A stretch of DNA of 64,000 bases. It comes from Microbacterium sp. NC79. GTDB taxonomy: Bacteria; Actinomycetota; Actinomycetes; Actinomycetales; Microbacteriaceae. This document shows, in pieces, positions 1 to 64,000 of the stretch. Below the pieces are notes generated by a model. It worked only from the letters and a program-made list of their open reading frames with translations. It was not told where the DNA came from and did not search any database. Where the stretch lies: assembly GCF_019061125.1 (NCBI RefSeq), contig NZ_JAHQYI010000001.1, positions 1,426,001 to 1,490,000 of the forward strand. Direction: 5' to 3'. Position numbers and translations under genes: made by a program. Each line of letters begins with the position of its first letter. Positions within the stretch are counted from its first letter, which is position 1.

Positions 1-1963
1 GAATCAGGTGGTGGTGCACTGCTGCCGTCATCAGCAGCGACGGAATCGGAACCAGGTCCTTATTGCTGTCCCGATCGCTCAGAATCAGAAACTCCGCACC
101 CGATTCGATGGCCGCGTCAGCTTCGGCACACAGGTCGATGAGACGCTGTTGCATCGTGCCCGGGCCCGCATCAAAGTGGTAGAGCCCCTTCAGCGTGACG
201 CTCTTTCGCTTCGGCAACGCCTTGTGGATGTGCTGAATCTTCGCCAATTCGTCGTTGTCGATGACAGGGAAGTCCAGCGTCACGCTCTGCGCATGTTCCG
301 GACCCCACGTCAGCAGATTGCGCTCGGGGCCGATGCCCATGCGCAGTGACGTGACAACCTCTTCACGAATCGAGTCAAGCGGCGGGTTCGTCACCTGGGC
401 GAACTGCTGCACGAAGTAGTCAAACAGCAGCCGCGGGCGATCGCTCAGCACCGCGATCGGGGTGTCAGACCCCATCGCGCCGAGTGGTTCCGCTCCGTGC
501 TGCCCCATCGGCGCGAGCAGCGTGCGCACCTCTTCTTCTGTGTAGCCGAAGGTGCGCTGGCGACGCGTAATGGAGGCTGCCGGATGTACGATGTGCTCGC
601 GCTCGGGCAGGTCATCAAGACGCACCGCGCCCTCCAGCCAGTCCTCCCACGGGTGCAGGTTGGCGAGATCTTCTTTAATCTCGTCATCCTTGATGATGCG
701 GCGCTGCGCCGTGTCAACGAGAAACATGCGTCCCGGTTGCAGGCGTCCGCGACGCTTAATGCGCTCGGGCTCAAATTCGAGCACACCGGTCTCGGAGCCG
801 ATCACGATCAGCCCGTCCTTCGTCTCGGTCCAGCGACCAGGGCGCAGACCATTGCGGTCAAGCGTCGCTCCCACGACGGTGCCGTCCGTGAAGATGAGGG
901 CTGCCGGGCCGTCCCATGGTTCCATCTGCATGGCGTGGAACTCGTAGAACGCGCGTAGCTTCGGGTCAATGTCCGACTGCTTTTCGTACGCTTCCGGAAC
1001 CATCATCATGATGGCGTGCGGAAGGCTGCGGCCGGTGAGGGTGAGCAGCTCAAGCACTTCGTCGAACGAGGCCGAGTCGCTCACCCCTGGCGTGCAAATC
1101 GGGAGCAGCGGCGCCATATCGCCGAGCACCTCAGACTCAAGTTGCGATTGCCGCGCGCGCATCCAGTTGCGGTTGCCGCTGACGGTGTTGATCTCCCCGT
1201 TGTGCGCGAGCATGCGCAGCGGCTGCGCCAGCGGCCAGGACGGGAACGTGTTGGTGGAATAGCGCGAGTGCACCACGGCAAGTTCGCTCGCGAACCGTTC
1301 GTCTTGCAGGTCAGGGTAAAACGGCTCCAGCTGGAGCGTCGTGACCATTCCTTTGTACCCCAGCGTGCGGGAGGAGAGGGAAACAAAATACGCGCCCTGC
1401 TCGGTTCGAGCACGGACGCGTAGACGGTAGGCCAGACGGTCAAGTTCGACGCCGCTCATAGCCGGAGCGCCACCGATCGCCGGGCGGGAAAGGAAGAGCT
1501 GTTCGCACTGCGGGCGTGCGTTGTATGCCAGCTTGCCGAGGTTTTCGGGTGCGGTCGGCACCAGACGCCAACCCAGAACAGTGAGCCCCTCGGACTCCGC
1601 GATCGCTTCAATGCCACGCTTTTGCGCGGTGCGGGCGTCTTCCTCCAACGGCAGGAAGGCCATGCCTGCGGCGTACTCGCCAACAGCGGGCAGCTCGAAC
1701 TCCAAGACGTCACGGAAGAACGCATCAGGCATCTGAGTCAGAATGCCTGCGCCGTCACCGGTGCCCGCGTCTGAGCCAATCGCTCCGCGGTGCTCAAGGT
1801 TGCGCAGTGCTTGCAGTGCCAGCGCGACGATATCGTGGCCAGCTTCACCACGCAGAGTGGCAACCATGGCCAACCCACACGCGTCCTTTTCGAACGCGGG
1901 GTTGTACAGGCCCTGCTTCGCGGGGAAATTTCCCACGAGAGCTGGTTGAGGGGTCGAAGACAT
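1..1963 (-). CDS. gltB: Glutamate synthase large subunit, N-terminal part (runs off window)
   Basis: Partial: about 654 codons are present and the 3' end lies beyond the left edge. Translation from the ATG gives MSSTPQPALVGNFPAKQGLY, followed by NPAFEKDACG and RNLEHRGAIGSDAGTGDGAG, the hallmark start of the class-II glutamine amidotransferase domain of GltB. Cys29 (in DACGLAMV) should become the N-terminal nucleophile after propeptide removal; it releases ammonia from glutamine, which is channelled to the synthase domain that aminates 2-oxoglutarate. The start follows a GAGGA ribosome-binding site. The gene lies downstream of lgt, separated by a strong terminator and a long leader, so it probably has its own promoter. 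gltD would be expected beyond the edge; that is inference. Confidence 0.95.
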   Translation of the reverse strand, partial: MSSTPQPALVGNFPAKQGLYNPAFEKDACGLAMVATLRGEAGHDIVALALQALRNLEHRGAIGSDAGTGDGAGILTQMPDAFFRDVLEFELPAVGEYAAGMAFLPLEEDARTAQKRGIEAIAESEGLTVLGWRLVPTAPENLGKLAYNARPQCEQLFLSRPAIGGAPAMSGVELDRLAYRLRVRARTEQGAYFVSLSSRTLGYKGMVTTLQLEPFYPDLQDERFASELAVVHSRYSTNTFPSWPLAQPLRMLAHNGEINTVSGNRNWMRARQSQLESEVLGDMAPLLPICTPGVSDSASFDEVLELLTLTGRSLPHAIMMMVPEAYEKQSDIDPKLRAFYEFHAMQMEPWDGPAALIFTDGTVVGATLDRNGLRPGRWTETKDGLIVIGSETGVLEFEPERIKRRGRLQPGRMFLVDTAQRRIIKDDEIKEDLANLHPWEDWLEGAVRLDDLPEREHIVHPAASITRRQRTFGYTEEEVRTLLAPMGQHGAEPLGAMGSDTPIAVLSDRPRLLFDYFVQQFAQVTNPPLDSIREEVVTSLRMGIGPERNLLTWGPEHAQSVTLDFPVIDNDELAKIQHIHKALPKRKSVTLKGLYHFDAGPGTMQQRLIDLCAEADAAIESGAEFLILSDRDSNKDLVPIPSLLMTAAVHHHLI

Positions 1964-2306
1964 AGAAGTCGTCCTCACAAAAATGGCGGTCAATGACTGG
2001 GACGACGTTGGCCCAAGTGCGGAAAACCTGCGCAGAAGTCAGGCAAATTCGGGCGAGCTTGTGGCGACCTGATGTGATGAAAGTCAGTGGGAGGTTCTCT
2101 CACATCGACCCCATCGGGGGATTGTTTTGAAATCCTAGCATTTTCGATTTCCTGCTCACGACCACCGCGTAAATGTCTGAAACCATGCGTTTTCGTGCAC
2201 TGGGCTCGATGGTTCCGTCATCGGAATCGACGTACCCGATTCTCGCCCGTTTTTCCGCCACTGCGCGCCGCGGAGACGGAACCAGTGCCACGGTGCGCAG
2301 AAAAGC
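1964..2306 (-). other. Intergenic leader region upstream of gltB
   Basis: About 340 bases without a credible gene, between the lgt terminator and gltB. Short reading frames here have no ribosome-binding site or family resemblance. The stretch is more AT-rich than the genes, mainly around 2120-2160 where a promoter-like sequence lies. If that is the promoter, the gltB leader is roughly 160 bases, long enough for regulation, but I recognise no riboswitch fold in it. Confidence 0.5.
2132..2140 (-). promoter_or_regulatory. Possible extended -10 promoter element for gltB
   Basis: On the minus strand the sequence TGCTAGGAT resembles an extended -10 element (TGnTAnnnT) in an AT-rich patch. There is no convincing -35 hexamer at 16-18 bases. 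It is the best promoter candidate between the lgt terminator and gltB, but remains a weak pattern match. Confidence 0.3.
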
Positions 2307-2342
2307 AGAAAGTCGTGAAGAAAAAATTCTTCACGACTTTCT
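2307..2342 (-). terminator. Rho-independent terminator after lgt
   Basis: A perfect 16-bp inverted repeat (AGAAAGTCGTGAAGAA paired with its complement) with a 4-base A loop, followed on the minus strand by a short T run (gcTTTTctg). It starts 15 bases after the lgt stop and should end the trp/lgt transcript before gltB. Confidence 0.85.
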
Positions 2343-2357
2343 GAACGGCGTGTTGCG

Positions 2358-3299
2358 TTAAGACTTGGACGCCTCGACCACGTCGACAGCGCCGTCAGGT
2401 GCGGACGTATCGACGTACTCAACATCGGCACCCTGGCCCTCAGGCTCGCGTCCGGGGACGTAAGGGGATGGTTCCAAGCCGTAGTGACGACGCTGCACCA
2501 GGAGGACGATGATTCCGACAACGACGCCGAGAATTGCCGACCATACGTTGGTGCGCAGGCCAAGAATGATCTCACTCGGGTCGATGCGGATCGACTCCCA
2601 GAAGATGCGACCGAACGAGTACCAAATCAGGTAGATCGCAAACAGGCGACCCCACTGCATGCTGAGCTTGCGGCCGAGCCACAGCAGCACGACAACGCCA
2701 AGGACGTTCCAGATCACTTCGTACAGGAAGGTCGGGTGGTACAGCGTGCCAGGGGCGGCGCCAATCGGCAGCGCGGGGTTTCCCGGAGCGATTTCCAGGC
2801 CCCAAGGCAGGTCGGTGGGAAGCCCGAACAGCTCCTGGTTGAACCAGTTACCGAAGCGGCCCATTGCCTGCGCGAGCAGCATTCCTGGCGCCAGTGCGTC
2901 AGCGAAAGTCGTGAAGCGGATACCTGTCCAGCGGCAGCCCAACCAGGCGCCGATGGCGCCACCGATCAGGGAACCGTAGATGGCGATGCCACCCTCCCAG
3001 ATCTTGATCCACGCCCAGGGGTCGGTCACTTCCGGCCCGAAGTAGTCGTCGAAGTGCGTGAAGACGTGGAACAAACGCGCGCCGATCAACGCGAGCGGCA
3101 CCGCCACCAGAATGATGTCGATGACAACCCAGGGCTCGGCGCCGCGCTTGGTGAGGCGGTGGTTCGTCATGAACGTCGCGACGATGATGCCAGCGATGAT
3201 GCACAGCGCGTAGAAGTAGATCGTGAACGGACCCACCGTGAAGCTGTTGATATCAGGGCTCGGGATACTCGTGGCAACGCTGTGTGCGAAGGGCTGCAT
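2358..3299 (-). CDS. lgt: Prolipoprotein diacylglyceryl transferase Lgt
   Basis: Transfers diacylglycerol from phosphatidylglycerol to the lipobox cysteine of prelipoproteins, the first step in lipoprotein maturation, in the cytoplasmic membrane. The 313-residue protein has about seven hydrophobic segments and the Lgt signature GRFGNWFNQELFG at residues 147-159, including the conserved arginine. The WEGGIAIYGS motif at about 101-110 is the actinobacterial form. The last 60 residues form an acidic hydrophilic tail beyond the usual core, as in other actinobacterial Lgt proteins. It lies 34 bases after trpA, the common actinobacterial trp-lgt arrangement, and is followed by a strong terminator. 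Confidence 0.97.
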   Translation of the reverse strand: MQPFAHSVATSIPSPDINSFTVGPFTIYFYALCIIAGIIVATFMTNHRLTKRGAEPWVVIDIILVAVPLALIGARLFHVFTHFDDYFGPEVTDPWAWIKIWEGGIAIYGSLIGGAIGAWLGCRWTGIRFTTFADALAPGMLLAQAMGRFGNWFNQELFGLPTDLPWGLEIAPGNPALPIGAAPGTLYHPTFLYEVIWNVLGVVVLLWLGRKLSMQWGRLFAIYLIWYSFGRIFWESIRIDPSEIILGLRTNVWSAILGVVVGIIVLLVQRRHYGLEPSPYVPGREPEGQGADVEYVDTSAPDGAVDVVEASKS

Positions 3300-3333
3300 G
3301 TGTGAAGTCTACTTCCGTGTCTTCGGATGCGCT

Positions 3334-4125
3334 CTAGGCGCGGGGGCGAGAGGTTCCGGCGGCAAGTGCGCGCGTGGTTTCGGCGAGTCCGGAGACGCCG
3401 CGATCGCGCAATGAGCGTACGAGCGCGGTTCCGACGATCGCACCATCGGCGTATTCCAGAACCCCGGCAACCTGTTCCGGCGTCGAGATGCCAATGCCAA
3501 CGCATGCGCGTAGCGGGCCGAAGGCTCGCAACCGCGAAACGAGCGTGCGAGCGGCTGCATCCAACTGCGCGCGCTCCCCCGTGATGCCCATGGTCGAAAC
3601 CGTGTAGACGAACCCTGTCGAGTTCTCGACGATCATCTTCAGTCGTTCGTCTGTCGAGGTCGGCGCGGCAAGGAAAATGCGGTCAAGGCCGGTGCGCTTA
3701 CTCGCGGCGATCCATTCCCCAGCAGCTTCCGGGGTGATATCAGGCGTAATGAGTCCGGCTCCGCCTGCGGCGAGCAGATCGTCAGCGTACCGGTCGACGC
3801 CGTACTGCATGACGGGGTTCCAGTAGGTCATCACGACCACCGGAACCGCGACACGCGCTGTGATGGCTTTGATCGTTGGGAAGAGGTCAGCGAGACGGAA
3901 GCCCTGAGCCAACACCTGCTGCGTGGCTTGCTGAATGACCTCACCGTCCATCACCGGGTCGGAATACGGCGGGCCGAGCTCAATGATGTCTGCGCCGTTT
4001 TCAGCCAGCGCCACGGCTGCGTCGACGGATGTCTGCAGATCCGGGAACCCGGCGGGAAGGTAACCGATGAGCACTCCGCGTCCGTCGGCTTCGGCTGCGG
4101 CGATCGCCGCTTCGACGCGGCTCAT
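3334..4125 (-). CDS. trpA: Tryptophan synthase alpha subunit
   Basis: Cleaves indole-3-glycerol phosphate to indole and glyceraldehyde 3-phosphate; indole tunnels to TrpB. The 263-residue TIM barrel carries Glu49 (in [11 protein letters not shown]) and Asp60 (in VMDG), the same spacing as the two catalytic acids of the family. The usual GVPFSDP is GPPYSDP here, a conservative variation. The start overlaps the trpB stop by four bases (ATGA), consistent with coupled translation of the two subunits of one complex. Confidence 0.97.
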
Positions 4126-5327
4126 GCCTGCCCCTTGTCATAGAGATCGAAGTACCGCGCTGCGGTGTCCATGTCTTTGTCGCCGCGACCAGAAAGGCAC
4201 ACAGCGATGACGGCGTCAGGGCCAAGCTCTTTACCGAGGCGGAGCGCGCCGGCCAGTGCGTGGGCCGACTCAATGGCCGGAATGATGCCTTCCGTGCGGC
4301 TCAGCAGACGCAACGCCTTCATCGCCTCATCGTCTGTCGCCGGAATGTACTCGGCACGTCCAATGGATGCAAGCCAGGCGTGTGCCGGTCCAACACCCGG
4401 GTAATCGAGTCCGGCAGAGATCGAATGCGACTCAATCGTCTGACCGTCTTCGTCCTGCAAGACGTAGGTCTTCGACCCGTGCAGAACGCCGGGGCGGCCG
4501 CGTTCGATCGATGCGGCGTGACGCAGCGTATCGACGCCATCGCCCGCTGCCTCCACGCCGTAGAGCGCGACACCTTCATCATCGAGGAAAGCGTCGAACA
4601 TGCCGATGGCGTTCGAACCGCCACCGACGGCCGCGACGACGGCGTTCGGAAGCGCACCGGTGAGTTCCAGAATCTGTGCGCGGGCCTCTTCGCTGATAAT
4701 CGCTTGGAAGCCTTGCACCATCGCAGGGAACGGGTGTGGGCCCGCTGCCGTGCCGAAGACGTAGTTGGTGGTCTCTACGGTTGCCACCCAGTCCCGGTAG
4801 GCGTCGTTGATCGCGTCTTTCAGCGTGCGCGATCCGGTCTTGACGGCGATCACTTCAGCGCCGAGCAGACGCATGCGCGCCACGTTCAACGCTTGACGCT
4901 CGGTGTCGACCTCGCCCATGTAGATCGTGCAGTCCAGGCCGAACAGCGCAGCAGCCGTCGCTGTGGCGACGCCGTGCTGGCCAGCGCCGGTCTCCGCGAT
5001 CACGCGCGTCTTGCCGAGGCGCTTGGTGAGAAGCGCCTGCCCGAGCACGTTGTTGATCTTGTGGGATCCGGTGTGATTGAGGTCTTCGCGCTTCAAGATG
5101 ATGCGCGCACCACCTGCGTGTTCTGCGAAGCGCGGAACCTCAGTGATGACCGAAGGGCGTCCCGCGTAGGAGTGCAGAAGCGACCGATACTCCGCGATAA
5201 ACGCGGGATCGGCCATCGCCTCTTCCCACACGACGGTGAGCTCGTCGATGGCCGCGATCAGCGACTCCGGCATATACCGGCCGCCGAAATCGCCGAAGAA
5301 GGGTCCGTGTTCGTCACGAAGACTCAT
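4122..5327 (-). CDS. trpB: Tryptophan synthase beta subunit
   Basis: PLP enzyme that joins indole with serine to make tryptophan. The 401 residues include the PLP-lysine motif HTGSHKINN (Lys90), the catalytic ETGAGQHG motif and the phosphate-binding GGGSNAIG loop. Full length for the TrpB1 class that pairs with TrpA. It sits two bases after trpC and overlaps trpA by four bases. Start and length fit the family. Confidence 0.98.
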
Positions 5328-5329
5328 GC

Positions 5330-6103
5330 TTATACCGCCAGAAATTGTTTCAGGGTGGCGACCGGATCGCCGGTGACCAATGCCTCGCCGATCAGCACGA
5401 CATCTGCTCCAGCGGAGCGGTAGTGAGCAACATCAGCAGGTGTCAGGACAGCTGACTCCGCGATCTTGATCGCATCAGCAGGGAAGGCATCAACAAGCGC
5501 ACCGAACAGGTCACGGTCAAGCTCGAACGTGGTGAGGTTACGCGCGTTGACACCAATCAGCTTCGCGCCGATGGCCTTCGCTCGTTCCAGCTCCTCCGCG
5601 GAGTGCGTTTCGACCAACGGTGTCATGCCGAGCGACACGATGAGCTTGTACAACCGCTCCAACGTCGCTTGGTCAAGTGCCGCGACAATCAGAAGAACCA
5701 GGTCGGCACCCGCTGCGCGGGCTTCGTACACCTGATATTCCGATGCGATGAAATCCTTGCGCAACACCGGCAGCTGAACGCGCGCACGCACCGCTTCGAG
5801 GTCAGCGAGGCTGCCCTTGAACTTATGCCGCTCAGTGAGGACGCTGATCGCCGAGGCGCCGCCCTGTTCATAGAGCGCCGCCTGATGCGCTGGATCCGGA
5901 ATGTCAGCCAGATCGCCGCGGGAAGGCGAAGCACGCTTCACCTCAGCAATGATCTTGACAACGTCTGCCGGAGCCAGGGCAGCCAACGCATCAATCGCCG
6001 CAGGTCGCGCCAAAGCGTCGCGCTCAACCATCGCGATCGGGCGGAGCGCTTCGCGCTCCTGTGCGTCAGCTACTGCGCCGGCCGTCAGGTCGGCGAGTGC
6101 CAT
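5330..6103 (-). CDS. trpC: Indole-3-glycerol phosphate synthase
   Basis: Converts carboxyphenylamino-deoxyribulose 5-phosphate to indole-3-glycerol phosphate, the substrate of TrpA. A monofunctional protein of 257 residues with the catalytic-lysine motif [11 protein letters not shown], then [13 protein letters not shown] and [15 protein letters not shown], all characteristic. No PRA isomerase domain is fused; actinobacteria often use PriA/HisA for that step, which is not in this window. The ATG overlaps the preceding stop as TGATG. Confidence 0.97.
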
Positions 6104-6333
6104 CAGTGACCCTTCGGAACGTACTTCGGGCCCTTAACACCCCAGCCGAGCTTGGCCATGAGCCAACCAACGAGCAGGCCGGCGACCAGAACGCCAGCAG
6201 AAATGTAGACACCGAGCGAGTTGTGCGAAACGAAGAAGTACGTTCCGACAACAAACGCCAGGAGCATGATCGTCACGGCCGTCCACGCGGCGGGCGAGTG
6301 TCCGTGTCCGGGGTCGTCGATCGGGTTGCTCAT
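6103..6333 (-). CDS. HGxxPAAW family small membrane protein
   Basis: A 76-residue protein with the motif GHGHSPAAW at residues 9-17, which defines an uncharacterised actinobacterial family found in trp operons. Two predicted membrane segments (about 16-34 and 40-62) are followed by a short basic tail. Function unknown. The stop overlaps the trpC start, so it is probably co-translated with the Trp genes. Confidence 0.9.
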   Translation of the reverse strand: MSNPIDDPGHGHSPAAWTAVTIMLLAFVVGTYFFVSHNSLGVYISAGVLVAGLLVGWLMAKLGWGVKGPKYVPKGH

Positions 6334-6396
6334 AGTTCTCCTCCGAGAAAAGTCGTTAGGGGCTTTCAGTCTATCGGGAATGTGTGCGCGCGCCCG

Positions 6397-6987
6397 TCAG
6401 GCACTCTGCGTGGGGTCTTCGCCGCGGCTTAGATCGTCCCATGAATCAATCTTGTCGAGCGGGCCGGTATGGGCAGCCGCGTTGGTCGAGACCCGGTATT
6501 TCTTGCCTGCTGACGCCCACGACCGGGCGGTCACGAGCGCCAATAGGCCGCCGCCGATGACCAGCAGCCAGGCAATAACAGTCACCGAGACCCAAGGCGT
6601 TTGCGTCAGCGCTGTCACCATTTCGGCAATCGCAGAGTCGCCCGCAATTCCGGTCGCCTCTGTCACAGCTGCCGCGACATCGTGCGCGGAAGCGCCCGTG
6701 ATCAGGCGAACGTTCAATACCAAAAGGGCGACACCGATGACGACGCTTAACGTGCCGAGGACATATCGGAAAGCGAGACCGGCGATGCTGAGCGTGATGG
6801 CAGCCGCGATCGCCGCAAGGCTGAGTGGCGCCATCAAAGCGATCGCGTCCGCACCCGCGACATGGAGTGCTTCGGCTGCACCGTCGTTGATCGTGACATC
6901 AAGCCAGGTCTGGGTCGATGCGATGAGGCCGAACAGTCCTCCGGCGAGAATGCTCAAGACGCTGAGAAAACGTGCGCGTTTCATCAT
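6397..6987 (-). CDS. Trp operon-associated membrane protein (TIGR02234-like)
   Basis: A 196-residue protein with four predicted membrane helices (about 8-27, 49-70, 76-95 and 133-154) and a C-terminal soluble tail with [12 protein letters not shown], typical of the actinobacterial Trp-biosynthesis-associated membrane protein family. Biochemical role unknown. It begins with two consecutive ATG codons overlapping the hisI stop. In related genomes trpE usually lies directly upstream, as I recall; here hisI does (see findings). Confidence 0.88.
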
Positions 6988-7328
6988 TCCGCGTTCTCGA
7001 TTCGCAGTTCGCGCTCATCGAAACATGTGTGAGTGCCGGTATGGCAGGCAGCACCGGTCTGTTCGACCTGCAGGAGCACCGTGTCACCGTCACAGTCGTA
7101 CGACGCAGAAATCAGCACCTGGGTGTGTCCTGACGTGTCCCCCTTGCGCCAGTACTCCCCACGAGAACGCGACCAGTAGGTGACGCGTCCTTCCGTGAGC
7201 GTGCGACGCAGTGCCTCTTCGTCCATCCACGCGAGCATCAGCACCTCTTTGGTTCCGGCCTCCTGCACAATCGCAGGAACCAAACCGTCGGCATTGAAGA
7301 CGACCTGAGGAAAGCGGGGCGCAGTCAT
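6984..7328 (-). CDS. hisI: Phosphoribosyl-AMP cyclohydrolase
   Basis: Third step of histidine synthesis: opens the adenine ring of PR-AMP. Monofunctional, 114 residues. Visible motifs are [23 protein letters not shown], the Asp-rich metal site with Cys79 (DCDGD) and the zinc cysteines Cys95 and Cys102 ([10 protein letters not shown]). The separate hisE upstream completes the pair that is fused in many other bacteria. Overlaps hisF and the downstream Trp-locus gene by four bases each. Confidence 0.97.
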
Positions 7329-8086
7329 CGCACCAGTACTCCTGCATCGCGCAGAGCGGACTTCACCGCGCCGATTGTGAGCTGACCGGAGTGAAACACG
7401 CTCGCGGCGAGGACCGCATCGGCGCCGGCTGCTACGGCGGGGGCGAAATGCTCCACGGCGCCGGCACCACCGGATGCGATCACCGGAACGTAGGCAATCT
7501 CACGCATGAGACGCACCAGTTCCAGATCGAAGCCTGCCTTGGTTCCGTCCGCGTCGATGGAGTTGACGAGCAACTCCCCCGCGCCACGCTCCATGGCTTC
7601 GCGTGACCACTCCAGCGCATCGATCGATGTTTCTTTGCGGCCACCGTGCGTCGTGACGACGAAACCGCTCGGAACCTCGGCGGATCGCTTGACGTCGAGT
7701 GACAGTACCAAGACCTGAGAGCCGAACCGGTCGGCAATCTCGGAAATCAGTTCAGGGCGCGCAATTGCCGCCGAGTTGACCCCGACTTTGTCTGCGCCGA
7801 CGCCCTGCAGCCGCGCAACGTCATCGGCGCTGCGGACGCCGCCGCCGACCGTCAGAGGAATGAATACCTGCTCAGCCGTACGCCGCACCACGTCATACAT
7901 CGTGGAGCGATCGTCAACCGTCGCCGTGACATCCAGGAAGGTGAGCTCATCTGCGCCTTCTTCGAAGTACCGTGCAGCGAGCTCGACGGGGTCGCCCATT
8001 TCTTTCAGGTTCTGGAAGTTGACGCCCTTCACGACCTTGCCTTCGGCGACATCGAGGCACGGGATAACGCGGGTTGCCACAGTCAT
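7325..8086 (-). CDS. hisF: Imidazole glycerol phosphate synthase, cyclase subunit HisF
   Basis: The cyclase half of the HisF-HisH synthase, using ammonia from HisH and PRFAR to make IGP and AICAR. This 253-residue barrel has the N-terminal [15 protein letters not shown] motif with catalytic Asp12 and the second catalytic Asp in LSLDVKR. hisH, hisA, hisB, hisC and hisD are not in the window, so the His genes are split. The start overlaps the hisG stop as TAATG. Confidence 0.97.
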
Positions 8087-8925
8087 TAGAGTCTCGCCGC
8101 GTCGATCGCCGTGACCAGGATGGCTCGTGCACCAATGGCGTACAGGTCATCCATCACCTTATTGACGGACTTGCGCGGGCTCATGACCCGCACAGCCACC
8201 CACGCCGGATCGCGCAGAGGCGAAATCGTGGGCGACTCGATGCCAGGGGCAAGCGCGACAGCCTGGTCGACAAGGTGCGAAGGCAGGTCGTAATCGATCA
8301 GCACGTAACGGCGCGCGACCATGACGCCGCGCAGGCGACGCAGCAGCGTCTCCGTGCCGTCAACGTCTTGCGGGCCAGCGATTAAAACGGCCTCAGATTC
8401 AAGAAGCACAGGGCCGAAGATTTCCAGCCCGGCCTGACGCAGCGTGGTTCCGGTGGATACGACGTCGGCAACCGCGTCGGCGACACCCAGATCGACTGCC
8501 GATTCCACGGCTCCGTCGAGCGGAACCAGGTCGACGGCCACGCCGTGTTCGTCGAGGAAACGGTCAACGAGACCGGGGTAGGCCGTTGCGACGCGGAATC
8601 CTTCGAGATCCTTCAGTTCGGTAAACCGGCCGGGGCGGCTCGCGAAGCGGAACGTCGAGTCACCAAAACCGAGCGCCTCGATTTCGCGTGCTGGCATGCG
8701 TACGTCGAGCAGCAGGTCGCGGCCGGTGATGCCGACATCGAGAGCACCCGAGGCAACGTAGGTCGCAATGTCACGCGGGCGCAGGTAGAAGAATTCGACA
8801 TCGTTCGGCGAGTCGATAACGTGCAGGTCTTTGGGGTCGCGGCGACCGGTGTATCCGGCCTCGGCGAGCATGGCAGAAGCCGTATCGGAGAGGGAGCCCT
8901 TATTGGGCACAGCAATTCGAAGCAT
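8086..8925 (-). CDS. hisG: ATP phosphoribosyltransferase, long form
   Basis: First and feedback-controlled step of histidine synthesis, joining ATP and PRPP. At 279 residues it is the long form with a C-terminal regulatory domain (about 205-279) that binds histidine and does not need HisZ. The N-terminal [11 protein letters not shown], the [12 protein letters not shown] motif and the PRPP loop [13 protein letters not shown] are clear. It lies 21 bases after hisE. Confidence 0.97.
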
Positions 8926-8946
8926 GATGGGCTTTCGGTGAAGTTT

Positions 8947-9210
8947 TTACAGGTGGCGGTAAACGTCGGCGAGGGTAATCCCCTTCGCCAGCATCAGAAC
9001 CTGGGCGTGGTAGAGCAGCTGGGAAACTTCCAGGGCAAGGTCGTCATTTGTCTCGTATTCCGCAGCCATCCAGGCTTCAGCGGCTTCTTCCACGACCTTC
9101 TTGCCGATGGTATGCACGCCTGCTTCCAGGAGTTCGACCGTACGAGAACCAGATTCTCCCGAGGTCGCCTTGTCACTGAGCTCTGCAAACAGATCGTCGA
9201 AGGTCTTCAC
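8947..9210 (-). CDS. hisE: Phosphoribosyl-ATP pyrophosphatase
   Basis: Second step of histidine synthesis, hydrolysing PR-ATP to PR-AMP. The 87-residue all-helical MazG-like protein has [15 protein letters not shown] and the [14 protein letters not shown] helix, the metal-binding signature. The start is a GTG preceded by a purine-rich AAGAGG sequence. It is 12 bases after rpe, in the actinobacterial order rpe-hisE-hisG. Confidence 0.95.
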
Positions 9211-9222
9211 CCTCTTAGGGTA

Positions 9223-9927
9223 CTAGTCGTGGGAGTGGCGGTGATACGCGGCAGCCCCTAAACCGCGAAGTGTGACGATTGCCTCATCGGGATCGGCCGC
9301 GCCAAACACAGCGGAACCAGCCACAAAGGTGTCTGCACCGTGCTCTGCGGCGATTGCGATGGTGTCGATATTGATACCACCGTCGACCTGCAACCACACG
9401 TCGGAACCGACAGATCGTGCGTGTGCGGCGAGTGCCGAGAGCTTCGGCATGGTGTCTGGACGGAACGACTGACCGCCAAAACCGGGTTCCACCGTCATCA
9501 CCAGAATCTGGTCGAATTCGTCAAGGATGTCGTACAAAAACTCGGCGTCTGTGCCTGGTCGCAGGGCCACGCCTGCACGTGCGCCAATGTCACGGACGCG
9601 ACGAGCCGTGGCCACGGGGTCACTCGTGGCCTCGACATGGAAGGTCACCGAGGCCACGCCGAGTTCTGCATACTTCGGAGCCCAGGTATCGCAATCGTTG
9701 ATCATGAGATGCACGTCCAGCGGAACCGGACTCGTCTCCTGCACCCGCTGCGTCATTTGCGGACCGAAGGTCAGGTTCGGCACGAAATTGTTGTCCATGA
9801 TGTCGACATGCACGAAGTCGGCGTTGCCGATGCGCTGCAGGTCGCGCTCCATGTTGACGAAGTCGGCCGACAGGATGCTGGGGTTGATTCGCACGTCGCT
9901 CACGCCTCCCATTATGGTGTGGCTCAC
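9223..9927 (-). CDS. rpe: Ribulose-phosphate 3-epimerase
   Basis: Interconverts ribulose 5-phosphate and xylulose 5-phosphate in the pentose phosphate pathway. The TIM-barrel motifs INPSILSADF, HVDIMDNNFVPNLTFGP, LDVHLMI, MTVEPGFGGQ and VDGGIN are all present. The start is uncertain: the GTG used here overlaps the rsmB stop; an ATG five codons later and a GTG eight codons later are alternatives. The C-terminus carries a short His-rich end (YHRHSHD). Confidence 0.95.
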   Translation of the reverse strand: MSHTIMGGVSDVRINPSILSADFVNMERDLQRIGNADFVHVDIMDNNFVPNLTFGPQMTQRVQETSPVPLDVHLMINDCDTWAPKYAELGVASVTFHVEATSDPVATARRVRDIGARAGVALRPGTDAEFLYDILDEFDQILVMTVEPGFGGQSFRPDTMPKLSALAAHARSVGSDVWLQVDGGINIDTIAIAAEHGADTFVAGSAVFGAADPDEAIVTLRGLGAAAYHRHSHD

Positions 9928-11300
9928 GCTTTCTTCTGCAGCAACGCTAGGAACATGCCGTCGGTACCGTGCCGGTGCGGCCAGAGTTGGGCGCGACCGG
10001 AACCATCGGCTGGTGTCGGAAGATCAAGTTCTGCCCGCGATACGGCTTGGATAGCAGCGCGCGCATCCAGCTCATCGAACTCATCGCCAACCGCACGCCG
10101 CAAGTGCGTGAGAACACCGTTTGTCTCGGCCAGGTGCGGCGAGCATGTGACGTAACCAATGGTTCCGCCCGGCTTCAACGCCATCAGCGCGGCATCAAGC
10201 AGTTCGAACTGCAGGTCGGCGAGGTCAGCAACGTCGCCGGGTTGTTTGCGCCAGCGTGACTCCGGGCGGCGGCGCAACGCACCGAGCCCGGTGCACGGTG
10301 CATCGACAAGAATGCGATCGTAGGTATTCGGGCGCATCGCGGCAAAGTCGCGCCCGTCTTCTTCATGCACCACGACGTCGAGCGGAATTCCGGTGAGGGC
10401 TTGGCGCACGAGTCCGGCGCGGGCGGGCGTCACTTCGTTGGCTTCCAACGTCGCGCCCACAGCTAGTGCTTCCGCCGCGAGAATCGCCGTCTTCCCGCCT
10501 GGGCCCGCGCACAAATCGAGCCACTTCTCCCCCGGCTTGACCTCCCCGTGCCTGGCCAAAGCAAGGGCGACGAGTTGGGAGCCTTCATCCTGCACACGAA
10601 CACGCCCAGCGGATTCGCGCACCATCGCAGCCGGGTCACCGCCTGGGCTGACGAATCCGACGGGTGAGCCTGCGGTGCGCGTTGCCTCGTCGGGAATCTC
10701 GGCAAGCCCAGGAAGCGCCGCCATCACGACAGACGGCGACACGTTATCGGCCTCGAGGAGGGCGTCGAGCTCGTCGGCACGGCCTTCAGCTGCCAGCGCG
10801 CGGCGGAAAGCGCGAATGACCCAGACCGGGTGCGATGCCATCACCGACAGCCGCTCATCGTCGGAGTGCGAAGCCTCTTCCAGGCGGGTCATCCAGGTGT
10901 CAAGGTCGGCCTCAACAACGCGTCGCATCACGGCGTTTGCGAAGCCGGTTGCCCGACTGCCCACCATGTCACGCACCAGCTGCACCGTCTCATTGACGGC
11001 GGCGTGATCCGCGACTCGTGTCGCCAGAACCTGGTGCACGCCCAGACGGAGTGCGTCGCGAACGGCCGGCTCAACGCTGTCAATGCTGCGTTTCGATGCC
11101 ATCTCGATGATCGCGTCATAGGTGCCGAGGCGACGCAGCGTGCCGTAGGTCAGTTCGGTCGCGAAACCCGCATCTTGCGGGCTGAGCGCCTGACGTCGGA
11201 TGGCGACAGGCAGCGCAAGGTTTGCGTACGCATCGGAGGTTGAGACCGCGTGGATAACCTCATAGGCGACGCGGCGGGCTGGAGCGGCGTAGGTGGTCAT
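9924..11300 (-). CDS. rsmB: 16S rRNA (cytosine-967-C5)-methyltransferase RsmB
   Basis: Methylates C967 of 16S rRNA. The 458-residue protein has an N-terminal NusB-like RNA-binding domain (about 1-140) and a C-terminal Rossmann methyltransferase with the SAM motif LDLCAGPGGKT. Two catalytic-type cysteines are visible, in DAPCTGLGALRRRPESRW and in VTCSPHLAETN, as expected for m5C enzymes. It overlaps fmt by four bases, the usual fmt-rsmB arrangement. Confidence 0.96.
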   Translation of the reverse strand: MTTYAAPARRVAYEVIHAVSTSDAYANLALPVAIRRQALSPQDAGFATELTYGTLRRLGTYDAIIEMASKRSIDSVEPAVRDALRLGVHQVLATRVADHAAVNETVQLVRDMVGSRATGFANAVMRRVVEADLDTWMTRLEEASHSDDERLSVMASHPVWVIRAFRRALAAEGRADELDALLEADNVSPSVVMAALPGLAEIPDEATRTAGSPVGFVSPGGDPAAMVRESAGRVRVQDEGSQLVALALARHGEVKPGEKWLDLCAGPGGKTAILAAEALAVGATLEANEVTPARAGLVRQALTGIPLDVVVHEEDGRDFAAMRPNTYDRILVDAPCTGLGALRRRPESRWRKQPGDVADLADLQFELLDAALMALKPGGTIGYVTCSPHLAETNGVLTHLRRAVGDEFDELDARAAIQAVSRAELDLPTPADGSGRAQLWPHRHGTDGMFLALLQKKA

Positions 11301-12217
11301 GATCCTGCCTTCAGGGATTCAGTGCGTAGACCGCGCCACCAGTCTGCAGCGGGCATCGCCGCCTTACCAGTGGGTTGGACGGTCACGAGGTGCAGCGGCA
11401 CGTCGGCTGTGCCAATAACGACGGCTTTACCGTCGAGATAAATTTCTCCGGGAGCCGGACGCTTTTCGCTGTCGGAACGCGCGGCGCGTAGCACCTTGAG
11501 TGGCGTGCCCGCAATGGTTGTGAAGGCGCCAGGTTCCGGTGTGACTCCGCGCAGCTGCGCATAGACGGCGGCCGCACTCTGGTTCCAGTTGATGCGACCA
11601 TCCTCGCGCTCGAGTTTGGCTGCCACGCTTGCCTCGCCTTTTTGCGGCACAGCGAGGGCGGTTCCGGCTTCAATATCACTGACAACGCCGGCCACAATGG
11701 GCGCACCCAGCACCGCAAGTTCATCAAGGAACTCGCCAGCCGTGGCATCGTCAGGCACCGGAACCTCGTGGCTGGCGAAGATATCGCCAGCGTCAAGTGC
11801 GGCCACCAGTTGGAAGACAGCAATGCCGGTGACGGCATCACCCGCCATCATCGAACGCTGCACAGGGGCCGCCCCACGCCACAGCGGTAGCAGCGAGAAA
11901 TGCAGATTAATCCAGCCGTGCGTTGGCGCGCTGAGAAGCGGCTCACGCACGAGTCCGCCGTAGGCGACGATGACGCCGAGCTCCACGTCAAAACCGACGA
12001 TAGCGGCCGTCGCTTCGTCGTCAAGGCGGGCGGCCTTTACGACCGGGATACCGAGCGCCTCGGCGGCAACCGCTACCGGGGACGGCGTCAGTACCCGCTT
12101 ACGGCCAAGAGGAGCATCGGGTCGGGTGATGACAACGGCAACGTCGTGACCTGCAGCGACGAGGGCCTGAAGTGTCGGCACGGCGACGGCGGGCGTGCCA
12201 GCAAATGCAATGCGCAT
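11297..12217 (-). CDS. fmt: Methionyl-tRNA formyltransferase
   Basis: Formylates initiator Met-tRNA with 10-formyl-THF. The 306-residue protein begins MRIAFAGTPAVAVP and contains SLLPLWRGAAPVQ, the family signature with the folate-binding loop, and a C-terminal tRNA-binding OB domain. A GGA ribosome-binding site precedes the ATG. It lies nine bases after priA. No def gene is adjacent. Confidence 0.97.
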   Translation of the reverse strand: MRIAFAGTPAVAVPTLQALVAAGHDVAVVITRPDAPLGRKRVLTPSPVAVAAEALGIPVVKAARLDDEATAAIVGFDVELGVIVAYGGLVREPLLSAPTHGWINLHFSLLPLWRGAAPVQRSMMAGDAVTGIAVFQLVAALDAGDIFASHEVPVPDDATAGEFLDELAVLGAPIVAGVVSDIEAGTALAVPQKGEASVAAKLEREDGRINWNQSAAAVYAQLRGVTPEPGAFTTIAGTPLKVLRAARSDSEKRPAPGEIYLDGKAVVIGTADVPLHLVTVQPTGKAAMPAADWWRGLRTESLKAGS

Positions 12218-12225
12218 GGGTGTCC

Positions 12226-14211
12226 TTAAAGTCGCGGGTCGGCGACGTCGGTGTGGAGCTTGAGTGTCGCTCGCGGCGGCCGGTTGGGACGGGTTCGAGT
12301 GCTGCGGCGCCCGGCGACAGCCGCCGCGATAACGCTCGCACGGAGGGAAGCGACCACCCGCTGTCCGAGGGCATAGTCGTAGCGGATCAGCGCGCGGGCA
12401 AGTTCGTCACCGTTGCCATCGAGTGGAAGCGGGCCGAGCACGGCATCGCGAGCGAGGTTCGGGACGTCTTCGCGGAGCTTCGTCAGCGCCGTGCGTAACG
12501 ATTCGTGGTCTCCCTCGAGCATCGCGACGCGTGATGTGGGCGGCATCCGTAGCGGAGCACGCTCAGCGAGCTCACTCTGCGCGAATGCCGCGTGCGTCCA
12601 CGTGGCAAAGGCGCGCGCCACCTCACCGGCAACGCCAACAAGCAGGACGGGAGCGCCAGGCGCGGCCAGTGCCGCAGCGTTTGACCACCAGCGCAGACAG
12701 GACTCGCTGACCCGCAGGTCATCGCTCATCAGCATGCGGTCTCCATCGAGGAGAAGCACAGCGTGATAGCCACCGGCCGCAATCGGCTCGGCGCCACGCG
12801 TGGCCACGACAAGGACGGGCGTTTCTGCCACCGTCGTGACCGCGTGTTCGCCGTCTGACACGATAATGCGGGCGCCAGGGAAGGCGCGACCCAGGTCGTC
12901 TGCCGTCCGCTCGCTGCCTGATGACGCCAGCCGGACACTGACCGATTGGCATTGGGGACATTTCCATCCGTGCGCGGTGCGCCCACACCAGCGGCACTGC
13001 GGAGCAGCGCCACGTGCCTTCGCATGTAGCGGCCCGGAACAGTGCGCGCACTTCGATGGCGTGCGGCACTGTGCGCACACCAAGACGGGCGCGTATCCCG
13101 GACGAGAAACCTGTACGAGCACGGGCCCCGTCGCTAGCGCCTCACGGACGGCACGATAGGCGCTCGACGGAATCCGAATGCCTGGAGCTTCATGATCGGT
13201 GGGCGACGAGAGGATCGTGCGGGGCGCGTAGACGCGAGCCGCGGAAATCTCCCGAACGTAGCCAATGCCAATCAACCGCTCCACATCAGATGTGCGAGTG
13301 TGGCCAGCAAAAACGAGGCCACAGCCGGTGAGCTCTTGCCTGACGAGCGCCGCATCTCGTGAGTGCACGTAAGGTGCGAGTGGTTCTTCGAGCAGGCTAT
13401 CGCCGTCGTCCCACATCACGATGAGGCTAGCGTCGACGGGCGAATACACGGCCGAGCGATTGCCCACCACGATGACGGGGGCGGCAGCGAGCGTACGTAA
13501 ATAGTTGCGGTATCGGTCAGGGCCTGTCTGTCGCGCATCGACGCGCGCGACAGCAGCCTCGTTCACGAAATCGTCGAGCGCGGCCAGCACGGCGTCTTGG
13601 TCGCGGTAGTCAGGCACGACGACGATCGTGCTCTCCCCCTGTGCGAGCCGGGCCGCGGCCATGGCCGCCACCAGCATCGCCCAAGCCCCGACGGTATCGC
13701 CGCTCTGTGTCGACACCGGGTGCGCGATGGCGCTCCACGCGATGCGTTCGCGTGCACTCACCGCATCGGCAAGTCCCGGAAAATCATCCAGCAGGGTGTT
13801 CGCATAAGACACGGCGTCGTCTGCGACCGTTTCAGCGACCGGTTCAGGCGCAGTAAGCCACTGCTTCTCCACGCGGACCTGGCGTTTGGGAACGGCAAGA
13901 CGCAGGATGTCATTGGCCGCGCCACCCGCACGATCGGCGACTTTACGAGCCAGCGTGTAGAGGAATGGCGGAACCACCTGTGCCGATGACACGACGCTGT
14001 CGATTTCGCTGAGCGGACGATCCACATCCGTGTTGTCGGCAACCTCAATCGCGTAGGCGTCGACAATGCGCCCGACGGTGCGCAACGGAACCCTGAGTCG
14101 GACGCCCGGCTGCACTGTGCCTTCGAGTGCGTCCGGAACGGTGTAATCGAACAGTCTGTCCAGCTGTGGCAGGGGCGAATCGATCAGTACGCGAACGATT
14201 CGCTGCGGCAT
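12226..14211 (-). CDS. priA: PriA-like replication restart protein, helicase motifs degenerate
   Basis: I start this at the ATG giving MPQRIVRVLIDSPLPQLDRL, one base after the metK stop, because upstream residues of the open frame are out-of-frame metK sequence. The 661-residue protein keeps the PriA N-terminal DNA-binding domain (FDYTVPDAL, VPLRTVGRIVDAY) and a central eight-cysteine zinc region (CAQC, CAHC, CRWC, CPQC). The Walker A lysine motif expected for a helicase is missing; the equivalent region reads QGESTIVVVPDYRDQDAVL. Actinobacterial PriA proteins are known to be degenerate in this way, so it probably loads replication proteins without unwinding DNA. Confidence 0.93.
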   Translation of the reverse strand: MPQRIVRVLIDSPLPQLDRLFDYTVPDALEGTVQPGVRLRVPLRTVGRIVDAYAIEVADNTDVDRPLSEIDSVVSSAQVVPPFLYTLARKVADRAGGAANDILRLAVPKRQVRVEKQWLTAPEPVAETVADDAVSYANTLLDDFPGLADAVSARERIAWSAIAHPVSTQSGDTVGAWAMLVAAMAAARLAQGESTIVVVPDYRDQDAVLAALDDFVNEAAVARVDARQTGPDRYRNYLRTLAAAPVIVVGNRSAVYSPVDASLIVMWDDGDSLLEEPLAPYVHSRDAALVRQELTGCGLVFAGHTRTSDVERLIGIGYVREISAARVYAPRTILSSPTDHEAPGIRIPSSAYRAVREALATGPVLVQVSRPGYAPVLVCAQCRTPSKCAHCSGPLHAKARGAAPQCRWCGRTAHGWKCPQCQSVSVRLASSGSERTADDLGRAFPGARIIVSDGEHAVTTVAETPVLVVATRGAEPIAAGGYHAVLLLDGDRMLMSDDLRVSESCLRWWSNAAALAAPGAPVLLVGVAGEVARAFATWTHAAFAQSELAERAPLRMPPTSRVAMLEGDHESLRTALTKLREDVPNLARDAVLGPLPLDGNGDELARALIRYDYALGQRVVASLRASVIAAAVAGRRSTRTRPNRPPRATLKLHTDVADPRL

Positions 14212-14212
14212 G

Positions 14213-15403
14213 TCAGAGCCCGGCGGCAGCGCGCAGCTCGGCAACGCGGGTCGTCTTCTCCCACGTAAAGTCGGGCAGTTCACGACCGAAGTGACCGTAC
14301 GCCGCGGTCGCAGCGTAAATCGGGCGCAGCAGATCGAGCTCTTCGATGATGGCGCTCGGGCGCAGGTCGAAGACATTCGTGATCGCCTTCGCGATCGCGT
14401 CGTCATCAATCTTTCCTGTGCCGAATGACTCCACGTAGAGCCCAACGGGTGCGGCCTTGCCAATCGCGTATGCGACCTGCACTTCGAGGCGGTCTGCGAG
14501 ACCCGCAGCTACCGCGTTTTTCGCGACCCAGCGCATGGCGTACGCCGCTGAACGGTCAACCTTCGACGGGTCTTTACCGCTAAACGCACCACCACCGTGA
14601 CGCGCAGCGCCACCGTAAGTGTCAATGATGATCTTGCGTCCGGTGAGACCGGCGTCGCCCTTCGGCCCGCCGATTTCAAACGGACCGGCGGGGTTAAAGT
14701 AAAGCTTGTAGTCGGGTGCGTCAAGGCCAGACTCAGCGAGCACCGGCTCGATCACGTGAGTGCGAACCGCCTCACGTAGTGCATCCTGCGTGATGTTGGG
14801 GTTGTGCTGCGTCGACACCACGACAGCTTCAATCGACTTCGGCGTGAAGCCGTCGTAGCCGAGGGTCACCTGGGTCTTGCCGTCAGGGCGCAACTCGGGA
14901 ATGGTTCCGTCGTGACGCACCGCGGCGAGCCGCTCGGCGAGCCGGTGTGCGAGCCACGCCGATGCAGGCATCAGCTGCGGAGTCTCATTCGTGGCGAAGC
15001 CAAACATGATGCCCTGGTCGCCTGCACCCTGAAGGTCGTGGCGGTCAGCGGAACCTTCACGCGCTTCCAGCGCCTGGGACACGCCTGCGTGGATGTCGCC
15101 AGACTGTTCACCAACCGACACGGTCACGCCGCAAGAGTCGCCGTCAAAGCCGGTCTCGCTTGAGGTGTAGCCAATCGTATTCACGACGCGACGGGCAATG
15201 CCTGAGATGTCGGCGTATGCGTCAGTGCGCAACTCACCGGCAACGTGAATGAGGCCCGTCGTTACGAGCGTCTCGATGGCGGCGTGCGTGTTGCGGTCTT
15301 TGCTCAGCAGGTCATCGAGGATGCTGTCCGAGATCTGGTCACAGATCTTGTCGGGGTGTCCTTCGGTGACGGACTCAGAGGTGAATAGGCGCAGGCTAGT
15401 CAT
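14213..15403 (-). CDS. metK: S-adenosylmethionine synthetase
   Basis: Makes SAM from methionine and ATP. The 396-residue protein has the [19 protein letters not shown] start, [10 protein letters not shown] and [19 protein letters not shown], the diagnostic MetK motifs with the catalytic His, Lys and Asp residues. Full length. It directly follows rpoZ; coaBC, which usually lies between them in actinobacteria, is absent. Confidence 0.98.
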
Positions 15404-15439
15404 TACAGGCTCCAGTCGTGGGTGTCACACACAAATATG

Positions 15440-15470
15440 CCCGCCGCCACGGACATTCCATGACGGCGGG
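15440..15470 (-). terminator. Hairpin between rpoZ and metK
   Basis: CCCGCCG pairs with CGGCGGG, and an inner stem (CATGG with CCGTG on the minus strand, one G-U) extends it. A short T-rich stretch (ATATTTG) follows on the minus strand. It probably partly terminates the gmk-rpoZ transcript or acts as a processing hairpin ahead of metK. Confidence 0.55.
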
Positions 15471-15486
15471 TCATACAGCGAGATAT

Positions 15487-15741
15487 TTACTCGGCAGCGC
15501 GCAGGCGCAGCTTGTCCTCGTTGATCTCGTGAAGAGCGATCGTCAGCGGCTTGTCTTCAACAGACGAGTCGACGAGCGGGCCCACGTTGTCGAAGAGGTT
15601 GCCCTCCTGCAGGTCCGAGTAGTAGTCGTTGATCTGGCGTGCACGCTTGGACGCGTAAATCACCAGTTCGTACTTGGACTCAACCTTGCTGAGCAGGTTG
15701 TCGATGGGCGGGTCAATAATGCCCTGGTTGGTGCCGGCCAT
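15487..15741 (-). CDS. rpoZ: RNA polymerase omega subunit
   Basis: Small subunit that helps assemble and stabilise RNA polymerase beta-prime. Starting at [17 protein letters not shown] gives 84 residues; this ATG is chosen because an AGGAGGT ribosome-binding site lies seven bases before it, while upstream codons in the same frame do not resemble the family. It contains [19 protein letters not shown], the typical omega helix. Position after gmk is standard for actinobacteria. Confidence 0.95.
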
Positions 15742-15836
15742 GGCAGACCTCCTGTGTCGGAGTGGAAAAGACGTGGCGTGGCGGAATTCCGCGCGTACGC
15801 AAGAACCCATTCTACGCCCTTTTGGTCAGACTGTTG

Positions 15837-15865
15837 GCGGCCCGCAGCGTTTTGCCGCGGGCCGC
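15837..15865 (-). terminator. Hairpin after gmk
   Basis: A perfect 9-bp GC-rich inverted repeat (GCGGCCCGC with its complement) and an 11-base loop, starting eight bases after the gmk stop. No T run follows, so it is the tailless type common in high-GC actinobacteria or an RNA-stability hairpin. Confidence 0.6.
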
Positions 15866-15872
15866 GTCACAA

Positions 15873-16775
15873 TTAGTCCGCGGTTGCGAGCGAAACGACC
15901 TCGTCGGCGGCGCGCTCGACGGTATCGTTCACGACGCGGTGGTCGAACTCGTTTTGGGCAGCAAGCTCCACCTTTGCAGTGCGGAGGCGACGGGCGCGCT
16001 CTTCTTCACCCTCGGTTCCGCGGCCAACCAGACGGTCAACCAGCTCATCCCATGACGGCGGAAGCAGGAAGATGAGCGAGGCGCTTGGCTCCGCCTTGCG
16101 TACCTGACGAGCGCCCTGCAGGTCGATCTCGAGCAACACCGTCTTGCCTGCAGCAATCGCATCGAAAATCGGGGTGCGCGGGGTGCCGTAACGGTGCGAG
16201 TTGTGCACGGTCGCGTACTCAAGCAGTTCGCCAGCGGCAATCATGCGATCAAACTCTGCGTCATCGACGAAGAAGTAGTGCTCCCCCTCGACCTCTCCAG
16301 GACGCGGGGTGCGGGTGGTCGCTGAAACCGACAGGTGAATCTCGGGGTGCGCAGAACGAATGTGTGCGGCGACTGTACCCTTGCCGACGGCCGTCGGGCC
16401 AGCAAGCACGAGGAGTCGGCTGCGGTGCGGGCGTGCACTGGGCTCGGGGAGGCGAGCATCCAACCACTCGGCGATGTCGCGACGCTGACGCGCACCGAGT
16501 CCGCCGAGGCGCTTTACCGGAGAGATCGCCAGGTCGGCGAGAATACGATCGCGCTTGCCCTCGCCAATGGCAGGGATTGCTGTCAGAAACTCTGTGACAC
16601 GTAGCGTGCCTGGGGCCGACGTCGGGTCTGCATACGCGCGACGGGTAACTTCCTGTGGCGTGACAACGCGGTTAGCGATGTCTCGTTTCAGAGAAGCGCG
16701 CGCGCGGCGAGCCGCGACAGCCTTCTGTGAAGCAGCGATTCGATCCACCTCGGGGGGACGCTGAGCGTCAGCCAC
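15873..16775 (-). CDS. gmk: mIHF-like domain fused to guanylate kinase
   Basis: The start is a GTG eight bases inside the end of pyrF, chosen because GGAGG sits six bases upstream; it gives 300 residues. Residues about 10-107 match actinobacterial integration host factor (mIHF): a basic helix with [12 protein letters not shown], then [17 protein letters not shown] and [17 protein letters not shown], the helix-two-turn-helix region. Residues about 119-300 are guanylate kinase, with P-loop GPTAVGKGT (126-134), [17 protein letters not shown] for GMP binding and [14 protein letters not shown]. In mycobacteria mihF and gmk are separate adjacent genes between pyrF and rpoZ; here they form one frame. 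The kinase makes GDP from GMP; DNA binding by the N-terminal part is inferred. Confidence 0.93.
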
Positions 16776-17618
16776 GGGTAACCTCCAGTTCGTGTTTGCG
16801 CGAGCGAATAGCATCCTCGAGACCGGCGGGTCCGGCGCGGAGAATGCCTCGGCTTTCGCTCGCAATGACAGACGGTGCGTTTGCACCGAACAATCCCCCT
16901 AGATCGGCCAATGCTGCGCCCTGAGCACCGAAGCCCGGGGCGAGAATTGGCGCGCGCGGCGTCAGCAGCTCAGGCAGGCCTAGAGATGACTGCTCAACCG
17001 TCGCGCCGATCACGAACCCCATGGATCCCCATCCGTGACCGTCCGCGGTATCTGCGTTAAACGTAGACACCGATGAAATGACAGATGCGGCGACAGTGGT
17101 GTCGCCCGCTTCCGTCGTTACCTTCGCCCGTTGCAGCTCCCCCGCTTCGGGGTTGCTGGTGGCGGCGAGCACGAAGAGTCCCTTTCCGTGCTCATGTGCG
17201 AAGGCCATTGTCTCGTACAGCGACGTCGGCCCGAGGTACGGGCTGACCGTCAGTGCGTCAGACTCCAGCGGCGACCCCGGTGCCAGCCACGCCTGCGCGT
17301 AACCAGCCATCGTGGTTCCGATGTCTCCTCGTTTCGCGTCGGCAATGACCAGGATCCCCGCGGCGCGCGCTGCGTGAATGACGTCTTCGAGAGCTGCGAT
17401 TCCGGCGGAACCGAAACGCTCGAAAAACGACACTTGCGGCTTCACGAACCCCACTTCGCCAGCAGACGCCTCGACGACTCGGAAGCCGAATTCGCGCACA
17501 CCAGCTGCCGATACCGGCAGGTGCCAGTCGTTCAGAAGTGATTCGTGCGGGTCGATGCCGACGCACAGCGCACCGTGCGTCAGCATCGCCTCACGAGTCT
17601 TCGTGCCAAACGCGATCG

Positions 17619-17622
<4 letters not shown>
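16768..17622 (-). CDS. pyrF: Orotidine 5'-phosphate decarboxylase
   Basis: Last step of UMP synthesis. The 284-residue protein is the longer actinobacterial type (PyrF2). The active-site motif [10 protein letters not shown] lies at about residues 95-104, with catalytic Lys97 between Asp95 and Asp100. GIDPHESLL and APGFGAQG are also typical. Its start overlaps the carB stop by four bases, and its end overlaps the gmk start by eight bases, tying pyrimidine and guanylate genes into one transcript. Confidence 0.97.
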
Positions 17623-20908
<3,286 letters not shown>

Positions 20909-20909
<1 letters not shown>

Positions 20910-22063
20910 TACTTCGAGTCCTTCTTGTCGTTGTGCGCGATGACCATGTCGCGGAAGCGGTCAAACAGGTAATTGGCGTCGTGCGGGCCGGCAGCGGCTT
21001 CCGGGTGGTATTGCACGCTGAACGCCGGAATGTCCAGGGCACGGAGGCCTTCGACGACCTGGTCGTTGAGGCCGACGTGGCTGACTTCAACCTTGCCGTA
21101 GCCATTCGGGCTGTCGAACGCGCCCTCGATGGGGGCGTCGACGGCGAAGCCGTGGTTGTGCGCGGTGATTTCAACACGACCTGTGGTCTTATCAAGCACC
21201 GGCTGGTTGATTCCGCGGTGACCGAACGGCAACTTGTAGGTGCCGAGACCGAGCGCGCGGCCCAGAAGCTGGTTGCCGAAGCAAATACCGAAGAACGGGT
21301 ATCCGGCGTCCAGAACGCCGCGAAGCAACGCGACGTGACCGTCGGATGCGGCCGGGTCACCCGGGCCGTTCGAGTAGAACACGGCAACCGGCTCGATCGC
21401 GGTGATTTCTTCGATCGTCGTGGTCTGCGGTAGCACGTGCACATCGAAACCACGCTGTGCGAGGTTATTGATGGTGGCTTGCTTGACACCCAGGTCGATC
21501 ACCGCGAGGTTGCCGATGCGCTCACCGATGGCAGGCGTCACCTCAGCAACCGAGACAGACACCTCGGCCGACAGGTTCCGACCGGCCATTGCCGGCGCTT
21601 CCCGCACGATGCGCAGTTGTTCGTCGTCCGAAATTTCCGCAGCGTCTCCGGAGAAGATCGCTCCGCGCATGCTACCTGCGTCACGAATGACTCGCGTTAC
21701 GGCGCGGGTGTCAATACCGCTGATCCCGACGATGCCGTCGCGCTCAAGTGAATCATCGAGCGATTCGTCAGCACGCCAGTTAGACACCACGCGTGAGGGG
21801 TCACGCACGATGTAACCGGCAACCCAAATACGTCGCGATTCGGGATCCTCATCGTTCATTCCGGTGTTGCCGATGTGCGGTGCCGTCTGCAGCACGATTT
21901 GGCCGGCGTAGCTGGGGTCGGTGAGGGTCTCTTGGTATCCGGTCATGCCGGTTGCGAAGACGACCTCACCGATCGTGGTGCCGCGGGCGCCATATGCAGC
22001 GCCGGCGTAGCGGCTGCCGTCTTCGAGAACGAGTACGGCGGGTTCATGTGAAAACAAAGACAT
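20909..22063 (-). CDS. carA: Carbamoyl phosphate synthase small subunit
   Basis: Glutaminase subunit that supplies ammonia to CarB. The start at [16 protein letters not shown] (384 residues) is chosen by an AGGA ribosome-binding site and by family alignment; the open frame continues upstream but reads out-of-frame membrane-protein sequence. The class-I amidotransferase domain shows the Cys nucleophile in [12 protein letters not shown] and the His-Glu pair in QYHPEA. Confidence 0.97.
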
Positions 22064-22067
22064 TGCG

Positions 22068-22568
22068 TCAGATTCCTGTTGCAGTCGAAGTCGGAAGCAC
22101 GCGCTCCAGCGCGGCCAAGAATGCTGTGGGGTTGGAGTCCTGCATGCGCAGGTAGGAGTCGGCGATGGTGGTCTCGTTGATGTGCCATGACACGAAGACC
22201 AGGCCATCCTTTTCGACAACGCGATCGATCGTCCAGGTGGCACTGCCGGTGCCGACCAGCTGTGCAGCGGCGATTCCGATCGTGGGCGCGCCTGGCATGA
22301 TCAGGTTGAGACCAGCGGACGTGACGGTGGCGGTAACCTTCGAGCGGAAAGCGAGATGCTTCACGGCCAGCCGGTTCAACGGCTCATCGTGCTGGGTGGT
22401 TGCGACATACAGACCATGAAATGATCCGTAAATCTCGCCACCGACGTCGCCTACCGGGGCTTGCAGACCGGCGTCGCGCTGGGATCGTCGTCGCCATCCC
22501 CAGGCCATGCCGAGCAGGATGAGAACGCCGACACCGATCGTGATGGCGATGGCAAGCTCACGGGTCAC
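22068..22568 (-). CDS. PH-like domain membrane protein of the pyr operon
   Basis: A 166-residue protein with one N-terminal membrane helix (about 5-24), a basic RRRSQRD cap and a soluble beta-rich domain containing [14 protein letters not shown] and [15 protein letters not shown], resembling actinobacterial PH-like proteins encoded between pyrC and carA. Function unknown. It overlaps pyrC by four bases and ends five bases before carA. The repeated placement in pyr operons suggests a role tied to pyrimidine enzymes at the membrane, but that is inference. Confidence 0.8.
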
Positions 22569-23866
22569 GGGTGAACCTCGACGAGGTCGCCGTCGGCAAC
22601 CGTGAGGTACCCGTGGTGAATCGTGAAGCGTACCTGCCCTGGCAGTTCCGTTCCCAGGTAGGGCGAGTTCACACTCCGACCACGAAGGTCGCCGACCTGG
22701 AACGTGCCACGAACCGAGGGGTCGTACAGCGTGATCTCGGCGGGTTGACCTGCCGCGATCGGCGTGCCGTGTGCGGCAAGACCGCCGATACGAGCAGGAG
22801 TCGAAGACATCACGCGTGCGACATCATCCCACCCGAGCATGCCGGTTTCCACCATTGAGGCGTGCACAACGCGCAGGGCGCTCTCCAAGCCGACCATGCC
22901 GTTAGCTGCGGCCGACCATTCGCACGTCTTGTTCTCGGACGGGTGCGGCGCGTGATCCGTAGCCACAATGTCGATGGTTCCGTCTGCCAGGCCCTCGCGC
23001 ACAGCCATGACGTCTTCGTGACGTCGCAACGGTGGGTTCACCTTGTAGCGGGCGTCATATCCACGAACCAGTTCGTCGGTGAGGAGCAGGTGGTGAGGCG
23101 TGACCTCGGCGGTGACATTGATGCCACGCTTCTTCGCCCACCTGATGATGTCGACGGAACCAGCAGTCGACAGGTGGCACACGTGCAGGCGTGAGCCAAC
23201 GTGCTCAGCAAGCAGCACATCGCGAGCGATGATCGACTCTTCGGCGACCGCTGGCCAGCCAGCGAGTCCGAGTTCTGCCGATACGGCTCCCTCGTTCATC
23301 TGGGCGCCTTCGGTGAGACGTGGGTCTTGCGCGTGCTGCGCGATGACACCGTTAAAGCTCTTCACGTACTCAAGTGCGCGGCGCATGATCAGCGGGTCGA
23401 ACACGCAGAAGCCGTCGTCGCTAAAAACGCGCACGTTGGCCCGCGAGGTCGCCATCGCGCCGAGTTCGGCGAGGCGCTCGCCCTTCTGCCCCACAGTGAC
23501 AGCGCCAATCGGCTGTACCGTGGCGTAGCCAGCGGCCTCACCGAGTGCGAGCTCCTGCTCCACGACACCGGCAGTGTCCGCAACGGGCGATGTGTTCGGC
23601 ATCGCGAACACGGCGGTGAACCCGCCGGCCGCAGCGGCACGGGTTCCGGAGAGGATCGTTTCAGAGGCCTCGTAGCCGGGCTCACGCAAGTGCGTGTGCA
23701 GGTCGACGAGACCGCGGAGAGCAACCAGGCCATCCGCGTCAATGCGACGCGCATCTTTATCGGTCAGCCCGGTTCCCACCTCAACGATGGTTCCGTCTGC
23801 AATCAGGATGTCAGCGGTGGTTCCGCCTTCAATCTGTGCTCCCGAGATGAGAATCCGTTCGCTCAT
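22565..23866 (-). CDS. pyrC: Dihydroorotase
   Basis: Cyclises carbamoyl aspartate to dihydroorotate. The 433-residue amidohydrolase has the metal motif [11 protein letters not shown] (His57, His59) and the ATDHAPH motif with the catalytic Asp. This is the class I (PyrC/allantoinase-like) type typical of Gram-positives. Overlaps pyrB and the following PH-like gene by four bases each. Confidence 0.97.
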
Positions 23867-24831
23867 CGGTCTTCCTCTCGTTCTTCGTTCGTACGCTCCC
23901 CAGCAAGAAGGAGATACAGCACAGCCATGCGCACGGCAACGCCGTTCGCGACCTGTTCGAGCACCGTCGAGCGCTCAGAATCAGCAGCGGCGGATGAAAT
24001 TTCCAAACCGCGGTTCATAGGGCCGGGGTGCAAAACCATCGTACCCTCTGGCAGAGCGTTCAAACGCTCAGGATCCAGGCCCCACAGGCGGGAATATTCC
24101 CGCTCAGTCGGGAAATACGCGGCATTCATGCGCTCCAACTGGATTCGGAGCATCATGAGGGCGTCGGGCGCGGCGGCAATCGCGGCGTCCAACGAATACT
24201 CGACAGTGACCGGCCACGAGCGCACGTCCTGCGGAACCAGGGTCGGCGGAGCGACAAGCGTCACTTCGGCGCCCAGGGTTTTCAGTAGCCACACGTTTGA
24301 CCTGGCTACGCGCGAATGCAGGATGTCACCGACGATAGTGACCTTGGCTCCGGAAAGATCCTTGCCGCGGCTCGCGCTTGCGTGCAGGCGCTTGCGAATC
24401 GTGAAGGCATCAAGCAGCGCCTGGGTAGGGTGCTCGTGTGTGCCATCTCCGGCGTTCACGACACCGGCAGAGATCCATCCGCTCGTCGCGAGGGTGCGCG
24501 GCGCGCCTGAGGACCCGTGCCTGATCACGACGGCATCCGCTCCCATGGCCTGCAGCGTCTGCGCAGTGTCTTGCAGGCTTTCGCCCTTGGAAACGCTTGA
24601 CCCCTTCGCCGCAAAGTTGATGACGTCTGCTGAGAGGCGCTTCGCTGCGGCTTCGAAGGAAATGCGTGTGCGCGTTGAATCCTCAAAGAAAAGGTTGACA
24701 ACGGTCTTGCCGCGCAGCGTCGGCAGCTTCCTGATTTCGCGCGTCTGCGTGTCGACCATGTCTTCGGCGACATCGAGGATGCGCAGAGCGTCATCCTTCG
24801 AGAGGAACTGCGTATCGAGGAGGTGCCTCAT
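23863..24831 (-). CDS. pyrB: Aspartate carbamoyltransferase catalytic subunit
   Basis: Condenses carbamoyl phosphate with aspartate. The 322-residue protein has the carbamoyl-phosphate motif [13 protein letters not shown] and the aspartate loop near [11 protein letters not shown]. No pyrI regulatory subunit is present; control is probably by PyrR. Overlaps pyrR and pyrC by four bases. Confidence 0.97.
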
Positions 24832-25358
24832 GATTCGATCGTCACCTCGTCAACGCCATCTGTCTCCGTCAGGCGCACGTGCACGCGCTCATCGCGGGCG
24901 CTTGGCAGGTTCTTACCAACGAAGTCGGGCCGAATCGGTAGCTCGCGGTGGCCACGGTCAATGAGCGCGGCGAGGCGAACCACCTGCGGGCGGCCCACAT
25001 TGCCGAGCGCGTCAAGCGCCGCACGAATGGAGCGCCCGGAGAACAGCACGTCATCGACGAGAACGACGGTCTTACCGTCGATGCCGCCGTCCGGGATGTG
25101 CGTGGGGCCGGGGCTGCGCACCGGCTGGCGAGCGAGGTCATCACGAAACATCGTGACATCGAGGGATCCGGTGGGGATCGCCTCGCCTGAGATGGCAGAA
25201 ATCAGAGTTCCGATGCGCTCGGCGAGATTGACGCCGCGTGTGGGGATTCCCAACAGAACGAGGGAATCAGTGCCCTTATTGGACTCAATGATTTCGTGTG
25301 CGATACGGGTGAGAGCCCGTGTGATATCGGCTTCCTGAAGCACTGTGCGCGTGCTCAT
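24828..25358 (-). CDS. pyrR: PyrR bifunctional regulator/uracil phosphoribosyltransferase
   Basis: UMP-responsive RNA-binding regulator of the pyr operon, often with uracil phosphoribosyltransferase activity. The 176-residue PRT fold has the PRPP loop [18 protein letters not shown] and the [16 protein letters not shown] motif. It is the first gene of the operon. The leader just upstream holds a sequence like the PyrR-binding loop immediately before the ribosome-binding site, suggesting control of its own translation. Confidence 0.96.
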
Positions 25359-25373
25359 TCCGCTCCCTTCTCC

Positions 25374-25385
25374 GCCTCTCTGGAC
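25374..25385 (-). promoter_or_regulatory. PyrR-binding loop in the pyrR leader
   Basis: On the minus strand the leader reads GTCCAGAGAGGC, which matches the core of the PyrR-binding loop consensus known from Bacillus (ARUCCnGnGAGGYU). It lies 15 bases before the pyrR start, next to the purine-rich ribosome-binding site (GAAGGGAG). No terminator/antiterminator pair is visible downstream, so translational repression, as reported for mycobacteria, is the likely mode. The fold is inferred. Confidence 0.75.
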
Positions 25386-25411
25386 GGTGTTAAAGGTTGC
25401 TGATTTCCCCT

Positions 25412-25417
25412 AGTCTA
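25412..25417 (-). promoter_or_regulatory. Probable -10 element of the pyr operon
   Basis: TAGACT on the minus strand, about 54 bases before the pyrR start and just after the preceding hairpin. There is no good -35 match. A transcript from here would include the PyrR-binding loop near its 5' end. Confidence 0.4.
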
Positions 25418-25434
25418 CCGCGCCGACACAGCAC

Positions 25435-25464
25435 GAAAGGACCCACCCGTGGGTGAGTCCTTTC
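25435..25464 (-). terminator. Terminator after the MBL-Rieske gene
   Basis: A 14-bp stem (GAAAGGACYCACCC with its complement, one G-U pair) with a 2-base spacer, starting 11 bases after the gene's stop. The 3' arm ends in CCTTTC with no long T run. It separates the gene from the pyr promoter. Confidence 0.7.
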
Positions 25465-25475
25465 GTCAAAGTTGG

Positions 25476-27062
25476 TTAGACGTTCGCCGGTGCGAGTGCG
25501 GCGTGAGTGACGTCGTCACCGATCTTGCTCGCGCGAATCGGGTGACCCTGGGTCGTCAGGCACTTACCGGTGTTCAGATCCCACTTCCAGTCGTGCAGTG
25601 AGCAGGTCAGCACGCCGTCTTCATCGATCTTGCCCGTCTTGGTGAGGTCGGCACGCAGGTGCGGGCAACGACGCTGCACGACCCAGTCGCCCACTTCAGC
25701 GTCTTCGGTCTGGTCGGTCTGCTCGGAGTACCAGTTTTCGGTGTACTCGATGCGATCACGCGACAGGCACTTCATGAACGTGTAGATGAACTCATTGAAC
25801 TTACCCTGACGCGTGGTCTGGAATTGCATCGACAGGAAGATCGAGTTGGACCAGTCGATTTCATGATCACGGATGTTTGTGGAGACCAGGTCGGCGGGAA
25901 TGCGGAACCAGAACTCGCAGTCCTCCCCCGCATACTCGCGAATCTTCGCCTTCGGGAAGTCCACGACCATGTCGAGCTCGCCAATCGTGTAGCGAACCGG
26001 ACCACCAACGCCGTTGCGCATGATGCGCGCACGACGCATGAGTGGTTCCCACCACTCCTTCAACGCCGCCATCATCTCGGCGGGCACCAGCACCTCAGCG
26101 CGGGAAGCGATTTCGTCGGCGATCTCCTGCTGACGAGAAGCGCGCTGCTCTTCGAGGTATGCCCACTTGTCGGCGAAGATCCGATCAATCTCCTCTTGCG
26201 AGAAGAACGTCTGCTCGACCGTAATGTCTGAGCCGTTCAGCTCGATAACGGTACCGGGGAAGAAGACGTGGCCGTCGTACTGTGGCGCTTCTTCCTTCAT
26301 CCGTGAGATGAACTCCACCTGGTCGGTGAAAATGCCGACGGACCCATTGCGGCCGAGGCCGTTGTTATCGATGAGGTCATCACGCAGGAACATCGGCGGA
26401 CCTGCCATCGGGAAGACGTGCGGAGCGTCAACCTTTTCGATGTAGAACATGGCGCGCTTGTGCTGGGCTTCGCGCTTGAGGTGCGCGAAGTTTTCCTTCG
26501 CTTCGTTGGGCAGGTCGTAGACCATCGGCCACCAAATGGCGCCGGAGAACTGGGTGAAGTAGGCGTCGACCTTACCGAAAGACATCAGCGCATCGAGGTC
26601 GAGCGGGTGCGAGTCGTTCTGGTTCAGAATCGATGCGGTGCCATCGTCGACAGACAGCGACGAGTCACCAATCGGGCCGTCCGAGGGAGCGCGCAGTGGC
26701 GTGACCATGAGGCGCAGTGGGCCCCGTTCGATGATCTCGCCTGCCTGGGTGTAGGTGATGTTGTTGAACCCGAGCGCTCGAATGTCTTGCTCGAGGTCGT
26801 CTGTCGGGTAATCCGGGAGGAGAACCTCGATGTCTTTGGAGACATACGTCTCGAGCAGCCACGGGTCGAAGTGATCACGGTGGCGGTGACTGATGTAGAG
26901 GAAGTCAGCTTCGCGCCCGTACTTCTCCCAATCGAGGCCACGGTTGTCAGGGAATGGGAACCAAGACCCAAAGAACGCGGGCTTTACCCACGGGTCAGCA
27001 AGGATGTTACCGCCCGCGGTTTCGATGAACATGCCAGCGTGGCCGAGACCAGTGATCCGCAT
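25476..27062 (-). CDS. MBL-fold hydrolase fused to a Rieske [2Fe-2S] domain
   Basis: Starts at MRITGLGHAGMFIETAGG, chosen for the AGGAGGT site six bases upstream; 528 residues. The N-terminal metallo-beta-lactamase-like domain has the metal motif SHRHRDHFD (His59, His61, Asp63, His64). The C-terminal Rieske domain has the cluster ligands CPH (Cys466, His468) and CSLH (Cys487, His490). The middle (about 230-450) is helical with an Arg/Glu-rich stretch and is of unknown type. The two-domain makeup recalls CMP-N-acetylneuraminate hydroxylase, but with the domains in the opposite order; substrate unknown. It stands alone between two hairpin terminators, so it is a single-gene unit. Confidence 0.85.
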   Translation of the reverse strand: MRITGLGHAGMFIETAGGNILADPWVKPAFFGSWFPFPDNRGLDWEKYGREADFLYISHRHRDHFDPWLLETYVSKDIEVLLPDYPTDDLEQDIRALGFNNITYTQAGEIIERGPLRLMVTPLRAPSDGPIGDSSLSVDDGTASILNQNDSHPLDLDALMSFGKVDAYFTQFSGAIWWPMVYDLPNEAKENFAHLKREAQHKRAMFYIEKVDAPHVFPMAGPPMFLRDDLIDNNGLGRNGSVGIFTDQVEFISRMKEEAPQYDGHVFFPGTVIELNGSDITVEQTFFSQEEIDRIFADKWAYLEEQRASRQQEIADEIASRAEVLVPAEMMAALKEWWEPLMRRARIMRNGVGGPVRYTIGELDMVVDFPKAKIREYAGEDCEFWFRIPADLVSTNIRDHEIDWSNSIFLSMQFQTTRQGKFNEFIYTFMKCLSRDRIEYTENWYSEQTDQTEDAEVGDWVVQRRCPHLRADLTKTGKIDEDGVLTCSLHDWKWDLNTGKCLTTQGHPIRASKIGDDVTHAALAPANV

Positions 27063-27140
27063 TTCTACCTCCTGTGTGGAACAAATTGAGTCTACGCGTG
27101 CCGCCCCGTAAGACATCGGAGGGCGACCGTGACAAAACAC

Positions 27141-27168
27141 CGCGGCCCCGACCTAAGCCGGGGCCGCG
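27141..27168 (-). terminator. Terminator after nusB
   Basis: A perfect 10-bp GC stem (CGCGGCCCCG with its complement) and an 8-base loop. On the minus strand it is followed by gtgTTTTg and preceded by an A/T-rich run, a typical Rho-independent structure. It closes the aro-efp-nusB transcript. Confidence 0.85.
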
Positions 27169-27185
27169 ATAAAAAAGCGTCGTGC

Positions 27186-27596
27186 TTACGAAGAGCGAGC
27201 GATGCGTGCAAGGACTCCGTGCACAAAAGGCCCGGCCTCGTCAGACGAGTACTCCTTGGCGAGTTCGACGGCTTCGTCAATCGCAACGGCGGTGGGGATG
27301 CTCTCGTTGAAAAGGATTTCCCACACACCAATACGCAGCAGTGCACGATCGACAACCGGCATGCGCTCGATCTTCCAGTCGCGGCTATGCGTCGCGATCT
27401 GTTCGTCGATTTCGCTCTGGTGATCGATGACGCCATCAACGATTTCGCGAGCGTAGAGCCACGATGCCGCACGAGCGGGTTCGGCGGCAGCACGAGTGGC
27501 TTCAGCGGCCAACGTGACGTCGATGCCTTCGCCGCGAACGTCAGCCGAGTACAGAATATCGAGCGCGCGTTTGCGCGCCTTCGTACGAGCGCTCAA
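27186..27596 (-). CDS. nusB: Transcription antitermination factor NusB
   Basis: Helical RNA-binding protein that with NusE/S10 binds boxA in rRNA leaders. The 136-residue protein has ARKRALDILYSADVRG at the N-terminus and the VVDRALLRIGVWEIL and VAIDEAVELAKEYSSD motifs near the C-terminus. Directly follows efp by one base, the usual efp-nusB pairing. Confidence 0.96.
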   Translation of the reverse strand: MSARTKARKRALDILYSADVRGEGIDVTLAAEATRAAAEPARAASWLYAREIVDGVIDHQSEIDEQIATHSRDWKIERMPVVDRALLRIGVWEILFNESIPTAVAIDEAVELAKEYSSDEAGPFVHGVLARIARSS

Positions 27597-27597
27597 T

Positions 27598-28158
27598 TTA
27601 CTTTTCGCGACCCAGGTATTCGCCGGTACGCGTATCGACCTTGATCTTGGTGCCCGTCTCGAGGAACAGCGGAACCTGAATCTCGTAACCGGTCTCCAGC
27701 TTTGCGGGCTTAGTGCCAGCCGACGAGCGGTCGCCCTGCAGGCCAGGCTCGGTGTAGGTGACTTCGAGGATGACCGATGCAGGAAGATCGAGGTACAGCG
27801 GCGTGCCGTTGTTCAACGCGATCGTCACCATCTGGTTCTCGAGCATGAAGTTCGCGGCGTCGCCAACAGTCGCTGCCGGAACCGTGATCTGGTCATAGTC
27901 AGCAACGTCCATGAAGACGAAGCCTTCACCGTCGTTGTACAGATACTGGAAGTCACGACGATCGACGTTCTCGATGTCAATCTTCGCGCCCGCGTTGTAG
28001 GTGCGGTCAACGGTCTTGCCTGAAACGACGTTCTTCAGCTTCGTACGAACAAACGCGCCACCCTTACCGGGCTTCACGTGCTGGAACTCAACAACGCTCC
28101 AGAGCTGTCCGTCGATCGAAAGGACGACACCGTTTTTGATGTCTGCGGTCGATGCCAT
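27598..28158 (-). CDS. efp: Elongation factor P
   Basis: Relieves ribosome stalling at polyproline. The 186-residue three-barrel protein has the tip loop [12 protein letters not shown] with Lys32 at the position modified in other bacteria; no modification enzyme is nearby. The C-terminal [13 protein letters not shown] motif is typical. This proteome encodes several proline-rich proteins in the window, which may depend on EF-P. Confidence 0.97.
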
Positions 28159-28247
28159 AAGGAATGTATGTCCGTTCGTGAGGTTGGTGGACGAGTGCGT
28201 CCAGCCAAACAGTCTACGTTATTGCGCCTGGGCGCAGTCCGACACCG

Positions 28248-28694
28248 CTAGCGCGGCGTGATCTTCGCGATCAACTCGCGCGTGGCGCGCGCGTAACCCG
28301 CCACGCCCTCCCCCACGACGTGCACGGCGGCGACGTCAGTGAGAAAAGAGTGATGCCGAAACGCCTCGCGCTGATACACATCGGAAATGTGCACTTCTGC
28401 GAAGGGAAGGGCGACGCCTGTCAACGCGTCACGCAGCACAACCGAGGTGTGCGTGAGTCCGCCTGGGTTGATGACGATGCCTTGGCAACTCGTGCGGGCA
28501 TCGTGAATCGCGTCGATCAGCACGCCCTCGTGGTTGCTTTGCACCGCACGCACCTCGAAACCAGCTTCAGCAGCCACCTCGCGAACCAGCGTTTCAACGT
28601 CAGCCAGTGTTGTGGTTCCGTAAACCTCCGGCTCCCGCACTCCGAGCAGGTTTAGGTTCGGACCGTTGACGAGGAGAATGGTTCCGGCACTCAT
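28248..28694 (-). CDS. aroQ: 3-Dehydroquinate dehydratase, type II
   Basis: Third step of the shikimate pathway. The 148-residue protein has the type II signature NGPNLNLLGVREPEVYG with the catalytic Tyr, NPGGLTHTSV and the EVHISDVYQREAFR motif. It lies 19 bases after aroB in the aro cluster. The type II enzyme is the form usual in actinobacteria. Confidence 0.96.
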   Translation of the reverse strand: MSAGTILLVNGPNLNLLGVREPEVYGTTTLADVETLVREVAAEAGFEVRAVQSNHEGVLIDAIHDARTSCQGIVINPGGLTHTSVVLRDALTGVALPFAEVHISDVYQREAFRHHSFLTDVAAVHVVGEGVAGYARATRELIAKITPR

Positions 28695-28713
28695 GATGGC
28701 AGGTTAGCGCCGA

Positions 28714-29790
28714 TTACTCGGCGATCTCCTGGTACGCGGCAAACAGTAGCGACTCGTCAGGTGCCTGCATGACAGCGGGCCGGCCAATTTCATCAAGCAC
28801 GATGAATCGCAGCATGCCGCCGCGGGACTTCTTATCGCGCTGCATCGTGGAAAGCAGAGCATTCCATGCGCCACCACGGTAGGTGGTGGGAAGGCCGAGC
28901 GAGTCGAAAATCGAACGGTGACGGTCGACCGCCTCATCGCTCAAGCGGCCGGCAAGACGCGAGAGCTCGGCGGCATACATCATGCCGATCGAGATCGCGG
29001 CACCGTGACGCCACTTGTAGCGTTCAGAGTGCTCGATGGCGTGGCCGAGGGTGTGCCCGTAGTTCAAGAACTCACGCTTACCAGCCTCGCGGAAGTCTTC
29101 GCCGACAATTTCGGCCTTCATCTGAATCGCGAGTTCGATCGTGCGGCGGAAGGGCGCTGAGGTGACATCGGTCGCGACCTGAGGGTCGGCCTCGATGATG
29201 TCGAGGATCTCGGGGTAGGCAATAAAGCCGGCCTTGATGACCTCGGCGTACCCGGCCGTCACTTCGTTCTGCGACAGCGTGGCGAGGTAGTTGAGGTCGC
29301 AAATGACGGCGGTGGGCTCCCAGAACGCACCGACAAGGTTCTTACCCTCGTTCGTGTTTAGCCCCGTCTTGCCGCCAACGGCTGCATCGACCATGCCGAG
29401 CACAGTGGTCGGAACCTGGACGACGGCGATACCGCGCAACCACGTCGCCGCGACAAATCCAGCAACGTCTGTCGTCGCGCCGCCACCGAATCCGATGATC
29501 GCATCGGAACGCGTGAAGTCGCTCTGGCCGAGAATCTGCCAGCAGAATGCCGCGACCTCAATGCGCTTGCCTGTTTCAGCGTCGGGAATTTCGGCAAGCA
29601 GTACTTCGCGGTCTGCGGACAGCTGCACGCGTAGCTTTTCTGCCTCAGCACCGACCGTCGCGGTGTGGACGATGAGGACCTTCTTGGCGCCGGCAGGCAG
29701 CGCGTCGCTCAGCTGGGAAATGACGCCGTTGCCAACCGTAATGTCATACCCGGGGGTACCCGCTACCGAGATCGTGGTGATCTCACTCAT
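28714..29790 (-). CDS. aroB: 3-Dehydroquinate synthase
   Basis: NAD- and metal-dependent conversion of DAHP to 3-dehydroquinate. The start at [16 protein letters not shown] (358 residues) is selected by AGGAGGA upstream and by an ATGA overlap with aroK. Motifs include GGGATTDVAGFVAATW, the metal-site lysine and glutamate region in GGKTGLN and KNLVGAFWEP, and NYGHTLGHAIE with the zinc histidines. Confidence 0.97.
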   Translation of the reverse strand: MSEITTISVAGTPGYDITVGNGVISQLSDALPAGAKKVLIVHTATVGAEAEKLRVQLSADREVLLAEIPDAETGKRIEVAAFCWQILGQSDFTRSDAIIGFGGGATTDVAGFVAATWLRGIAVVQVPTTVLGMVDAAVGGKTGLNTNEGKNLVGAFWEPTAVICDLNYLATLSQNEVTAGYAEVIKAGFIAYPEILDIIEADPQVATDVTSAPFRRTIELAIQMKAEIVGEDFREAGKREFLNYGHTLGHAIEHSERYKWRHGAAISIGMMYAAELSRLAGRLSDEAVDRHRSIFDSLGLPTTYRGGAWNALLSTMQRDKKSRGGMLRFIVLDEIGRPAVMQAPDESLLFAAYQEIAE

Positions 29791-30299
29791 CGTTCTTCCT
29801 CCTGAACCCATTCGGCAATCGCCGAAACAATATGTGCAATGTGGCCGCGTGACGTGTCAAACGTCACATCGGCCAAAGACTCGTACACCGGCCAGCGCTC
29901 AGCGCGCAGGCGCTTCCACTTCTCCACCGGATCGCTGTCGGCAAGCAACGGGCGTCCCTCACCCTGGCCAATACGCCCGGCGATCACGGTCTCGGACACG
30001 TCGAGCAGAATGACGGAGTGCTCGCGCAAGAGGCGCTGGGTCTGCCGGTTCAGCGGTGCACCGCCGCCCAGGGCGACAACACCGCCTTCTGCGACAGCTC
30101 GTGCCACGACATCGCGCTCACGCTCGCGAAAATAGGTCTCGCCGTGTTCGGCAAAGATCGTCGGAATCGGCCCGTTTTCACGCGCAATCACGCTGTCGGT
30201 ATCGGTGAACGTGCGTGAAAGCGCCTTGGCGAGTTTGCGGCCAATGCTGGACTTTCCGACGCCCATGGGGCCGATCAGAACGATTGCTCTGGCGGTCAT
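29787..30299 (-). CDS. aroK: Shikimate kinase
   Basis: Phosphorylates shikimate. The 170-residue P-loop kinase has [15 protein letters not shown] near the N-terminus, the shikimate-binding DTDSVI and YFREREDV-like RERERDVV region, and the GGGAPL loop. Located between aroB and aroC with four-base overlaps on both sides. Confidence 0.97.
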
Positions 30300-31507
30300 A
30301 CCAATGACGCGTCGCTCGCGTCTGCCGTCTTGAGCGTCTCTGGAATGTGCGCAAGGTAGCTCTGGATATTGCGCTGGGTCTCCCCCAGCGAATCGCCACC
30401 GAACTTCTCCAGGATGACGTCGACGAGCGTGATCGCGACCATCGCTTCGGCAACGACACCGGCAGCAGGAACCGCGCTGATGTCGGAACGCTGGTGATGC
30501 GCCGTGGCTTCTTCACCCGTCGCCACGTCAATGGTGCGTAGCGCGTGCGGCACTGTCGCAATCGGCTTCATGCCAGCACGAACGCGCAGCAGCGTGCCTG
30601 TCGACATGCCACCTTCGATACCGCCTGCGCGGTCAGAAGAGCGCGTGATGGTTCCGTCAGACAGGTGCAGTTCGTCGTGTGCTGCGGAACCACGGCGGCG
30701 GGTGGTTTCGAAGCCGTCACCAACCTCGACCGCCTTGATGGCCTGGATGCTCATGAGCGCTTGCGCAAGCTTCGCGTCGAGACGGCGATCCCACTGTACG
30801 TGTGAGCCGAGCCCAGGCGGCAACCCGTAGGCGAGCACCTCGACGATACCGCCGACCGTGTCGCCTGACTTACGGGCGTCATCAACCTCGGCGACCATCG
30901 CCTCGCTCGTGGCGGGGTCAAAGCAACGCAACAGGTCAGCGTCCAGCGCGTCGACGTCGTCTGCGGTCGGCAACGGCATGGTGTCTGGCACGCGCACCGG
31001 GCCCATCGACAGCGTGTGGCTGACGAGGCGAATGCCGAGTTCGCTCAGGAAGGAGCGTGCGATGGCACCGAGAGCGACGCGGGCGGCCGTTTCGCGGGCG
31101 CTGGCACGCTCAAGGATGGGACGCGCCTCATCAAAGTCATACTTCTGCATGCCGACGAGGTCTGCGTGCCCCGGACGCGGACGCGTAAGGGCCGCGCCAC
31201 GTCCTCGCGACAGCTCAGTCGTTTCGACAGGTTCAGCGCTCATCACTTCGCGCCACTTGGGCCATTCGGTGTTACCGATGCGAATCGCAATCGGGCTGCC
31301 AAGGCTGGAACCGTGACGCACGCCACTGGAGATCGTGAGTTCGTCCTCTTCAAACTTCATCCGCGAGCCGCGGCCATAGCCAAGCTTGCGACGGGCGAGG
31401 TCTGCCCTGATCGTGTCCATCGCAATAGGAACGCCAGACGGGAGGCCCTCCATGATGGCAATGAGCTCGGGGCCGTGAGATTCACCTGCGGTCAGAACAC
31501 GAAGCAT
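30296..31507 (-). CDS. aroC: Chorismate synthase
   Basis: Final step making chorismate from EPSP with reduced FMN. The start at [15 protein letters not shown] (403 residues) fits the family's invariant N-terminus. [18 protein letters not shown] and the [14 protein letters not shown] motif are clear. aroA (EPSP synthase) is not in the window. It is four bases after the aroE stop. Confidence 0.97.
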
Positions 31508-31511
31508 TGTT

Positions 31512-32342
31512 CTAGTCTCCCATGAGCGCGGCACGCATTGCCGCCAAGATGACGTCCTCGTTCATCAAGGGCGCGTGGACGTCTTCATTCACAAATACAC
31601 GCACCTGCAGGAGCGCCTGATGCAGCAGCATCAGTTCTCCAGATGCGGAGGGTTTGCCCACGGAACCAAAGGCATCGGCGAGCTGGGTCGGCCACGGCGC
31701 GTAGACCGCGTCGAGCAGCACTCCCCCCGTTTCTGCAAGGCGCTCGGCGCTGGCAGCCGAAATCATGGTTCCGCCAGGCAATGTGGCAATCGTCGCATCA
31801 ACCTCGCCGAAGCGGGAAACATCGTCCATCGCAATTGCCGTAGCGGTAATGCCGAGTGCGCCTGCGGCATGAAGAATGGGCATCGCCTTCGCGGGCGTTC
31901 TGGCAATCACCTCAACCGTTTCAGCTCCGGCCTCGGCCAACGCCACCATGGCGCTGGATGCGGTCGCCCCAGCCCCGATAATGCGAGCGCGGGTGATCTC
32001 GGTCACACCATTTTCACGCAGGGCGCCAAGAAAGCCGCCGATGTCGGTGTTGAAGCCGCGCGGTGCGCCTGCGCCGAGCAAAAGCGTATTGACGGCGCCG
32101 GTGCGCTCGGCCCTTTCGTCGCGCCATCCGGCCACGGCAAACGCTGCTTCTTTGAGCGGCATCGTGAGCGACAGCCCGCGATACGAGTCGTCGAGCCCAG
32201 CGAGTTCAGCGTCAAACTGTTCGGCGGTCACCTGGCGGCGAGAGTACTGCCAATCCAGTCCGAGCGCCGCGTACGCGGCAGTATGAAGCAACGGAGAGCG
32301 ACTGTGCGCGATCGGGTCGCCCCACACCTGCAACGACCTCAT
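31512..32342 (-). CDS. aroE: Shikimate dehydrogenase
   Basis: NADPH-dependent reduction of 3-dehydroshikimate. Starting at [17 protein letters not shown] gives 276 residues; this ATG overlaps the mltG stop as TAATG. Key sites are HSRSP for shikimate binding, the catalytic Lys in LTMPLKEAA, the Asp in FNTDIGGF and the nucleotide-binding GAGATASSA (usually GAGGAARA). The less common GAGATA loop is also seen in other actinobacterial AroE proteins. Assignment to the AroE/SDH family is firm. Confidence 0.93.
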
Positions 32343-33799
32343 TAGTCGTAGCATCCCGAGTCAGGGTTTTCTTCGCACCAGTCGTGCCAGAGCGCTTCAG
32401 CCTCAAGCTGCTGCGCATAGGTTTCTGAGAACACCGTTTCTCCGGTGTTCAGGTTGACCGTTACGAAGTAGAACCACGGGCCGGGCTCGGGGTGCATCGC
32501 GGCGTCAATCGCTTCATCACCCGAGTTTGCGATCGGGCCCGCGGGCAGGCCCGGGTGCAGATAGGTGTTGTACGGGTTGTCGTTGGCGCGGTCGGCGTCC
32601 GTCGTTGCCACGACGCCGTCATGCAGCTTGCCGACGCCGTACGCGACCGTCGAGTCCATCTGCAACAGGCCAAAGGTTTCCGTGTTTTCCGGGCCGAGGC
32701 GGTTGTAGATGACCTGCGCAACCTTGCCCATGTCGCCTGCGCCCGCTTCACGCTGAATAATGGCCGCCACGGTCAGAATGCGCTGACGTTCCTCGACTGG
32801 CACGCCAGCGGAATCAAGCGACTGCAAGGTGCGGTTCACCATCGTGGTGATGACGTCGTTCGCCGTCACGCCCTCGTTGAACTCATAGGTAGCCGGAAAC
32901 AGCCAGCCTTCAAGCGTCGCAGCCGAGACGCCATAGACGGAAGGATCCGCCGTCGCCGCCTGCAGATCTTCAATGGGAATCTGCAGCGAATCCGCGATCG
33001 TCGGAAGAATAGTCTGAAGTGTCTCGCCCTCACGGAGCAGCACAGCGTTTGCGAGCTTGTTATCGACATTGCCGAGGACCTCGACCGCTGCCGCCGCCGT
33101 CATCTTCTGTTGAAGCTTGTAGGTGCCAGGGTAGAAAGTCGGCGTCGGCGGGTTCTCGCGCAGCCAGTCGTAAAAGATCTCATCGGTTTTCGTGACGCCT
33201 GCCTCATGCAGTGCGTACGAAATCTGCAGGCCACCGTCACCCGGCTGAATCGTGAACATGACCTCGCCTTCGGCGATGCCTGCTTCGTAGTCTTTCGACT
33301 CCCCCATGCCAAGGAAGTCTTGAATCTTATCGCCGTACGTGTTCCACACCCAGAAACCACCGGCAGTGGCACCACCGAGCAGTGCGAGCAGGACGACAAG
33401 CGCCACAATGCAGCCAGCACGCTTCTTCTTCTTAGGTGCGGCCACGGCGTGATCGCCAAAAATGTCAGTCAAGGGATTCTCCGGCGTCACGTCGTTGTTG
33501 GCGTCAGTACGAATCGCGTCAGTGCGCATGGCCATCGCCGACACATCCGAGCGGCTGGGAAAGAGTTCTGCCGCTTGCCGTGCGAGATCGGCATCTGCGG
33601 CAGGCGACGAAGCCGGAACCTCTGCAGCGGCAGGCGCGGATGGTTCCGCTACGGACGACGTCGGAACCTCGTCTGCCGCGGGCATGACAGGTGCCGTGGG
33701 CGGAACGGGCGTGGGTGCCTTGCCCCGGTGGGCGGCGGCTTCACGCATCTCACGGCGCGACATCGGGCGCGGCTGATCGTCGTTGGTGGGAGTCGTCAT
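32342..33799 (-). CDS. mltG: Endolytic murein transglycosylase MltG
   Basis: Membrane-anchored enzyme that cuts nascent glycan strands during peptidoglycan growth. The 485 residues comprise a long Pro/Ala-rich cytoplasmic N-terminus (1-125), a KKKK cap, one membrane helix (about 129-152) and the extracytoplasmic YceG domain. The catalytic region AAIIQREAGAGDMGKVAQVIYNRL is quoted in part: the Glu of QREAG is the catalytic acid, followed by VIYNRL. It overlaps ruvX by four bases, the standard ruvX-mltG-aroE order. Confidence 0.95.
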   Translation of the reverse strand: MTTPTNDDQPRPMSRREMREAAAHRGKAPTPVPPTAPVMPAADEVPTSSVAEPSAPAAAEVPASSPAADADLARQAAELFPSRSDVSAMAMRTDAIRTDANNDVTPENPLTDIFGDHAVAAPKKKKRAGCIVALVVLLALLGGATAGGFWVWNTYGDKIQDFLGMGESKDYEAGIAEGEVMFTIQPGDGGLQISYALHEAGVTKTDEIFYDWLRENPPTPTFYPGTYKLQQKMTAAAAVEVLGNVDNKLANAVLLREGETLQTILPTIADSLQIPIEDLQAATADPSVYGVSAATLEGWLFPATYEFNEGVTANDVITTMVNRTLQSLDSAGVPVEERQRILTVAAIIQREAGAGDMGKVAQVIYNRLGPENTETFGLLQMDSTVAYGVGKLHDGVVATTDADRANDNPYNTYLHPGLPAGPIANSGDEAIDAAMHPEPGPWFYFVTVNLNTGETVFSETYAQQLEAEALWHDWCEENPDSGCYD

Positions 33800-34272
33800 G
33801 ACCGAGGCTCCGATTCGGGTGAAATCAAGAACCCGGGGGCGGTTCCTGAACGCTTTTCCGTGTCGATAGCGTGCTGCAAAATGACCACTGCTGCGACCTG
33901 ATCGACAATGCTACGTGAGTTCTTCTGATTGCGACCTGAGGCACGCAATGCCGAATGCGCCGTCACGGTGCTGAGTCGCTCGTCCACCATGCGCACGGGA
34001 ATCGTCGCTCCCAGAGCCAACTCCTCGGCGAACGCGCGAGCATCGGCAGTTGACGGCGTGTCCTCGCCGCGGAGGTTCATGGGCAGCCCAATGACGTACT
34101 CCAGCGTGCTGTAATCATCGGCAATCTCACGCACACGGGCAATTGCGCGCTCATCGCGCGGAACTGTTTCTACCGGCGTCGCAAGCATGCCGTCGGGGTC
34201 GCATTTCGCGACCCCGACGCGCGCTTTACCCACATCGATACCGATGCGGGTTCCGCGACGAAATTCGCTCAC
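33796..34272 (-). CDS. ruvX: Pre-16S rRNA nuclease / RuvX-YqgF
   Basis: RNase H-fold protein linked to 16S rRNA 5'-end maturation and also annotated as a putative Holliday junction resolvase. The 158 residues show GIDVGKARVGVA with the first catalytic Asp, the VIGLPMNLRGED region with the second acid, and VRMVDERLSTVTAHSAL with the third. Four-base overlaps join it to alaS and mltG. Confidence 0.95.
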   Translation of the reverse strand: MSEFRRGTRIGIDVGKARVGVAKCDPDGMLATPVETVPRDERAIARVREIADDYSTLEYVIGLPMNLRGEDTPSTADARAFAEELALGATIPVRMVDERLSTVTAHSALRASGRNQKNSRSIVDQVAAVVILQHAIDTEKRSGTAPGFLISPESEPRS

Positions 34273-36929
34273 GCGGCCCCTACCGCGCGAGCAACAGCGT
34301 CCAGGGCTGCCGGAATCGCCTGCGCGTCCGTGCCACCACCCTGCGCCATGTCAGGCTTGCCGCCACCGCCGCCGCCGAGAATGCCAGAAGCAATCTTGAC
34401 GAGGGCACCTGCTTGGGCGCCAGCACCGCGAGCTGCCTCAGTCGTGGCCACGACAATGACCGGGCGGTCTCCTGCGATTCCGGCAAGAGCAACGACGGCC
34501 TGCTGTGACATCAAGCGCTCACGCACCTGCGTCACGAGTGCACGCACATCGTCAGCTGAGCCCACGGTTCCGAGGTTCTCCGCGACGATCGTCCAGCCGT
34601 CTCGCGTCGAGGCCCCAGCGACGAGGTTCGGAACCTTGTCAGCGAGGGCGCGCGATTCAAACGCGGCAATCTTCTTTTCTGCGCTCTTCAGGTTTGCGCT
34701 GAGTTCGGCGATGCGAGTCGCCAACTGGTCGCGCGGGGTCTTCAGCGCGGCAGTCAGTTCGTTGACAAGGGCGCGCTCGGCAGCCAGCTCGCGGAAGGCG
34801 TCCTGTCCGACGAGAGCTTCGATGCGGCGGTTGGATGCGCCGACCGATGCTTCACCAATGACGCTAACGAGGCCGATTTCAGCAGACGTCGACACGTGTG
34901 TGCCTGCGCAGAGCTCACGCGACCACGGGCCACCGATGTCAACCATGCGCACGGTCGAGCCGTACTTCTCACCGAACAGCGCCATGGCTCCAGCGGCCTT
35001 GGCATCGTCAAGCGACATGATGCGGGTCGTGACTTCCAGGTTCGCCTGCACAGCGTTGTTCGCGATCTCTTCGATCTCGGTCTTGGTTTCAGCGCTCAGC
35101 GCCTGGTTCCAGGCAAAGTCAAAACGCATGTAGCCGGCACGGTTCAGCGAGCCAGCCTGCGTCGCTGTCTTGCCCAGCGTGTCGCGGAGCGCTGCGTGCA
35201 CGAGGTGCGTTGCCGAGTGCGCCTGCTGTGCGGCGCGACGATTAGTGGCGTCGACAACGGTGGTCGCTGCCGCATCGAGCGTGACCTCTCCGGCGATAAC
35301 CTCAACGGTGTGGCTGATCAGGCCAGCAACGGGCTTTTGCACGTCGATAACCTCGAGCTCAAATCCGTCACCGACGATCGTGCCCTTGTCTGCCACCTGG
35401 CCACCAGACTCGGCGTACAGTGCGGTCTCGGCGAGGATAACCTCGGCGATGTCGCCAACGCGGGCGACGGAGACGGGCAGCCCGTCAACGAGAATGCCGA
35501 GCACGCGCGACGACGTTTCCAGGTCGCTGTAGCCCGTGAACACCGTCTCGCCGAGCGAACGGAACTCGGAGTACACGGTGAGGTCAGCGATCTGACGCTT
35601 GCGCGATTTCGCATCAGCCTTGGCACGCGTACGCTGCGCGAGCATGAGCTCATCAAACGCGCCGCGGTCAACCGTGATGCCTGCCTCTTCAGCGATCTCC
35701 AGCGTCAGGTCGATCGGGAAACCGTAGGTGTCGTGCAGGAGGAAAGCTTCTGGGCCAGCCAGCGTGGTTCCGCCGGACTTCTTGGTCTCGTCAATAGCCT
35801 CATCGAGAATGGCGGAACCAGCGGTCAGCGTGCGCAGGAAGGTCTCTTCTTCGCCGAGTGCGTAGCGCTCGATACGAGCCCAATCGGTCTCCAGAACCGG
35901 GTAGCTCTCCTTCATCGCGTCACGCGATGCGGCGAACAGGTGCGCAAACGTCGGGCCTTCAACGCCGAGCAGGCGCATCGAACGGATCGTGCGGCGCATC
36001 AGGCGACGCAGGATGTAGCCGCGGCCCTCGTTTGACGGCGTGACGCCATCGCTCAGCAGCATCATGGCGCTACGAACGTGGTCGGCGATCACGCGGAAGC
36101 GCACGTCGTCCTGAGCGTCTGCACCGTACTCGCGCCCGGACAGTTCGACAGCCTTGTCCAGGACCGGGCGAACCTGGTCAATCTCGTACATGTTCTCGAC
36201 GTTCTGCTTGATGAAAGCGACGCGCTCGAGACCCATGCCGGTGTCGATGTTCTTGTGCGGCAGTTCGCCGACGATGTCGAAGTCAACCTTCGAGCGTACG
36301 TTCGTGATGAGATCCTGCATGAACACGAGGTTCCAGATCTCCAGGAATCGGTTGTCGTCGACGGCCGGGCCGCCATCCTTGCCATAGGCAGGACCGCGGT
36401 CGTAGTAAATCTCAGAACAGGGGCCCGCCGGGCCGGGCTGGCCAGTGTGCCAGTAGTTGTCTTCTGCGCCCAGCCGCTGAATGCGTTCCAGCGGAAGACC
36501 GGCAACCTTTTGCCACAGGTCGGATGCCTCGTCATCGGTCTCGAAAACCGTGACCCAGAGAGAGTCAGGGTCAAAGCCCAGGCCGCCGTCAGCTTCTGGC
36601 GTCGTCAAAAGACCCCAAGCCATCCGGATGGCTTCTTCTTTGAAGTAGTCGCCAAACGACCAGTTGCCGAGCATTTGGAAGAACGTGCCGTGACGGGCCG
36701 TCTTACCGACCTCTTCGATGTCGTTGGTGCGGATGCACTTCTGCACGTCTGCAATGCGCGGGTGCGGGGCCGGAACCACGCCAGAGAGGTAGGGAATGAA
36801 CGGAACCATGCCAGCGATCGTGAACAGAATCGACGGGTCATCGCTGACCAGCGATGCCGACGGCACGATGGTGTGGTCGTTCTTCTCGAAGTAGTCCAGG
36901 TAACGCTGGGCGATATCCGCGGTCTTCAT
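34269..36929 (-). CDS. alaS: Alanyl-tRNA synthetase
   Basis: Charges tRNA-Ala. The 886-residue protein has the class II catalytic core at the N-terminus (MKTADIAQRYLDYFEK, then FQMLGNWSFGDYFKEEAI), an editing domain with the metal motif HSATHLVHAAL and the CAGTH motif, and a C-terminal Gly-rich C-Ala domain with GGGGGGKPDMAQGGG. Complete and intact. Confidence 0.98.
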   Translation of the reverse strand: MKTADIAQRYLDYFEKNDHTIVPSASLVSDDPSILFTIAGMVPFIPYLSGVVPAPHPRIADVQKCIRTNDIEEVGKTARHGTFFQMLGNWSFGDYFKEEAIRMAWGLLTTPEADGGLGFDPDSLWVTVFETDDEASDLWQKVAGLPLERIQRLGAEDNYWHTGQPGPAGPCSEIYYDRGPAYGKDGGPAVDDNRFLEIWNLVFMQDLITNVRSKVDFDIVGELPHKNIDTGMGLERVAFIKQNVENMYEIDQVRPVLDKAVELSGREYGADAQDDVRFRVIADHVRSAMMLLSDGVTPSNEGRGYILRRLMRRTIRSMRLLGVEGPTFAHLFAASRDAMKESYPVLETDWARIERYALGEEETFLRTLTAGSAILDEAIDETKKSGGTTLAGPEAFLLHDTYGFPIDLTLEIAEEAGITVDRGAFDELMLAQRTRAKADAKSRKRQIADLTVYSEFRSLGETVFTGYSDLETSSRVLGILVDGLPVSVARVGDIAEVILAETALYAESGGQVADKGTIVGDGFELEVIDVQKPVAGLISHTVEVIAGEVTLDAAATTVVDATNRRAAQQAHSATHLVHAALRDTLGKTATQAGSLNRAGYMRFDFAWNQALSAETKTEIEEIANNAVQANLEVTTRIMSLDDAKAAGAMALFGEKYGSTVRMVDIGGPWSRELCAGTHVSTSAEIGLVSVIGEASVGASNRRIEALVGQDAFRELAAERALVNELTAALKTPRDQLATRIAELSANLKSAEKKIAAFESRALADKVPNLVAGASTRDGWTIVAENLGTVGSADDVRALVTQVRERLMSQQAVVALAGIAGDRPVIVVATTEAARGAGAQAGALVKIASGILGGGGGGKPDMAQGGGTDAQAIPAALDAVARAVGAA

Positions 36930-36972
36930 AACGTGAGGAGTCGTTCCTTAGTGAGCGGTGAGCTCGGGTGAA

Positions 36973-37209
36973 TCAGTTGGTCTGCTGTGCGCTCTCAGCG
37001 GCGCTCACAACGGAGGCTGTGGCATCTTCTACGATCGCATGAAGCGTGTTTTGCTGATCGCGATAGGCGTCTGACATGCGATCGGTGAACTCGGTAATGC
37101 GCGCATCCACCTGTTCAAAAAGTTCGTGGCCACGCGGATCCTTGTTGATCAGGTGGGCAGCAACGAAACCACCGATGATGCCAAGCACGAACCAGCGTAG
37201 GTTCTTCAT
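36973..37209 (-). CDS. Small single-span membrane protein between alaS and rpsD
   Basis: A 78-residue protein with one N-terminal membrane helix (about 4-21, rich in Gly) followed by a charged helical tail ending SAAESAQQTN. Gene placement upstream of alaS looks conserved in this group, but I do not recognise a named family; it resembles YtxH/DUF948-like small proteins only in layout. A ribosome-binding site (GAGGAA) lies upstream of the ATG. Function unknown. Confidence 0.75.
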   Translation of the reverse strand: MKNLRWFVLGIIGGFVAAHLINKDPRGHELFEQVDARITEFTDRMSDAYRDQQNTLHAIVEDATASVVSAAESAQQTN

Positions 37210-37266
37210 GTCATGTTCCTCGTCGTCGGGGCGCTGGAAACCAGCACGTCTCCATCGTAGACGCGA

Positions 37267-37293
37267 AGAGGCGCCGGGAATCCCGACGCCTCT
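37267..37293 (-). terminator. Hairpin terminator after rpsD
   Basis: A 13-bp GC-rich stem (AGAGGCGYCGGGA with its complement, one G-U) just after the rpsD stop, with a very small loop. The T run after it is weak (TTCGC). It probably separates rpsD from the small membrane protein gene. Confidence 0.6.
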
Positions 37294-37308
37294 CCAAAAG
37301 CGCTGTGA

Positions 37309-37938
37309 TTAGCGAGCTGCGTAGTACTCGACGACGAGCTGAACTTCACAGGTCACGGGGACCTCTGCGCGCTTCGGAGCGCGCACAAGGCGTGCCTGAA
37401 GCTTGTCGAGCTGAACCTCGAGGTAACCCGGAACCGGGGGCAGAACGTCGGCGTGACCGCCGGCTGCTGCAACCTGGAACGGTTCGAGAGCTTCGCTCTT
37501 CTCCTTGACGTGGATGAGCTGACCCGGCTTCACGCGGAAGGAGGGGCGGTCAACCAGCTGGCCGTCAACGAGGATGTGGCGGTGCACGACGAGCTGACGT
37601 GCCTGCGCCGTGGTGCGAGCAAAACCTGCACGCAGCACGAGAGCGTCAAGACGCACCTCGAGGATCTCGACCAGGTTTTCACCGGTCAGACCATCAACGC
37701 GGCGAGCCTCGTTGAATGCGATGCGGAGCTGCTTCTCGCGGATGCCGTACTGGGCGCGAAGACGCTGCTTCTCACGAAGACGAACAGCGTAGTCGCTGTC
37801 TGCCTTGCGCTTGGTGCGGCCGTGCTCACCCGGGCCGTATGCGCGCTTTTCAAGAATGCGTGCAGCCTTGGGGGTAAGCGGGATTCCGAGCGAGCGCGAC
37901 AGGCGCGCCTTGCTACGGGTACGAGACTTCGTCGACAC
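37309..37938 (-). CDS. rpsD: 30S ribosomal protein S4
   Basis: Primary 16S rRNA-binding protein that starts assembly of the 30S body. The 209-residue protein begins MSTKSRTRSKARLSRSLG and has the S4 RNA-binding domain with LEVRLDALVLRAGFARTTAQ, quoted in full length, and VVHRHILVDGQLVDRPS. It stands alone here, separate from the alpha operon, as in many actinobacteria. A GGAAGGG ribosome-binding site is upstream. Confidence 0.97.
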   Translation of the reverse strand: MSTKSRTRSKARLSRSLGIPLTPKAARILEKRAYGPGEHGRTKRKADSDYAVRLREKQRLRAQYGIREKQLRIAFNEARRVDGLTGENLVEILEVRLDALVLRAGFARTTAQARQLVVHRHILVDGQLVDRPSFRVKPGQLIHVKEKSEALEPFQVAAAGGHADVLPPVPGYLEVQLDKLQARLVRAPKRAEVPVTCEVQLVVEYYAAR

Positions 37939-38168
37939 GAAGGCCCTTCCTTTCTGACGTGGTCACGTCGTTCATGACTCACGGGCGTATCCCCGCTTCC
38001 TCGCCCACTATGTGCGCACGCCGGGGCACTCACAGTGGTGGTGGAGAGGAAGGAGATGCTCGAAAACTTGGTTCGAGCCGCGTCAATGCTACCAGACACC
38101 AGGAAGCGCGCCTGGGAAACGCCCGTCGTACGAGGAGGTCGCGTCACGCGCACCTGCTGTCGAAATGA

Positions 38169-39485
38169 TCAGCTCTCGAGAATGCGCCGGATGCGCTCGA
38201 GGCGCGCCGCAACATCGCGCTCCGCCCCGAGGTTCTTGGGTTCGTAATAACGCCGGCCCACGAGTTCGTCTGGCAAATACTGTTGCGACACCACACCGAC
38301 CTCATGGTCGTGCGGGTACTTGTAGCCCTTACCGTGCCCGAGTCGTTTCGCCCCCGCATAGTGGGCGTCGCGGATGGGCTTGGGTACACGGCCAAAGCCG
38401 CCGGCGCGCACGTCGGCAATGGCAGCGTCGATTGCCACATATGCGGCGTTCGACTTCGCCGTGGTGGCGAGGTAGACGGTCGCTTCCGCAAGCGGAATAC
38501 GCCCCTCGGGCATACCGATAAAAGCGACCGCATCAGCCGCGGCAACGGCAATCACGAGCGCATGCGGGTCGGCAAGGCCAATATCTTCAGCGGCAGAAAT
38601 GACGAGACGACGCGCGATAAAGCGGGGGTCTTCGCCTGCCTCGATCATGCGCGCAAGGTAGTGGATTGCAGCGTCGACATCGGAACCACGTATTGACTTA
38701 ATGAACGCACTGATGACGTCATAGTGTTCGTCACCCTGCCGGTCATAGCGCAGCAGGGCACGATCGACCGCTTGCGAAACGTGCTCGGCTGTGATGGTCG
38801 CCTCACCGTTGTCATCGCCGGCAACGACAGCCGCAGCTTCTAGCGCCGTCAAAGCGCGACGCGCATCGCCTGAGGCCAGATGCACGAGTGCGTTCAACGC
38901 TTCGGGTTCGAGCGACACCTTGCCGTTGAGTCCGCGCACATCGCTCACTGCCCGCTGCACAAGCACCGTGAGGTCTTCATCTGTCAGCGGAGCAAGCGTC
39001 AACAGGAGCGAACGGGACAACAGCGGCGAAATGACGGAGAATGACGGGTTCTCTGTCGTCGCGGCGATCAAAATGACCCAGCCATTCTCCACACCTGGCA
39101 GCAGAGCGTCTTGTTGTGCCTTCGTGAAGCGGTGAATCTCGTCAAGGAAGAGGATCGTGGTGGCGCCGTAAAGATCGCGCTGGGTCATGGCGTCTTGCAT
39201 GACCTCACGAACGTCTTTCACGCCGGCGGTGATGGCACTGAGCTCAACGAAGCGTCGACCGCTGGAACGGGCGATAGCCTGCGCGAGCGTGGTCTTGCCC
39301 GTGCCTGGAGGACCCCACAGGATCACCGAAACGGCGCCGGGGGCCGCATCACGATCAGCCAGTTTCACCAGGGGTGACCCCGGACGCAGCAGGTGTTGTT
39401 GGCCAGCGACCTCGTCGAGCGACGTGGGGCGCATTCTCACAGCAAGCGGAGTTTGGCCCTGATGAAGCGCAGCGGACGAGGTCAT
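38169..39485 (-). CDS. rarA: Replication-associated recombination protein A (AAA+ ATPase)
   Basis: AAA+ clamp-loader-like ATPase acting at stalled replication forks. The 438-residue protein has Walker [12 protein letters not shown] and Walker [11 protein letters not shown], sensor motif [10 protein letters not shown] and the C-terminal MgsA tetramerisation domain with [16 protein letters not shown]. Divergent from the DUF349 gene. Intergenic space before rpsD (about 230 bases) has a small dyad GACGTG..CACGTC at 37956-37969 of unknown meaning. Confidence 0.96.
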
Positions 39486-39611
39486 ACCCCCATGCTATCG
39501 ACGGCCTCGGACGCTCGCCGATTCCGGCACCGGAGGCGTCACCGATGACGGCACCGCACCAGTGGTTCCGTCTCTTCGAATGAAACACGCGGTGCGACGT
39601 TTCGCCCAGGG

Positions 39612-39642
39612 TTGAACTGAACTCTGCCCTGCGTACTAGGCT
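39612..39642 (+). promoter_or_regulatory. Possible promoter for the DUF349 gene
   Basis: TTGAAC and TAGGCT are separated by 19 bases, longer than the ideal 17. They lie 50 bases before the GTG start in the divergent spacer with rarA. Best candidate in the spacer but a weak match. Confidence 0.35.
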
Positions 39643-39693
39643 GTTGCTGTCCTTTCCACTCCACCACGGCGGCCGCCGCGTCAGGAGAATCAC

Positions 39694-41178
39694 GTGTCCA
39701 GCACAGAGCCCACCAACGAAGAAGCAACGACCCCCGAGGTCGCAGCTGAAACTGTCGAATCCCCCGAACAGGAGGTGACGACGAACGAGGCTGTTACCGA
39801 AGAGCAGACGCCCGCTGTTGAGACGGCGGTTGCGGATTCTTCCGCGCCTGCTGCTCCTGCTGCAACCGCCGAGACGGCAACTCCCGCGCCTAAGCCTGCG
39901 CCGATGCCGCGCCCGGTACCGAAGGCTCCTGCCAAGCCCGCTGCGCCCGCCGCTCCTGCGGAACCATGGGGTCGCGTTGACGAGGCTGGCGTCGTGTCGG
40001 TCCGTGAAGGTAGCGAGTGGCGCGTCGTTGGTGAGTACCCTGACGGCACTCCCGATGAAGCACTCGCGTACTTCGTGCGTAAGTTTGATGAGCTTGAGTT
40101 CAAGGTGCGCATCCTGGAGCAGCGTCGCGGTAGCGGCGCCTCGGCCGCTGACCTGGCTCAGCAGGCCGCACACGTCAGCAAGGAGTTGGATGGCGCAGCT
40201 GCCGTCGGCGACCTCGCTGGCCTTGTGGCACGCATCGCGGCACTGACCGAAACGCTGAGCGCCGCGACCGAAGAAGAACAGCGCGCCCAGCGCGAGGCTG
40301 TCGACGCCGCCATCGCAGAGCGTACGGTGCTCGTCGAAAAGGCCGAGGCTCTCGCCGCCCGCGACCCGAAGACGGTGCAGTGGAAGGTGGCTTCTGCCGA
40401 GCTTTCCGCACTGTTCGACGAGTGGCAGGCACACCAGCAGACCGGCCCGCGTCTGCCCAAGAACACCGCAAATGACCTGTGGAAGCGTTTCCGCAACGCA
40501 CGTAGCACGGTCGAGCGCCACCGCCGCGAGTTCTTCGCTCAGCTCGACGAGACTCACAAGGGTGCCCGTCAGACGAAGACGAAGCTCGTCGAGCGCGCCG
40601 AAGCTCTGGCATCGCGTGGCGAAGAAGGTATCGCCGCTTACCGCTCGCTTCTTGACGAGTGGAAGACGTCAGGCCGCGCAGGTCGCAAGGTTGACGACGC
40701 CCTGTGGGCTCGTTTCAAGGCAGCAGGTGACGCCCTGTACGCCGCACGCGCCGAGCGTGATGCGGCTGAGCAGGCCGAGTCCCTCCCCCTCATCGAAGCA
40801 CGCAAGGCGCTTCTCGTTGAGGCGGCCGCTGTCGCTGATGAGGCTGACCTTCGTAAGGCTCGTCAGCTGCTCACCGGCATCCAGCGTCGCTGGGACGAGG
40901 TTGGTCGCATCTTCCCGCGTGACAAGGAACGCCAGCTCGACGACGAAATGCGCAAGATCGAGCAGGCACTGCGCTCGCGCGAAGACGTTGATTGGAAGAA
41001 GAACAACCCGGAGACGCAGGCTCGCGCCGACGGCATGAGCCGTCAGTTGCTCGACGCTATCGAGAAGCTGGAATCGGAGCTGGCTGCCGCTGAGAAGGCC
41101 GGCGACGCGAAGGCCGTCAAGGACGCAAAGGAAGCGCTGGACGCTCGCCGCGCGTGGCTGAAGGCGCTCGGCGCCTAA
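39694..41178 (+). CDS. DUF349 repeat protein
   Basis: A 494-residue protein starting at GTG, which has AGGAG eight bases upstream. Residues 1-90 are Pro/Ala/Glu-rich and disordered; the rest contains several helical DUF349 repeats marked by motifs such as LWKRFRNARSTVERHR and LWARFKAAGDALYAAR. The coiled-coil-like repeats end in RRAWLKALGA. Function is unknown; a position beside rel is typical of actinobacteria, which hints at a link to translation or stress. A strong terminator follows. Confidence 0.9.
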   Translation: MSSTEPTNEEATTPEVAAETVESPEQEVTTNEAVTEEQTPAVETAVADSSAPAAPAATAETATPAPKPAPMPRPVPKAPAKPAAPAAPAEPWGRVDEAGVVSVREGSEWRVVGEYPDGTPDEALAYFVRKFDELEFKVRILEQRRGSGASAADLAQQAAHVSKELDGAAAVGDLAGLVARIAALTETLSAATEEEQRAQREAVDAAIAERTVLVEKAEALAARDPKTVQWKVASAELSALFDEWQAHQQTGPRLPKNTANDLWKRFRNARSTVERHRREFFAQLDETHKGARQTKTKLVERAEALASRGEEGIAAYRSLLDEWKTSGRAGRKVDDALWARFKAAGDALYAARAERDAAEQAESLPLIEARKALLVEAAAVADEADLRKARQLLTGIQRRWDEVGRIFPRDKERQLDDEMRKIEQALRSREDVDWKKNNPETQARADGMSRQLLDAIEKLESELAAAEKAGDAKAVKDAKEALDARRAWLKALGA

Positions 41179-41194
41179 GTCGTCATTCGTTTCG

Positions 41195-41226
41195 AAGGGG
41201 TGTCACGCGCAGGCGTGGCACCCCTT
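41195..41226 (+). terminator. Terminator after the DUF349 gene
   Basis: A 14-bp stem (AAGGGGTGYCACGC with its complement, one G-U pair) and a GCAG loop, starting 17 bases after the stop and followed by gttcttt. Confidence 0.85.
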
Positions 41227-41317
41227 GTTCTTTCCACTGAAGGGCTCCTCCCCCGGTTTGTCCACAGAATAGGTCGGAACCACGGTGCGGCGCCGCATGC
41301 TGGCTCAGACTGGGCGC

Positions 41318-41866
41318 ATGAGTAGCGCAGTGAAGTTTCCTGGCCATCCGCTGTCTTTGGCTGAGCTATCCGCCGCGGCACTCGACGGCGACGTGGTTCC
41401 GCTCGGCGAGGGCTACGTGCCGACAGACGCACCCGAGACGCCCTGGCTGCGTGCGCGTTCGCTCGCACCGATGCTGGCGCCTGCGATGGCTGCCACGCAC
41501 GCCGTCGCTGCCTGGGTATGGGGCGCACTGGCAGAATGCCCGGCGGCCATTACCGCGCAGCGTGCCACAGCTCACCGCGTGAATGTCGGGCCCCGTGCGC
41601 GAGTCGTCTACCGCGATGGTTTCGTCGGTGAAGATGACCTGGTGTGGTTCGGCGATGTTGCCGTCACGAGTGTTGAGCGCACGATCGCTGATTTGGCGCG
41701 CGAGAGAGACATGACGGTCACCAGGTTGATGATCTTCAACCATCCGCGCGGCGTTGCCGGCGCCGTGTCGTGGTGTTTGCAGCACACGAAACTACCCGGT
41801 GTACCAAAGGCGCTGTTGTTGCTCCAGGCGCTCGCTACCGACGGTGAATCCGCTACGACTGGGTGA
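41318..41866 (+). CDS. AbiEi-like antitoxin family protein
   Basis: A 182-residue protein. Sequence parts such as [38 protein letters not shown] and [20 protein letters not shown] resemble the C-terminal region of AbiEi-family antitoxins found in many Microbacteriaceae. The usual N-terminal winged helix looks reduced, and no AbiEii nucleotidyltransferase toxin is adjacent. The start is uncertain: there is no clear ribosome-binding site, and in-frame GTG/ATG codons at 41285 and 41297 are alternatives. The last 14 bases overlap the end of rel on the opposite strand. Function not established. Confidence 0.6.
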
Positions 41867-44108
41867 CGCGATAGACGTCGTACACCGCGTCAATACGGCG
41901 CACCGCGTTCAGAACCCGATCCAGGTGGACGGTGTCGCCCATTTCGAATACGAAACGGCTCAGGGCAAGGCGATCGTTCGTGGTCTGAACGGTCGCAGAC
42001 AAAATGTTGACGTGGTGTTCCGAGAGCACTCGTGTCACGTCTGAGAGCAAGCCGGAGCGATCCAGGGCTTCTACCTGGATCTGCACCATGAAGACGCTCT
42101 TCGTGGTCGGTGCCCAATCGACCTCAATGAGGCGATCCTTATCCTGCTTCAGTGCAGCCACGTTATTGCAGTCGGCGCGGTGTACGCTGACGCCGCTGCC
42201 GCGGGTGACGAAGCCGACAATCGCATCGCCAGGTACCGGGGTGCAACACTTCGCGAGCTTCACCAGAATATCGGGTGCTCCGCGCACGAGGATTCCGGAG
42301 TCACCGTTGCGGGGCGCGCGCGACTTGCCAACGGTTGGAATCTCGATGGGACCGGTAGCGGTGTCGTTCGCGTTGACAATCGCCGCAACCTTTTCCAGCA
42401 CCGACTGGGTGGAGATATGCCCTTCGCCGACAGCCGCGTACAGCGCTGAGACATCTTCGTAGCGCATTTGCAGTGCGACTTCCAGGAACGAGTCCTGGTT
42501 CATCAGGCGTTGCAGTGGCAGGTTCTGGCGGCGCATCGCACGTGCGATCGCGTCCTTACCCTGCTCGATGGCTTCTTCACGACGTTCCTTCGTGAACCAG
42601 CCACGAATCTTATTGCGCGCGCGTGTCGACGCGACAAAGTTCAGCCAGTCTTGGCTGGGGCCAGCGTCGGGGTTTTTCGAGGTGAAGACCTCGACGATCT
42701 CGCCCGAGTTGAGTTTCGTCTCCAACGGCACCAGGCGTCCGTTGACCTTGGCACCCATGGTGCGATGGCCAATCTCCGTGTGCACGGCATACGCGAAGTC
42801 GACGGGTGTGGCACCGGTCGGGAGCCCAATCACTCGTCCCTTCGGGGTGAAGACGTAGACCTCTTTCGCACCGATTTCAAAACGGAGCGAGTCAAGGAAC
42901 TCACCGGGGTCAGCCGTCTCTGCACCCCAGTCGGAGATGCGCGCGACCCAGGCCAGATCAGCGTCTGTCGCCTTGGTGTCTGCACCGTTGCCTGCCATGC
43001 GCTCTTTGTATGCCCAGTGCGCAGCGACACCGTACTCGGCCTGCTGGTGCATTTCGTATGTACGAATCTGCAATTCGACCGTGCGTCCGCCCGGGCCAAT
43101 AACGGTCGTGTGCAATGACTGATACAGGTTGAACTTGGGGGTGGCGATGTAGTCCTTGAAACGACCGGGCAGGGGCGTCCAGCGTGCGTGCAACGCACCG
43201 AGAACGGCGTAGCAATCACGCACGGTAGGAACCAGGACGCGAATACCGATGAGATCGTAAATGTCGTCGAAGGAACGACCACGCACAATCATCTTTTGGT
43301 AGACCGAATACAACTGCTTCGGCCTACCCGCCACCTTGCCCTTGATGCGTTGCGCCCGAAGATCTTCCTCGACGGCCGAGATGACGCTCTTCACATACTG
43401 CTCGCGCTGCGGCGTGCGCTGTTTAACGAGCGACTCAATCTCGGCGTACATCTTCGGGTGCAAGACCGCAAAGGACAGGTCTTCCAGCTCGCTCTTTACC
43501 GTCTGGATACCCAGGCGGTGCGCGAGCGGCGCGTAAATCTCAAGTGTCTCGGTCGCCTTCTTGGCGGCCTTTTCCGTGGGAACGAAGCCCCACGTGCGCG
43601 CATTGTGTAGACGGTCAGCGAGCTTAATCATGAGCACGCGAATGTCTTTCGACATCGCGATGATCATTTTGCGGACGGTCTCGGCCTGAGCACTCTCGCC
43701 GTACTTGACCTTGTCAAGCTTGGTGACGCCGTCAACGAGAAGCGCAACCTCGTCACCGAACTCGGCCTGCAACTCCTCGAGCGCGTACCCGGTGTCTTCC
43801 ACCGTGTCGTGCAGCAAAGCCGCCGCGATGGCACGCGGCCCAAGACCCAGCTCAGCAAGAATCTGCGCCACCGCTACGGGGTGGGTGATGTAGGGCTCAC
43901 CGCTCTGGCGCTTTTGGCCATCGTGCTTCTGAGAAGCCACTTCATATGCCCGCTCGATGATCGTCAGATCACCGCGCGGGTGGTGCGAACGCACGGTACG
44001 CAGCAAATGCTCCATATCGTCGCGTCGCACCGACCGGGAGAAGATGCGCGGAACCATCCAGCGCAGGCTGGAGTGATTACCGGGGGCAGGAGGAACTGTC
44101 TCTGTCAT
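41853..44108 (-). CDS. relA: Bifunctional (p)ppGpp synthetase/hydrolase Rel
   Basis: Makes and degrades the stringent-response alarmone. Start [12 protein letters not shown] (751 residues) follows GGGAGGT. Order: HD hydrolase domain with [16 protein letters not shown] (intact His-Asp), synthetase domain with YSVYQKM and the RFKD-type substrate motif in [21 protein letters not shown] domain, then a C-terminal ACT domain. Intact HD and RFKD motifs point to the bifunctional Rel type rather than a dedicated RelA. It follows secD-secF-yajC and the ruv genes as in other actinobacteria. Confidence 0.97.
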
Positions 44109-44172
44109 ACGTTCCACCTCCCCCGGTACATCTCAGCTCATCATAGTGCGCGGGCACGCCCGCACCTGCGCA

Positions 44173-45168
44173 TCAAGCAGCTTCGCGCGCAGCGAGCACC
44201 TTCGCGTCGTGACGCTGGATGTCCGGCTCCGACTCACGCAGGAACGAGTACAGCGGCGCCGCAACAAACAGCGTCGAGTATGCCGCCACGATGATACCCA
44301 CGGTGATGGACAGCGAAATGTCGCTCAACGTCTGAGCACCCATCCACATCGCACCGATGATGAGGATGGCTCCCACGGGAAGCACGGCCACGATCGAGGT
44401 GTTAATGGAGCGGATGAGCGTCTGGTTAACGCCGAGGTTGACCGACTCACCAAACGTGCGCGTTGAGGCCGAACCCTGTTCCCACGTTGTCTCTCGAATC
44501 TTGTCGAACACGACGGTGGTGTCGTAGAGCGAGTAGCCGAGGATCGTGAGGAAGCCGATGACGGCGGCAGGAGAAATCTCAAAGCCGAACGCTGCGTAGA
44601 TGCCGAGCGTGATGATGAGAACGTCGAGAAGGCCGATGATCGCAGCCAGCGACATCTTCCAGGTGCGGAAGTAGATCGCCAGAATCAGGAACGCGAGAGC
44701 GAGGAAGACGCCAAGGCCCCACAGCGATTGCTTGGTGACGTCTGCACCCCATGACGGGCCAACGAAGCTCGCGGTGACGGCCGTGCTCTCTTCAACGCCG
44801 AACTTGTCAGCCAGCGAAGCCGAGACCAGTCGTGTCTCTTCCTGCGACATCTGCGACGTCTGCACGCGGATATCGGTGCCACCGACGGTGGTCACCTTGG
44901 TGGTGGCATCCGGAACGACGCTAACCACGGCGTCGCGGGCATCTGCCTGCGCTGCAATGGATTCGTCGGCGGTCGTCGCCCCCGACACGGTGAACTGGGA
45001 TCCGCCCGTGAACTCAATTGAGAACTGCGGAACACGGATGAACAGCACAGCGATCGAGGCGAGAACGAGCGCTGCCGCGATGATGAACCACAACTTGCGC
45101 TTCTGCACGAAGGGAACGGAGCGTTCACCGGTGTACAGGTCATTACCGAGTTGACTCATAGCACCCAT
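44173..45168 (-). CDS. secF: Protein translocase subunit SecF
   Basis: Works with SecD to use the proton gradient to complete protein export. The 331-residue protein has six predicted membrane helices, a periplasmic P1-like domain after helix 1 with FTGGSQFTVSG, and the YSLYDTTVVFDKIRE motif of the family. Start overlaps the secD stop as TAATG, typical of coupled secDF translation. Confidence 0.96.
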   Translation of the reverse strand: MGAMSQLGNDLYTGERSVPFVQKRKLWFIIAAALVLASIAVLFIRVPQFSIEFTGGSQFTVSGATTADESIAAQADARDAVVSVVPDATTKVTTVGGTDIRVQTSQMSQEETRLVSASLADKFGVEESTAVTASFVGPSWGADVTKQSLWGLGVFLALAFLILAIYFRTWKMSLAAIIGLLDVLIITLGIYAAFGFEISPAAVIGFLTILGYSLYDTTVVFDKIRETTWEQGSASTRTFGESVNLGVNQTLIRSINTSIVAVLPVGAILIIGAMWMGAQTLSDISLSITVGIIVAAYSTLFVAAPLYSFLRESEPDIQRHDAKVLAAREAA

Positions 45169-46895
45169 TAGTCTTCGTTCCTTTCCTTCGTCGTGGTGGC
45201 ATTTCGGGCGGCGGAAGCCTCCGCAGCCTTGCGCTCAGCGATCGTCTGACGGCGCTGCGCTTCGCCACGGCTCTTGGCATCCTTCGCGGCCTTACCGCGG
45301 CTGGCAGCCGTCGTCGGAACCGCCTTGAACTGGGCACGCTCACGGTAAACAGCGCCGAGTGCTTCCGCGTTCATACCGGAGAACGGGTGTCCTCCACCGA
45401 AGAAGCGGGTGCGCGCAAGCAGCTGCATGACGGGGTGCGTGAACAGGATGAAGATCAATACGTCGATGACGGTGGTCAGACCCAGCGTGAAAGCGAAGCC
45501 CTTCACCGACGAGTCAGCGAGCACGTAGAGAACCACTGCTGCCAACACGTTGATCGACTTGGAGATGTAGATCGTGCGCTTGGCGCGGTCCCAACCGTCT
45601 TCCACAGCCGCGGTTACCGACTTGCCATCGCGGAGCTCATCACGAATACGTTCGAAGTACACGATGAACGAGTCCGCGGTGAAACCGATCGTGACGATCA
45701 AACCAGCCACACCGGCGAGCGAAAGGCGGAAGCCCATGCGCCACGCCAGGATGCACAGCGTGATGTATGTGATGACAGCCATCACCGCGAGTGACGCGAT
45801 GATCACGACACCCAGTGCACGGTAAGAGATCAGGGAGTACAGCGCGACGAGTGCGAGACCAATCAACGCGGCGATCAGACCGATCTGCAGCTGCTGGGTG
45901 CCAAGCGTCGCCGAGATCTGCGAGTTGGACTGCGTCTCAAAGCTCAACGGCAATGCACCGAACTTCAGCTGCTCAGCAAGAGCCTTCGTGCCTTCGGCAT
46001 CCAACGTCGGGCCAGAGATCGACGGGCGACCGTCAAGAATCTGTGCCTGCATTTCAGGTGCGGAGATCACGAGACCGTCTAGCACGAACGCGAATTGACG
46101 CTGCGAACCGGTCATGGTCACCAGCCGCTTGCTGATCTCGCCGAAGATCTTGGTGCCCTCGTCGTCGAAGTCGAGCTGCACAAGCCACTGCGCGCGCTGC
46201 TGGTCGTAGCCATTGGTCGCGTCATCAATGTGTGAACCGTCAAGTTCAACCGGGCCGAGGATGTACTTCGTGAAGCCGTCAGCGTCACACGCGATCATCG
46301 CCGCGTCCGTATCTGCCTTCGACGGGTCGTTCTGCGGTGCAGCACAGTCGAATGCGTTGAACTGTGCGGCGAGTTCTTCCGTCACCCAGTTCAAGTCGGA
46401 AGCGTTGGTCGGCTCTGTCGCCGGCGTTGCTGCCAGTGACTGCGTCGGCCACGGGTACGGCGTTTCGGTTCCGTCTTCGCCGATAAAGGTGTTCGCGCCC
46501 TGCGAGGCCGCAAGCACGGGGCGCAACGTCATCTGTGCGCTGGCTTCGAGGCGGTCGCTGGTTTCTTGGTCGATGGTTCCGGGAACCTGAACGACGATGT
46601 TGCGGCCACCCTCGGTGAGAATCTCCGATTCGGAGACGCCGGAAGCGTCGACACGCTGACGGATAATGCCGACAGCCTGTTGCAGCTGTTCTGGCGAGGG
46701 GTCCGCCCCATCTTCCGTCTGCGCGGAGAGCGTGATCTGCGTCCCGCCCTGCAGGTCGAGCGCGAGCTCAGGGGTCCATGAGCTCTTTTCGAAGACGAAA
46801 ACGCCGAGGGCGTTGACGCCGAAGAGCACCGCAATAACAGCGACGAGTCCGATGAGCGCACGCCACGCGTGCCGGACAGGAGTTGATGTGGCCAC
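45168..46895 (-). CDS. secD: Protein translocase subunit SecD
   Basis: Partner of SecF in the Sec translocase. The 575-residue protein has one N-terminal helix, a large periplasmic domain beginning LDLQGGTQITLSAQ, five further helices with GFTADSFIVYFERIRDEL, and an extended charged C-terminal tail (about 520-575) rich in Lys/Arg/Glu that is longer than in E. coli. Confidence 0.96.
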   Translation of the reverse strand: MATSTPVRHAWRALIGLVAVIAVLFGVNALGVFVFEKSSWTPELALDLQGGTQITLSAQTEDGADPSPEQLQQAVGIIRQRVDASGVSESEILTEGGRNIVVQVPGTIDQETSDRLEASAQMTLRPVLAASQGANTFIGEDGTETPYPWPTQSLAATPATEPTNASDLNWVTEELAAQFNAFDCAAPQNDPSKADTDAAMIACDADGFTKYILGPVELDGSHIDDATNGYDQQRAQWLVQLDFDDEGTKIFGEISKRLVTMTGSQRQFAFVLDGLVISAPEMQAQILDGRPSISGPTLDAEGTKALAEQLKFGALPLSFETQSNSQISATLGTQQLQIGLIAALIGLALVALYSLISYRALGVVIIASLAVMAVITYITLCILAWRMGFRLSLAGVAGLIVTIGFTADSFIVYFERIRDELRDGKSVTAAVEDGWDRAKRTIYISKSINVLAAVVLYVLADSSVKGFAFTLGLTTVIDVLIFILFTHPVMQLLARTRFFGGGHPFSGMNAEALGAVYRERAQFKAVPTTAASRGKAAKDAKSRGEAQRRQTIAERKAAEASAARNATTTKERNED

Positions 46896-46951
46896 GAATG
46901 GTCAGCTTTCTACACAAGCGCTCATCGTGAGCGCGCGGTCACAGTGAGGTA

Positions 46952-47335
46952 TTAGCCGTTGTTTTCGAGGCGACGACGTGTCTCTTCGGTTGACTCGATG
47001 GTGGCCTCGTCGTTAATGCTTTCGATGGCGGGAGCGTCGAAGCTCTCCTGCTCAACGGGCTCAATAACGCGGAGAATGGCCTGGCTGTGCGCCTTGATGA
47101 CGACGCCAGGTGCGATCTCGACCTCTGCCGGAGCGTCAAGGTTCTCCGGGTCGTAGCTCACAATCGTGCCGAAGATGCCGCTCTGCAGCAGAACCTCAGC
47201 ACCGGGAACCGTCTGGCTCTGCTTGGCTTCCTGCTCTTCCTTCATCTTCTTCATGCGCTTGCGCGAGTTGAACATCATGAAGACGAGGAGGGCGCCCGCG
47301 AGGACGAGCAGGATAATGCTGCTGGGATCTGACAT
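46952..47335 (-). CDS. yajC: Preprotein translocase subunit YajC
   Basis: Accessory of SecDF. The 127-residue protein has one membrane helix (about 6-24), FNSRKRMKKMKEEQEAKQ and the cytoplasmic domain with LLQSGIFGTIVS. It lies upstream of secD in the usual actinobacterial ruv-yajC-secD-secF order. The C-terminus is acidic and ends ETRRRLENNG. Confidence 0.93.
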   Translation of the reverse strand: MSDPSSIILLVLAGALLVFMMFNSRKRMKKMKEEQEAKQSQTVPGAEVLLQSGIFGTIVSYDPENLDAPAEVEIAPGVVIKAHSQAILRVIEPVEQESFDAPAIESINDEATIESTEETRRRLENNG

Positions 47336-47384
47336 CAGAAAAGGGGCCTTTCGGGCTTTGAGGGTATTGAGAAACCTTCAGCGA

Positions 47385-48413
47385 TTATAAGTCATCGAAG
47401 CGAAGACCACCGTCGGAATGCGGGACTCCGAGGTGAGCGTAAGCTTCGGGCATCGCGATTCGTCCTCGAGGTGTGCGACCCATGAACCCGATTCTCACCA
47501 GATATGGCTCAACAACACTCTCCACCGTATCGGCTTCTTCGCCCACTGCAACAGAAAGCGTGGAGAGTCCGACAGGACCACCCCGGAATTTGCGCACCAG
47601 TGCCTCTAAAACGGCGCGGTCGAGACGGTCAAGACCAATCGCATCGACATCGTAAAGGTCAAGTGCCGCTGCGACCGCTTCGATGTCTGATGGCACCCGG
47701 TGAACGAGCATGTAGTCGCGTACGCGCCGCAGTAACCGGTTGGCGATACGCGGTGTTCCGCGGGAACGGCGGGCGATTTCGCCGCGTGCCTCGGGGCCGA
47801 GATCCACGCCAATCACCAGGGATGAGCGCTCAACGACCTGCTCGAGTTCGCTTGCATCGTAATACTCCAGGTGCGCCGTGAATCCGAAGCGGTCCCGCAG
47901 CGGATTTGGCAACATGCCGGAGCGTGTCGTCGCGCCGACAAGCGTGAACGGAGCAAGTTCGAGCGGAATACTCGTCGCACCTGCCCCCTTACCGACCATG
48001 ATGTCGATGCGGAAGTCTTCCATCGCGAGATAGAGCATCTCTTCGGCTGAGCGCGCCATGCGGTGAATCTCGTCGATGAAGAGCACCTCGCCAGGCGTCA
48101 GACTCGACAACAGTGCAGCGAGATCGCCCGCGTGCTGAATCGCCGGCCCCGATGAGAGCCGCAATGGCCGGTTCGATTCGTGCGCGACGATCATCGCAAG
48201 CGTCGTCTTACCGAGGCCGGGAGGGCCAGAAAGCAAAATGTGGTCGGGAGTGCGGTGCTGGATGCGCGCGGCTTCGAGCAGGAGCTCGAGCTGGCCGCGC
48301 ACCTTGTGCTGGCCGATGAAGTCATCGAGCGACGCGGGGCGCAACGCGCCTTCGATCGCAAGCTCGGTATCGTCGTGCGCCGCGGGCGAAACCGGGCTGA
48401 TGTCGTCGGTCAT
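47385..48413 (-). CDS. ruvB: Holliday junction branch-migration ATPase RuvB
   Basis: Hexameric AAA+ motor that drives branch migration with RuvA. The 342-residue protein begins with an acidic extension, then [14 protein letters not shown], Walker [12 protein letters not shown], Walker [11 protein letters not shown] and the winged-helix C-terminus with [20 protein letters not shown]. Overlaps ruvA by four bases. Confidence 0.97.
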
Positions 48414-49018
48414 CGGCTCGCCTGCGGGCCCAGCGCTGCCAGAGCGCGTCGAAGCAGGGCTTGCACGCTGCCACGCTCGCCATCGGTTGCTTCCTCAGCG
48501 ACAGCGGCGACGGCATCCGACGCGAGGCGCTCGTTCCATCCGAGTCCGGTGAGCGCCGCGGTGACCTGGTCGGCGACGTTCGGCGCGATGCCAGTGGCGT
48601 GTGCGGCGCCCGCGGTGGGCGGTGCAATCTTGCCAGCGAGCTGAACCACGATAAGTTTCGCCGTCTTCGGCCCGATCCCCGAAACCTTGCGGAACGGCTT
48701 GTCGTCGTCATCGGCCACTGCCTGGGCGATTTGGTCGGCCGTGAGCGTCGACAGTACGCCGAGGGCAGACTTCGGCCCGACGCCTGTCACCGAAATGAGG
48801 ATGATGAAGACGCTCAGCTCTTCGCGTTCCAAGAAGCCATAGAGACTCAACGCATCTTCACGAACCACCAAATGTGTGTGCAGAGCCAGGGTCTCGCCCA
48901 CACGTGCTGTCCGTGCGACGTCCGGCGGCACGGCGACCGTAAAGCCCATCCCTCCCACGTCGATAATCACGCTGTCGAGCGCAGCGTGCAGCACGGGGCC
49001 TCGGAGAGAAGAGATCAT
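48410..49018 (-). CDS. ruvA: Holliday junction-binding protein RuvA
   Basis: Tetramer that binds four-way DNA junctions and recruits RuvB. The 202-residue protein has [17 protein letters not shown], the OB domain with [13 protein letters not shown], the helix-hairpin-helix motif [14 protein letters not shown] and [13 protein letters not shown], and the C-terminal RuvB-binding domain. It is 64 bases from ruvC. Confidence 0.96.
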
Positions 49019-49082
49019 GGTTCCACCCTACGCGCGCATCGTAGTTATGTTCGACAACACTCCGAACGTGTTCATCGATCAG

Positions 49083-49646
49083 TCATGCTCGACGCGAACG
49101 CCTGGCAGCTTCTGCCCAGGCGCGTTGCGCAGGGGTCATTCCCCCACTCGCGGCGGCGACCACCGGCCCACGGCGCCACGCGTGGCAGAGAGCCAGCGCC
49201 AGCGCGTCAGCCGCATCGGCTGGCTTCGGCAGCTCGTCCAATCGCAACACGCGTGCAACCATCGTCTGGACCTGGAGCTTTTCGGCGTTTCCGTATCCGG
49301 TGATGGCTGCTTTCACCTCGCTCGGGGTGTGCGTGGCAGTAGGAATACCGCGTTCCGCGGCCAGCATGAGCGCGACACCTGATGCTTGGGCTGTTGCCAT
49401 GACTGTCGACTTATTGTGTTGCGCAAAAACGCGCTCGACTGCGACGGCTTCTGGCGAAAAGTCGTCGAGCACCCGACGAATGCCCTTCGCGATCAGGGCG
49501 AGGCGCACGCCGGGTTCGTCTTCGGGCGATGACCGAATCACGCCGACGTGCACAAGAGAAGCCGTGCGGTTGGGGTTGACGTCGACGATGCCGACGCCGC
49601 AACGGGTTAGTCCCGGGTCGATCCCCAAAACGCGCAGAGTGCTCAC
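49083..49646 (-). CDS. ruvC: Crossover junction endonuclease RuvC
   Basis: Resolves Holliday junctions by nicking. The start used is a GTG giving [17 protein letters not shown] (187 residues); a GTG seven codons upstream is possible, and neither has a clear ribosome-binding site. The catalytic acids are in [18 protein letters not shown] and the C-terminal [14 protein letters not shown] motif. The start lies within a 13-bp inverted repeat that may affect its expression. Confidence 0.92.
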
Positions 49647-49671
49647 ACACCAACGGTATGTGAGCACTCTG
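49635..49671 (-). repeat. Perfect 13-bp inverted repeat over the ruvC start
   Basis: CAGAGTGCTCACA and its exact complement, separated by 11 bases, lie between yebC and ruvC and cover both candidate GTG starts. No T run follows. It could be a transcription terminator after yebC or an RNA hairpin hiding the ruvC start; the sequence alone does not decide. Confidence 0.7.
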
Positions 49672-49696
49672 ACATTAGTCGCGGGGCGCGCTGAGG

Positions 49697-50458
49697 CTAC
49701 TCGTCATCGGCCTCAAGCTCGGCCAACACCTCGGGAGTCAGGTCAAAGTTCGAGTAGATGTTTTGCACGTCCTCGCTGTCTTCGAGCGCGTCGATGAGAC
49801 GGAAAATCTTCCGAGCTGTCTCCGCGTCAACTTCGACCTTGAGGTTCGGTACGAACTGCGCTTCAGCGCTGTTGTACTCAATCCCAGCCTCCTGCAGTGC
49901 GGTGCGGGTTGCAACGAGATCTGCGGGGTCGGTGATGATTTCAAAGGCTTCGCCTTCGTTCGTGATCTCTTCCGCACCCGCCTCAAGAGCCGCCATCATG
50001 ACGTCATCTTCCGTGGTGCCCTCAACAGGAACCTCGATGACGCCCTTGCGGGCGAAGTTGTAAGCGACGGAACCAGGGTCTGCCAGCGTGGCACCGTTGC
50101 GGCTGAGGGCCGTGCGGACCTCAGCGGCTGCGCGGTTCTTGTTGTCGGTCAGACACTCGACCATGAGGGCGACGCCGTTCGGACCGTACGCTTCGTACAT
50201 GATCGAGGTGTACTCAACGACCTCGCCGCCGATGCCGGCGCCGCGCTTGATCGCGCGATCAATGTTGTCCTTCGGAACCGACGTCTTCTTCGCCTTGAGC
50301 ACCGCGTCAAAGAGCGTGGGGTTGCCGCCGAGGTCGGCACCGCCGAGCTTTGCTGCAACCTCGATGTTCTTGATGAGCTTTGCCCACGACTTTGCACGGC
50401 GCGCGTCAATGACGGCTTTCTTGTGCTTCGTGGTTGCCCATTTGGAATGCCCTGACAT
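49697..50458 (-). CDS. yebC: YebC/PmpR family regulator
   Basis: The 253-residue protein begins [20 protein letters not shown], the family signature, with [20 protein letters not shown] and [19 protein letters not shown]. Proteins of this family bind DNA or act in translation near the ribosome; the exact role here is not shown. It is in the pdxS-pdxT-yebC-ruvC order common in actinobacteria. The C-terminus is acidic. Confidence 0.95.
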
Positions 50459-50503
50459 GTTTCTCCGCTCGTTTCTTGCGCCGTCCAGTTTACGCGTAGA
50501 TCA

Positions 50504-51097
50504 TCAATTCCGCCCGTTCCCGATGATTGTCCGCACAAACGCCTCGTGCACGCGAGGGTCGCCGGCAACCTCGGGGTGAAAAGAGACCCCCATCAACGCG
50601 CCCGAGCGCACACCCACGACCCGCCCATCCGGGAGGGTGGCGATGACGTCGACGCCGTCTCCGACCGCGGTCACGATCGGTGCTCGAATGAATGATGCGT
50701 CAATATTTCCGACACCGACAACGCTCACCGTCGTGTCAAAAGAGTCGCGTTGTGAACCAAAGGCGTTGCGTTCCACCGTGATATCGAGACCGCCAAGTGT
50801 CTGCTGCCCTGGTGCGGCGTTCGCCACACGGTCGGCCAACATGATCAGCCCGGCACAGGTTCCGAGAACCGGGAGTCCGCCAGCGATAGCGAGGCGCAAC
50901 GGTGCGGCCAGACCGAAGATTCGGGTCAGCCGATCGATGACACCCGATTCTCCGCCGGGAATCACCAGCCCATCGATACCGTCCAGGTCCTCAGCGCGGC
51001 GAACGCGCAGCGTTTGTACGCCGACCTGCTCGAGCATTGCGGTGTGCTCGCTCACTCCTCCCTGGAGCGCGAGCACACCGACAGTCGTTGTTACCAT
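50504..51097 (-). CDS. pdxT: Pyridoxal 5'-phosphate synthase glutaminase subunit
   Basis: Supplies ammonia to PdxS. The 197-residue class-I amidotransferase has [20 protein letters not shown], the Cys nucleophile in LGTCAGLI (Cys81) and the His-Glu pair in SFHPEV. It overlaps the end of pdxS by seven bases. Confidence 0.96.
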
Positions 51098-51981
51098 CCG
51101 CGCTCGGCGAGGCGGTGCGGTGCGGCAAGGTCAGAAACGTTGATGCCGACCATCGCCTCTCCCAGGCCGCGCGAAACGTCGGCGATGACGCTGGGGTCAT
51201 CGAAGTACGTCGTGGCCTTCACGATCGCGGAAGCGCGCGCAGCCGGGTTGCCCGACTTGAAGATGCCTGAGCCAACAAACACGCCGTCAGCACCAAGTTG
51301 CATCATCATGGCAGCGTCAGCTGGCGTTGCGACGCCGCCTGCGACGAACAACACCACGGGGAGCTTTCCGGTGGCGGCAACCTCAGCGACGAGGTCGTAC
51401 GGCGCCTGGAGCTCCTTCGCCGCAACGTACAGCTCGTCTTTCGTCTTAGCGCGAAGTGCGTTGATCTCCGCCTTGATCGTGCGGATGTGCTTCGTTGCCT
51501 CCGACACATCGCCTGTTCCGGCTTCACCCTTCGAGCGGATCATGGCCGCGCCCTCGGTAATGCGACGAAGCGCCTCGCCCAGGTTGGTTGCTCCGCAGAC
51601 GAACGGAACCTCGTGCTGCCATTTGTCGATGTGGTTGATGTAGTCGGCAGGCGACAGCACTTCAGACTCGTCGATGTAGTCGACACCAAGCGCGCCAAGC
51701 ACCTGCGCCTCCACAAAGTGACCGATGCGCGCCTTCGCCATCACCGGGATCGAAACCTCCGCCTTGATCGAGTCGATCAGGTCGGGGTCACTCATACGGG
51801 CAACGCCACCCTGCGCGCGGATATCGGCGGGCACGCGCTCCAAGGCCATCACGGCAACAGCACCGGCATCTTCAGCGATGCGCGCCTGCTCAGCCGTCAC
51901 GACGTCCATGATGACGCCACCCTTCAGCATGTCAGCGAGACCGCGCTTAACGCGCGTCGTGGCGGTGGTGGTTTCAGTCAT
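51091..51981 (-). CDS. pdxS: Pyridoxal 5'-phosphate synthase PdxS
   Basis: Makes PLP from ribose 5-phosphate, glyceraldehyde 3-phosphate and ammonia. The 296-residue barrel has [16 protein letters not shown], the catalytic Lys83 in VMAKARIGH, and [17 protein letters not shown]. The gene faces away from pdxR across a 93-base spacer that contains two dyads. Confidence 0.98.
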
Positions 51982-52005
51982 GGATGGCTCCTAGCGCGAA
52001 GTTCA

Positions 52006-52039
52006 GTCAATGATTTCTTTGACCTATGCCATAACATAG
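52006..52039. promoter_or_regulatory. Two dyads in the pdxS-pdxR spacer (candidate PdxR operator)
   Basis: GTCAA..TTGAC (8-base spacer) and CTATG..CATAG (6-base spacer) sit side by side in the divergent spacer. MocR-type regulators such as PdxR bind repeats in such places to activate pdxST and repress themselves. The link to PdxR is inferred from position only. Confidence 0.5.
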
Positions 52040-52074
52040 CACGCGCATGCACCCTAGACTCATCGTGAGTAAAC

Positions 52075-53388
52075 ATGACGCAACACATCACCGGAACCAC
52101 GGCGGCAGAGATTGCCGAGAGCGTACGTACGTTGGTGGATCGTGGCACGCTGCTGCCAGGCACTGCCCTCCCCCCGGTACGCACGTTGGCCGAGCACCTC
52201 GGCGTCAACCGCAACACCGCTGTCGCCGCGTATCGACTCCTTTCGCAAGCCGGTGTGACGTCATCTCATGGCCGCGGCGGCACGCGCGTCACTGGTTCCG
52301 CTCTCTCGCCACAAGATGGCTACACCCACGGCACTGTGCTGCGTGACGTGGGTTCAGGAAACCCTGATCCGTCGTTCATTCCGCCCCTGACCCCCGCACT
52401 CACCGCGCTCGCCGATCGACCCGTGATGTATGGCGAGCCCACCATCGACGCCGATCTCGAGCGATGGGCACACGAGTGGTGCGCTCCTGACCTCGCGCCT
52501 GCACACATCGCGATCACGGTAACAAGCGGTGCTGTCGATGCCATCGAGCGCCTCCTCGCCGGAGCCTTGGTGCGCGACGACGCTGTCGGTCTTGAGGATC
52601 CGTGCTTCCTCGCCAGCATTCACACCGTCAAGCTCGGCGGCTACCGTGCTGTCGGCATGCCCGTTGACGCCGAGGGCATCACCCCCGATGGACTGCGTGA
52701 CGCTCTCGCCCATGGCGTGCGAGCAATCGTCGCGACACCACGCGCCCAGAACCCCACAGGGGTCACCATGACGCCGGCGCGCGCCGCCGAGCTTCGTGCG
52801 ATTCTCGCCGAGCACCCGTACGTCTTGATCATCGAAGACGATCATTTCTCCAAGCTCGCTCGCGAGGTTCCGCAGTCTTTGATTGGCCCGGATCACAAGC
52901 GCTTTGCGCTGGTACGTTCGGTGTCGAAATTTCTCGGGCCCGACATGGGACTCGCGATTGTTGCCACAGATGCGCACACGCAGTCACGCCTCGCGATGCG
53001 GTTGAGCCCAGGAACCACCTGGGTGAGCCACATTTTGCAGCGACTGACGTTGAGCCAGCTCACGTCTTCATCGGCACAGCAGATCGTTGCTGACGCGGCC
53101 GATCACTATGCAGCGCGCAACTCGTCCTTCGTCGCACTTCTCGTGGAGCGCGGCATCGCGGCACCTGCGCTCTCGGCGATCAGCCTGTGGGTAAACACCG
53201 GAGTGTCAGCAGACGCCGTCGTTCGCGAGCTCATGAAGCGGGGTTGGCTCGCACGCACCGAAGACGAATTCGCCCTGCACCGCTCCCCCGGCTCCGGCAC
53301 ACACGTACGCCTCACCGTGCATGATTTGACCGACGAAGAACAACGCCAGCTCGCGGATGACCTGGCGTCGTCGATCGCGCGTCAGTAG
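52075..53388 (+). CDS. pdxR: MocR-family PLP-synthesis regulator (PdxR-like)
   Basis: A 437-residue protein with an N-terminal GntR winged helix (about 8-75, with LPPVRTLAEHLGVNRNTAV) joined to an aminotransferase-like domain. The PLP-lysine motif is SVSKFLGPDMGLA with Lys285. Such proteins sense PLP and control pdxST; the divergent position next to pdxS supports PdxR. The aminotransferase domain probably senses PLP rather than catalysing. The stop overlaps the end of the next gene on the other strand by seven bases. Confidence 0.88.
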   Translation: MTQHITGTTAAEIAESVRTLVDRGTLLPGTALPPVRTLAEHLGVNRNTAVAAYRLLSQAGVTSSHGRGGTRVTGSALSPQDGYTHGTVLRDVGSGNPDPSFIPPLTPALTALADRPVMYGEPTIDADLERWAHEWCAPDLAPAHIAITVTSGAVDAIERLLAGALVRDDAVGLEDPCFLASIHTVKLGGYRAVGMPVDAEGITPDGLRDALAHGVRAIVATPRAQNPTGVTMTPARAAELRAILAEHPYVLIIEDDHFSKLAREVPQSLIGPDHKRFALVRSVSKFLGPDMGLAIVATDAHTQSRLAMRLSPGTTWVSHILQRLTLSQLTSSSAQQIVADAADHYAARNSSFVALLVERGIAAPALSAISLWVNTGVSADAVVRELMKRGWLARTEDEFALHRSPGSGTHVRLTVHDLTDEEQRQLADDLASSIARQ

Positions 53389-54422
53389 ATCTTCGGGAAC
53401 ACGTCGTAGCGTTCCTCGTAAATCAGGCTCCACTCGTTGACGTCACCTGGACACACGTACGACATGCCAAACAGCATGACCTCTTCCAGGTTTCGGCTGG
53501 CCGCTTCTCGTTCTACCCCCACAAGCCCATCAAGAATCTCGTTGAACAGCGGAGACGTTGTCATGAAGCTGTCGTAGGTCGCGGCGTCAACACTGTGCGC
53601 GTTCAGAATCGCTGTTTCGCAGGCATCGCTCGTCATCGCGAGATAGATGGTTTCGATCTGCGGTGTCAACTCGGCACCATTCTCGGTGAAGAGCGCGCGC
53701 TGCCGTGCGATGAACGTGCGTTGTTCGATCGTGGTGGCCGTGAGGAGCGTGCCATCCATGGGGAGTTGCTGGTCGATAAAGAACTTGTCGCGCGCGGCGA
53801 ATGCCTCAGGCGAACCCGGCTTCCACGTCACGGACGTGTCAGCGAAAGGCTCGCCAGGGTCACGCGGAGTCAGGTCAAGCTGTGAATCATCGATGACGGG
53901 CGCTTCGCTCGGATCTGCAGCCGAATCACCGGTCGGCTCTGGCGACGCTTCAATAGGCTCATCGCTTGGCTCTGCCTGCGCAGTCGGGGCCGACGTCGGC
54001 GTGTCATCGATGATCGGCGCCGCCTCATGGGATGAGAACACTCCGAGCGCCGCCATCACGGCTACCGCGATACCGGCGACCACCACGATGCCTGCGACGA
54101 CGATTGTCACGACGAAGCCGGTGCGAGGCTTTTTCTGACCGGGAGGTTGCATCGCCGCATAGCCCTGCTGCGGATAGCCCTGCTGAGGGTAGCCCTGCTG
54201 AGGGTAGCCCTGCTGACCGGGAGCCTGCGATGCTCCCGGCTGAGCGTATCCATATGGCTGTTGCCCATACGGCTGTTGCCCATACCGCTGCTGCCCATAT
54301 TGCGGCGGCGCCGAAGGGTGAGCCGGAACCGGCGGCTGCGCGGGAACAGGCGGCTGCGGCGGAACCGGCGGTGCGGGCGGAATCGGCACCCCGGGATGTT
54401 GTGGTTGATCGGGGTGCGTCAT
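53382..54422 (-). CDS. Pro/Gln/Gly/Tyr-repeat single-span membrane protein
   Basis: A 346-residue protein of no recognised family. Residues 1-95 are very rich in Pro, Gln, Gly and Tyr with tandem YGQQP and GYPQQ repeats and end in QKKPR; a membrane helix covers about 103-128. The outer part starts with an acidic Ser/Pro/Thr/Glu linker (130-190) and continues into a helical domain with two Cys (in DACETAI and YVCPGD) that could form a disulfide. The layout (proline-rich cytoplasmic tail, one helix, Pro/Glu linker, small outer domain) is common in actinobacterial surface proteins. It lies downstream of the HIT gene. Confidence 0.8.
   Translation of the reverse strand: MTHPDQPQHPGVPIPPAPPVPPQPPVPAQPPVPAHPSAPPQYGQQRYGQQPYGQQPYGYAQPGASQAPGQQGYPQQGYPQQGYPQQGYAAMQPPGQKKPRTGFVVTIVVAGIVVVAGIAVAVMAALGVFSSHEAAPIIDDTPTSAPTAQAEPSDEPIEASPEPTGDSAADPSEAPVIDDSQLDLTPRDPGEPFADTSVTWKPGSPEAFAARDKFFIDQQLPMDGTLLTATTIEQRTFIARQRALFTENGAELTPQIETIYLAMTSDACETAILNAHSVDAATYDSFMTTSPLFNEILDGLVGVEREAASRNLEEVMLFGMSYVCPGDVNEWSLIYEERYDVFPKIY
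54161..54220 (-). repeat. Four 15-bp tandem repeats coding GYPQQ units
   Basis: Four tandem units; the first three match AGCCCTGCTGMGGRT and the fourth diverges at its end. They code for GYPQQ-type units in the repeat membrane protein. Near-identical bases, not just amino acids, point to recent slippage or recombination. Confidence 0.85.
54251..54295 (-). repeat. Three 15-bp tandem repeats coding YGQQP units
   Basis: Units of the form CATAYNGCTGYTGCC encode YGQQP-type repeats next to the other array. They are slightly more diverged and continue into a partial fourth unit. Confidence 0.8.
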
Positions 54423-54431
54423 GAGTTCGTC

Positions 54432-54980
54432 CTACTCGGTCTTCGGCCACGCGTCAGCGACGGCCTGGCGGACCTCACCGAGAAGCTGCGGCAAAGCCTT
54501 GGTCTTGGCAATGATAGGGAAAAAGTTTGCGTCTGTTTCCCACCGCGGCACGATGTGCTGGTGTAGGTGCGCGGCAACGCCTGCGCCCGCCACTCGACCC
54601 TGGTTCATGCCCAGGTTGAAACCATCACAGTTCGAGACACCCCGAAGCACCCGCATCGCTGTCTGCGTGAGCGCGCCAATTTCCGCGACTTCCTCCGGCG
54701 TTGCCTCGTCGTACAGGCCGATGTGGCGGTACGGGCACACCAGCAGGTGTCCGGAGTTATACGGAAACAGATTCAGCAGCACGAAAGCGTGTGTACCGCG
54801 GTGCACGATGAGCCCGTGCTCATCACTCATATGCGGTGCGGCGCAGAACGGGCACTCGTCGACGAGGGGCTGTGGCCCCGCCTGGATGTACGCCATCCGG
54901 TGCGGGGTCCACAGCCGCTGAAACTCATCAGGAACACCAGCGAGGTGCGCGGCCGAGGTGAGTTCAGCGTCGTTTGTCAT
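54432..54980 (-). CDS. HIT family nucleotide hydrolase/phosphorylase
   Basis: A 182-residue histidine-triad protein with HLHQHIV (His138, His140, His142) and an N-terminal CPFC zinc pair (Cys43, Cys46). It resembles the actinobacterial Ap4A-phosphorylase-like group encoded after thrS. Substrate is not settled by sequence. Overlaps thrS by four bases. Confidence 0.93.
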
Positions 54981-56977
54981 GCGAAATCTGCCTCGTTCAG
55001 CACGACGCGGTGATCCGCGATTGCACGCTTAATCAGCTCGACGGCCTCAGCGATCGGCACACCGTTGCGCGTGGAGCCATCACGGAAACGGAACGATACG
55101 GTTCCGGCTTCTTGATCCTGGGCGCCGGCGATGAGGATCAGCGGAACCTTGGACGTGGTGTGGTTGCGGATCTTCTTCTGCATGCGCTCATCGCTGCGGT
55201 CAAGCTCAGCACGAACGCCGGCTGCGCGCAGCTGCGTGATGATGTCGCCAAGGTAGGGCGCAAAGTCATCAGCGACAGGAACACCGACGACCTGCGACGG
55301 TGCCAGCCACAGCGGGAAGTCGCCAGCGTAGTGCTCAAGCAGAATTGCGAAGAAACGCTCAACCGAGCCAAGCAACGCGCGGTGAATCATCACTGGGCGG
55401 TGCTTGGCGCCGTCGGGGCCGGTGTATTCGAGTTCGAAACGCTCCGGCTGGTTGAAGTCCAGCTGGATCGTCGACATCTGCCACGTACGACCGATGGCGT
55501 CACGCGCCTGTACCGAAATCTTCGGGCCGTAGAATGCTGCTCCGCCGAGGTCGTCAACCAGCTCGAGACCGGATTCGACTGCGACCTCACGCAACGTCTC
55601 AATCGCCGTGGTCCACTGCTCAGGCTCGCCGAGGAACTTCGGGTTGCCGACTTCGTTCGTCGACAGCTCAAGGTAGAAGTCATTCAGGCCGTAGTCACGC
55701 AGCAACTCAAGCACGAGGTTGAGGTTCGTGGTGAGTTCTTCGCGCACCTGGTCTTGCGTCACGTAAATGTGCGCGTCGTCCTGGGTCAAGCCGCGCACGC
55801 GCGTCAGACCCGATAGCGTGCCGCTCTTTTCGTAGCGGTACACGGTTCCGAACTCCGCGAGACGCAACGGCAGTTCACGGTAGCTGCGTCCGCGTGAGCG
55901 GAAGATCAGGTTGTGGAACGGGCAGTTCATCGGCTTCAGGTAGTAGTCCTGGCCCTGACGCGTGATGTTGCCCTCATCGTCAACGACCTCATCGAGGTGC
56001 ATCGGGGGGAACATGCCGTCTGCGTAGGTCTGCAGGTGACCGGAGGTCTGGAACAGATCCTTCTTCGTGATGTGCGGAGAGTTGACCACGTCGTAGCCGT
56101 TGCGCAGCAGGTGGCGGCGCAGGTTCTCTTCGATCTCGTAGCGGATGATGCCGCCCTTGGGGTGGAAGACCGCGAGGCCGGAACCAATTTCGTCTGGGAA
56201 CGAGAACAGGTCCATCTCGACACCGAGCTTGCGGTGGTCGCGACGCTCGGCCTCAGCCAAGCGCTCCTGGTATGCACGCAATTCGTCCTTCGACGGCCAC
56301 GCGGTTCCGTAGATGCGCTGCAGCTGCGGGTTCTTCTCCGAACCGCGCCAGTACGCAGCAGCGACGCGCGTCAGCGCCCAGCCGTTGCCAGCCATGCGGG
56401 TGCTCGGCACGTGCGGGCCGCGGCACAGGTCTTTCCACGCGGTCTCACCGTTGCGGGTGACGTTGTCGTAAATCGTGAGTTCGCCTTCGCCAACCTCAAC
56501 GCTTGCACCTTCAGCGGCTTCTGCTCCCCCGCCCTTCAGGCCGATGAGTTCCAGCTTGAACGGCTCGTTCGCGAGTTCGGCGCGCGCCTCATCGTCGGTC
56601 ACGACGCGGCGCACGAAACGCTGGCCGTCACGAACGATGGACTGCATTTCCTTCGTGATCGCCTTCAAGTCTTCAGGCGTGAAGGGGGTGTCGACCTGGA
56701 AGTCGTAGTAGAAGCCATCGATAATGGGCGGCCCAATGCCGAGGTTCGACTGCGGACGCAGGCGCTGCACGGCTTGCGCCATGATGTGCGCAGTGGAGTG
56801 ACGGAGAATGGCGAGGCCGTCGGCGCTGTCGATCGTAATCGGCTCGACAGTGTCATCGGCAGTGACCTGCGTTGCAAGGTCTTTCTGCGCGCCGTTTACG
56901 CGCATGGCGATAACCGACTTGTCGGAAAAGAGTGCAAAACCGTCGCAAGGAAAGGACGGCTGGGTGTTCTCGGTCAC
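54977..56977 (-). CDS. thrS: Threonyl-tRNA synthetase
   Basis: Charges tRNA-Thr. The start is a GTG giving [14 protein letters not shown] (666 residues), chosen for the GGAG site seven bases upstream; the open frame extends further but is not family-like. A TGS-like N-terminus, the editing domain ([14 protein letters not shown]) and the class II core with [20 protein letters not shown] and the anticodon-binding C-terminus are present. Complete. Confidence 0.97.
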
Positions 56978-57084
56978 AGAGTTCTCCAGATAGGCGATGA
57001 ATCTAGGGTACCGCGCACGGGCACTCACCCTTTTCACTCTGCACATTCAGCGAATATCGAGCCGGAATTTGTGGTGTGCGCAGG

Positions 57085-57090
57085 TAGGGT
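57085..57090 (+). promoter_or_regulatory. Possible -10 element of the MoxR operon
   Basis: TAGGGT lies 46 bases before the first gene in the divergent spacer with thrS. GGAA about 19 bases upstream is not a clear -35. On the other strand TACCCT near 57010 could serve thrS. Both are weak. Confidence 0.35.
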
Positions 57091-57135
57091 AACTGCGGGG
57101 GCTCTTCAGACCTGCCCCCACCGAGGGGACACACA

Positions 57136-58143
57136 ATGAATGTTGCGCACGCCGCACCCACCGAGCAGGAGATGGCAGCCGCCGCCAAGGTTCTGACGGT
57201 GATTTCGGATACCTACTCCGCGAAAATGGTGGGCCAAGAACGTCTGCGCACGAGCCTGCTTATCGCGCTCATCGCCGATGGTCACATTCTGCTTGAGTCT
57301 GTGCCTGGCCTGGCAAAGACGACAGCGGCAAGCACCCTGGCCGCGACAGTGCAAGCGCAATTCAAGCGCATTCAGTGCACGCCGGATCTCCTCCCCAGCG
57401 ACATCACAGGCAACCAGATTTACGACAACAGCACCGGCTCGTTCCGCACCGTGCTGGGCCCCGTGCACGCAAACTTTGTTTTGCTCGACGAGATCAACCG
57501 TTCAAGCGCCAAGACGCAGAGCGCGATGCTCGAGGCCATGCAGGAGCACCAGACCACCATCGGTGGCGAGATCTACCCGCTTCCGGAACCATTCCTGGTG
57601 ATTGCGACGCAAAACCCCATTGAGCAGGAGGGCACGTATGAGCTGCCAGAAGCGCAAATGGACCGCTTCCTGCTGAAGGAAATTGTGGAGTACCCGAGCC
57701 CGAATGAGGAACTTGAGGTGCTCAACCGCATCGACTCCGGCGTACTGGGGCGCGGTTCCGAAGGCCACGTTGCTCACGTGGTGTCCCTCGATGACGTGAA
57801 GATGCTGCAGGATGTCGCGAGCCGCATTTATGTGGACCCTGCGGTACGCAACTACATCGTGTCGCTTGTTTACGTGACGCGAAACCCGGCCCCCTACATT
57901 GGCGAAGAGAAGGCGCGCTTCTTGAAGTACGGTGCCAGCCCCCGCGCTTCGATTGCCTTCCTGCAGGCCGCCCGCGCATACGCGCTCCTCAGCGGTCGCT
58001 CCTACGTGGTTCCGGAAGACGTTCGTTCCCTCAGGCACGTCGTACTGCGCCACCGCGTGCTGCTCACGTTTGAAGCCCAAGCGGAGAACATCCGCAGCGA
58101 AGAGATCATCGACGCGATCTTTGCCGCTGTGCCGACCCCGTAA
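57136..58143 (+). CDS. MoxR family AAA+ ATPase
   Basis: A 335-residue AAA+ protein with Walker A SVPGLAKTTAAS, Walker B VLLDEINRSSAKTQSAML, ATQNPIEQEGTYELPEAQ and the sensor/arginine-finger region DRFLLKEIV. MoxR ATPases act as chaperones with VWA-domain partners. It heads a seven-gene operon whose next genes encode DUF58 and VWA proteins. Ribosome-binding site GAGGGG is seven bases upstream. Confidence 0.95.
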   Translation: MNVAHAAPTEQEMAAAAKVLTVISDTYSAKMVGQERLRTSLLIALIADGHILLESVPGLAKTTAASTLAATVQAQFKRIQCTPDLLPSDITGNQIYDNSTGSFRTVLGPVHANFVLLDEINRSSAKTQSAMLEAMQEHQTTIGGEIYPLPEPFLVIATQNPIEQEGTYELPEAQMDRFLLKEIVEYPSPNEELEVLNRIDSGVLGRGSEGHVAHVVSLDDVKMLQDVASRIYVDPAVRNYIVSLVYVTRNPAPYIGEEKARFLKYGASPRASIAFLQAARAYALLSGRSYVVPEDVRSLRHVVLRHRVLLTFEAQAENIRSEEIIDAIFAAVPTP

Positions 58144-58148
58144 CGGCC

Positions 58149-59036
58149 ATGCCCAGCCTTATTACGCAGGTGAAGAGCAAGCTCTTCATCACGTCTGCGC
58201 GCCGTTCGATGCACCCGCTCGACGGCGCCTACGCTTCGCTGATGCGCGGCCGCGGATCTGACTTTGAAGATCTCCGCGAGTATCAGGTCGGCGACCAGGT
58301 ACGCGACATTGATTGGCGCGCATCGGCACGTCACAACGAGATTCTCGTCAAGCGGATGCGCGCTGACCGCATGCACACCGTCCTGTTCGTTGTCGACACC
58401 GGGGCCACGATGGCCGCCCTCGCCGAAAACGAAGAACCCAAATACGAACTCGCGCTTCTCACAGCGGGGGTGCTCGGATACCTCACGGTGTCGCACGGTG
58501 ACGACATCGGTCTGGTGTACGGCGACAGCGAGAAAGTAAAGCGCCGCGCGAGCGGCCGCACTGAATCGGCGCTGGAAAGCGCTCTGCGCACCATTCAAAC
58601 TGCCACCAGCCAAGCATCCGCTGCAGGCAACATCAACAAGCTGCTGGAGTACGTGGCTGCCACCATCTCCCGCCGCATGATCCTCGTCATCATCACCGAT
58701 GAAGCGCCGATCACCGATCGCACCGATCAGCTCATCCGTCGTCTTCGTGTGCAGCACGACATGCTGTGGGTGACCGTTACCGACGCCAACCCGGTTCTGG
58801 CAGAAAAAAGTCAGGCTGCCCGCAGTGACGTCGTGACCGGGTGGGGTGTTCCCGAGTTTGTGCACGGAGACGCGACCCTCCGCGAGGCGGTGATCGCGGA
58901 AGAAAGACGTGACGAAGAGGAACGTCGAGCAATGCTCGAAAAGTACGCCATCAGCCACGTGACGATTCGCGATAGCAGCGAAGCCGTTGGCGACATCCTG
59001 CGCATGCTGGATCGGAGGGATCGTGCAAGGTCCTGA
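58149..59036 (+). CDS. DUF58 domain protein
   Basis: A 295-residue protein with the DUF58 core GRGSDFEDLREYQVGDQV followed by RDIDWRASARHNE. A VWA-like fold follows, but the metal-site motif is VVDTGATM rather than DxSxS, so metal binding may be lost. DUF58 genes follow moxR in many bacteria. No membrane helices are obvious, unlike the longer membrane-bound forms. Confidence 0.92.
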   Translation: MPSLITQVKSKLFITSARRSMHPLDGAYASLMRGRGSDFEDLREYQVGDQVRDIDWRASARHNEILVKRMRADRMHTVLFVVDTGATMAALAENEEPKYELALLTAGVLGYLTVSHGDDIGLVYGDSEKVKRRASGRTESALESALRTIQTATSQASAAGNINKLLEYVAATISRRMILVIITDEAPITDRTDQLIRRLRVQHDMLWVTVTDANPVLAEKSQAARSDVVTGWGVPEFVHGDATLREAVIAEERRDEEERRAMLEKYAISHVTIRDSSEAVGDILRMLDRRDRARS

Positions 59037-59508
59037 CGAGTTCTATCCGCCATATCAATATGGCTGGGGCTGGCTGGCCCTCGCCATCGGTCTCATTGCG
59101 CTCGTTCTGGTTGCCTGGGCACTCGTGCTGTGGTTTACCCGCATGCAGAAGCCGCCCAAAGAGACGACTCAGCCCCATGTTCCGGTGACCACAGACGTGC
59201 TGACGCAGCTGCGGTACGAGTATGCAGCGCGCATCGATCAGATCGAGCACGCCTACACCGAAGGTGCTCTTGCGCCCAAGGCCGCAAACCGTCAGCTGAG
59301 CGCCGCGGTGCGCGCGTTCGTCAACGAGTACTCCGGTTTGGAAGCGCCTGTCCTGTCGCTGACCGATCTCCAAGAGCTCGGCGTCCATCCGGCACTTATT
59401 GACGCGCTGCAGCGCCACTATTACCCCAGCATCTTCCGCAAAGACATGGTCATCGATCCGGTTGCCGGCGCCAACGCTGCTCGAGCGGTGGTGTCATCGT
59501 GGTACTAG
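59023..59508 (+). CDS. Small single-span membrane protein of the MoxR operon (DUF4381-like)
   Basis: A 161-residue protein starting at GTG with GGAGG seven bases upstream, overlapping the DUF58 gene by 14 bases. It has one membrane helix (about 16-39) and a soluble domain with LRYEYAARIDQIEHAYTEG and LGVHPALIDALQRHYYPSIF. The layout is like DUF4381 proteins of MoxR/Bat loci; similarity is only by position and layout. Confidence 0.75.
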   Translation: MQGPDEFYPPYQYGWGWLALAIGLIALVLVAWALVLWFTRMQKPPKETTQPHVPVTTDVLTQLRYEYAARIDQIEHAYTEGALAPKAANRQLSAAVRAFVNEYSGLEAPVLSLTDLQELGVHPALIDALQRHYYPSIFRKDMVIDPVAGANAARAVVSSWY

Positions 59509-60485
59509 ATTTCGCTTTTGTGCCCTGGGTCATGCTCGGAGTCATCGTGCTGGTCGTCGGCGGTGGAATTGTGCTCGGAGTGGCGCGCGCGCGGCGACAC
59601 CGCGCGGGTACAGGTGCACCACTCGCCCGTGCCGAGCGGCTCCGCGGCCTTCCGAGTTTCGCCCGCGCCATCAAACGGCGACGTATTGCGCTCGCGGCAG
59701 CGCTGACGCTCGGAATTGTCGCAATGGGTGTCGGCGGAATTGCCGCAGCGCGCCCGATGGCGGCGCAAACGATTCAGCCAGTGAACACAAGCCGTGACAT
59801 CATGCTGTGCCTCGACGTCTCCGGTTCCATGGCTGAGGTCGACATGGAAATCCTGGACACTTTCCTCGAACTGGTCGACGACTTTGAGGGCGAACGCATC
59901 GGACTCACCATCTTCAACGCTTCACCCGTGCAGGTGTTTCCGCTCACCGATGACTACGAGTTCGTGAAAGCGCATCTCAAGTCTTTGCGTGACAGCTTCG
60001 ACAGCTGGGATGTGATGCCGGAGTACTGGGTCGGCACCATGAATGGCGCTGGTTCTTCCCTCATTGGCGACGGCCTCACCGCGTGTGCGATGCGGTTCGA
60101 CCATGAAGACGAAGAGCGAAGCCGGTCCATCATTTTTGCCAGCGACAATGAAGAACTCGGGGACAGCATCGTGACGCTTCCTGAAGCGGCAGCGTACGCC
60201 ACGTCCAAGGGTGTGCGGATCTTCGCCATCAACCCGGTGGCCGGTGCCAGTACGCTCCTCACTGAAGAGATGCGGGAGGCCGCCGCATCGACGGGTGGCG
60301 AGATGTATGAGCTGCGCGGAACCACGACGGTCGGCGACATCGTTGAGAAGGTGCAGGAAGAAGATGCCTCCGCGCTCCAGGGTGATGTGCAGATCGTCTG
60401 GACCGATGATCCCAACCTCTGGATCACGCTCCTGGCTGGTCTTGCCGTCGCTTTCCTTCTCGTGCTGTGGCGGGTGAGGCTATGA
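59499..60485 (+). CDS. VWA-domain membrane protein, first copy (BatA-like)
   Basis: A 328-residue protein with two N-terminal membrane helices (about 8-28 and 62-84), a VWA domain with an intact MIDAS motif DVSGSMAEVD (Asp106, Ser108, Ser110) and a C-terminal helix (about 305-325), the BatA layout. It faces out of the cytoplasm. GTG start overlaps the previous gene by ten bases. Confidence 0.9.
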   Translation: MVLDFAFVPWVMLGVIVLVVGGGIVLGVARARRHRAGTGAPLARAERLRGLPSFARAIKRRRIALAAALTLGIVAMGVGGIAAARPMAAQTIQPVNTSRDIMLCLDVSGSMAEVDMEILDTFLELVDDFEGERIGLTIFNASPVQVFPLTDDYEFVKAHLKSLRDSFDSWDVMPEYWVGTMNGAGSSLIGDGLTACAMRFDHEDEERSRSIIFASDNEELGDSIVTLPEAAAYATSKGVRIFAINPVAGASTLLTEEMREAAASTGGEMYELRGTTTVGDIVEKVQEEDASALQGDVQIVWTDDPNLWITLLAGLAVAFLLVLWRVRL

Positions 60486-61510
60486 CTTTCCAACCCGTCA
60501 TCACTCCCGTCCTTCTGGTGTTGCTGTTCGCGCCGCTCGTCTTTATCGTCGTTCGCGCCCTCATCACCGCGAAGTCGCATCGGCAGCGTGGCCTGTGGGG
60601 CACGCGTGCGCTCCTGGTCGCACTGTGCTTCGTGATGCTGTTGCGCCCCGGAATCACCGGCACCCCCACCCAGACAGTCACCACCAACACCGACATTTTC
60701 CTTGTTGTTGACACCACGGCGTCGATCGTGGCTGAGGACTGGGGTGATGCGGAACCACGCATCAATGGCATCAGGGAAGACATCGCAGAGCTGGTCACCC
60801 AATACGCTGGCGCCCGGTTCTCCCTCATCACATTCGCGAGCGCTGCAGAAATCCGGTTGCCGCTCACAACAGATTCCAGTGCGGTGATGTCATCGCTTGC
60901 GGTGATGCGACCCGAGACCACCAGCGTGAGCCGTGGTTCCGACATTGGCGCCGCCGCAGCCACTCTCGAGCGAGTCTTGACAACTGCGGCCGAATCGGCC
61001 GACGACCGCTCACGCATGGTGTTCTATTTCGGCGACGGGGAACAGACCTCAAGCCGTACCCCGAAGTCGTTCGCCGCGTCGCGCGAACTGACCGACGGCG
61101 GCGCGGTATTCGGATACGGAACCGCCCAGGGCGGCCCCATGAAGGTCACCAGCGGTTACGCAACCGACTCCCCCGATGATTCCTATATCGAGTACGACGG
61201 TGAAGTTGCCCTCTCCGTGATCGATGACGAGAATCTGCAGACGATCGCAGATGATCTCGGCCTCACCCTGCAGCTGCGCGTGGCAGGCACCGCAGCGGAC
61301 TTCCCTCCTGCACCGACATCGTCCATGACGCTGACGAACTCAGAAACCGCAGGCGGTGTGTCCGACCTCTCCTGGATTCTCGCGATCGCCGTATCTGCTC
61401 TGATCGCTTGGGAACTGTTGCGGGCGACCATGCTGACTACTCAGCTGCGCGGGTTGAAAGCGACAGCCGATGCACAGCAGCGTGCAGATGACGAATGGAG
61501 CCGCGCATGA
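60482..61510 (+). CDS. VWA-domain membrane protein, second copy (BatB-like)
   Basis: A 342-residue protein starting at the ATG that overlaps the preceding stop (ATGA). Two N-terminal helices (about 6-28 and 40-56) lead to a VWA domain with MIDAS DTTASIVAED (Asp77, Thr79, Ser81), a Thr-variant seen in other actinobacterial VWA proteins. A C-terminal helix lies at about 288-308. Together with the first VWA gene it suggests a paired membrane complex. Confidence 0.88.
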   Translation: MTFQPVITPVLLVLLFAPLVFIVVRALITAKSHRQRGLWGTRALLVALCFVMLLRPGITGTPTQTVTTNTDIFLVVDTTASIVAEDWGDAEPRINGIREDIAELVTQYAGARFSLITFASAAEIRLPLTTDSSAVMSSLAVMRPETTSVSRGSDIGAAAATLERVLTTAAESADDRSRMVFYFGDGEQTSSRTPKSFAASRELTDGGAVFGYGTAQGGPMKVTSGYATDSPDDSYIEYDGEVALSVIDDENLQTIADDLGLTLQLRVAGTAADFPPAPTSSMTLTNSETAGGVSDLSWILAIAVSALIAWELLRATMLTTQLRGLKATADAQQRADDEWSRA

Positions 61511-62334
61511 CGCTTGTCGACGATGACGTGGCTGAGCCGTCCGTTCCTGAAGAGCAGCGTGCTGCCGCATCGATCTTGGAAGGCAATCGCCGGCGCCGCA
61601 GGATTCGCAAATGGATCGGGCTCGGCAGTATTCCCGTTCTGCTGGTCGTGGTGCTCCTGCTCGTGAAGATCTTTAGTATGTACGCCGCCGCCCATATGGC
61701 TATTGCATCGTTCATCACGGGCGATGGTTCCGGCACGTCACGAGCCGCGCAGTGGCAATACCCGGTAAACATCTTCGAGCCGTTCAAAGCGCCGTTTAAC
61801 AACGCGGTTGGCCTCGCCGCAAATGCGCAATATGCTCCGGCGCGCGCAGAGTTTGAGAAGGCGCTTGATCTGGTGACGGGTCTGGAGGAATGCGCTGTTC
61901 GCATCAACCTCTCGATCACGATCGAAAGATTGGGAGATCTGAAAGACCAGGCGGGAGACGCGTACGCCGCGAAGAAGCTCTACGACGAAGCCCTGCTCAA
62001 TCTGCTGAGCGGCCCGAAAGACTGTGACGACGAAGAGAAGTCGAAGCAGAACTCGAGCGATCCCCAGCGCGACATGAACGCACAGCGGGAACAAATGGAA
62101 CAGCGCCTGCAAGACAAGCAGGAACAGCAAAAGCAGAAGCAAGAAGGCCCCGAGGGCGAGCAACCGCAGCAGCCCGACCCTGGCACAGGCGAACAGGAAA
62201 CCGACCAAGGGCCAGGTCAAGAGCAGCTCGACGAAATTGAGCAGCGGCTTGGCCAGGGTGAGCGCGACCGCGATGACATGGGCCGCGACGAAGACGACCC
62301 GTGGAACGATTACGAAACGGACAAGCCATGGTGA
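61507..62334 (+). CDS. Membrane protein with TPR-like segment and Gln/Glu-rich tail (BatC-like)
   Basis: A 275-residue protein with a basic N-terminus, one membrane helix (about 36-57), a helical region (about 98-155) with a TPR-like pattern (YAPARAEFEKALDLV, LYDEALLNLL) and a long hydrophilic tail (160-275) rich in Gln, Glu and Lys. A TPR protein in this position is typical of BatC in Bat operons, but similarity is low and the assignment is by layout. ATGA overlap with the preceding gene. Confidence 0.75.
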   Translation: MTLVDDDVAEPSVPEEQRAAASILEGNRRRRRIRKWIGLGSIPVLLVVVLLLVKIFSMYAAAHMAIASFITGDGSGTSRAAQWQYPVNIFEPFKAPFNNAVGLAANAQYAPARAEFEKALDLVTGLEECAVRINLSITIERLGDLKDQAGDAYAAKKLYDEALLNLLSGPKDCDDEEKSKQNSSDPQRDMNAQREQMEQRLQDKQEQQKQKQEGPEGEQPQQPDPGTGEQETDQGPGQEQLDEIEQRLGQGERDRDDMGRDEDDPWNDYETDKPW

Positions 62335-63422
62335 TTCCCGGCGAGGCGACCTCGAACCGGTATGTCGCCAACAGCGACGGCGCTCCCCCGGTGCCACCAC
62401 CCGGTGGTTACCGCGGTGCCCAGCGCAACCGCACGCCACAACTGCCACCCGGTGCTCCCACGCCGCCTCGTGGTTCCGCTGATGCAAAGAAAAAGCGAGT
62501 GTGGATGGGACGCGCGGCGCTCATCGTCGCTATCGCTTTCGCCATCATGCTGCTCATTGTGTGGAACGTTGGCGGAAGCCACACCCTTTACGGCTTTAAC
62601 ATGCTTGCCGTGCAGATCGCCGTGCTGGCGTTTATCCTTGTCGCTCTCTTTACCCCTGGTGCCCGGAAGTGGGCCTCAGGTGCGCTCGCTCTCAGCCTCT
62701 TGATGAACGTCGCGACGGTCGGTGCGGCTGGGGCCGTCACGAGCGCGTACACCGGCAATTACGAGAACCTCAAGAGCGACGAGCAGAAGTTCTGGGAGAA
62801 GTACCCGGGCATCAAAGACCAGGAGCCTGTCTACCTGATCGGCGCATCCAGCGTTGAGGAGTACAAGGCGGACGCCGACGAGCTTCTTCTCAGCGTGCGA
62901 GAACGCCTCACAACGGACTTCGGGTTCACCTGGACAGACCCCACAGATGACATGCGCCGCCCCATCCGCAATGGTTATGGCGGGGAATCGTGGTTCTTCA
63001 CGTACACGAGTGAAAAGTGGATGACGAATGAGGCTGTGCATGGTGTCTCCGATAAGACCGCTGTGGTGAACAGCATCAATAGCGTGGTGGACGAGTTCGG
63101 GTATGACGAGCTGTACTCGCTGACGCAACCCGGGTACCGCGATGACAAGGTGCTGGAACAGCTCTATGGTTCCGCCGAACCGACAGAACAGGTGATCTGG
63201 GAGTTCTATACGGGCGACTATGACGCCAACTTCACGCTGTATGTGCAGATCGTTGACTTGAGCATGGACAACGCAGACGGCACCTTCCGCAAGGATCGCG
63301 AAGACTGGAACAAGCGCAGCGGCGAACCGCTGGAGGGCGTCAACATCTATGTCGTCACCGGGCCCACCATCAGCGAGGCAGATGAAGCCGCATTCGACGA
63401 GCTTCTCGACGACTACAAATAG
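62328..63422 (+). CDS. Three-helix membrane protein with unknown outer domain
   Basis: A 364-residue protein of no recognised family. Residues 1-55 are Pro/Gly-rich and cytoplasmic, then three helices (about 60-80, 90-109 and 116-138) and a soluble acidic domain (140-364) with aromatic-rich stretches such as GESWFFTYTSEKWM and VIWEFYTGDYDANF. The ATG overlaps the stop of the previous gene; upstream GTG at 62301 or GTG at 62331 are possible. It is the last gene of the MoxR operon and precedes a strong terminator. Confidence 0.75.
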   Translation: MVIPGEATSNRYVANSDGAPPVPPPGGYRGAQRNRTPQLPPGAPTPPRGSADAKKKRVWMGRAALIVAIAFAIMLLIVWNVGGSHTLYGFNMLAVQIAVLAFILVALFTPGARKWASGALALSLLMNVATVGAAGAVTSAYTGNYENLKSDEQKFWEKYPGIKDQEPVYLIGASSVEEYKADADELLLSVRERLTTDFGFTWTDPTDDMRRPIRNGYGGESWFFTYTSEKWMTNEAVHGVSDKTAVVNSINSVVDEFGYDELYSLTQPGYRDDKVLEQLYGSAEPTEQVIWEFYTGDYDANFTLYVQIVDLSMDNADGTFRKDREDWNKRSGEPLEGVNIYVVTGPTISEADEAAFDELLDDYK

Positions 63423-63460
63423 ACGCGAAAAGGCCCCGATTTCTCGGGGCCTTTTCGCGT
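63423..63460. terminator. Bidirectional terminator after the MoxR operon
   Basis: A perfect 17-bp inverted repeat (ACGCGAAAAGGCCCCGA with its complement) and a 4-base loop, with T-rich parts on both sides of the stem. It ends the plus-strand operon and can also serve the tRNA operon coming from the right. Confidence 0.9.
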
Positions 63461-63535
63461 GGAGCGGATGACGAGACTCGAACTCGCGACCCTAACCTTG
63501 GCAAGGTTATGCGCTACCAACTGCGCTACATCCGC
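63460..63535 (-). tRNA. tRNA-Gly (anticodon GCC), copy 1
   Basis: The minus strand folds as a cloverleaf: acceptor GCGGATG with CATCCGC, D-loop AGTTGGTAG, anticodon loop TTGCCAA and T-arm GTTCGAGTC. The 3' CCA is encoded and lies at the edge of the terminator stem. Body of 73 bases identical to copy 2. Confidence 0.95.
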
Positions 63536-63536
63536 G

Positions 63537-63608
63537 TGGGCGATACTGGGATCGAACCAGTGACCTCTTCCGTGTCAGGGAAGCGCGCTACCGCTGCGCC
63601 AATCGCCC
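63537..63608 (-). tRNA. tRNA-Val (anticodon GAC)
   Basis: Acceptor GGGCGAT with ATCGCCC, anticodon loop CTGACAC giving GAC, T-arm GGTTCGATCCC. No CCA encoded. Only one base separates it from the next tRNA-Gly. Confidence 0.95.
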
Positions 63609-63622
63609 GGATTGACTGAGTG

Positions 63623-63696
63623 TGGAGGTGGCGACGGGATTCGAACCCGTGTAAACGGCTTTGCAGGCCGGTGCCTAGCCGCTCGGCCACGCCACC
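63623..63696 (-). tRNA. tRNA-Cys (anticodon GCA)
   Basis: Acceptor GGTGGCG with CGCCACC, anticodon loop CTGCAAA giving GCA, T-arm GGTTCGAATCC, discriminator U as usual for tRNA-Cys. The 3' CCA is encoded. Confidence 0.95.
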
Positions 63697-63742
63697 AAAT
63701 AGAAAGAAAACCCCGGGTTCCCCGCAGGGATCCTCTAACTCG

Positions 63743-63815
63743 AGCGGATGACGAGACTCGAACTCGCGACCCTAACCTTGGCAAGGTTATGCGCTACCAA
63801 CTGCGCTACATCCGC
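63743..63815 (-). tRNA. tRNA-Gly (anticodon GCC), copy 2
   Basis: Identical over its 73 bases to copy 1, but without an encoded CCA (CG follows the discriminator). It is the first gene of the tRNA cluster in transcription order. Confidence 0.95.
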
Positions 63816-63840
63816 GTGCTCCCTTTCGGGAACGTGTTCG

Positions 63841-63846
63841 AGCTTA
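63841..63846 (-). promoter_or_regulatory. Possible -10 element of the tRNA cluster
   Basis: TAAGCT on the minus strand, 25 bases before the first tRNA-Gly, in an AT-rich patch (CAATTTTCCGG). No clear -35. Position fits a short-leader tRNA promoter. Confidence 0.35.
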
Positions 63847-63941
63847 CCGGAAAATTGCACGGTGACGCGAAACCCTCCGCGCCGCGCGTGTCGCCTACGT
63901 AACTGAATCTATGCAGGAGAATCTTTCCCAGCGAGTGGGGG

Positions 63942-63947
63942 TACCCT
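63942..63947 (+). promoter_or_regulatory. Possible -10 element for a leaderless transcript
   Basis: TACCCT ends six bases before the second of two consecutive ATG codons, the spacing expected when transcription starts at the ATG itself, as is common in actinobacteria. There is no ribosome-binding site. Confidence 0.4.
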
Positions 63948-63953
63948 GGAATG

Positions 63954-64000
63954 ATGCCTTCCTCGCATCATGACGCTGTTTCTCCCGCCACGCCAAAGAA
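63954..64000 (+). CDS. Start of an unidentified gene (cut by window edge)
   Basis: Only about 15 codons are visible: MPSSHHDAVSPATPK. An ATG one codon earlier is also possible. No ribosome-binding site; a TACCCT element upstream suggests a leaderless mRNA. Too short to identify. Confidence 0.5.
   Translation, partial: MPSSHHDAVSPATPK

Follow-up and report, generated by a model that had tools for sequence, protein, structure and literature searches.

A conserved six-gene MoxR, DUF58 and double-VWA cassette related to Bat operons, with a terminal tryptophan on its TPR protein and an accessory seventh gene in Microbacterium sp. NC79

A run of closely packed genes encoding a MoxR ATPase, a DUF58 protein and several membrane proteins raises the question of whether all of its members belong to one machine and where that machine would act. 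Within the 64,000-nucleotide stretch of Microbacterium sp. NC79 DNA analysed here (the window), positions 57136-63422 hold seven plus-strand genes, g1 to g7, all of which were confirmed as real (Table 1). The mostly overlapping junctions, divergent spacer and terminator described in a first-pass annotation are present. With start codons taken near the preceding stop, g1 and g2 are spaced by 5 bases and the following neighbours overlap by 14 (g2/g3), 10 (g3/g4), 4 (g4/g5), 4 (g5/g6) and 7 (g6/g7) bases. A spacer of 89 bases, in which a sigma-70 scan found no site, separates g1 from the divergent thrS gene (54977-57046, minus strand). Downstream, tRNA-Gly opens the next stretch at 63460.

Table 1. 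Features of the cassette in window coordinates.
Feature	Positions	Strand	Properties
g1, MoxR AAA+ ATPase	57136..58143	+	335 aa; cytoplasmic; AAA_3 E 6.9e-60, AAA_lid_2
g2, DUF58 protein	58149..59036	+	295 aa; cytoplasmic; PF01882 E 5.2e-29; without hydrophobic segment
g3, DUF4381-like membrane protein	59023..59508	+	161 aa; predicted N-out, globular part inside
g4, VWA protein, BatA position	59499..60485	+	328 aa; 3 TM; VWA predicted outside; MIDAS DVSGS intact
g5, VWA protein, BatB-like	60482..61510	+	342 aa; 3 TM; VWA predicted outside; MIDAS DTTAS intact
g6, BatC-like TPR protein	61507..62334	+	275 aa; one TM; C-terminal part predicted outside; ends TDKPW-stop
Codons of last five g6 residues, TDKPW	62317..62331	+	terminal Trp in 67/74 cassettes
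g7, three-TM protein, LppA-like outer domain	62328..63422	+	364 aa; accessory, not core
Hairpin terminator	63423-63460	.	17-pair stem; scan lists minus strand; TTTT also after GC stem on plus strand

The proposed MoxR/DUF58/double-VWA/TPR membrane unit was borne out by domain matches in g1, g2, g4 and g5 together with TPR in the g6 family profile. The g1 product, one of four MoxR matches in this genome, exceeded the curated cut-offs for AAA_3 (201.1 bits) and the AAA lid (75.7 bits), and 2r44 is a solved relative (E 1.8e-87). No match of the g2 DUF58 protein to solved structures was obtained. The VWA domain of g4 passed the cut-off for VWA_2 (E 8.4e-9), and the protein matched NCBIfam BatA_Lepto at E 2.2e-9, far below the cut-off of that model. 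The VWA domain of g5 also passed its Pfam cut-off; the g5 profile matched solved BatB 3ibs (E 7.4e-13) and aligned with BatB-BatC fusions at an hhalign value of 99.3%. The MIDAS residues DxSxS-T-D are present in both window proteins. Above-cut-off Pfam or NCBIfam matches were found for none of g3, g6 and g7. The g3 protein scored 18.0 bits against PF14316 (DUF4381), for which the cut-off is 27.2 bits; the same model reached E<=0.1 in 12 of 32 members of the g3 alignment (best 4.8e-6), and hhalign gave 58% against 11 DUF4381-position proteins. The window's own g6 gave no TPR match, TPR_2 appeared at E <= 0.1 in 24 of the 32 g6 alignment members, and hhalign placed g6 against the TPR part of BatB-BatC at 96.4%. 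These comparisons uphold the earlier description of g6 as BatC-like, and g6 is classed as BatC by its family profile, not by the window sequence alone. The suggested search for Bat-family homologues thus yielded a BatB-like g5 and a BatC-like g6 and failed for BatD (PF13584) and for the BatA N-terminal domain PF07584, neither of which has a match in this genome (2 and 4 of 14 control genomes, respectively, were positive).

In the window, g1 to g6 follow the order MoxR, DUF58, DUF4381-like membrane protein, VWA, VWA and TPR. All six were present in this one order in 30 of the 31 other cassettes of the family, the remaining locus (L070) having no detectable g1; a 3.9-kb contig with a marginal g5 match (L082) was excluded from the 31. 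Among 120 family genomes searched, every g6-positive genome was also g5-positive (32/32) and 32 of 33 g5-positive genomes carried g6. The 14-base g2/g3 and the 10-base g3/g4 overlaps each recurred in 25 of the 31 other loci, where starts were chosen by script nearest the upstream stop, a choice which favours overlaps. Beyond this family, the set recurs elsewhere in the class, in further families, and two mycobacterial plasmids carry it as well. To cover the spread of families, 40 loci (L154-L193, with L172 and L193 from one genome) were selected by hand out of 103 and 86 positive genomes. Of another set of 80 loci, 19 were read. The plasmid search returned five records with a g5 relative, two of which were read, and a single 87-base match to MoxR. 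Fusion of g4 with g5 was seen in six loci of three families, and BatB was fused to BatC in two of the 17 BatC loci from Bacteroidota. Since the six-gene set is kept across relatives, chance is ruled out for it. A class II tRNA-synthetase-like gene lies close downstream of the cassette in 18 of the 31 loci.

The most widely kept feature of g6 lies at its very end. In 67 of 74 cassettes from 12 families the protein terminates in tryptophan, mostly as K/R/Q-P-W-stop, behind a hypervariable linker in which tryptophan is rare (10 of 6633 residues over the 99 positions preceding the terminal one). The residue was terminal in 120 of 120 g6 homologues (the best 120 of 127) and in 120 of 120 BatB-BatC fusions among the matches listed, of 2641 found. 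Bacteroidota BatC ended in [KR][DN]W in all 17 sequences read; these came from 23 loci, six of them without batB/batC readable downstream, and 20 of the stretches had been hand-picked by BatA-sized reading frames from 85 positive of 99 genomes. The terminal tryptophan of g6 is therefore widely kept and is reported here as a new observation; among the matches listed in the open-licence PMC literature, no title or abstract start mentioned it or this six-gene set. The seven cassettes without it are of mycobacterial type, and their VWA proteins have also lost MIDAS residues: DxSxS was found in g4 of all 67 cassettes with the tryptophan and in none of six assessable cassettes without it, L093 being excluded since IS607-family genes interrupt its g4. 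The covariation comes from one mycobacterial-type clade and so amounts to roughly a single evolutionary event; the joint loss would also be explained if the entire outer part had ceased to function. In DUF4381/BatD-type operons of other phyla a terminal tryptophan was present in 4 of 20 assessable loci, two of them close relatives, and absent from 16, several of which retain a DxSxS. Three of 23 such loci (L204, L205 and L235) had been dropped for want of a complete readable operon; VWA and TPR are fused in 18 of the 20 retained and separate in two.

The predicted sidedness of the proteins is consistent with contact between the g6 tail and the VWA pair. In all 31 g6 proteins compared, the part preceding the membrane segment has more lysine and arginine than the part following it, and the window VWA domains are predicted on the same, outer side as the tail. 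For a BatB-BatC fusion that occurs in nature, the AlphaFold model gave the tail residues 573-576 a pLDDT <50, so that their placement is uninformative. The reading that we favour, and hold to be somewhat better than even, is that g1 to g6 form an actinobacterial Bat-like, membrane-spanning MoxR machine gated by docking of the g6 tail on the VWA pair, with g7 a later accessory. MoxR and the DUF58 protein would act inside the cell, g3 and the membrane segments may relay ATP-driven motion across the membrane (coupling via g3 being purely conjectural), and an outer g4-g5-g6 complex would grip and remodel a client in the envelope, either a protein or a complex. The flexible g6 linker would allow the C-terminal K-x-W tail to dock on the VWA pair, and tail binding would gate the state of the machine or client access. 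From these predictions we infer that docking may use the terminal carboxylate on the MIDAS metal. A more specific version, put forward tentatively and itself rather doubtful, holds that the last residue of BatC/g6 would supply, through the free alpha-carboxylate of its tryptophan, a built-in sixth ligand of a VWA MIDAS metal, by which the TPR protein plugs its partner's adhesion site on a flexible tether until displaced by MoxR ATP hydrolysis or by a client; this switch would be old, common to Actinobacteria and Bacteroidota, and would have disappeared along with the MIDAS from cassettes of mycobacterial type. The envelope role proposed by the first-pass annotation is supported as likely. Counting against the favoured reading are the missing BatD and PF07584, the 16 DUF4381/BatD-type loci without the tryptophan and the lack of a phenotype in a Leptospira biflexa bat deletion described below.

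The tail could instead have a partner outside the machine. Free C-termini that end in a hydrophobic residue are ligands of PDZ domains, and HtrA-like envelope proteases act on the outer side, where the g6 tail is predicted to lie; the tryptophan might then be a PDZ ligand of such a protease, a degradation or quality-control tag. The joint loss of tryptophan and MIDAS in mycobacterial-type loci counts against a separate protease, which would not predict it, and this explanation is considered unlikely. A chaperone of the NorQ/NorD kind, dedicated to inserting a metal or cofactor, is similarly improbable in place of a general envelope remodeller. Like the present cassette, NorQD combines a MoxR ring with a VWA MIDAS protein, and the parts of the two reports consulted describe its use in iron insertion (PMC13036017, PMC9976466). 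As described there, however, the VWA protein inserts into the NorQ ring, whereas the MIDAS domains here are predicted outside, away from the cytoplasmic ring; NorQ/NorD has one VWA partner, and the cassette has two membrane VWA proteins plus DUF58, g3 and TPR proteins. Moreover, no shared client gene was seen beside the cassette when its neighbours were viewed without systematic annotation.

That all seven genes form one machine, as had been suggested, would make g7 obligatory. The 7-base g6/g7 overlap, found here and in the four relatives with g7 in that place, fits such a unit, but the two genes are neighbours in no more than 5 of the 32 cassettes, and the other 27 lack g7 beside g6. In G019 a full-length g7 lies on another contig, and the g7 profile matches 12 genomes without a cassette match, nine through the outer domain and three marginally through the membrane part. 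Since g7 so rarely adjoins g6, the seven-gene unit is rejected as very improbable. Rare association with moxR, named in advance as telling against the operon, thus holds for g7 and not for g6, which tracks g5; by gene content, the core is six conserved genes plus one lineage-specific add-on rather than seven. The predicted model of the g7 outer domain resembles the M. tuberculosis lipoprotein LppA (2v7s) in fold over 163 of 169 residues, and the domain is probably LppA-like, although g7 has three TM anchor segments and LppA is a lipoprotein. The Pfam LppA model (PF16708) was not reached by g7 and was reached weakly by two of seven solo relatives, and a Foldseek fold search with g7 gave nothing below E 0.36. 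Among the matches listed in the open-licence PMC literature, no title or abstract start dealt with LppA function. Coiled-coil and DnaJ rows in the PDB-profile comparison were judged spurious, and g7 as BatD was rejected, there being no BatD match for g7 or in the genome. The g7 protein would accordingly be a later accessory of the Microbacterium lineage, and the earlier statement that the last two genes are undescribed gives way for g6, which is BatC in kind, and probably for the g7 outer domain.

The six-gene cassette shares with the Bat operon (MoxR-DUF58-x-BatA-BatB-BatC-BatD-BatE) the order MoxR, DUF58, further protein, two VWA proteins and TPR; g5 is kin to BatB and g6 to BatC, with a terminal K-x-W common to both. 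It differs in that the Bat operon has BatD and the PF07584 domain of BatA, both missing from this genome, and in the third protein, of 161 aa and DUF4381-like here versus 330-346 aa at the equivalent position in the three Bacteroidota loci reaching that far. The MoxR-DUF58-DUF4381-VWA-VWA(TPR)-BatD operons of Persicobacter, Rhizobium and Legionella adelaidensis (in the last of which the TPR gene is separate) share the gene order and the DUF4381-position third gene but end in BatD, and their TPR tails, unlike g6, mostly carry a DPxxFLxxKF-like motif, usually without terminal tryptophan. The actinobacterial g3 and g6 profiles did not reach the Persicobacter counterparts. The mycobacterial moxR1-DUF58-VWA operon likewise has MoxR, DUF58 and a membrane VWA protein; the portion of the report consulted (PMC12067865) describes one VWA gene and mentions no TPR gene, whereas two VWA genes and a TPR gene are present here.

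What Bat operons do at the molecular level is not settled, since bat mutants of one species have stress defects and those of another have no phenotype. In Leptospira biflexa, deletion of all bat genes left growth, shape and the response to oxidative stress without a phenotype (PMC3557215). A terminal residue shared by two phyla, on a tail that otherwise varies, makes a single position and a set of binding partners testable. The results separate the core from the lineage-specific accessory g7, and Actinobacteria, where most entries for g6 and g7 in the match lists bear the name hypothetical, gain a defined MoxR-VWA machine.

The seven plus-strand genes, g1 to g7, fill their interval with short overlaps in a host genome of 2.86 Mb that is 99% complete. 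MoxR (g1), DUF58 (g2) and the VWA domains of g4 and g5 were assigned with Pfam and NCBIfam, and no match above cut-off in either database was obtained for g3, g6 or g7. The g3 protein resembles DUF4381 with a score below cut-off. Profile searching matched g5 to the solved BatB structure 3ibs (E 7.4e-13), and profile comparison with BatB-BatC fusions gave 99.3% for g5 and 96.4% for g6 against their TPR part. TPR_2 was found at E ≤ 0.1 in 24 of the 32 g6 family members, the g6 of the window not being among them. Operons of Persicobacter and Rhizobium have a gene order in common with g1-g6, with an annotated DUF4381 gene in the set and BatD in last place; that of Legionella adelaidensis is similar, with the TPR as a separate gene. 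The Persicobacter counterparts were out of reach of the actinobacterial g3 and g6 profiles. Arylsulfatase genes lie near the Persicobacter and Rhizobium operons (L091, L195 and L278), and a gene for the formylglycine-generating enzyme also near those of Rhizobium. Since searches of the genome of the window gave no BatD and no Pfam BatA domain, the set is named Bat-like rather than a Bat operon proper. The g4 and g5 genes form a single reading frame in six loci of three families, and 2 of the 17 BatC loci of Bacteroidota have BatB and BatC fused, joinings of operon neighbours which suggest that g4/g5 and BatB/BatC are physical partners.

Features with coordinates in the window and on two mycobacterial plasmids
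Feature	Position	Strand	Source
Operon g1-g7	57136-63422	plus	
MoxR gene (g1)	57136-58143	plus	
tRNA-Gly(gcc)	63460-63535	minus	Rfam
tRNA-Gly(gcc)	63742-63815	minus	Rfam
Plasmid locus L092	5476-12451		
Plasmid locus L093	2834-10763		

The first-pass annotation had proposed all seven genes as a single unit, a claim supported for g1-g6 but not for g7. Profile searches of 120 Microbacteriaceae genomes gave 33 with a g5 match and 32 with one to g6. All of the latter were also g5-positive, and the sole g5-only genome had a marginal match on a 3.9-kb contig. Among 31 other family loci fetched with both genes, g2-g6 occurred in fixed order in all and g1 as well in 30, whereas g7 adjoined g6 only in four and in the window. 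The g7 profile matched 23 of the 120 genomes, 12 of them without a cassette (g1-g6) match; these 12 comprised the outer domain in nine and, marginally, the membrane part in three. Judged by co-occurrence and gene neighbourhood, the operon is six plus one, a g1-g6 core with g7 as an extra. Among named organisms, Microbacterium sp. YY-03 (84%) and M. mitrae (83%) have the proteins nearest to g7. Proteins with its probably LppA-like outer domain (L083-L090, L045, L049 and L050) are dispersed across the family, several with a lipoprotein-like start; the Pfam description restricts LppA to pathogenic Mycobacterium.

Proline is the last residue of the cassette MoxR in the window and in each of the 30 other family loci that have g1. 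Shortly after g6, 18 of the 31 loci (e.g. L058, L062 and L073) have a class II aminoacyl-tRNA synthetase-like gene, identified as proline--tRNA ligase in 3/3 tested; in the window the neighbour is a divergent thrS. The two tRNA-Gly genes right after the operon terminator have equal Rfam scores and flank tRNA-Val and tRNA-Cys on the minus strand.

Distribution within the family is patchy, with no cassette match in 87 of the 120 genomes by profile searches, nor in 7 of the 12 Microbacterium genomes among those listed in the order and class searches. With weak matches counted in, a g6 match was obtained in 103 of the 248 genomes searched across the order, and a g5 match in 86 of the 394 searched across the class, many of the class matches being to possibly unrelated VWA proteins. 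From these matches 40 loci were fetched, chosen for family spread. The g1-g6 order was unchanged in 39, five of them with g4-g5 fused; the fortieth (L175), also fused, starts within the set at a contig end. Two mycobacterial plasmids bear the six genes; in one, g5 and g6 are separated by an IS110-family gene, and in the other, g4 contains an IS607-family gene.

The g6 protein is low-complexity and length-variable between the TPR part and the C-terminus, and its last residue is tryptophan in 67 of 74 cassettes (the window, 31 family loci, 40 others and two plasmids) from 12 families, 32 of the 67 ending in KPW. Tryptophan is rare in the 99 preceding positions (10 of 6633 residues). All 120 g6 protein matches listed (the best 120 of 127) were Trp-terminated. 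Bacteroidota BatC ended in [KR][DN]W in all 17 readable cases from 23 loci, and matches to a BatB-BatC fusion ended in KDW in 120/120 among those listed (the best 120 of 2641). In a literature search of open-licence PMC papers, none of those listed was on this residue.

The seven Trp-less cassettes comprise the two mycobacterial plasmids and five loci that belong to a single family within the class. MoxR identity is 69-96% across these five loci plus the M. avium plasmid, and the MoxR of the other plasmid shares 56-58% with them. None of the seven has a readable g4 DxSxS, the motif of the VWA metal site (MIDAS), one transposon-interrupted g4 being left out of the count, and the g5 site failed a strict five-residue test in six of seven. 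In the Trp cassettes the g4 DxSxS was kept in 67/67 and both sites passed the strict test in 62. Fisher's test gave 6e-9 with related loci counted as independent; the joint loss represents about one evolutionary event. A simple rule coupling Trp to MIDAS is opposed by the DUF4381/BatD-type operons of other phyla, of which only 4 of 20 assessable have the Trp end, two being close relatives, and several of the 16 without it retain DxSxS.

The g6 tail is predicted outside in 31/31 family loci by a hydropathy and charge estimate, which puts the two VWA domains encoded in the window (g4 and g5) on the same side. Two cysteines are invariant across 32 family g6 sequences, and a pair spaced by 38-50 residues occurs in 67 of 74 cassettes, a pattern that fits an extracellular disulphide. 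Mutant results on the role of Bat operons in other bacteria conflict: a Riemerella batA mutant is reported to have lower oxidative-stress resistance, with moxR level linked to heat survival (PMC11834572), but a Leptospira biflexa strain lacking every bat gene showed no such effect (PMC3557215). For NorQD, PMC13036017 and PMC9976466 report that the target supplies the MIDAS metal with its sixth ligand and that NorD without its last two residues no longer co-purifies with NorQ. Since the g6 tail and MIDAS are predicted in the same compartment and were lost together, the economical reading is that the tail would dock on the g4/g5 VWA pair; a structure model of a natural BatB-BatC fusion did not fix the tail position. 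In the bolder form of this docking, the terminal carboxylate of g6 would itself ligate the MIDAS metal.
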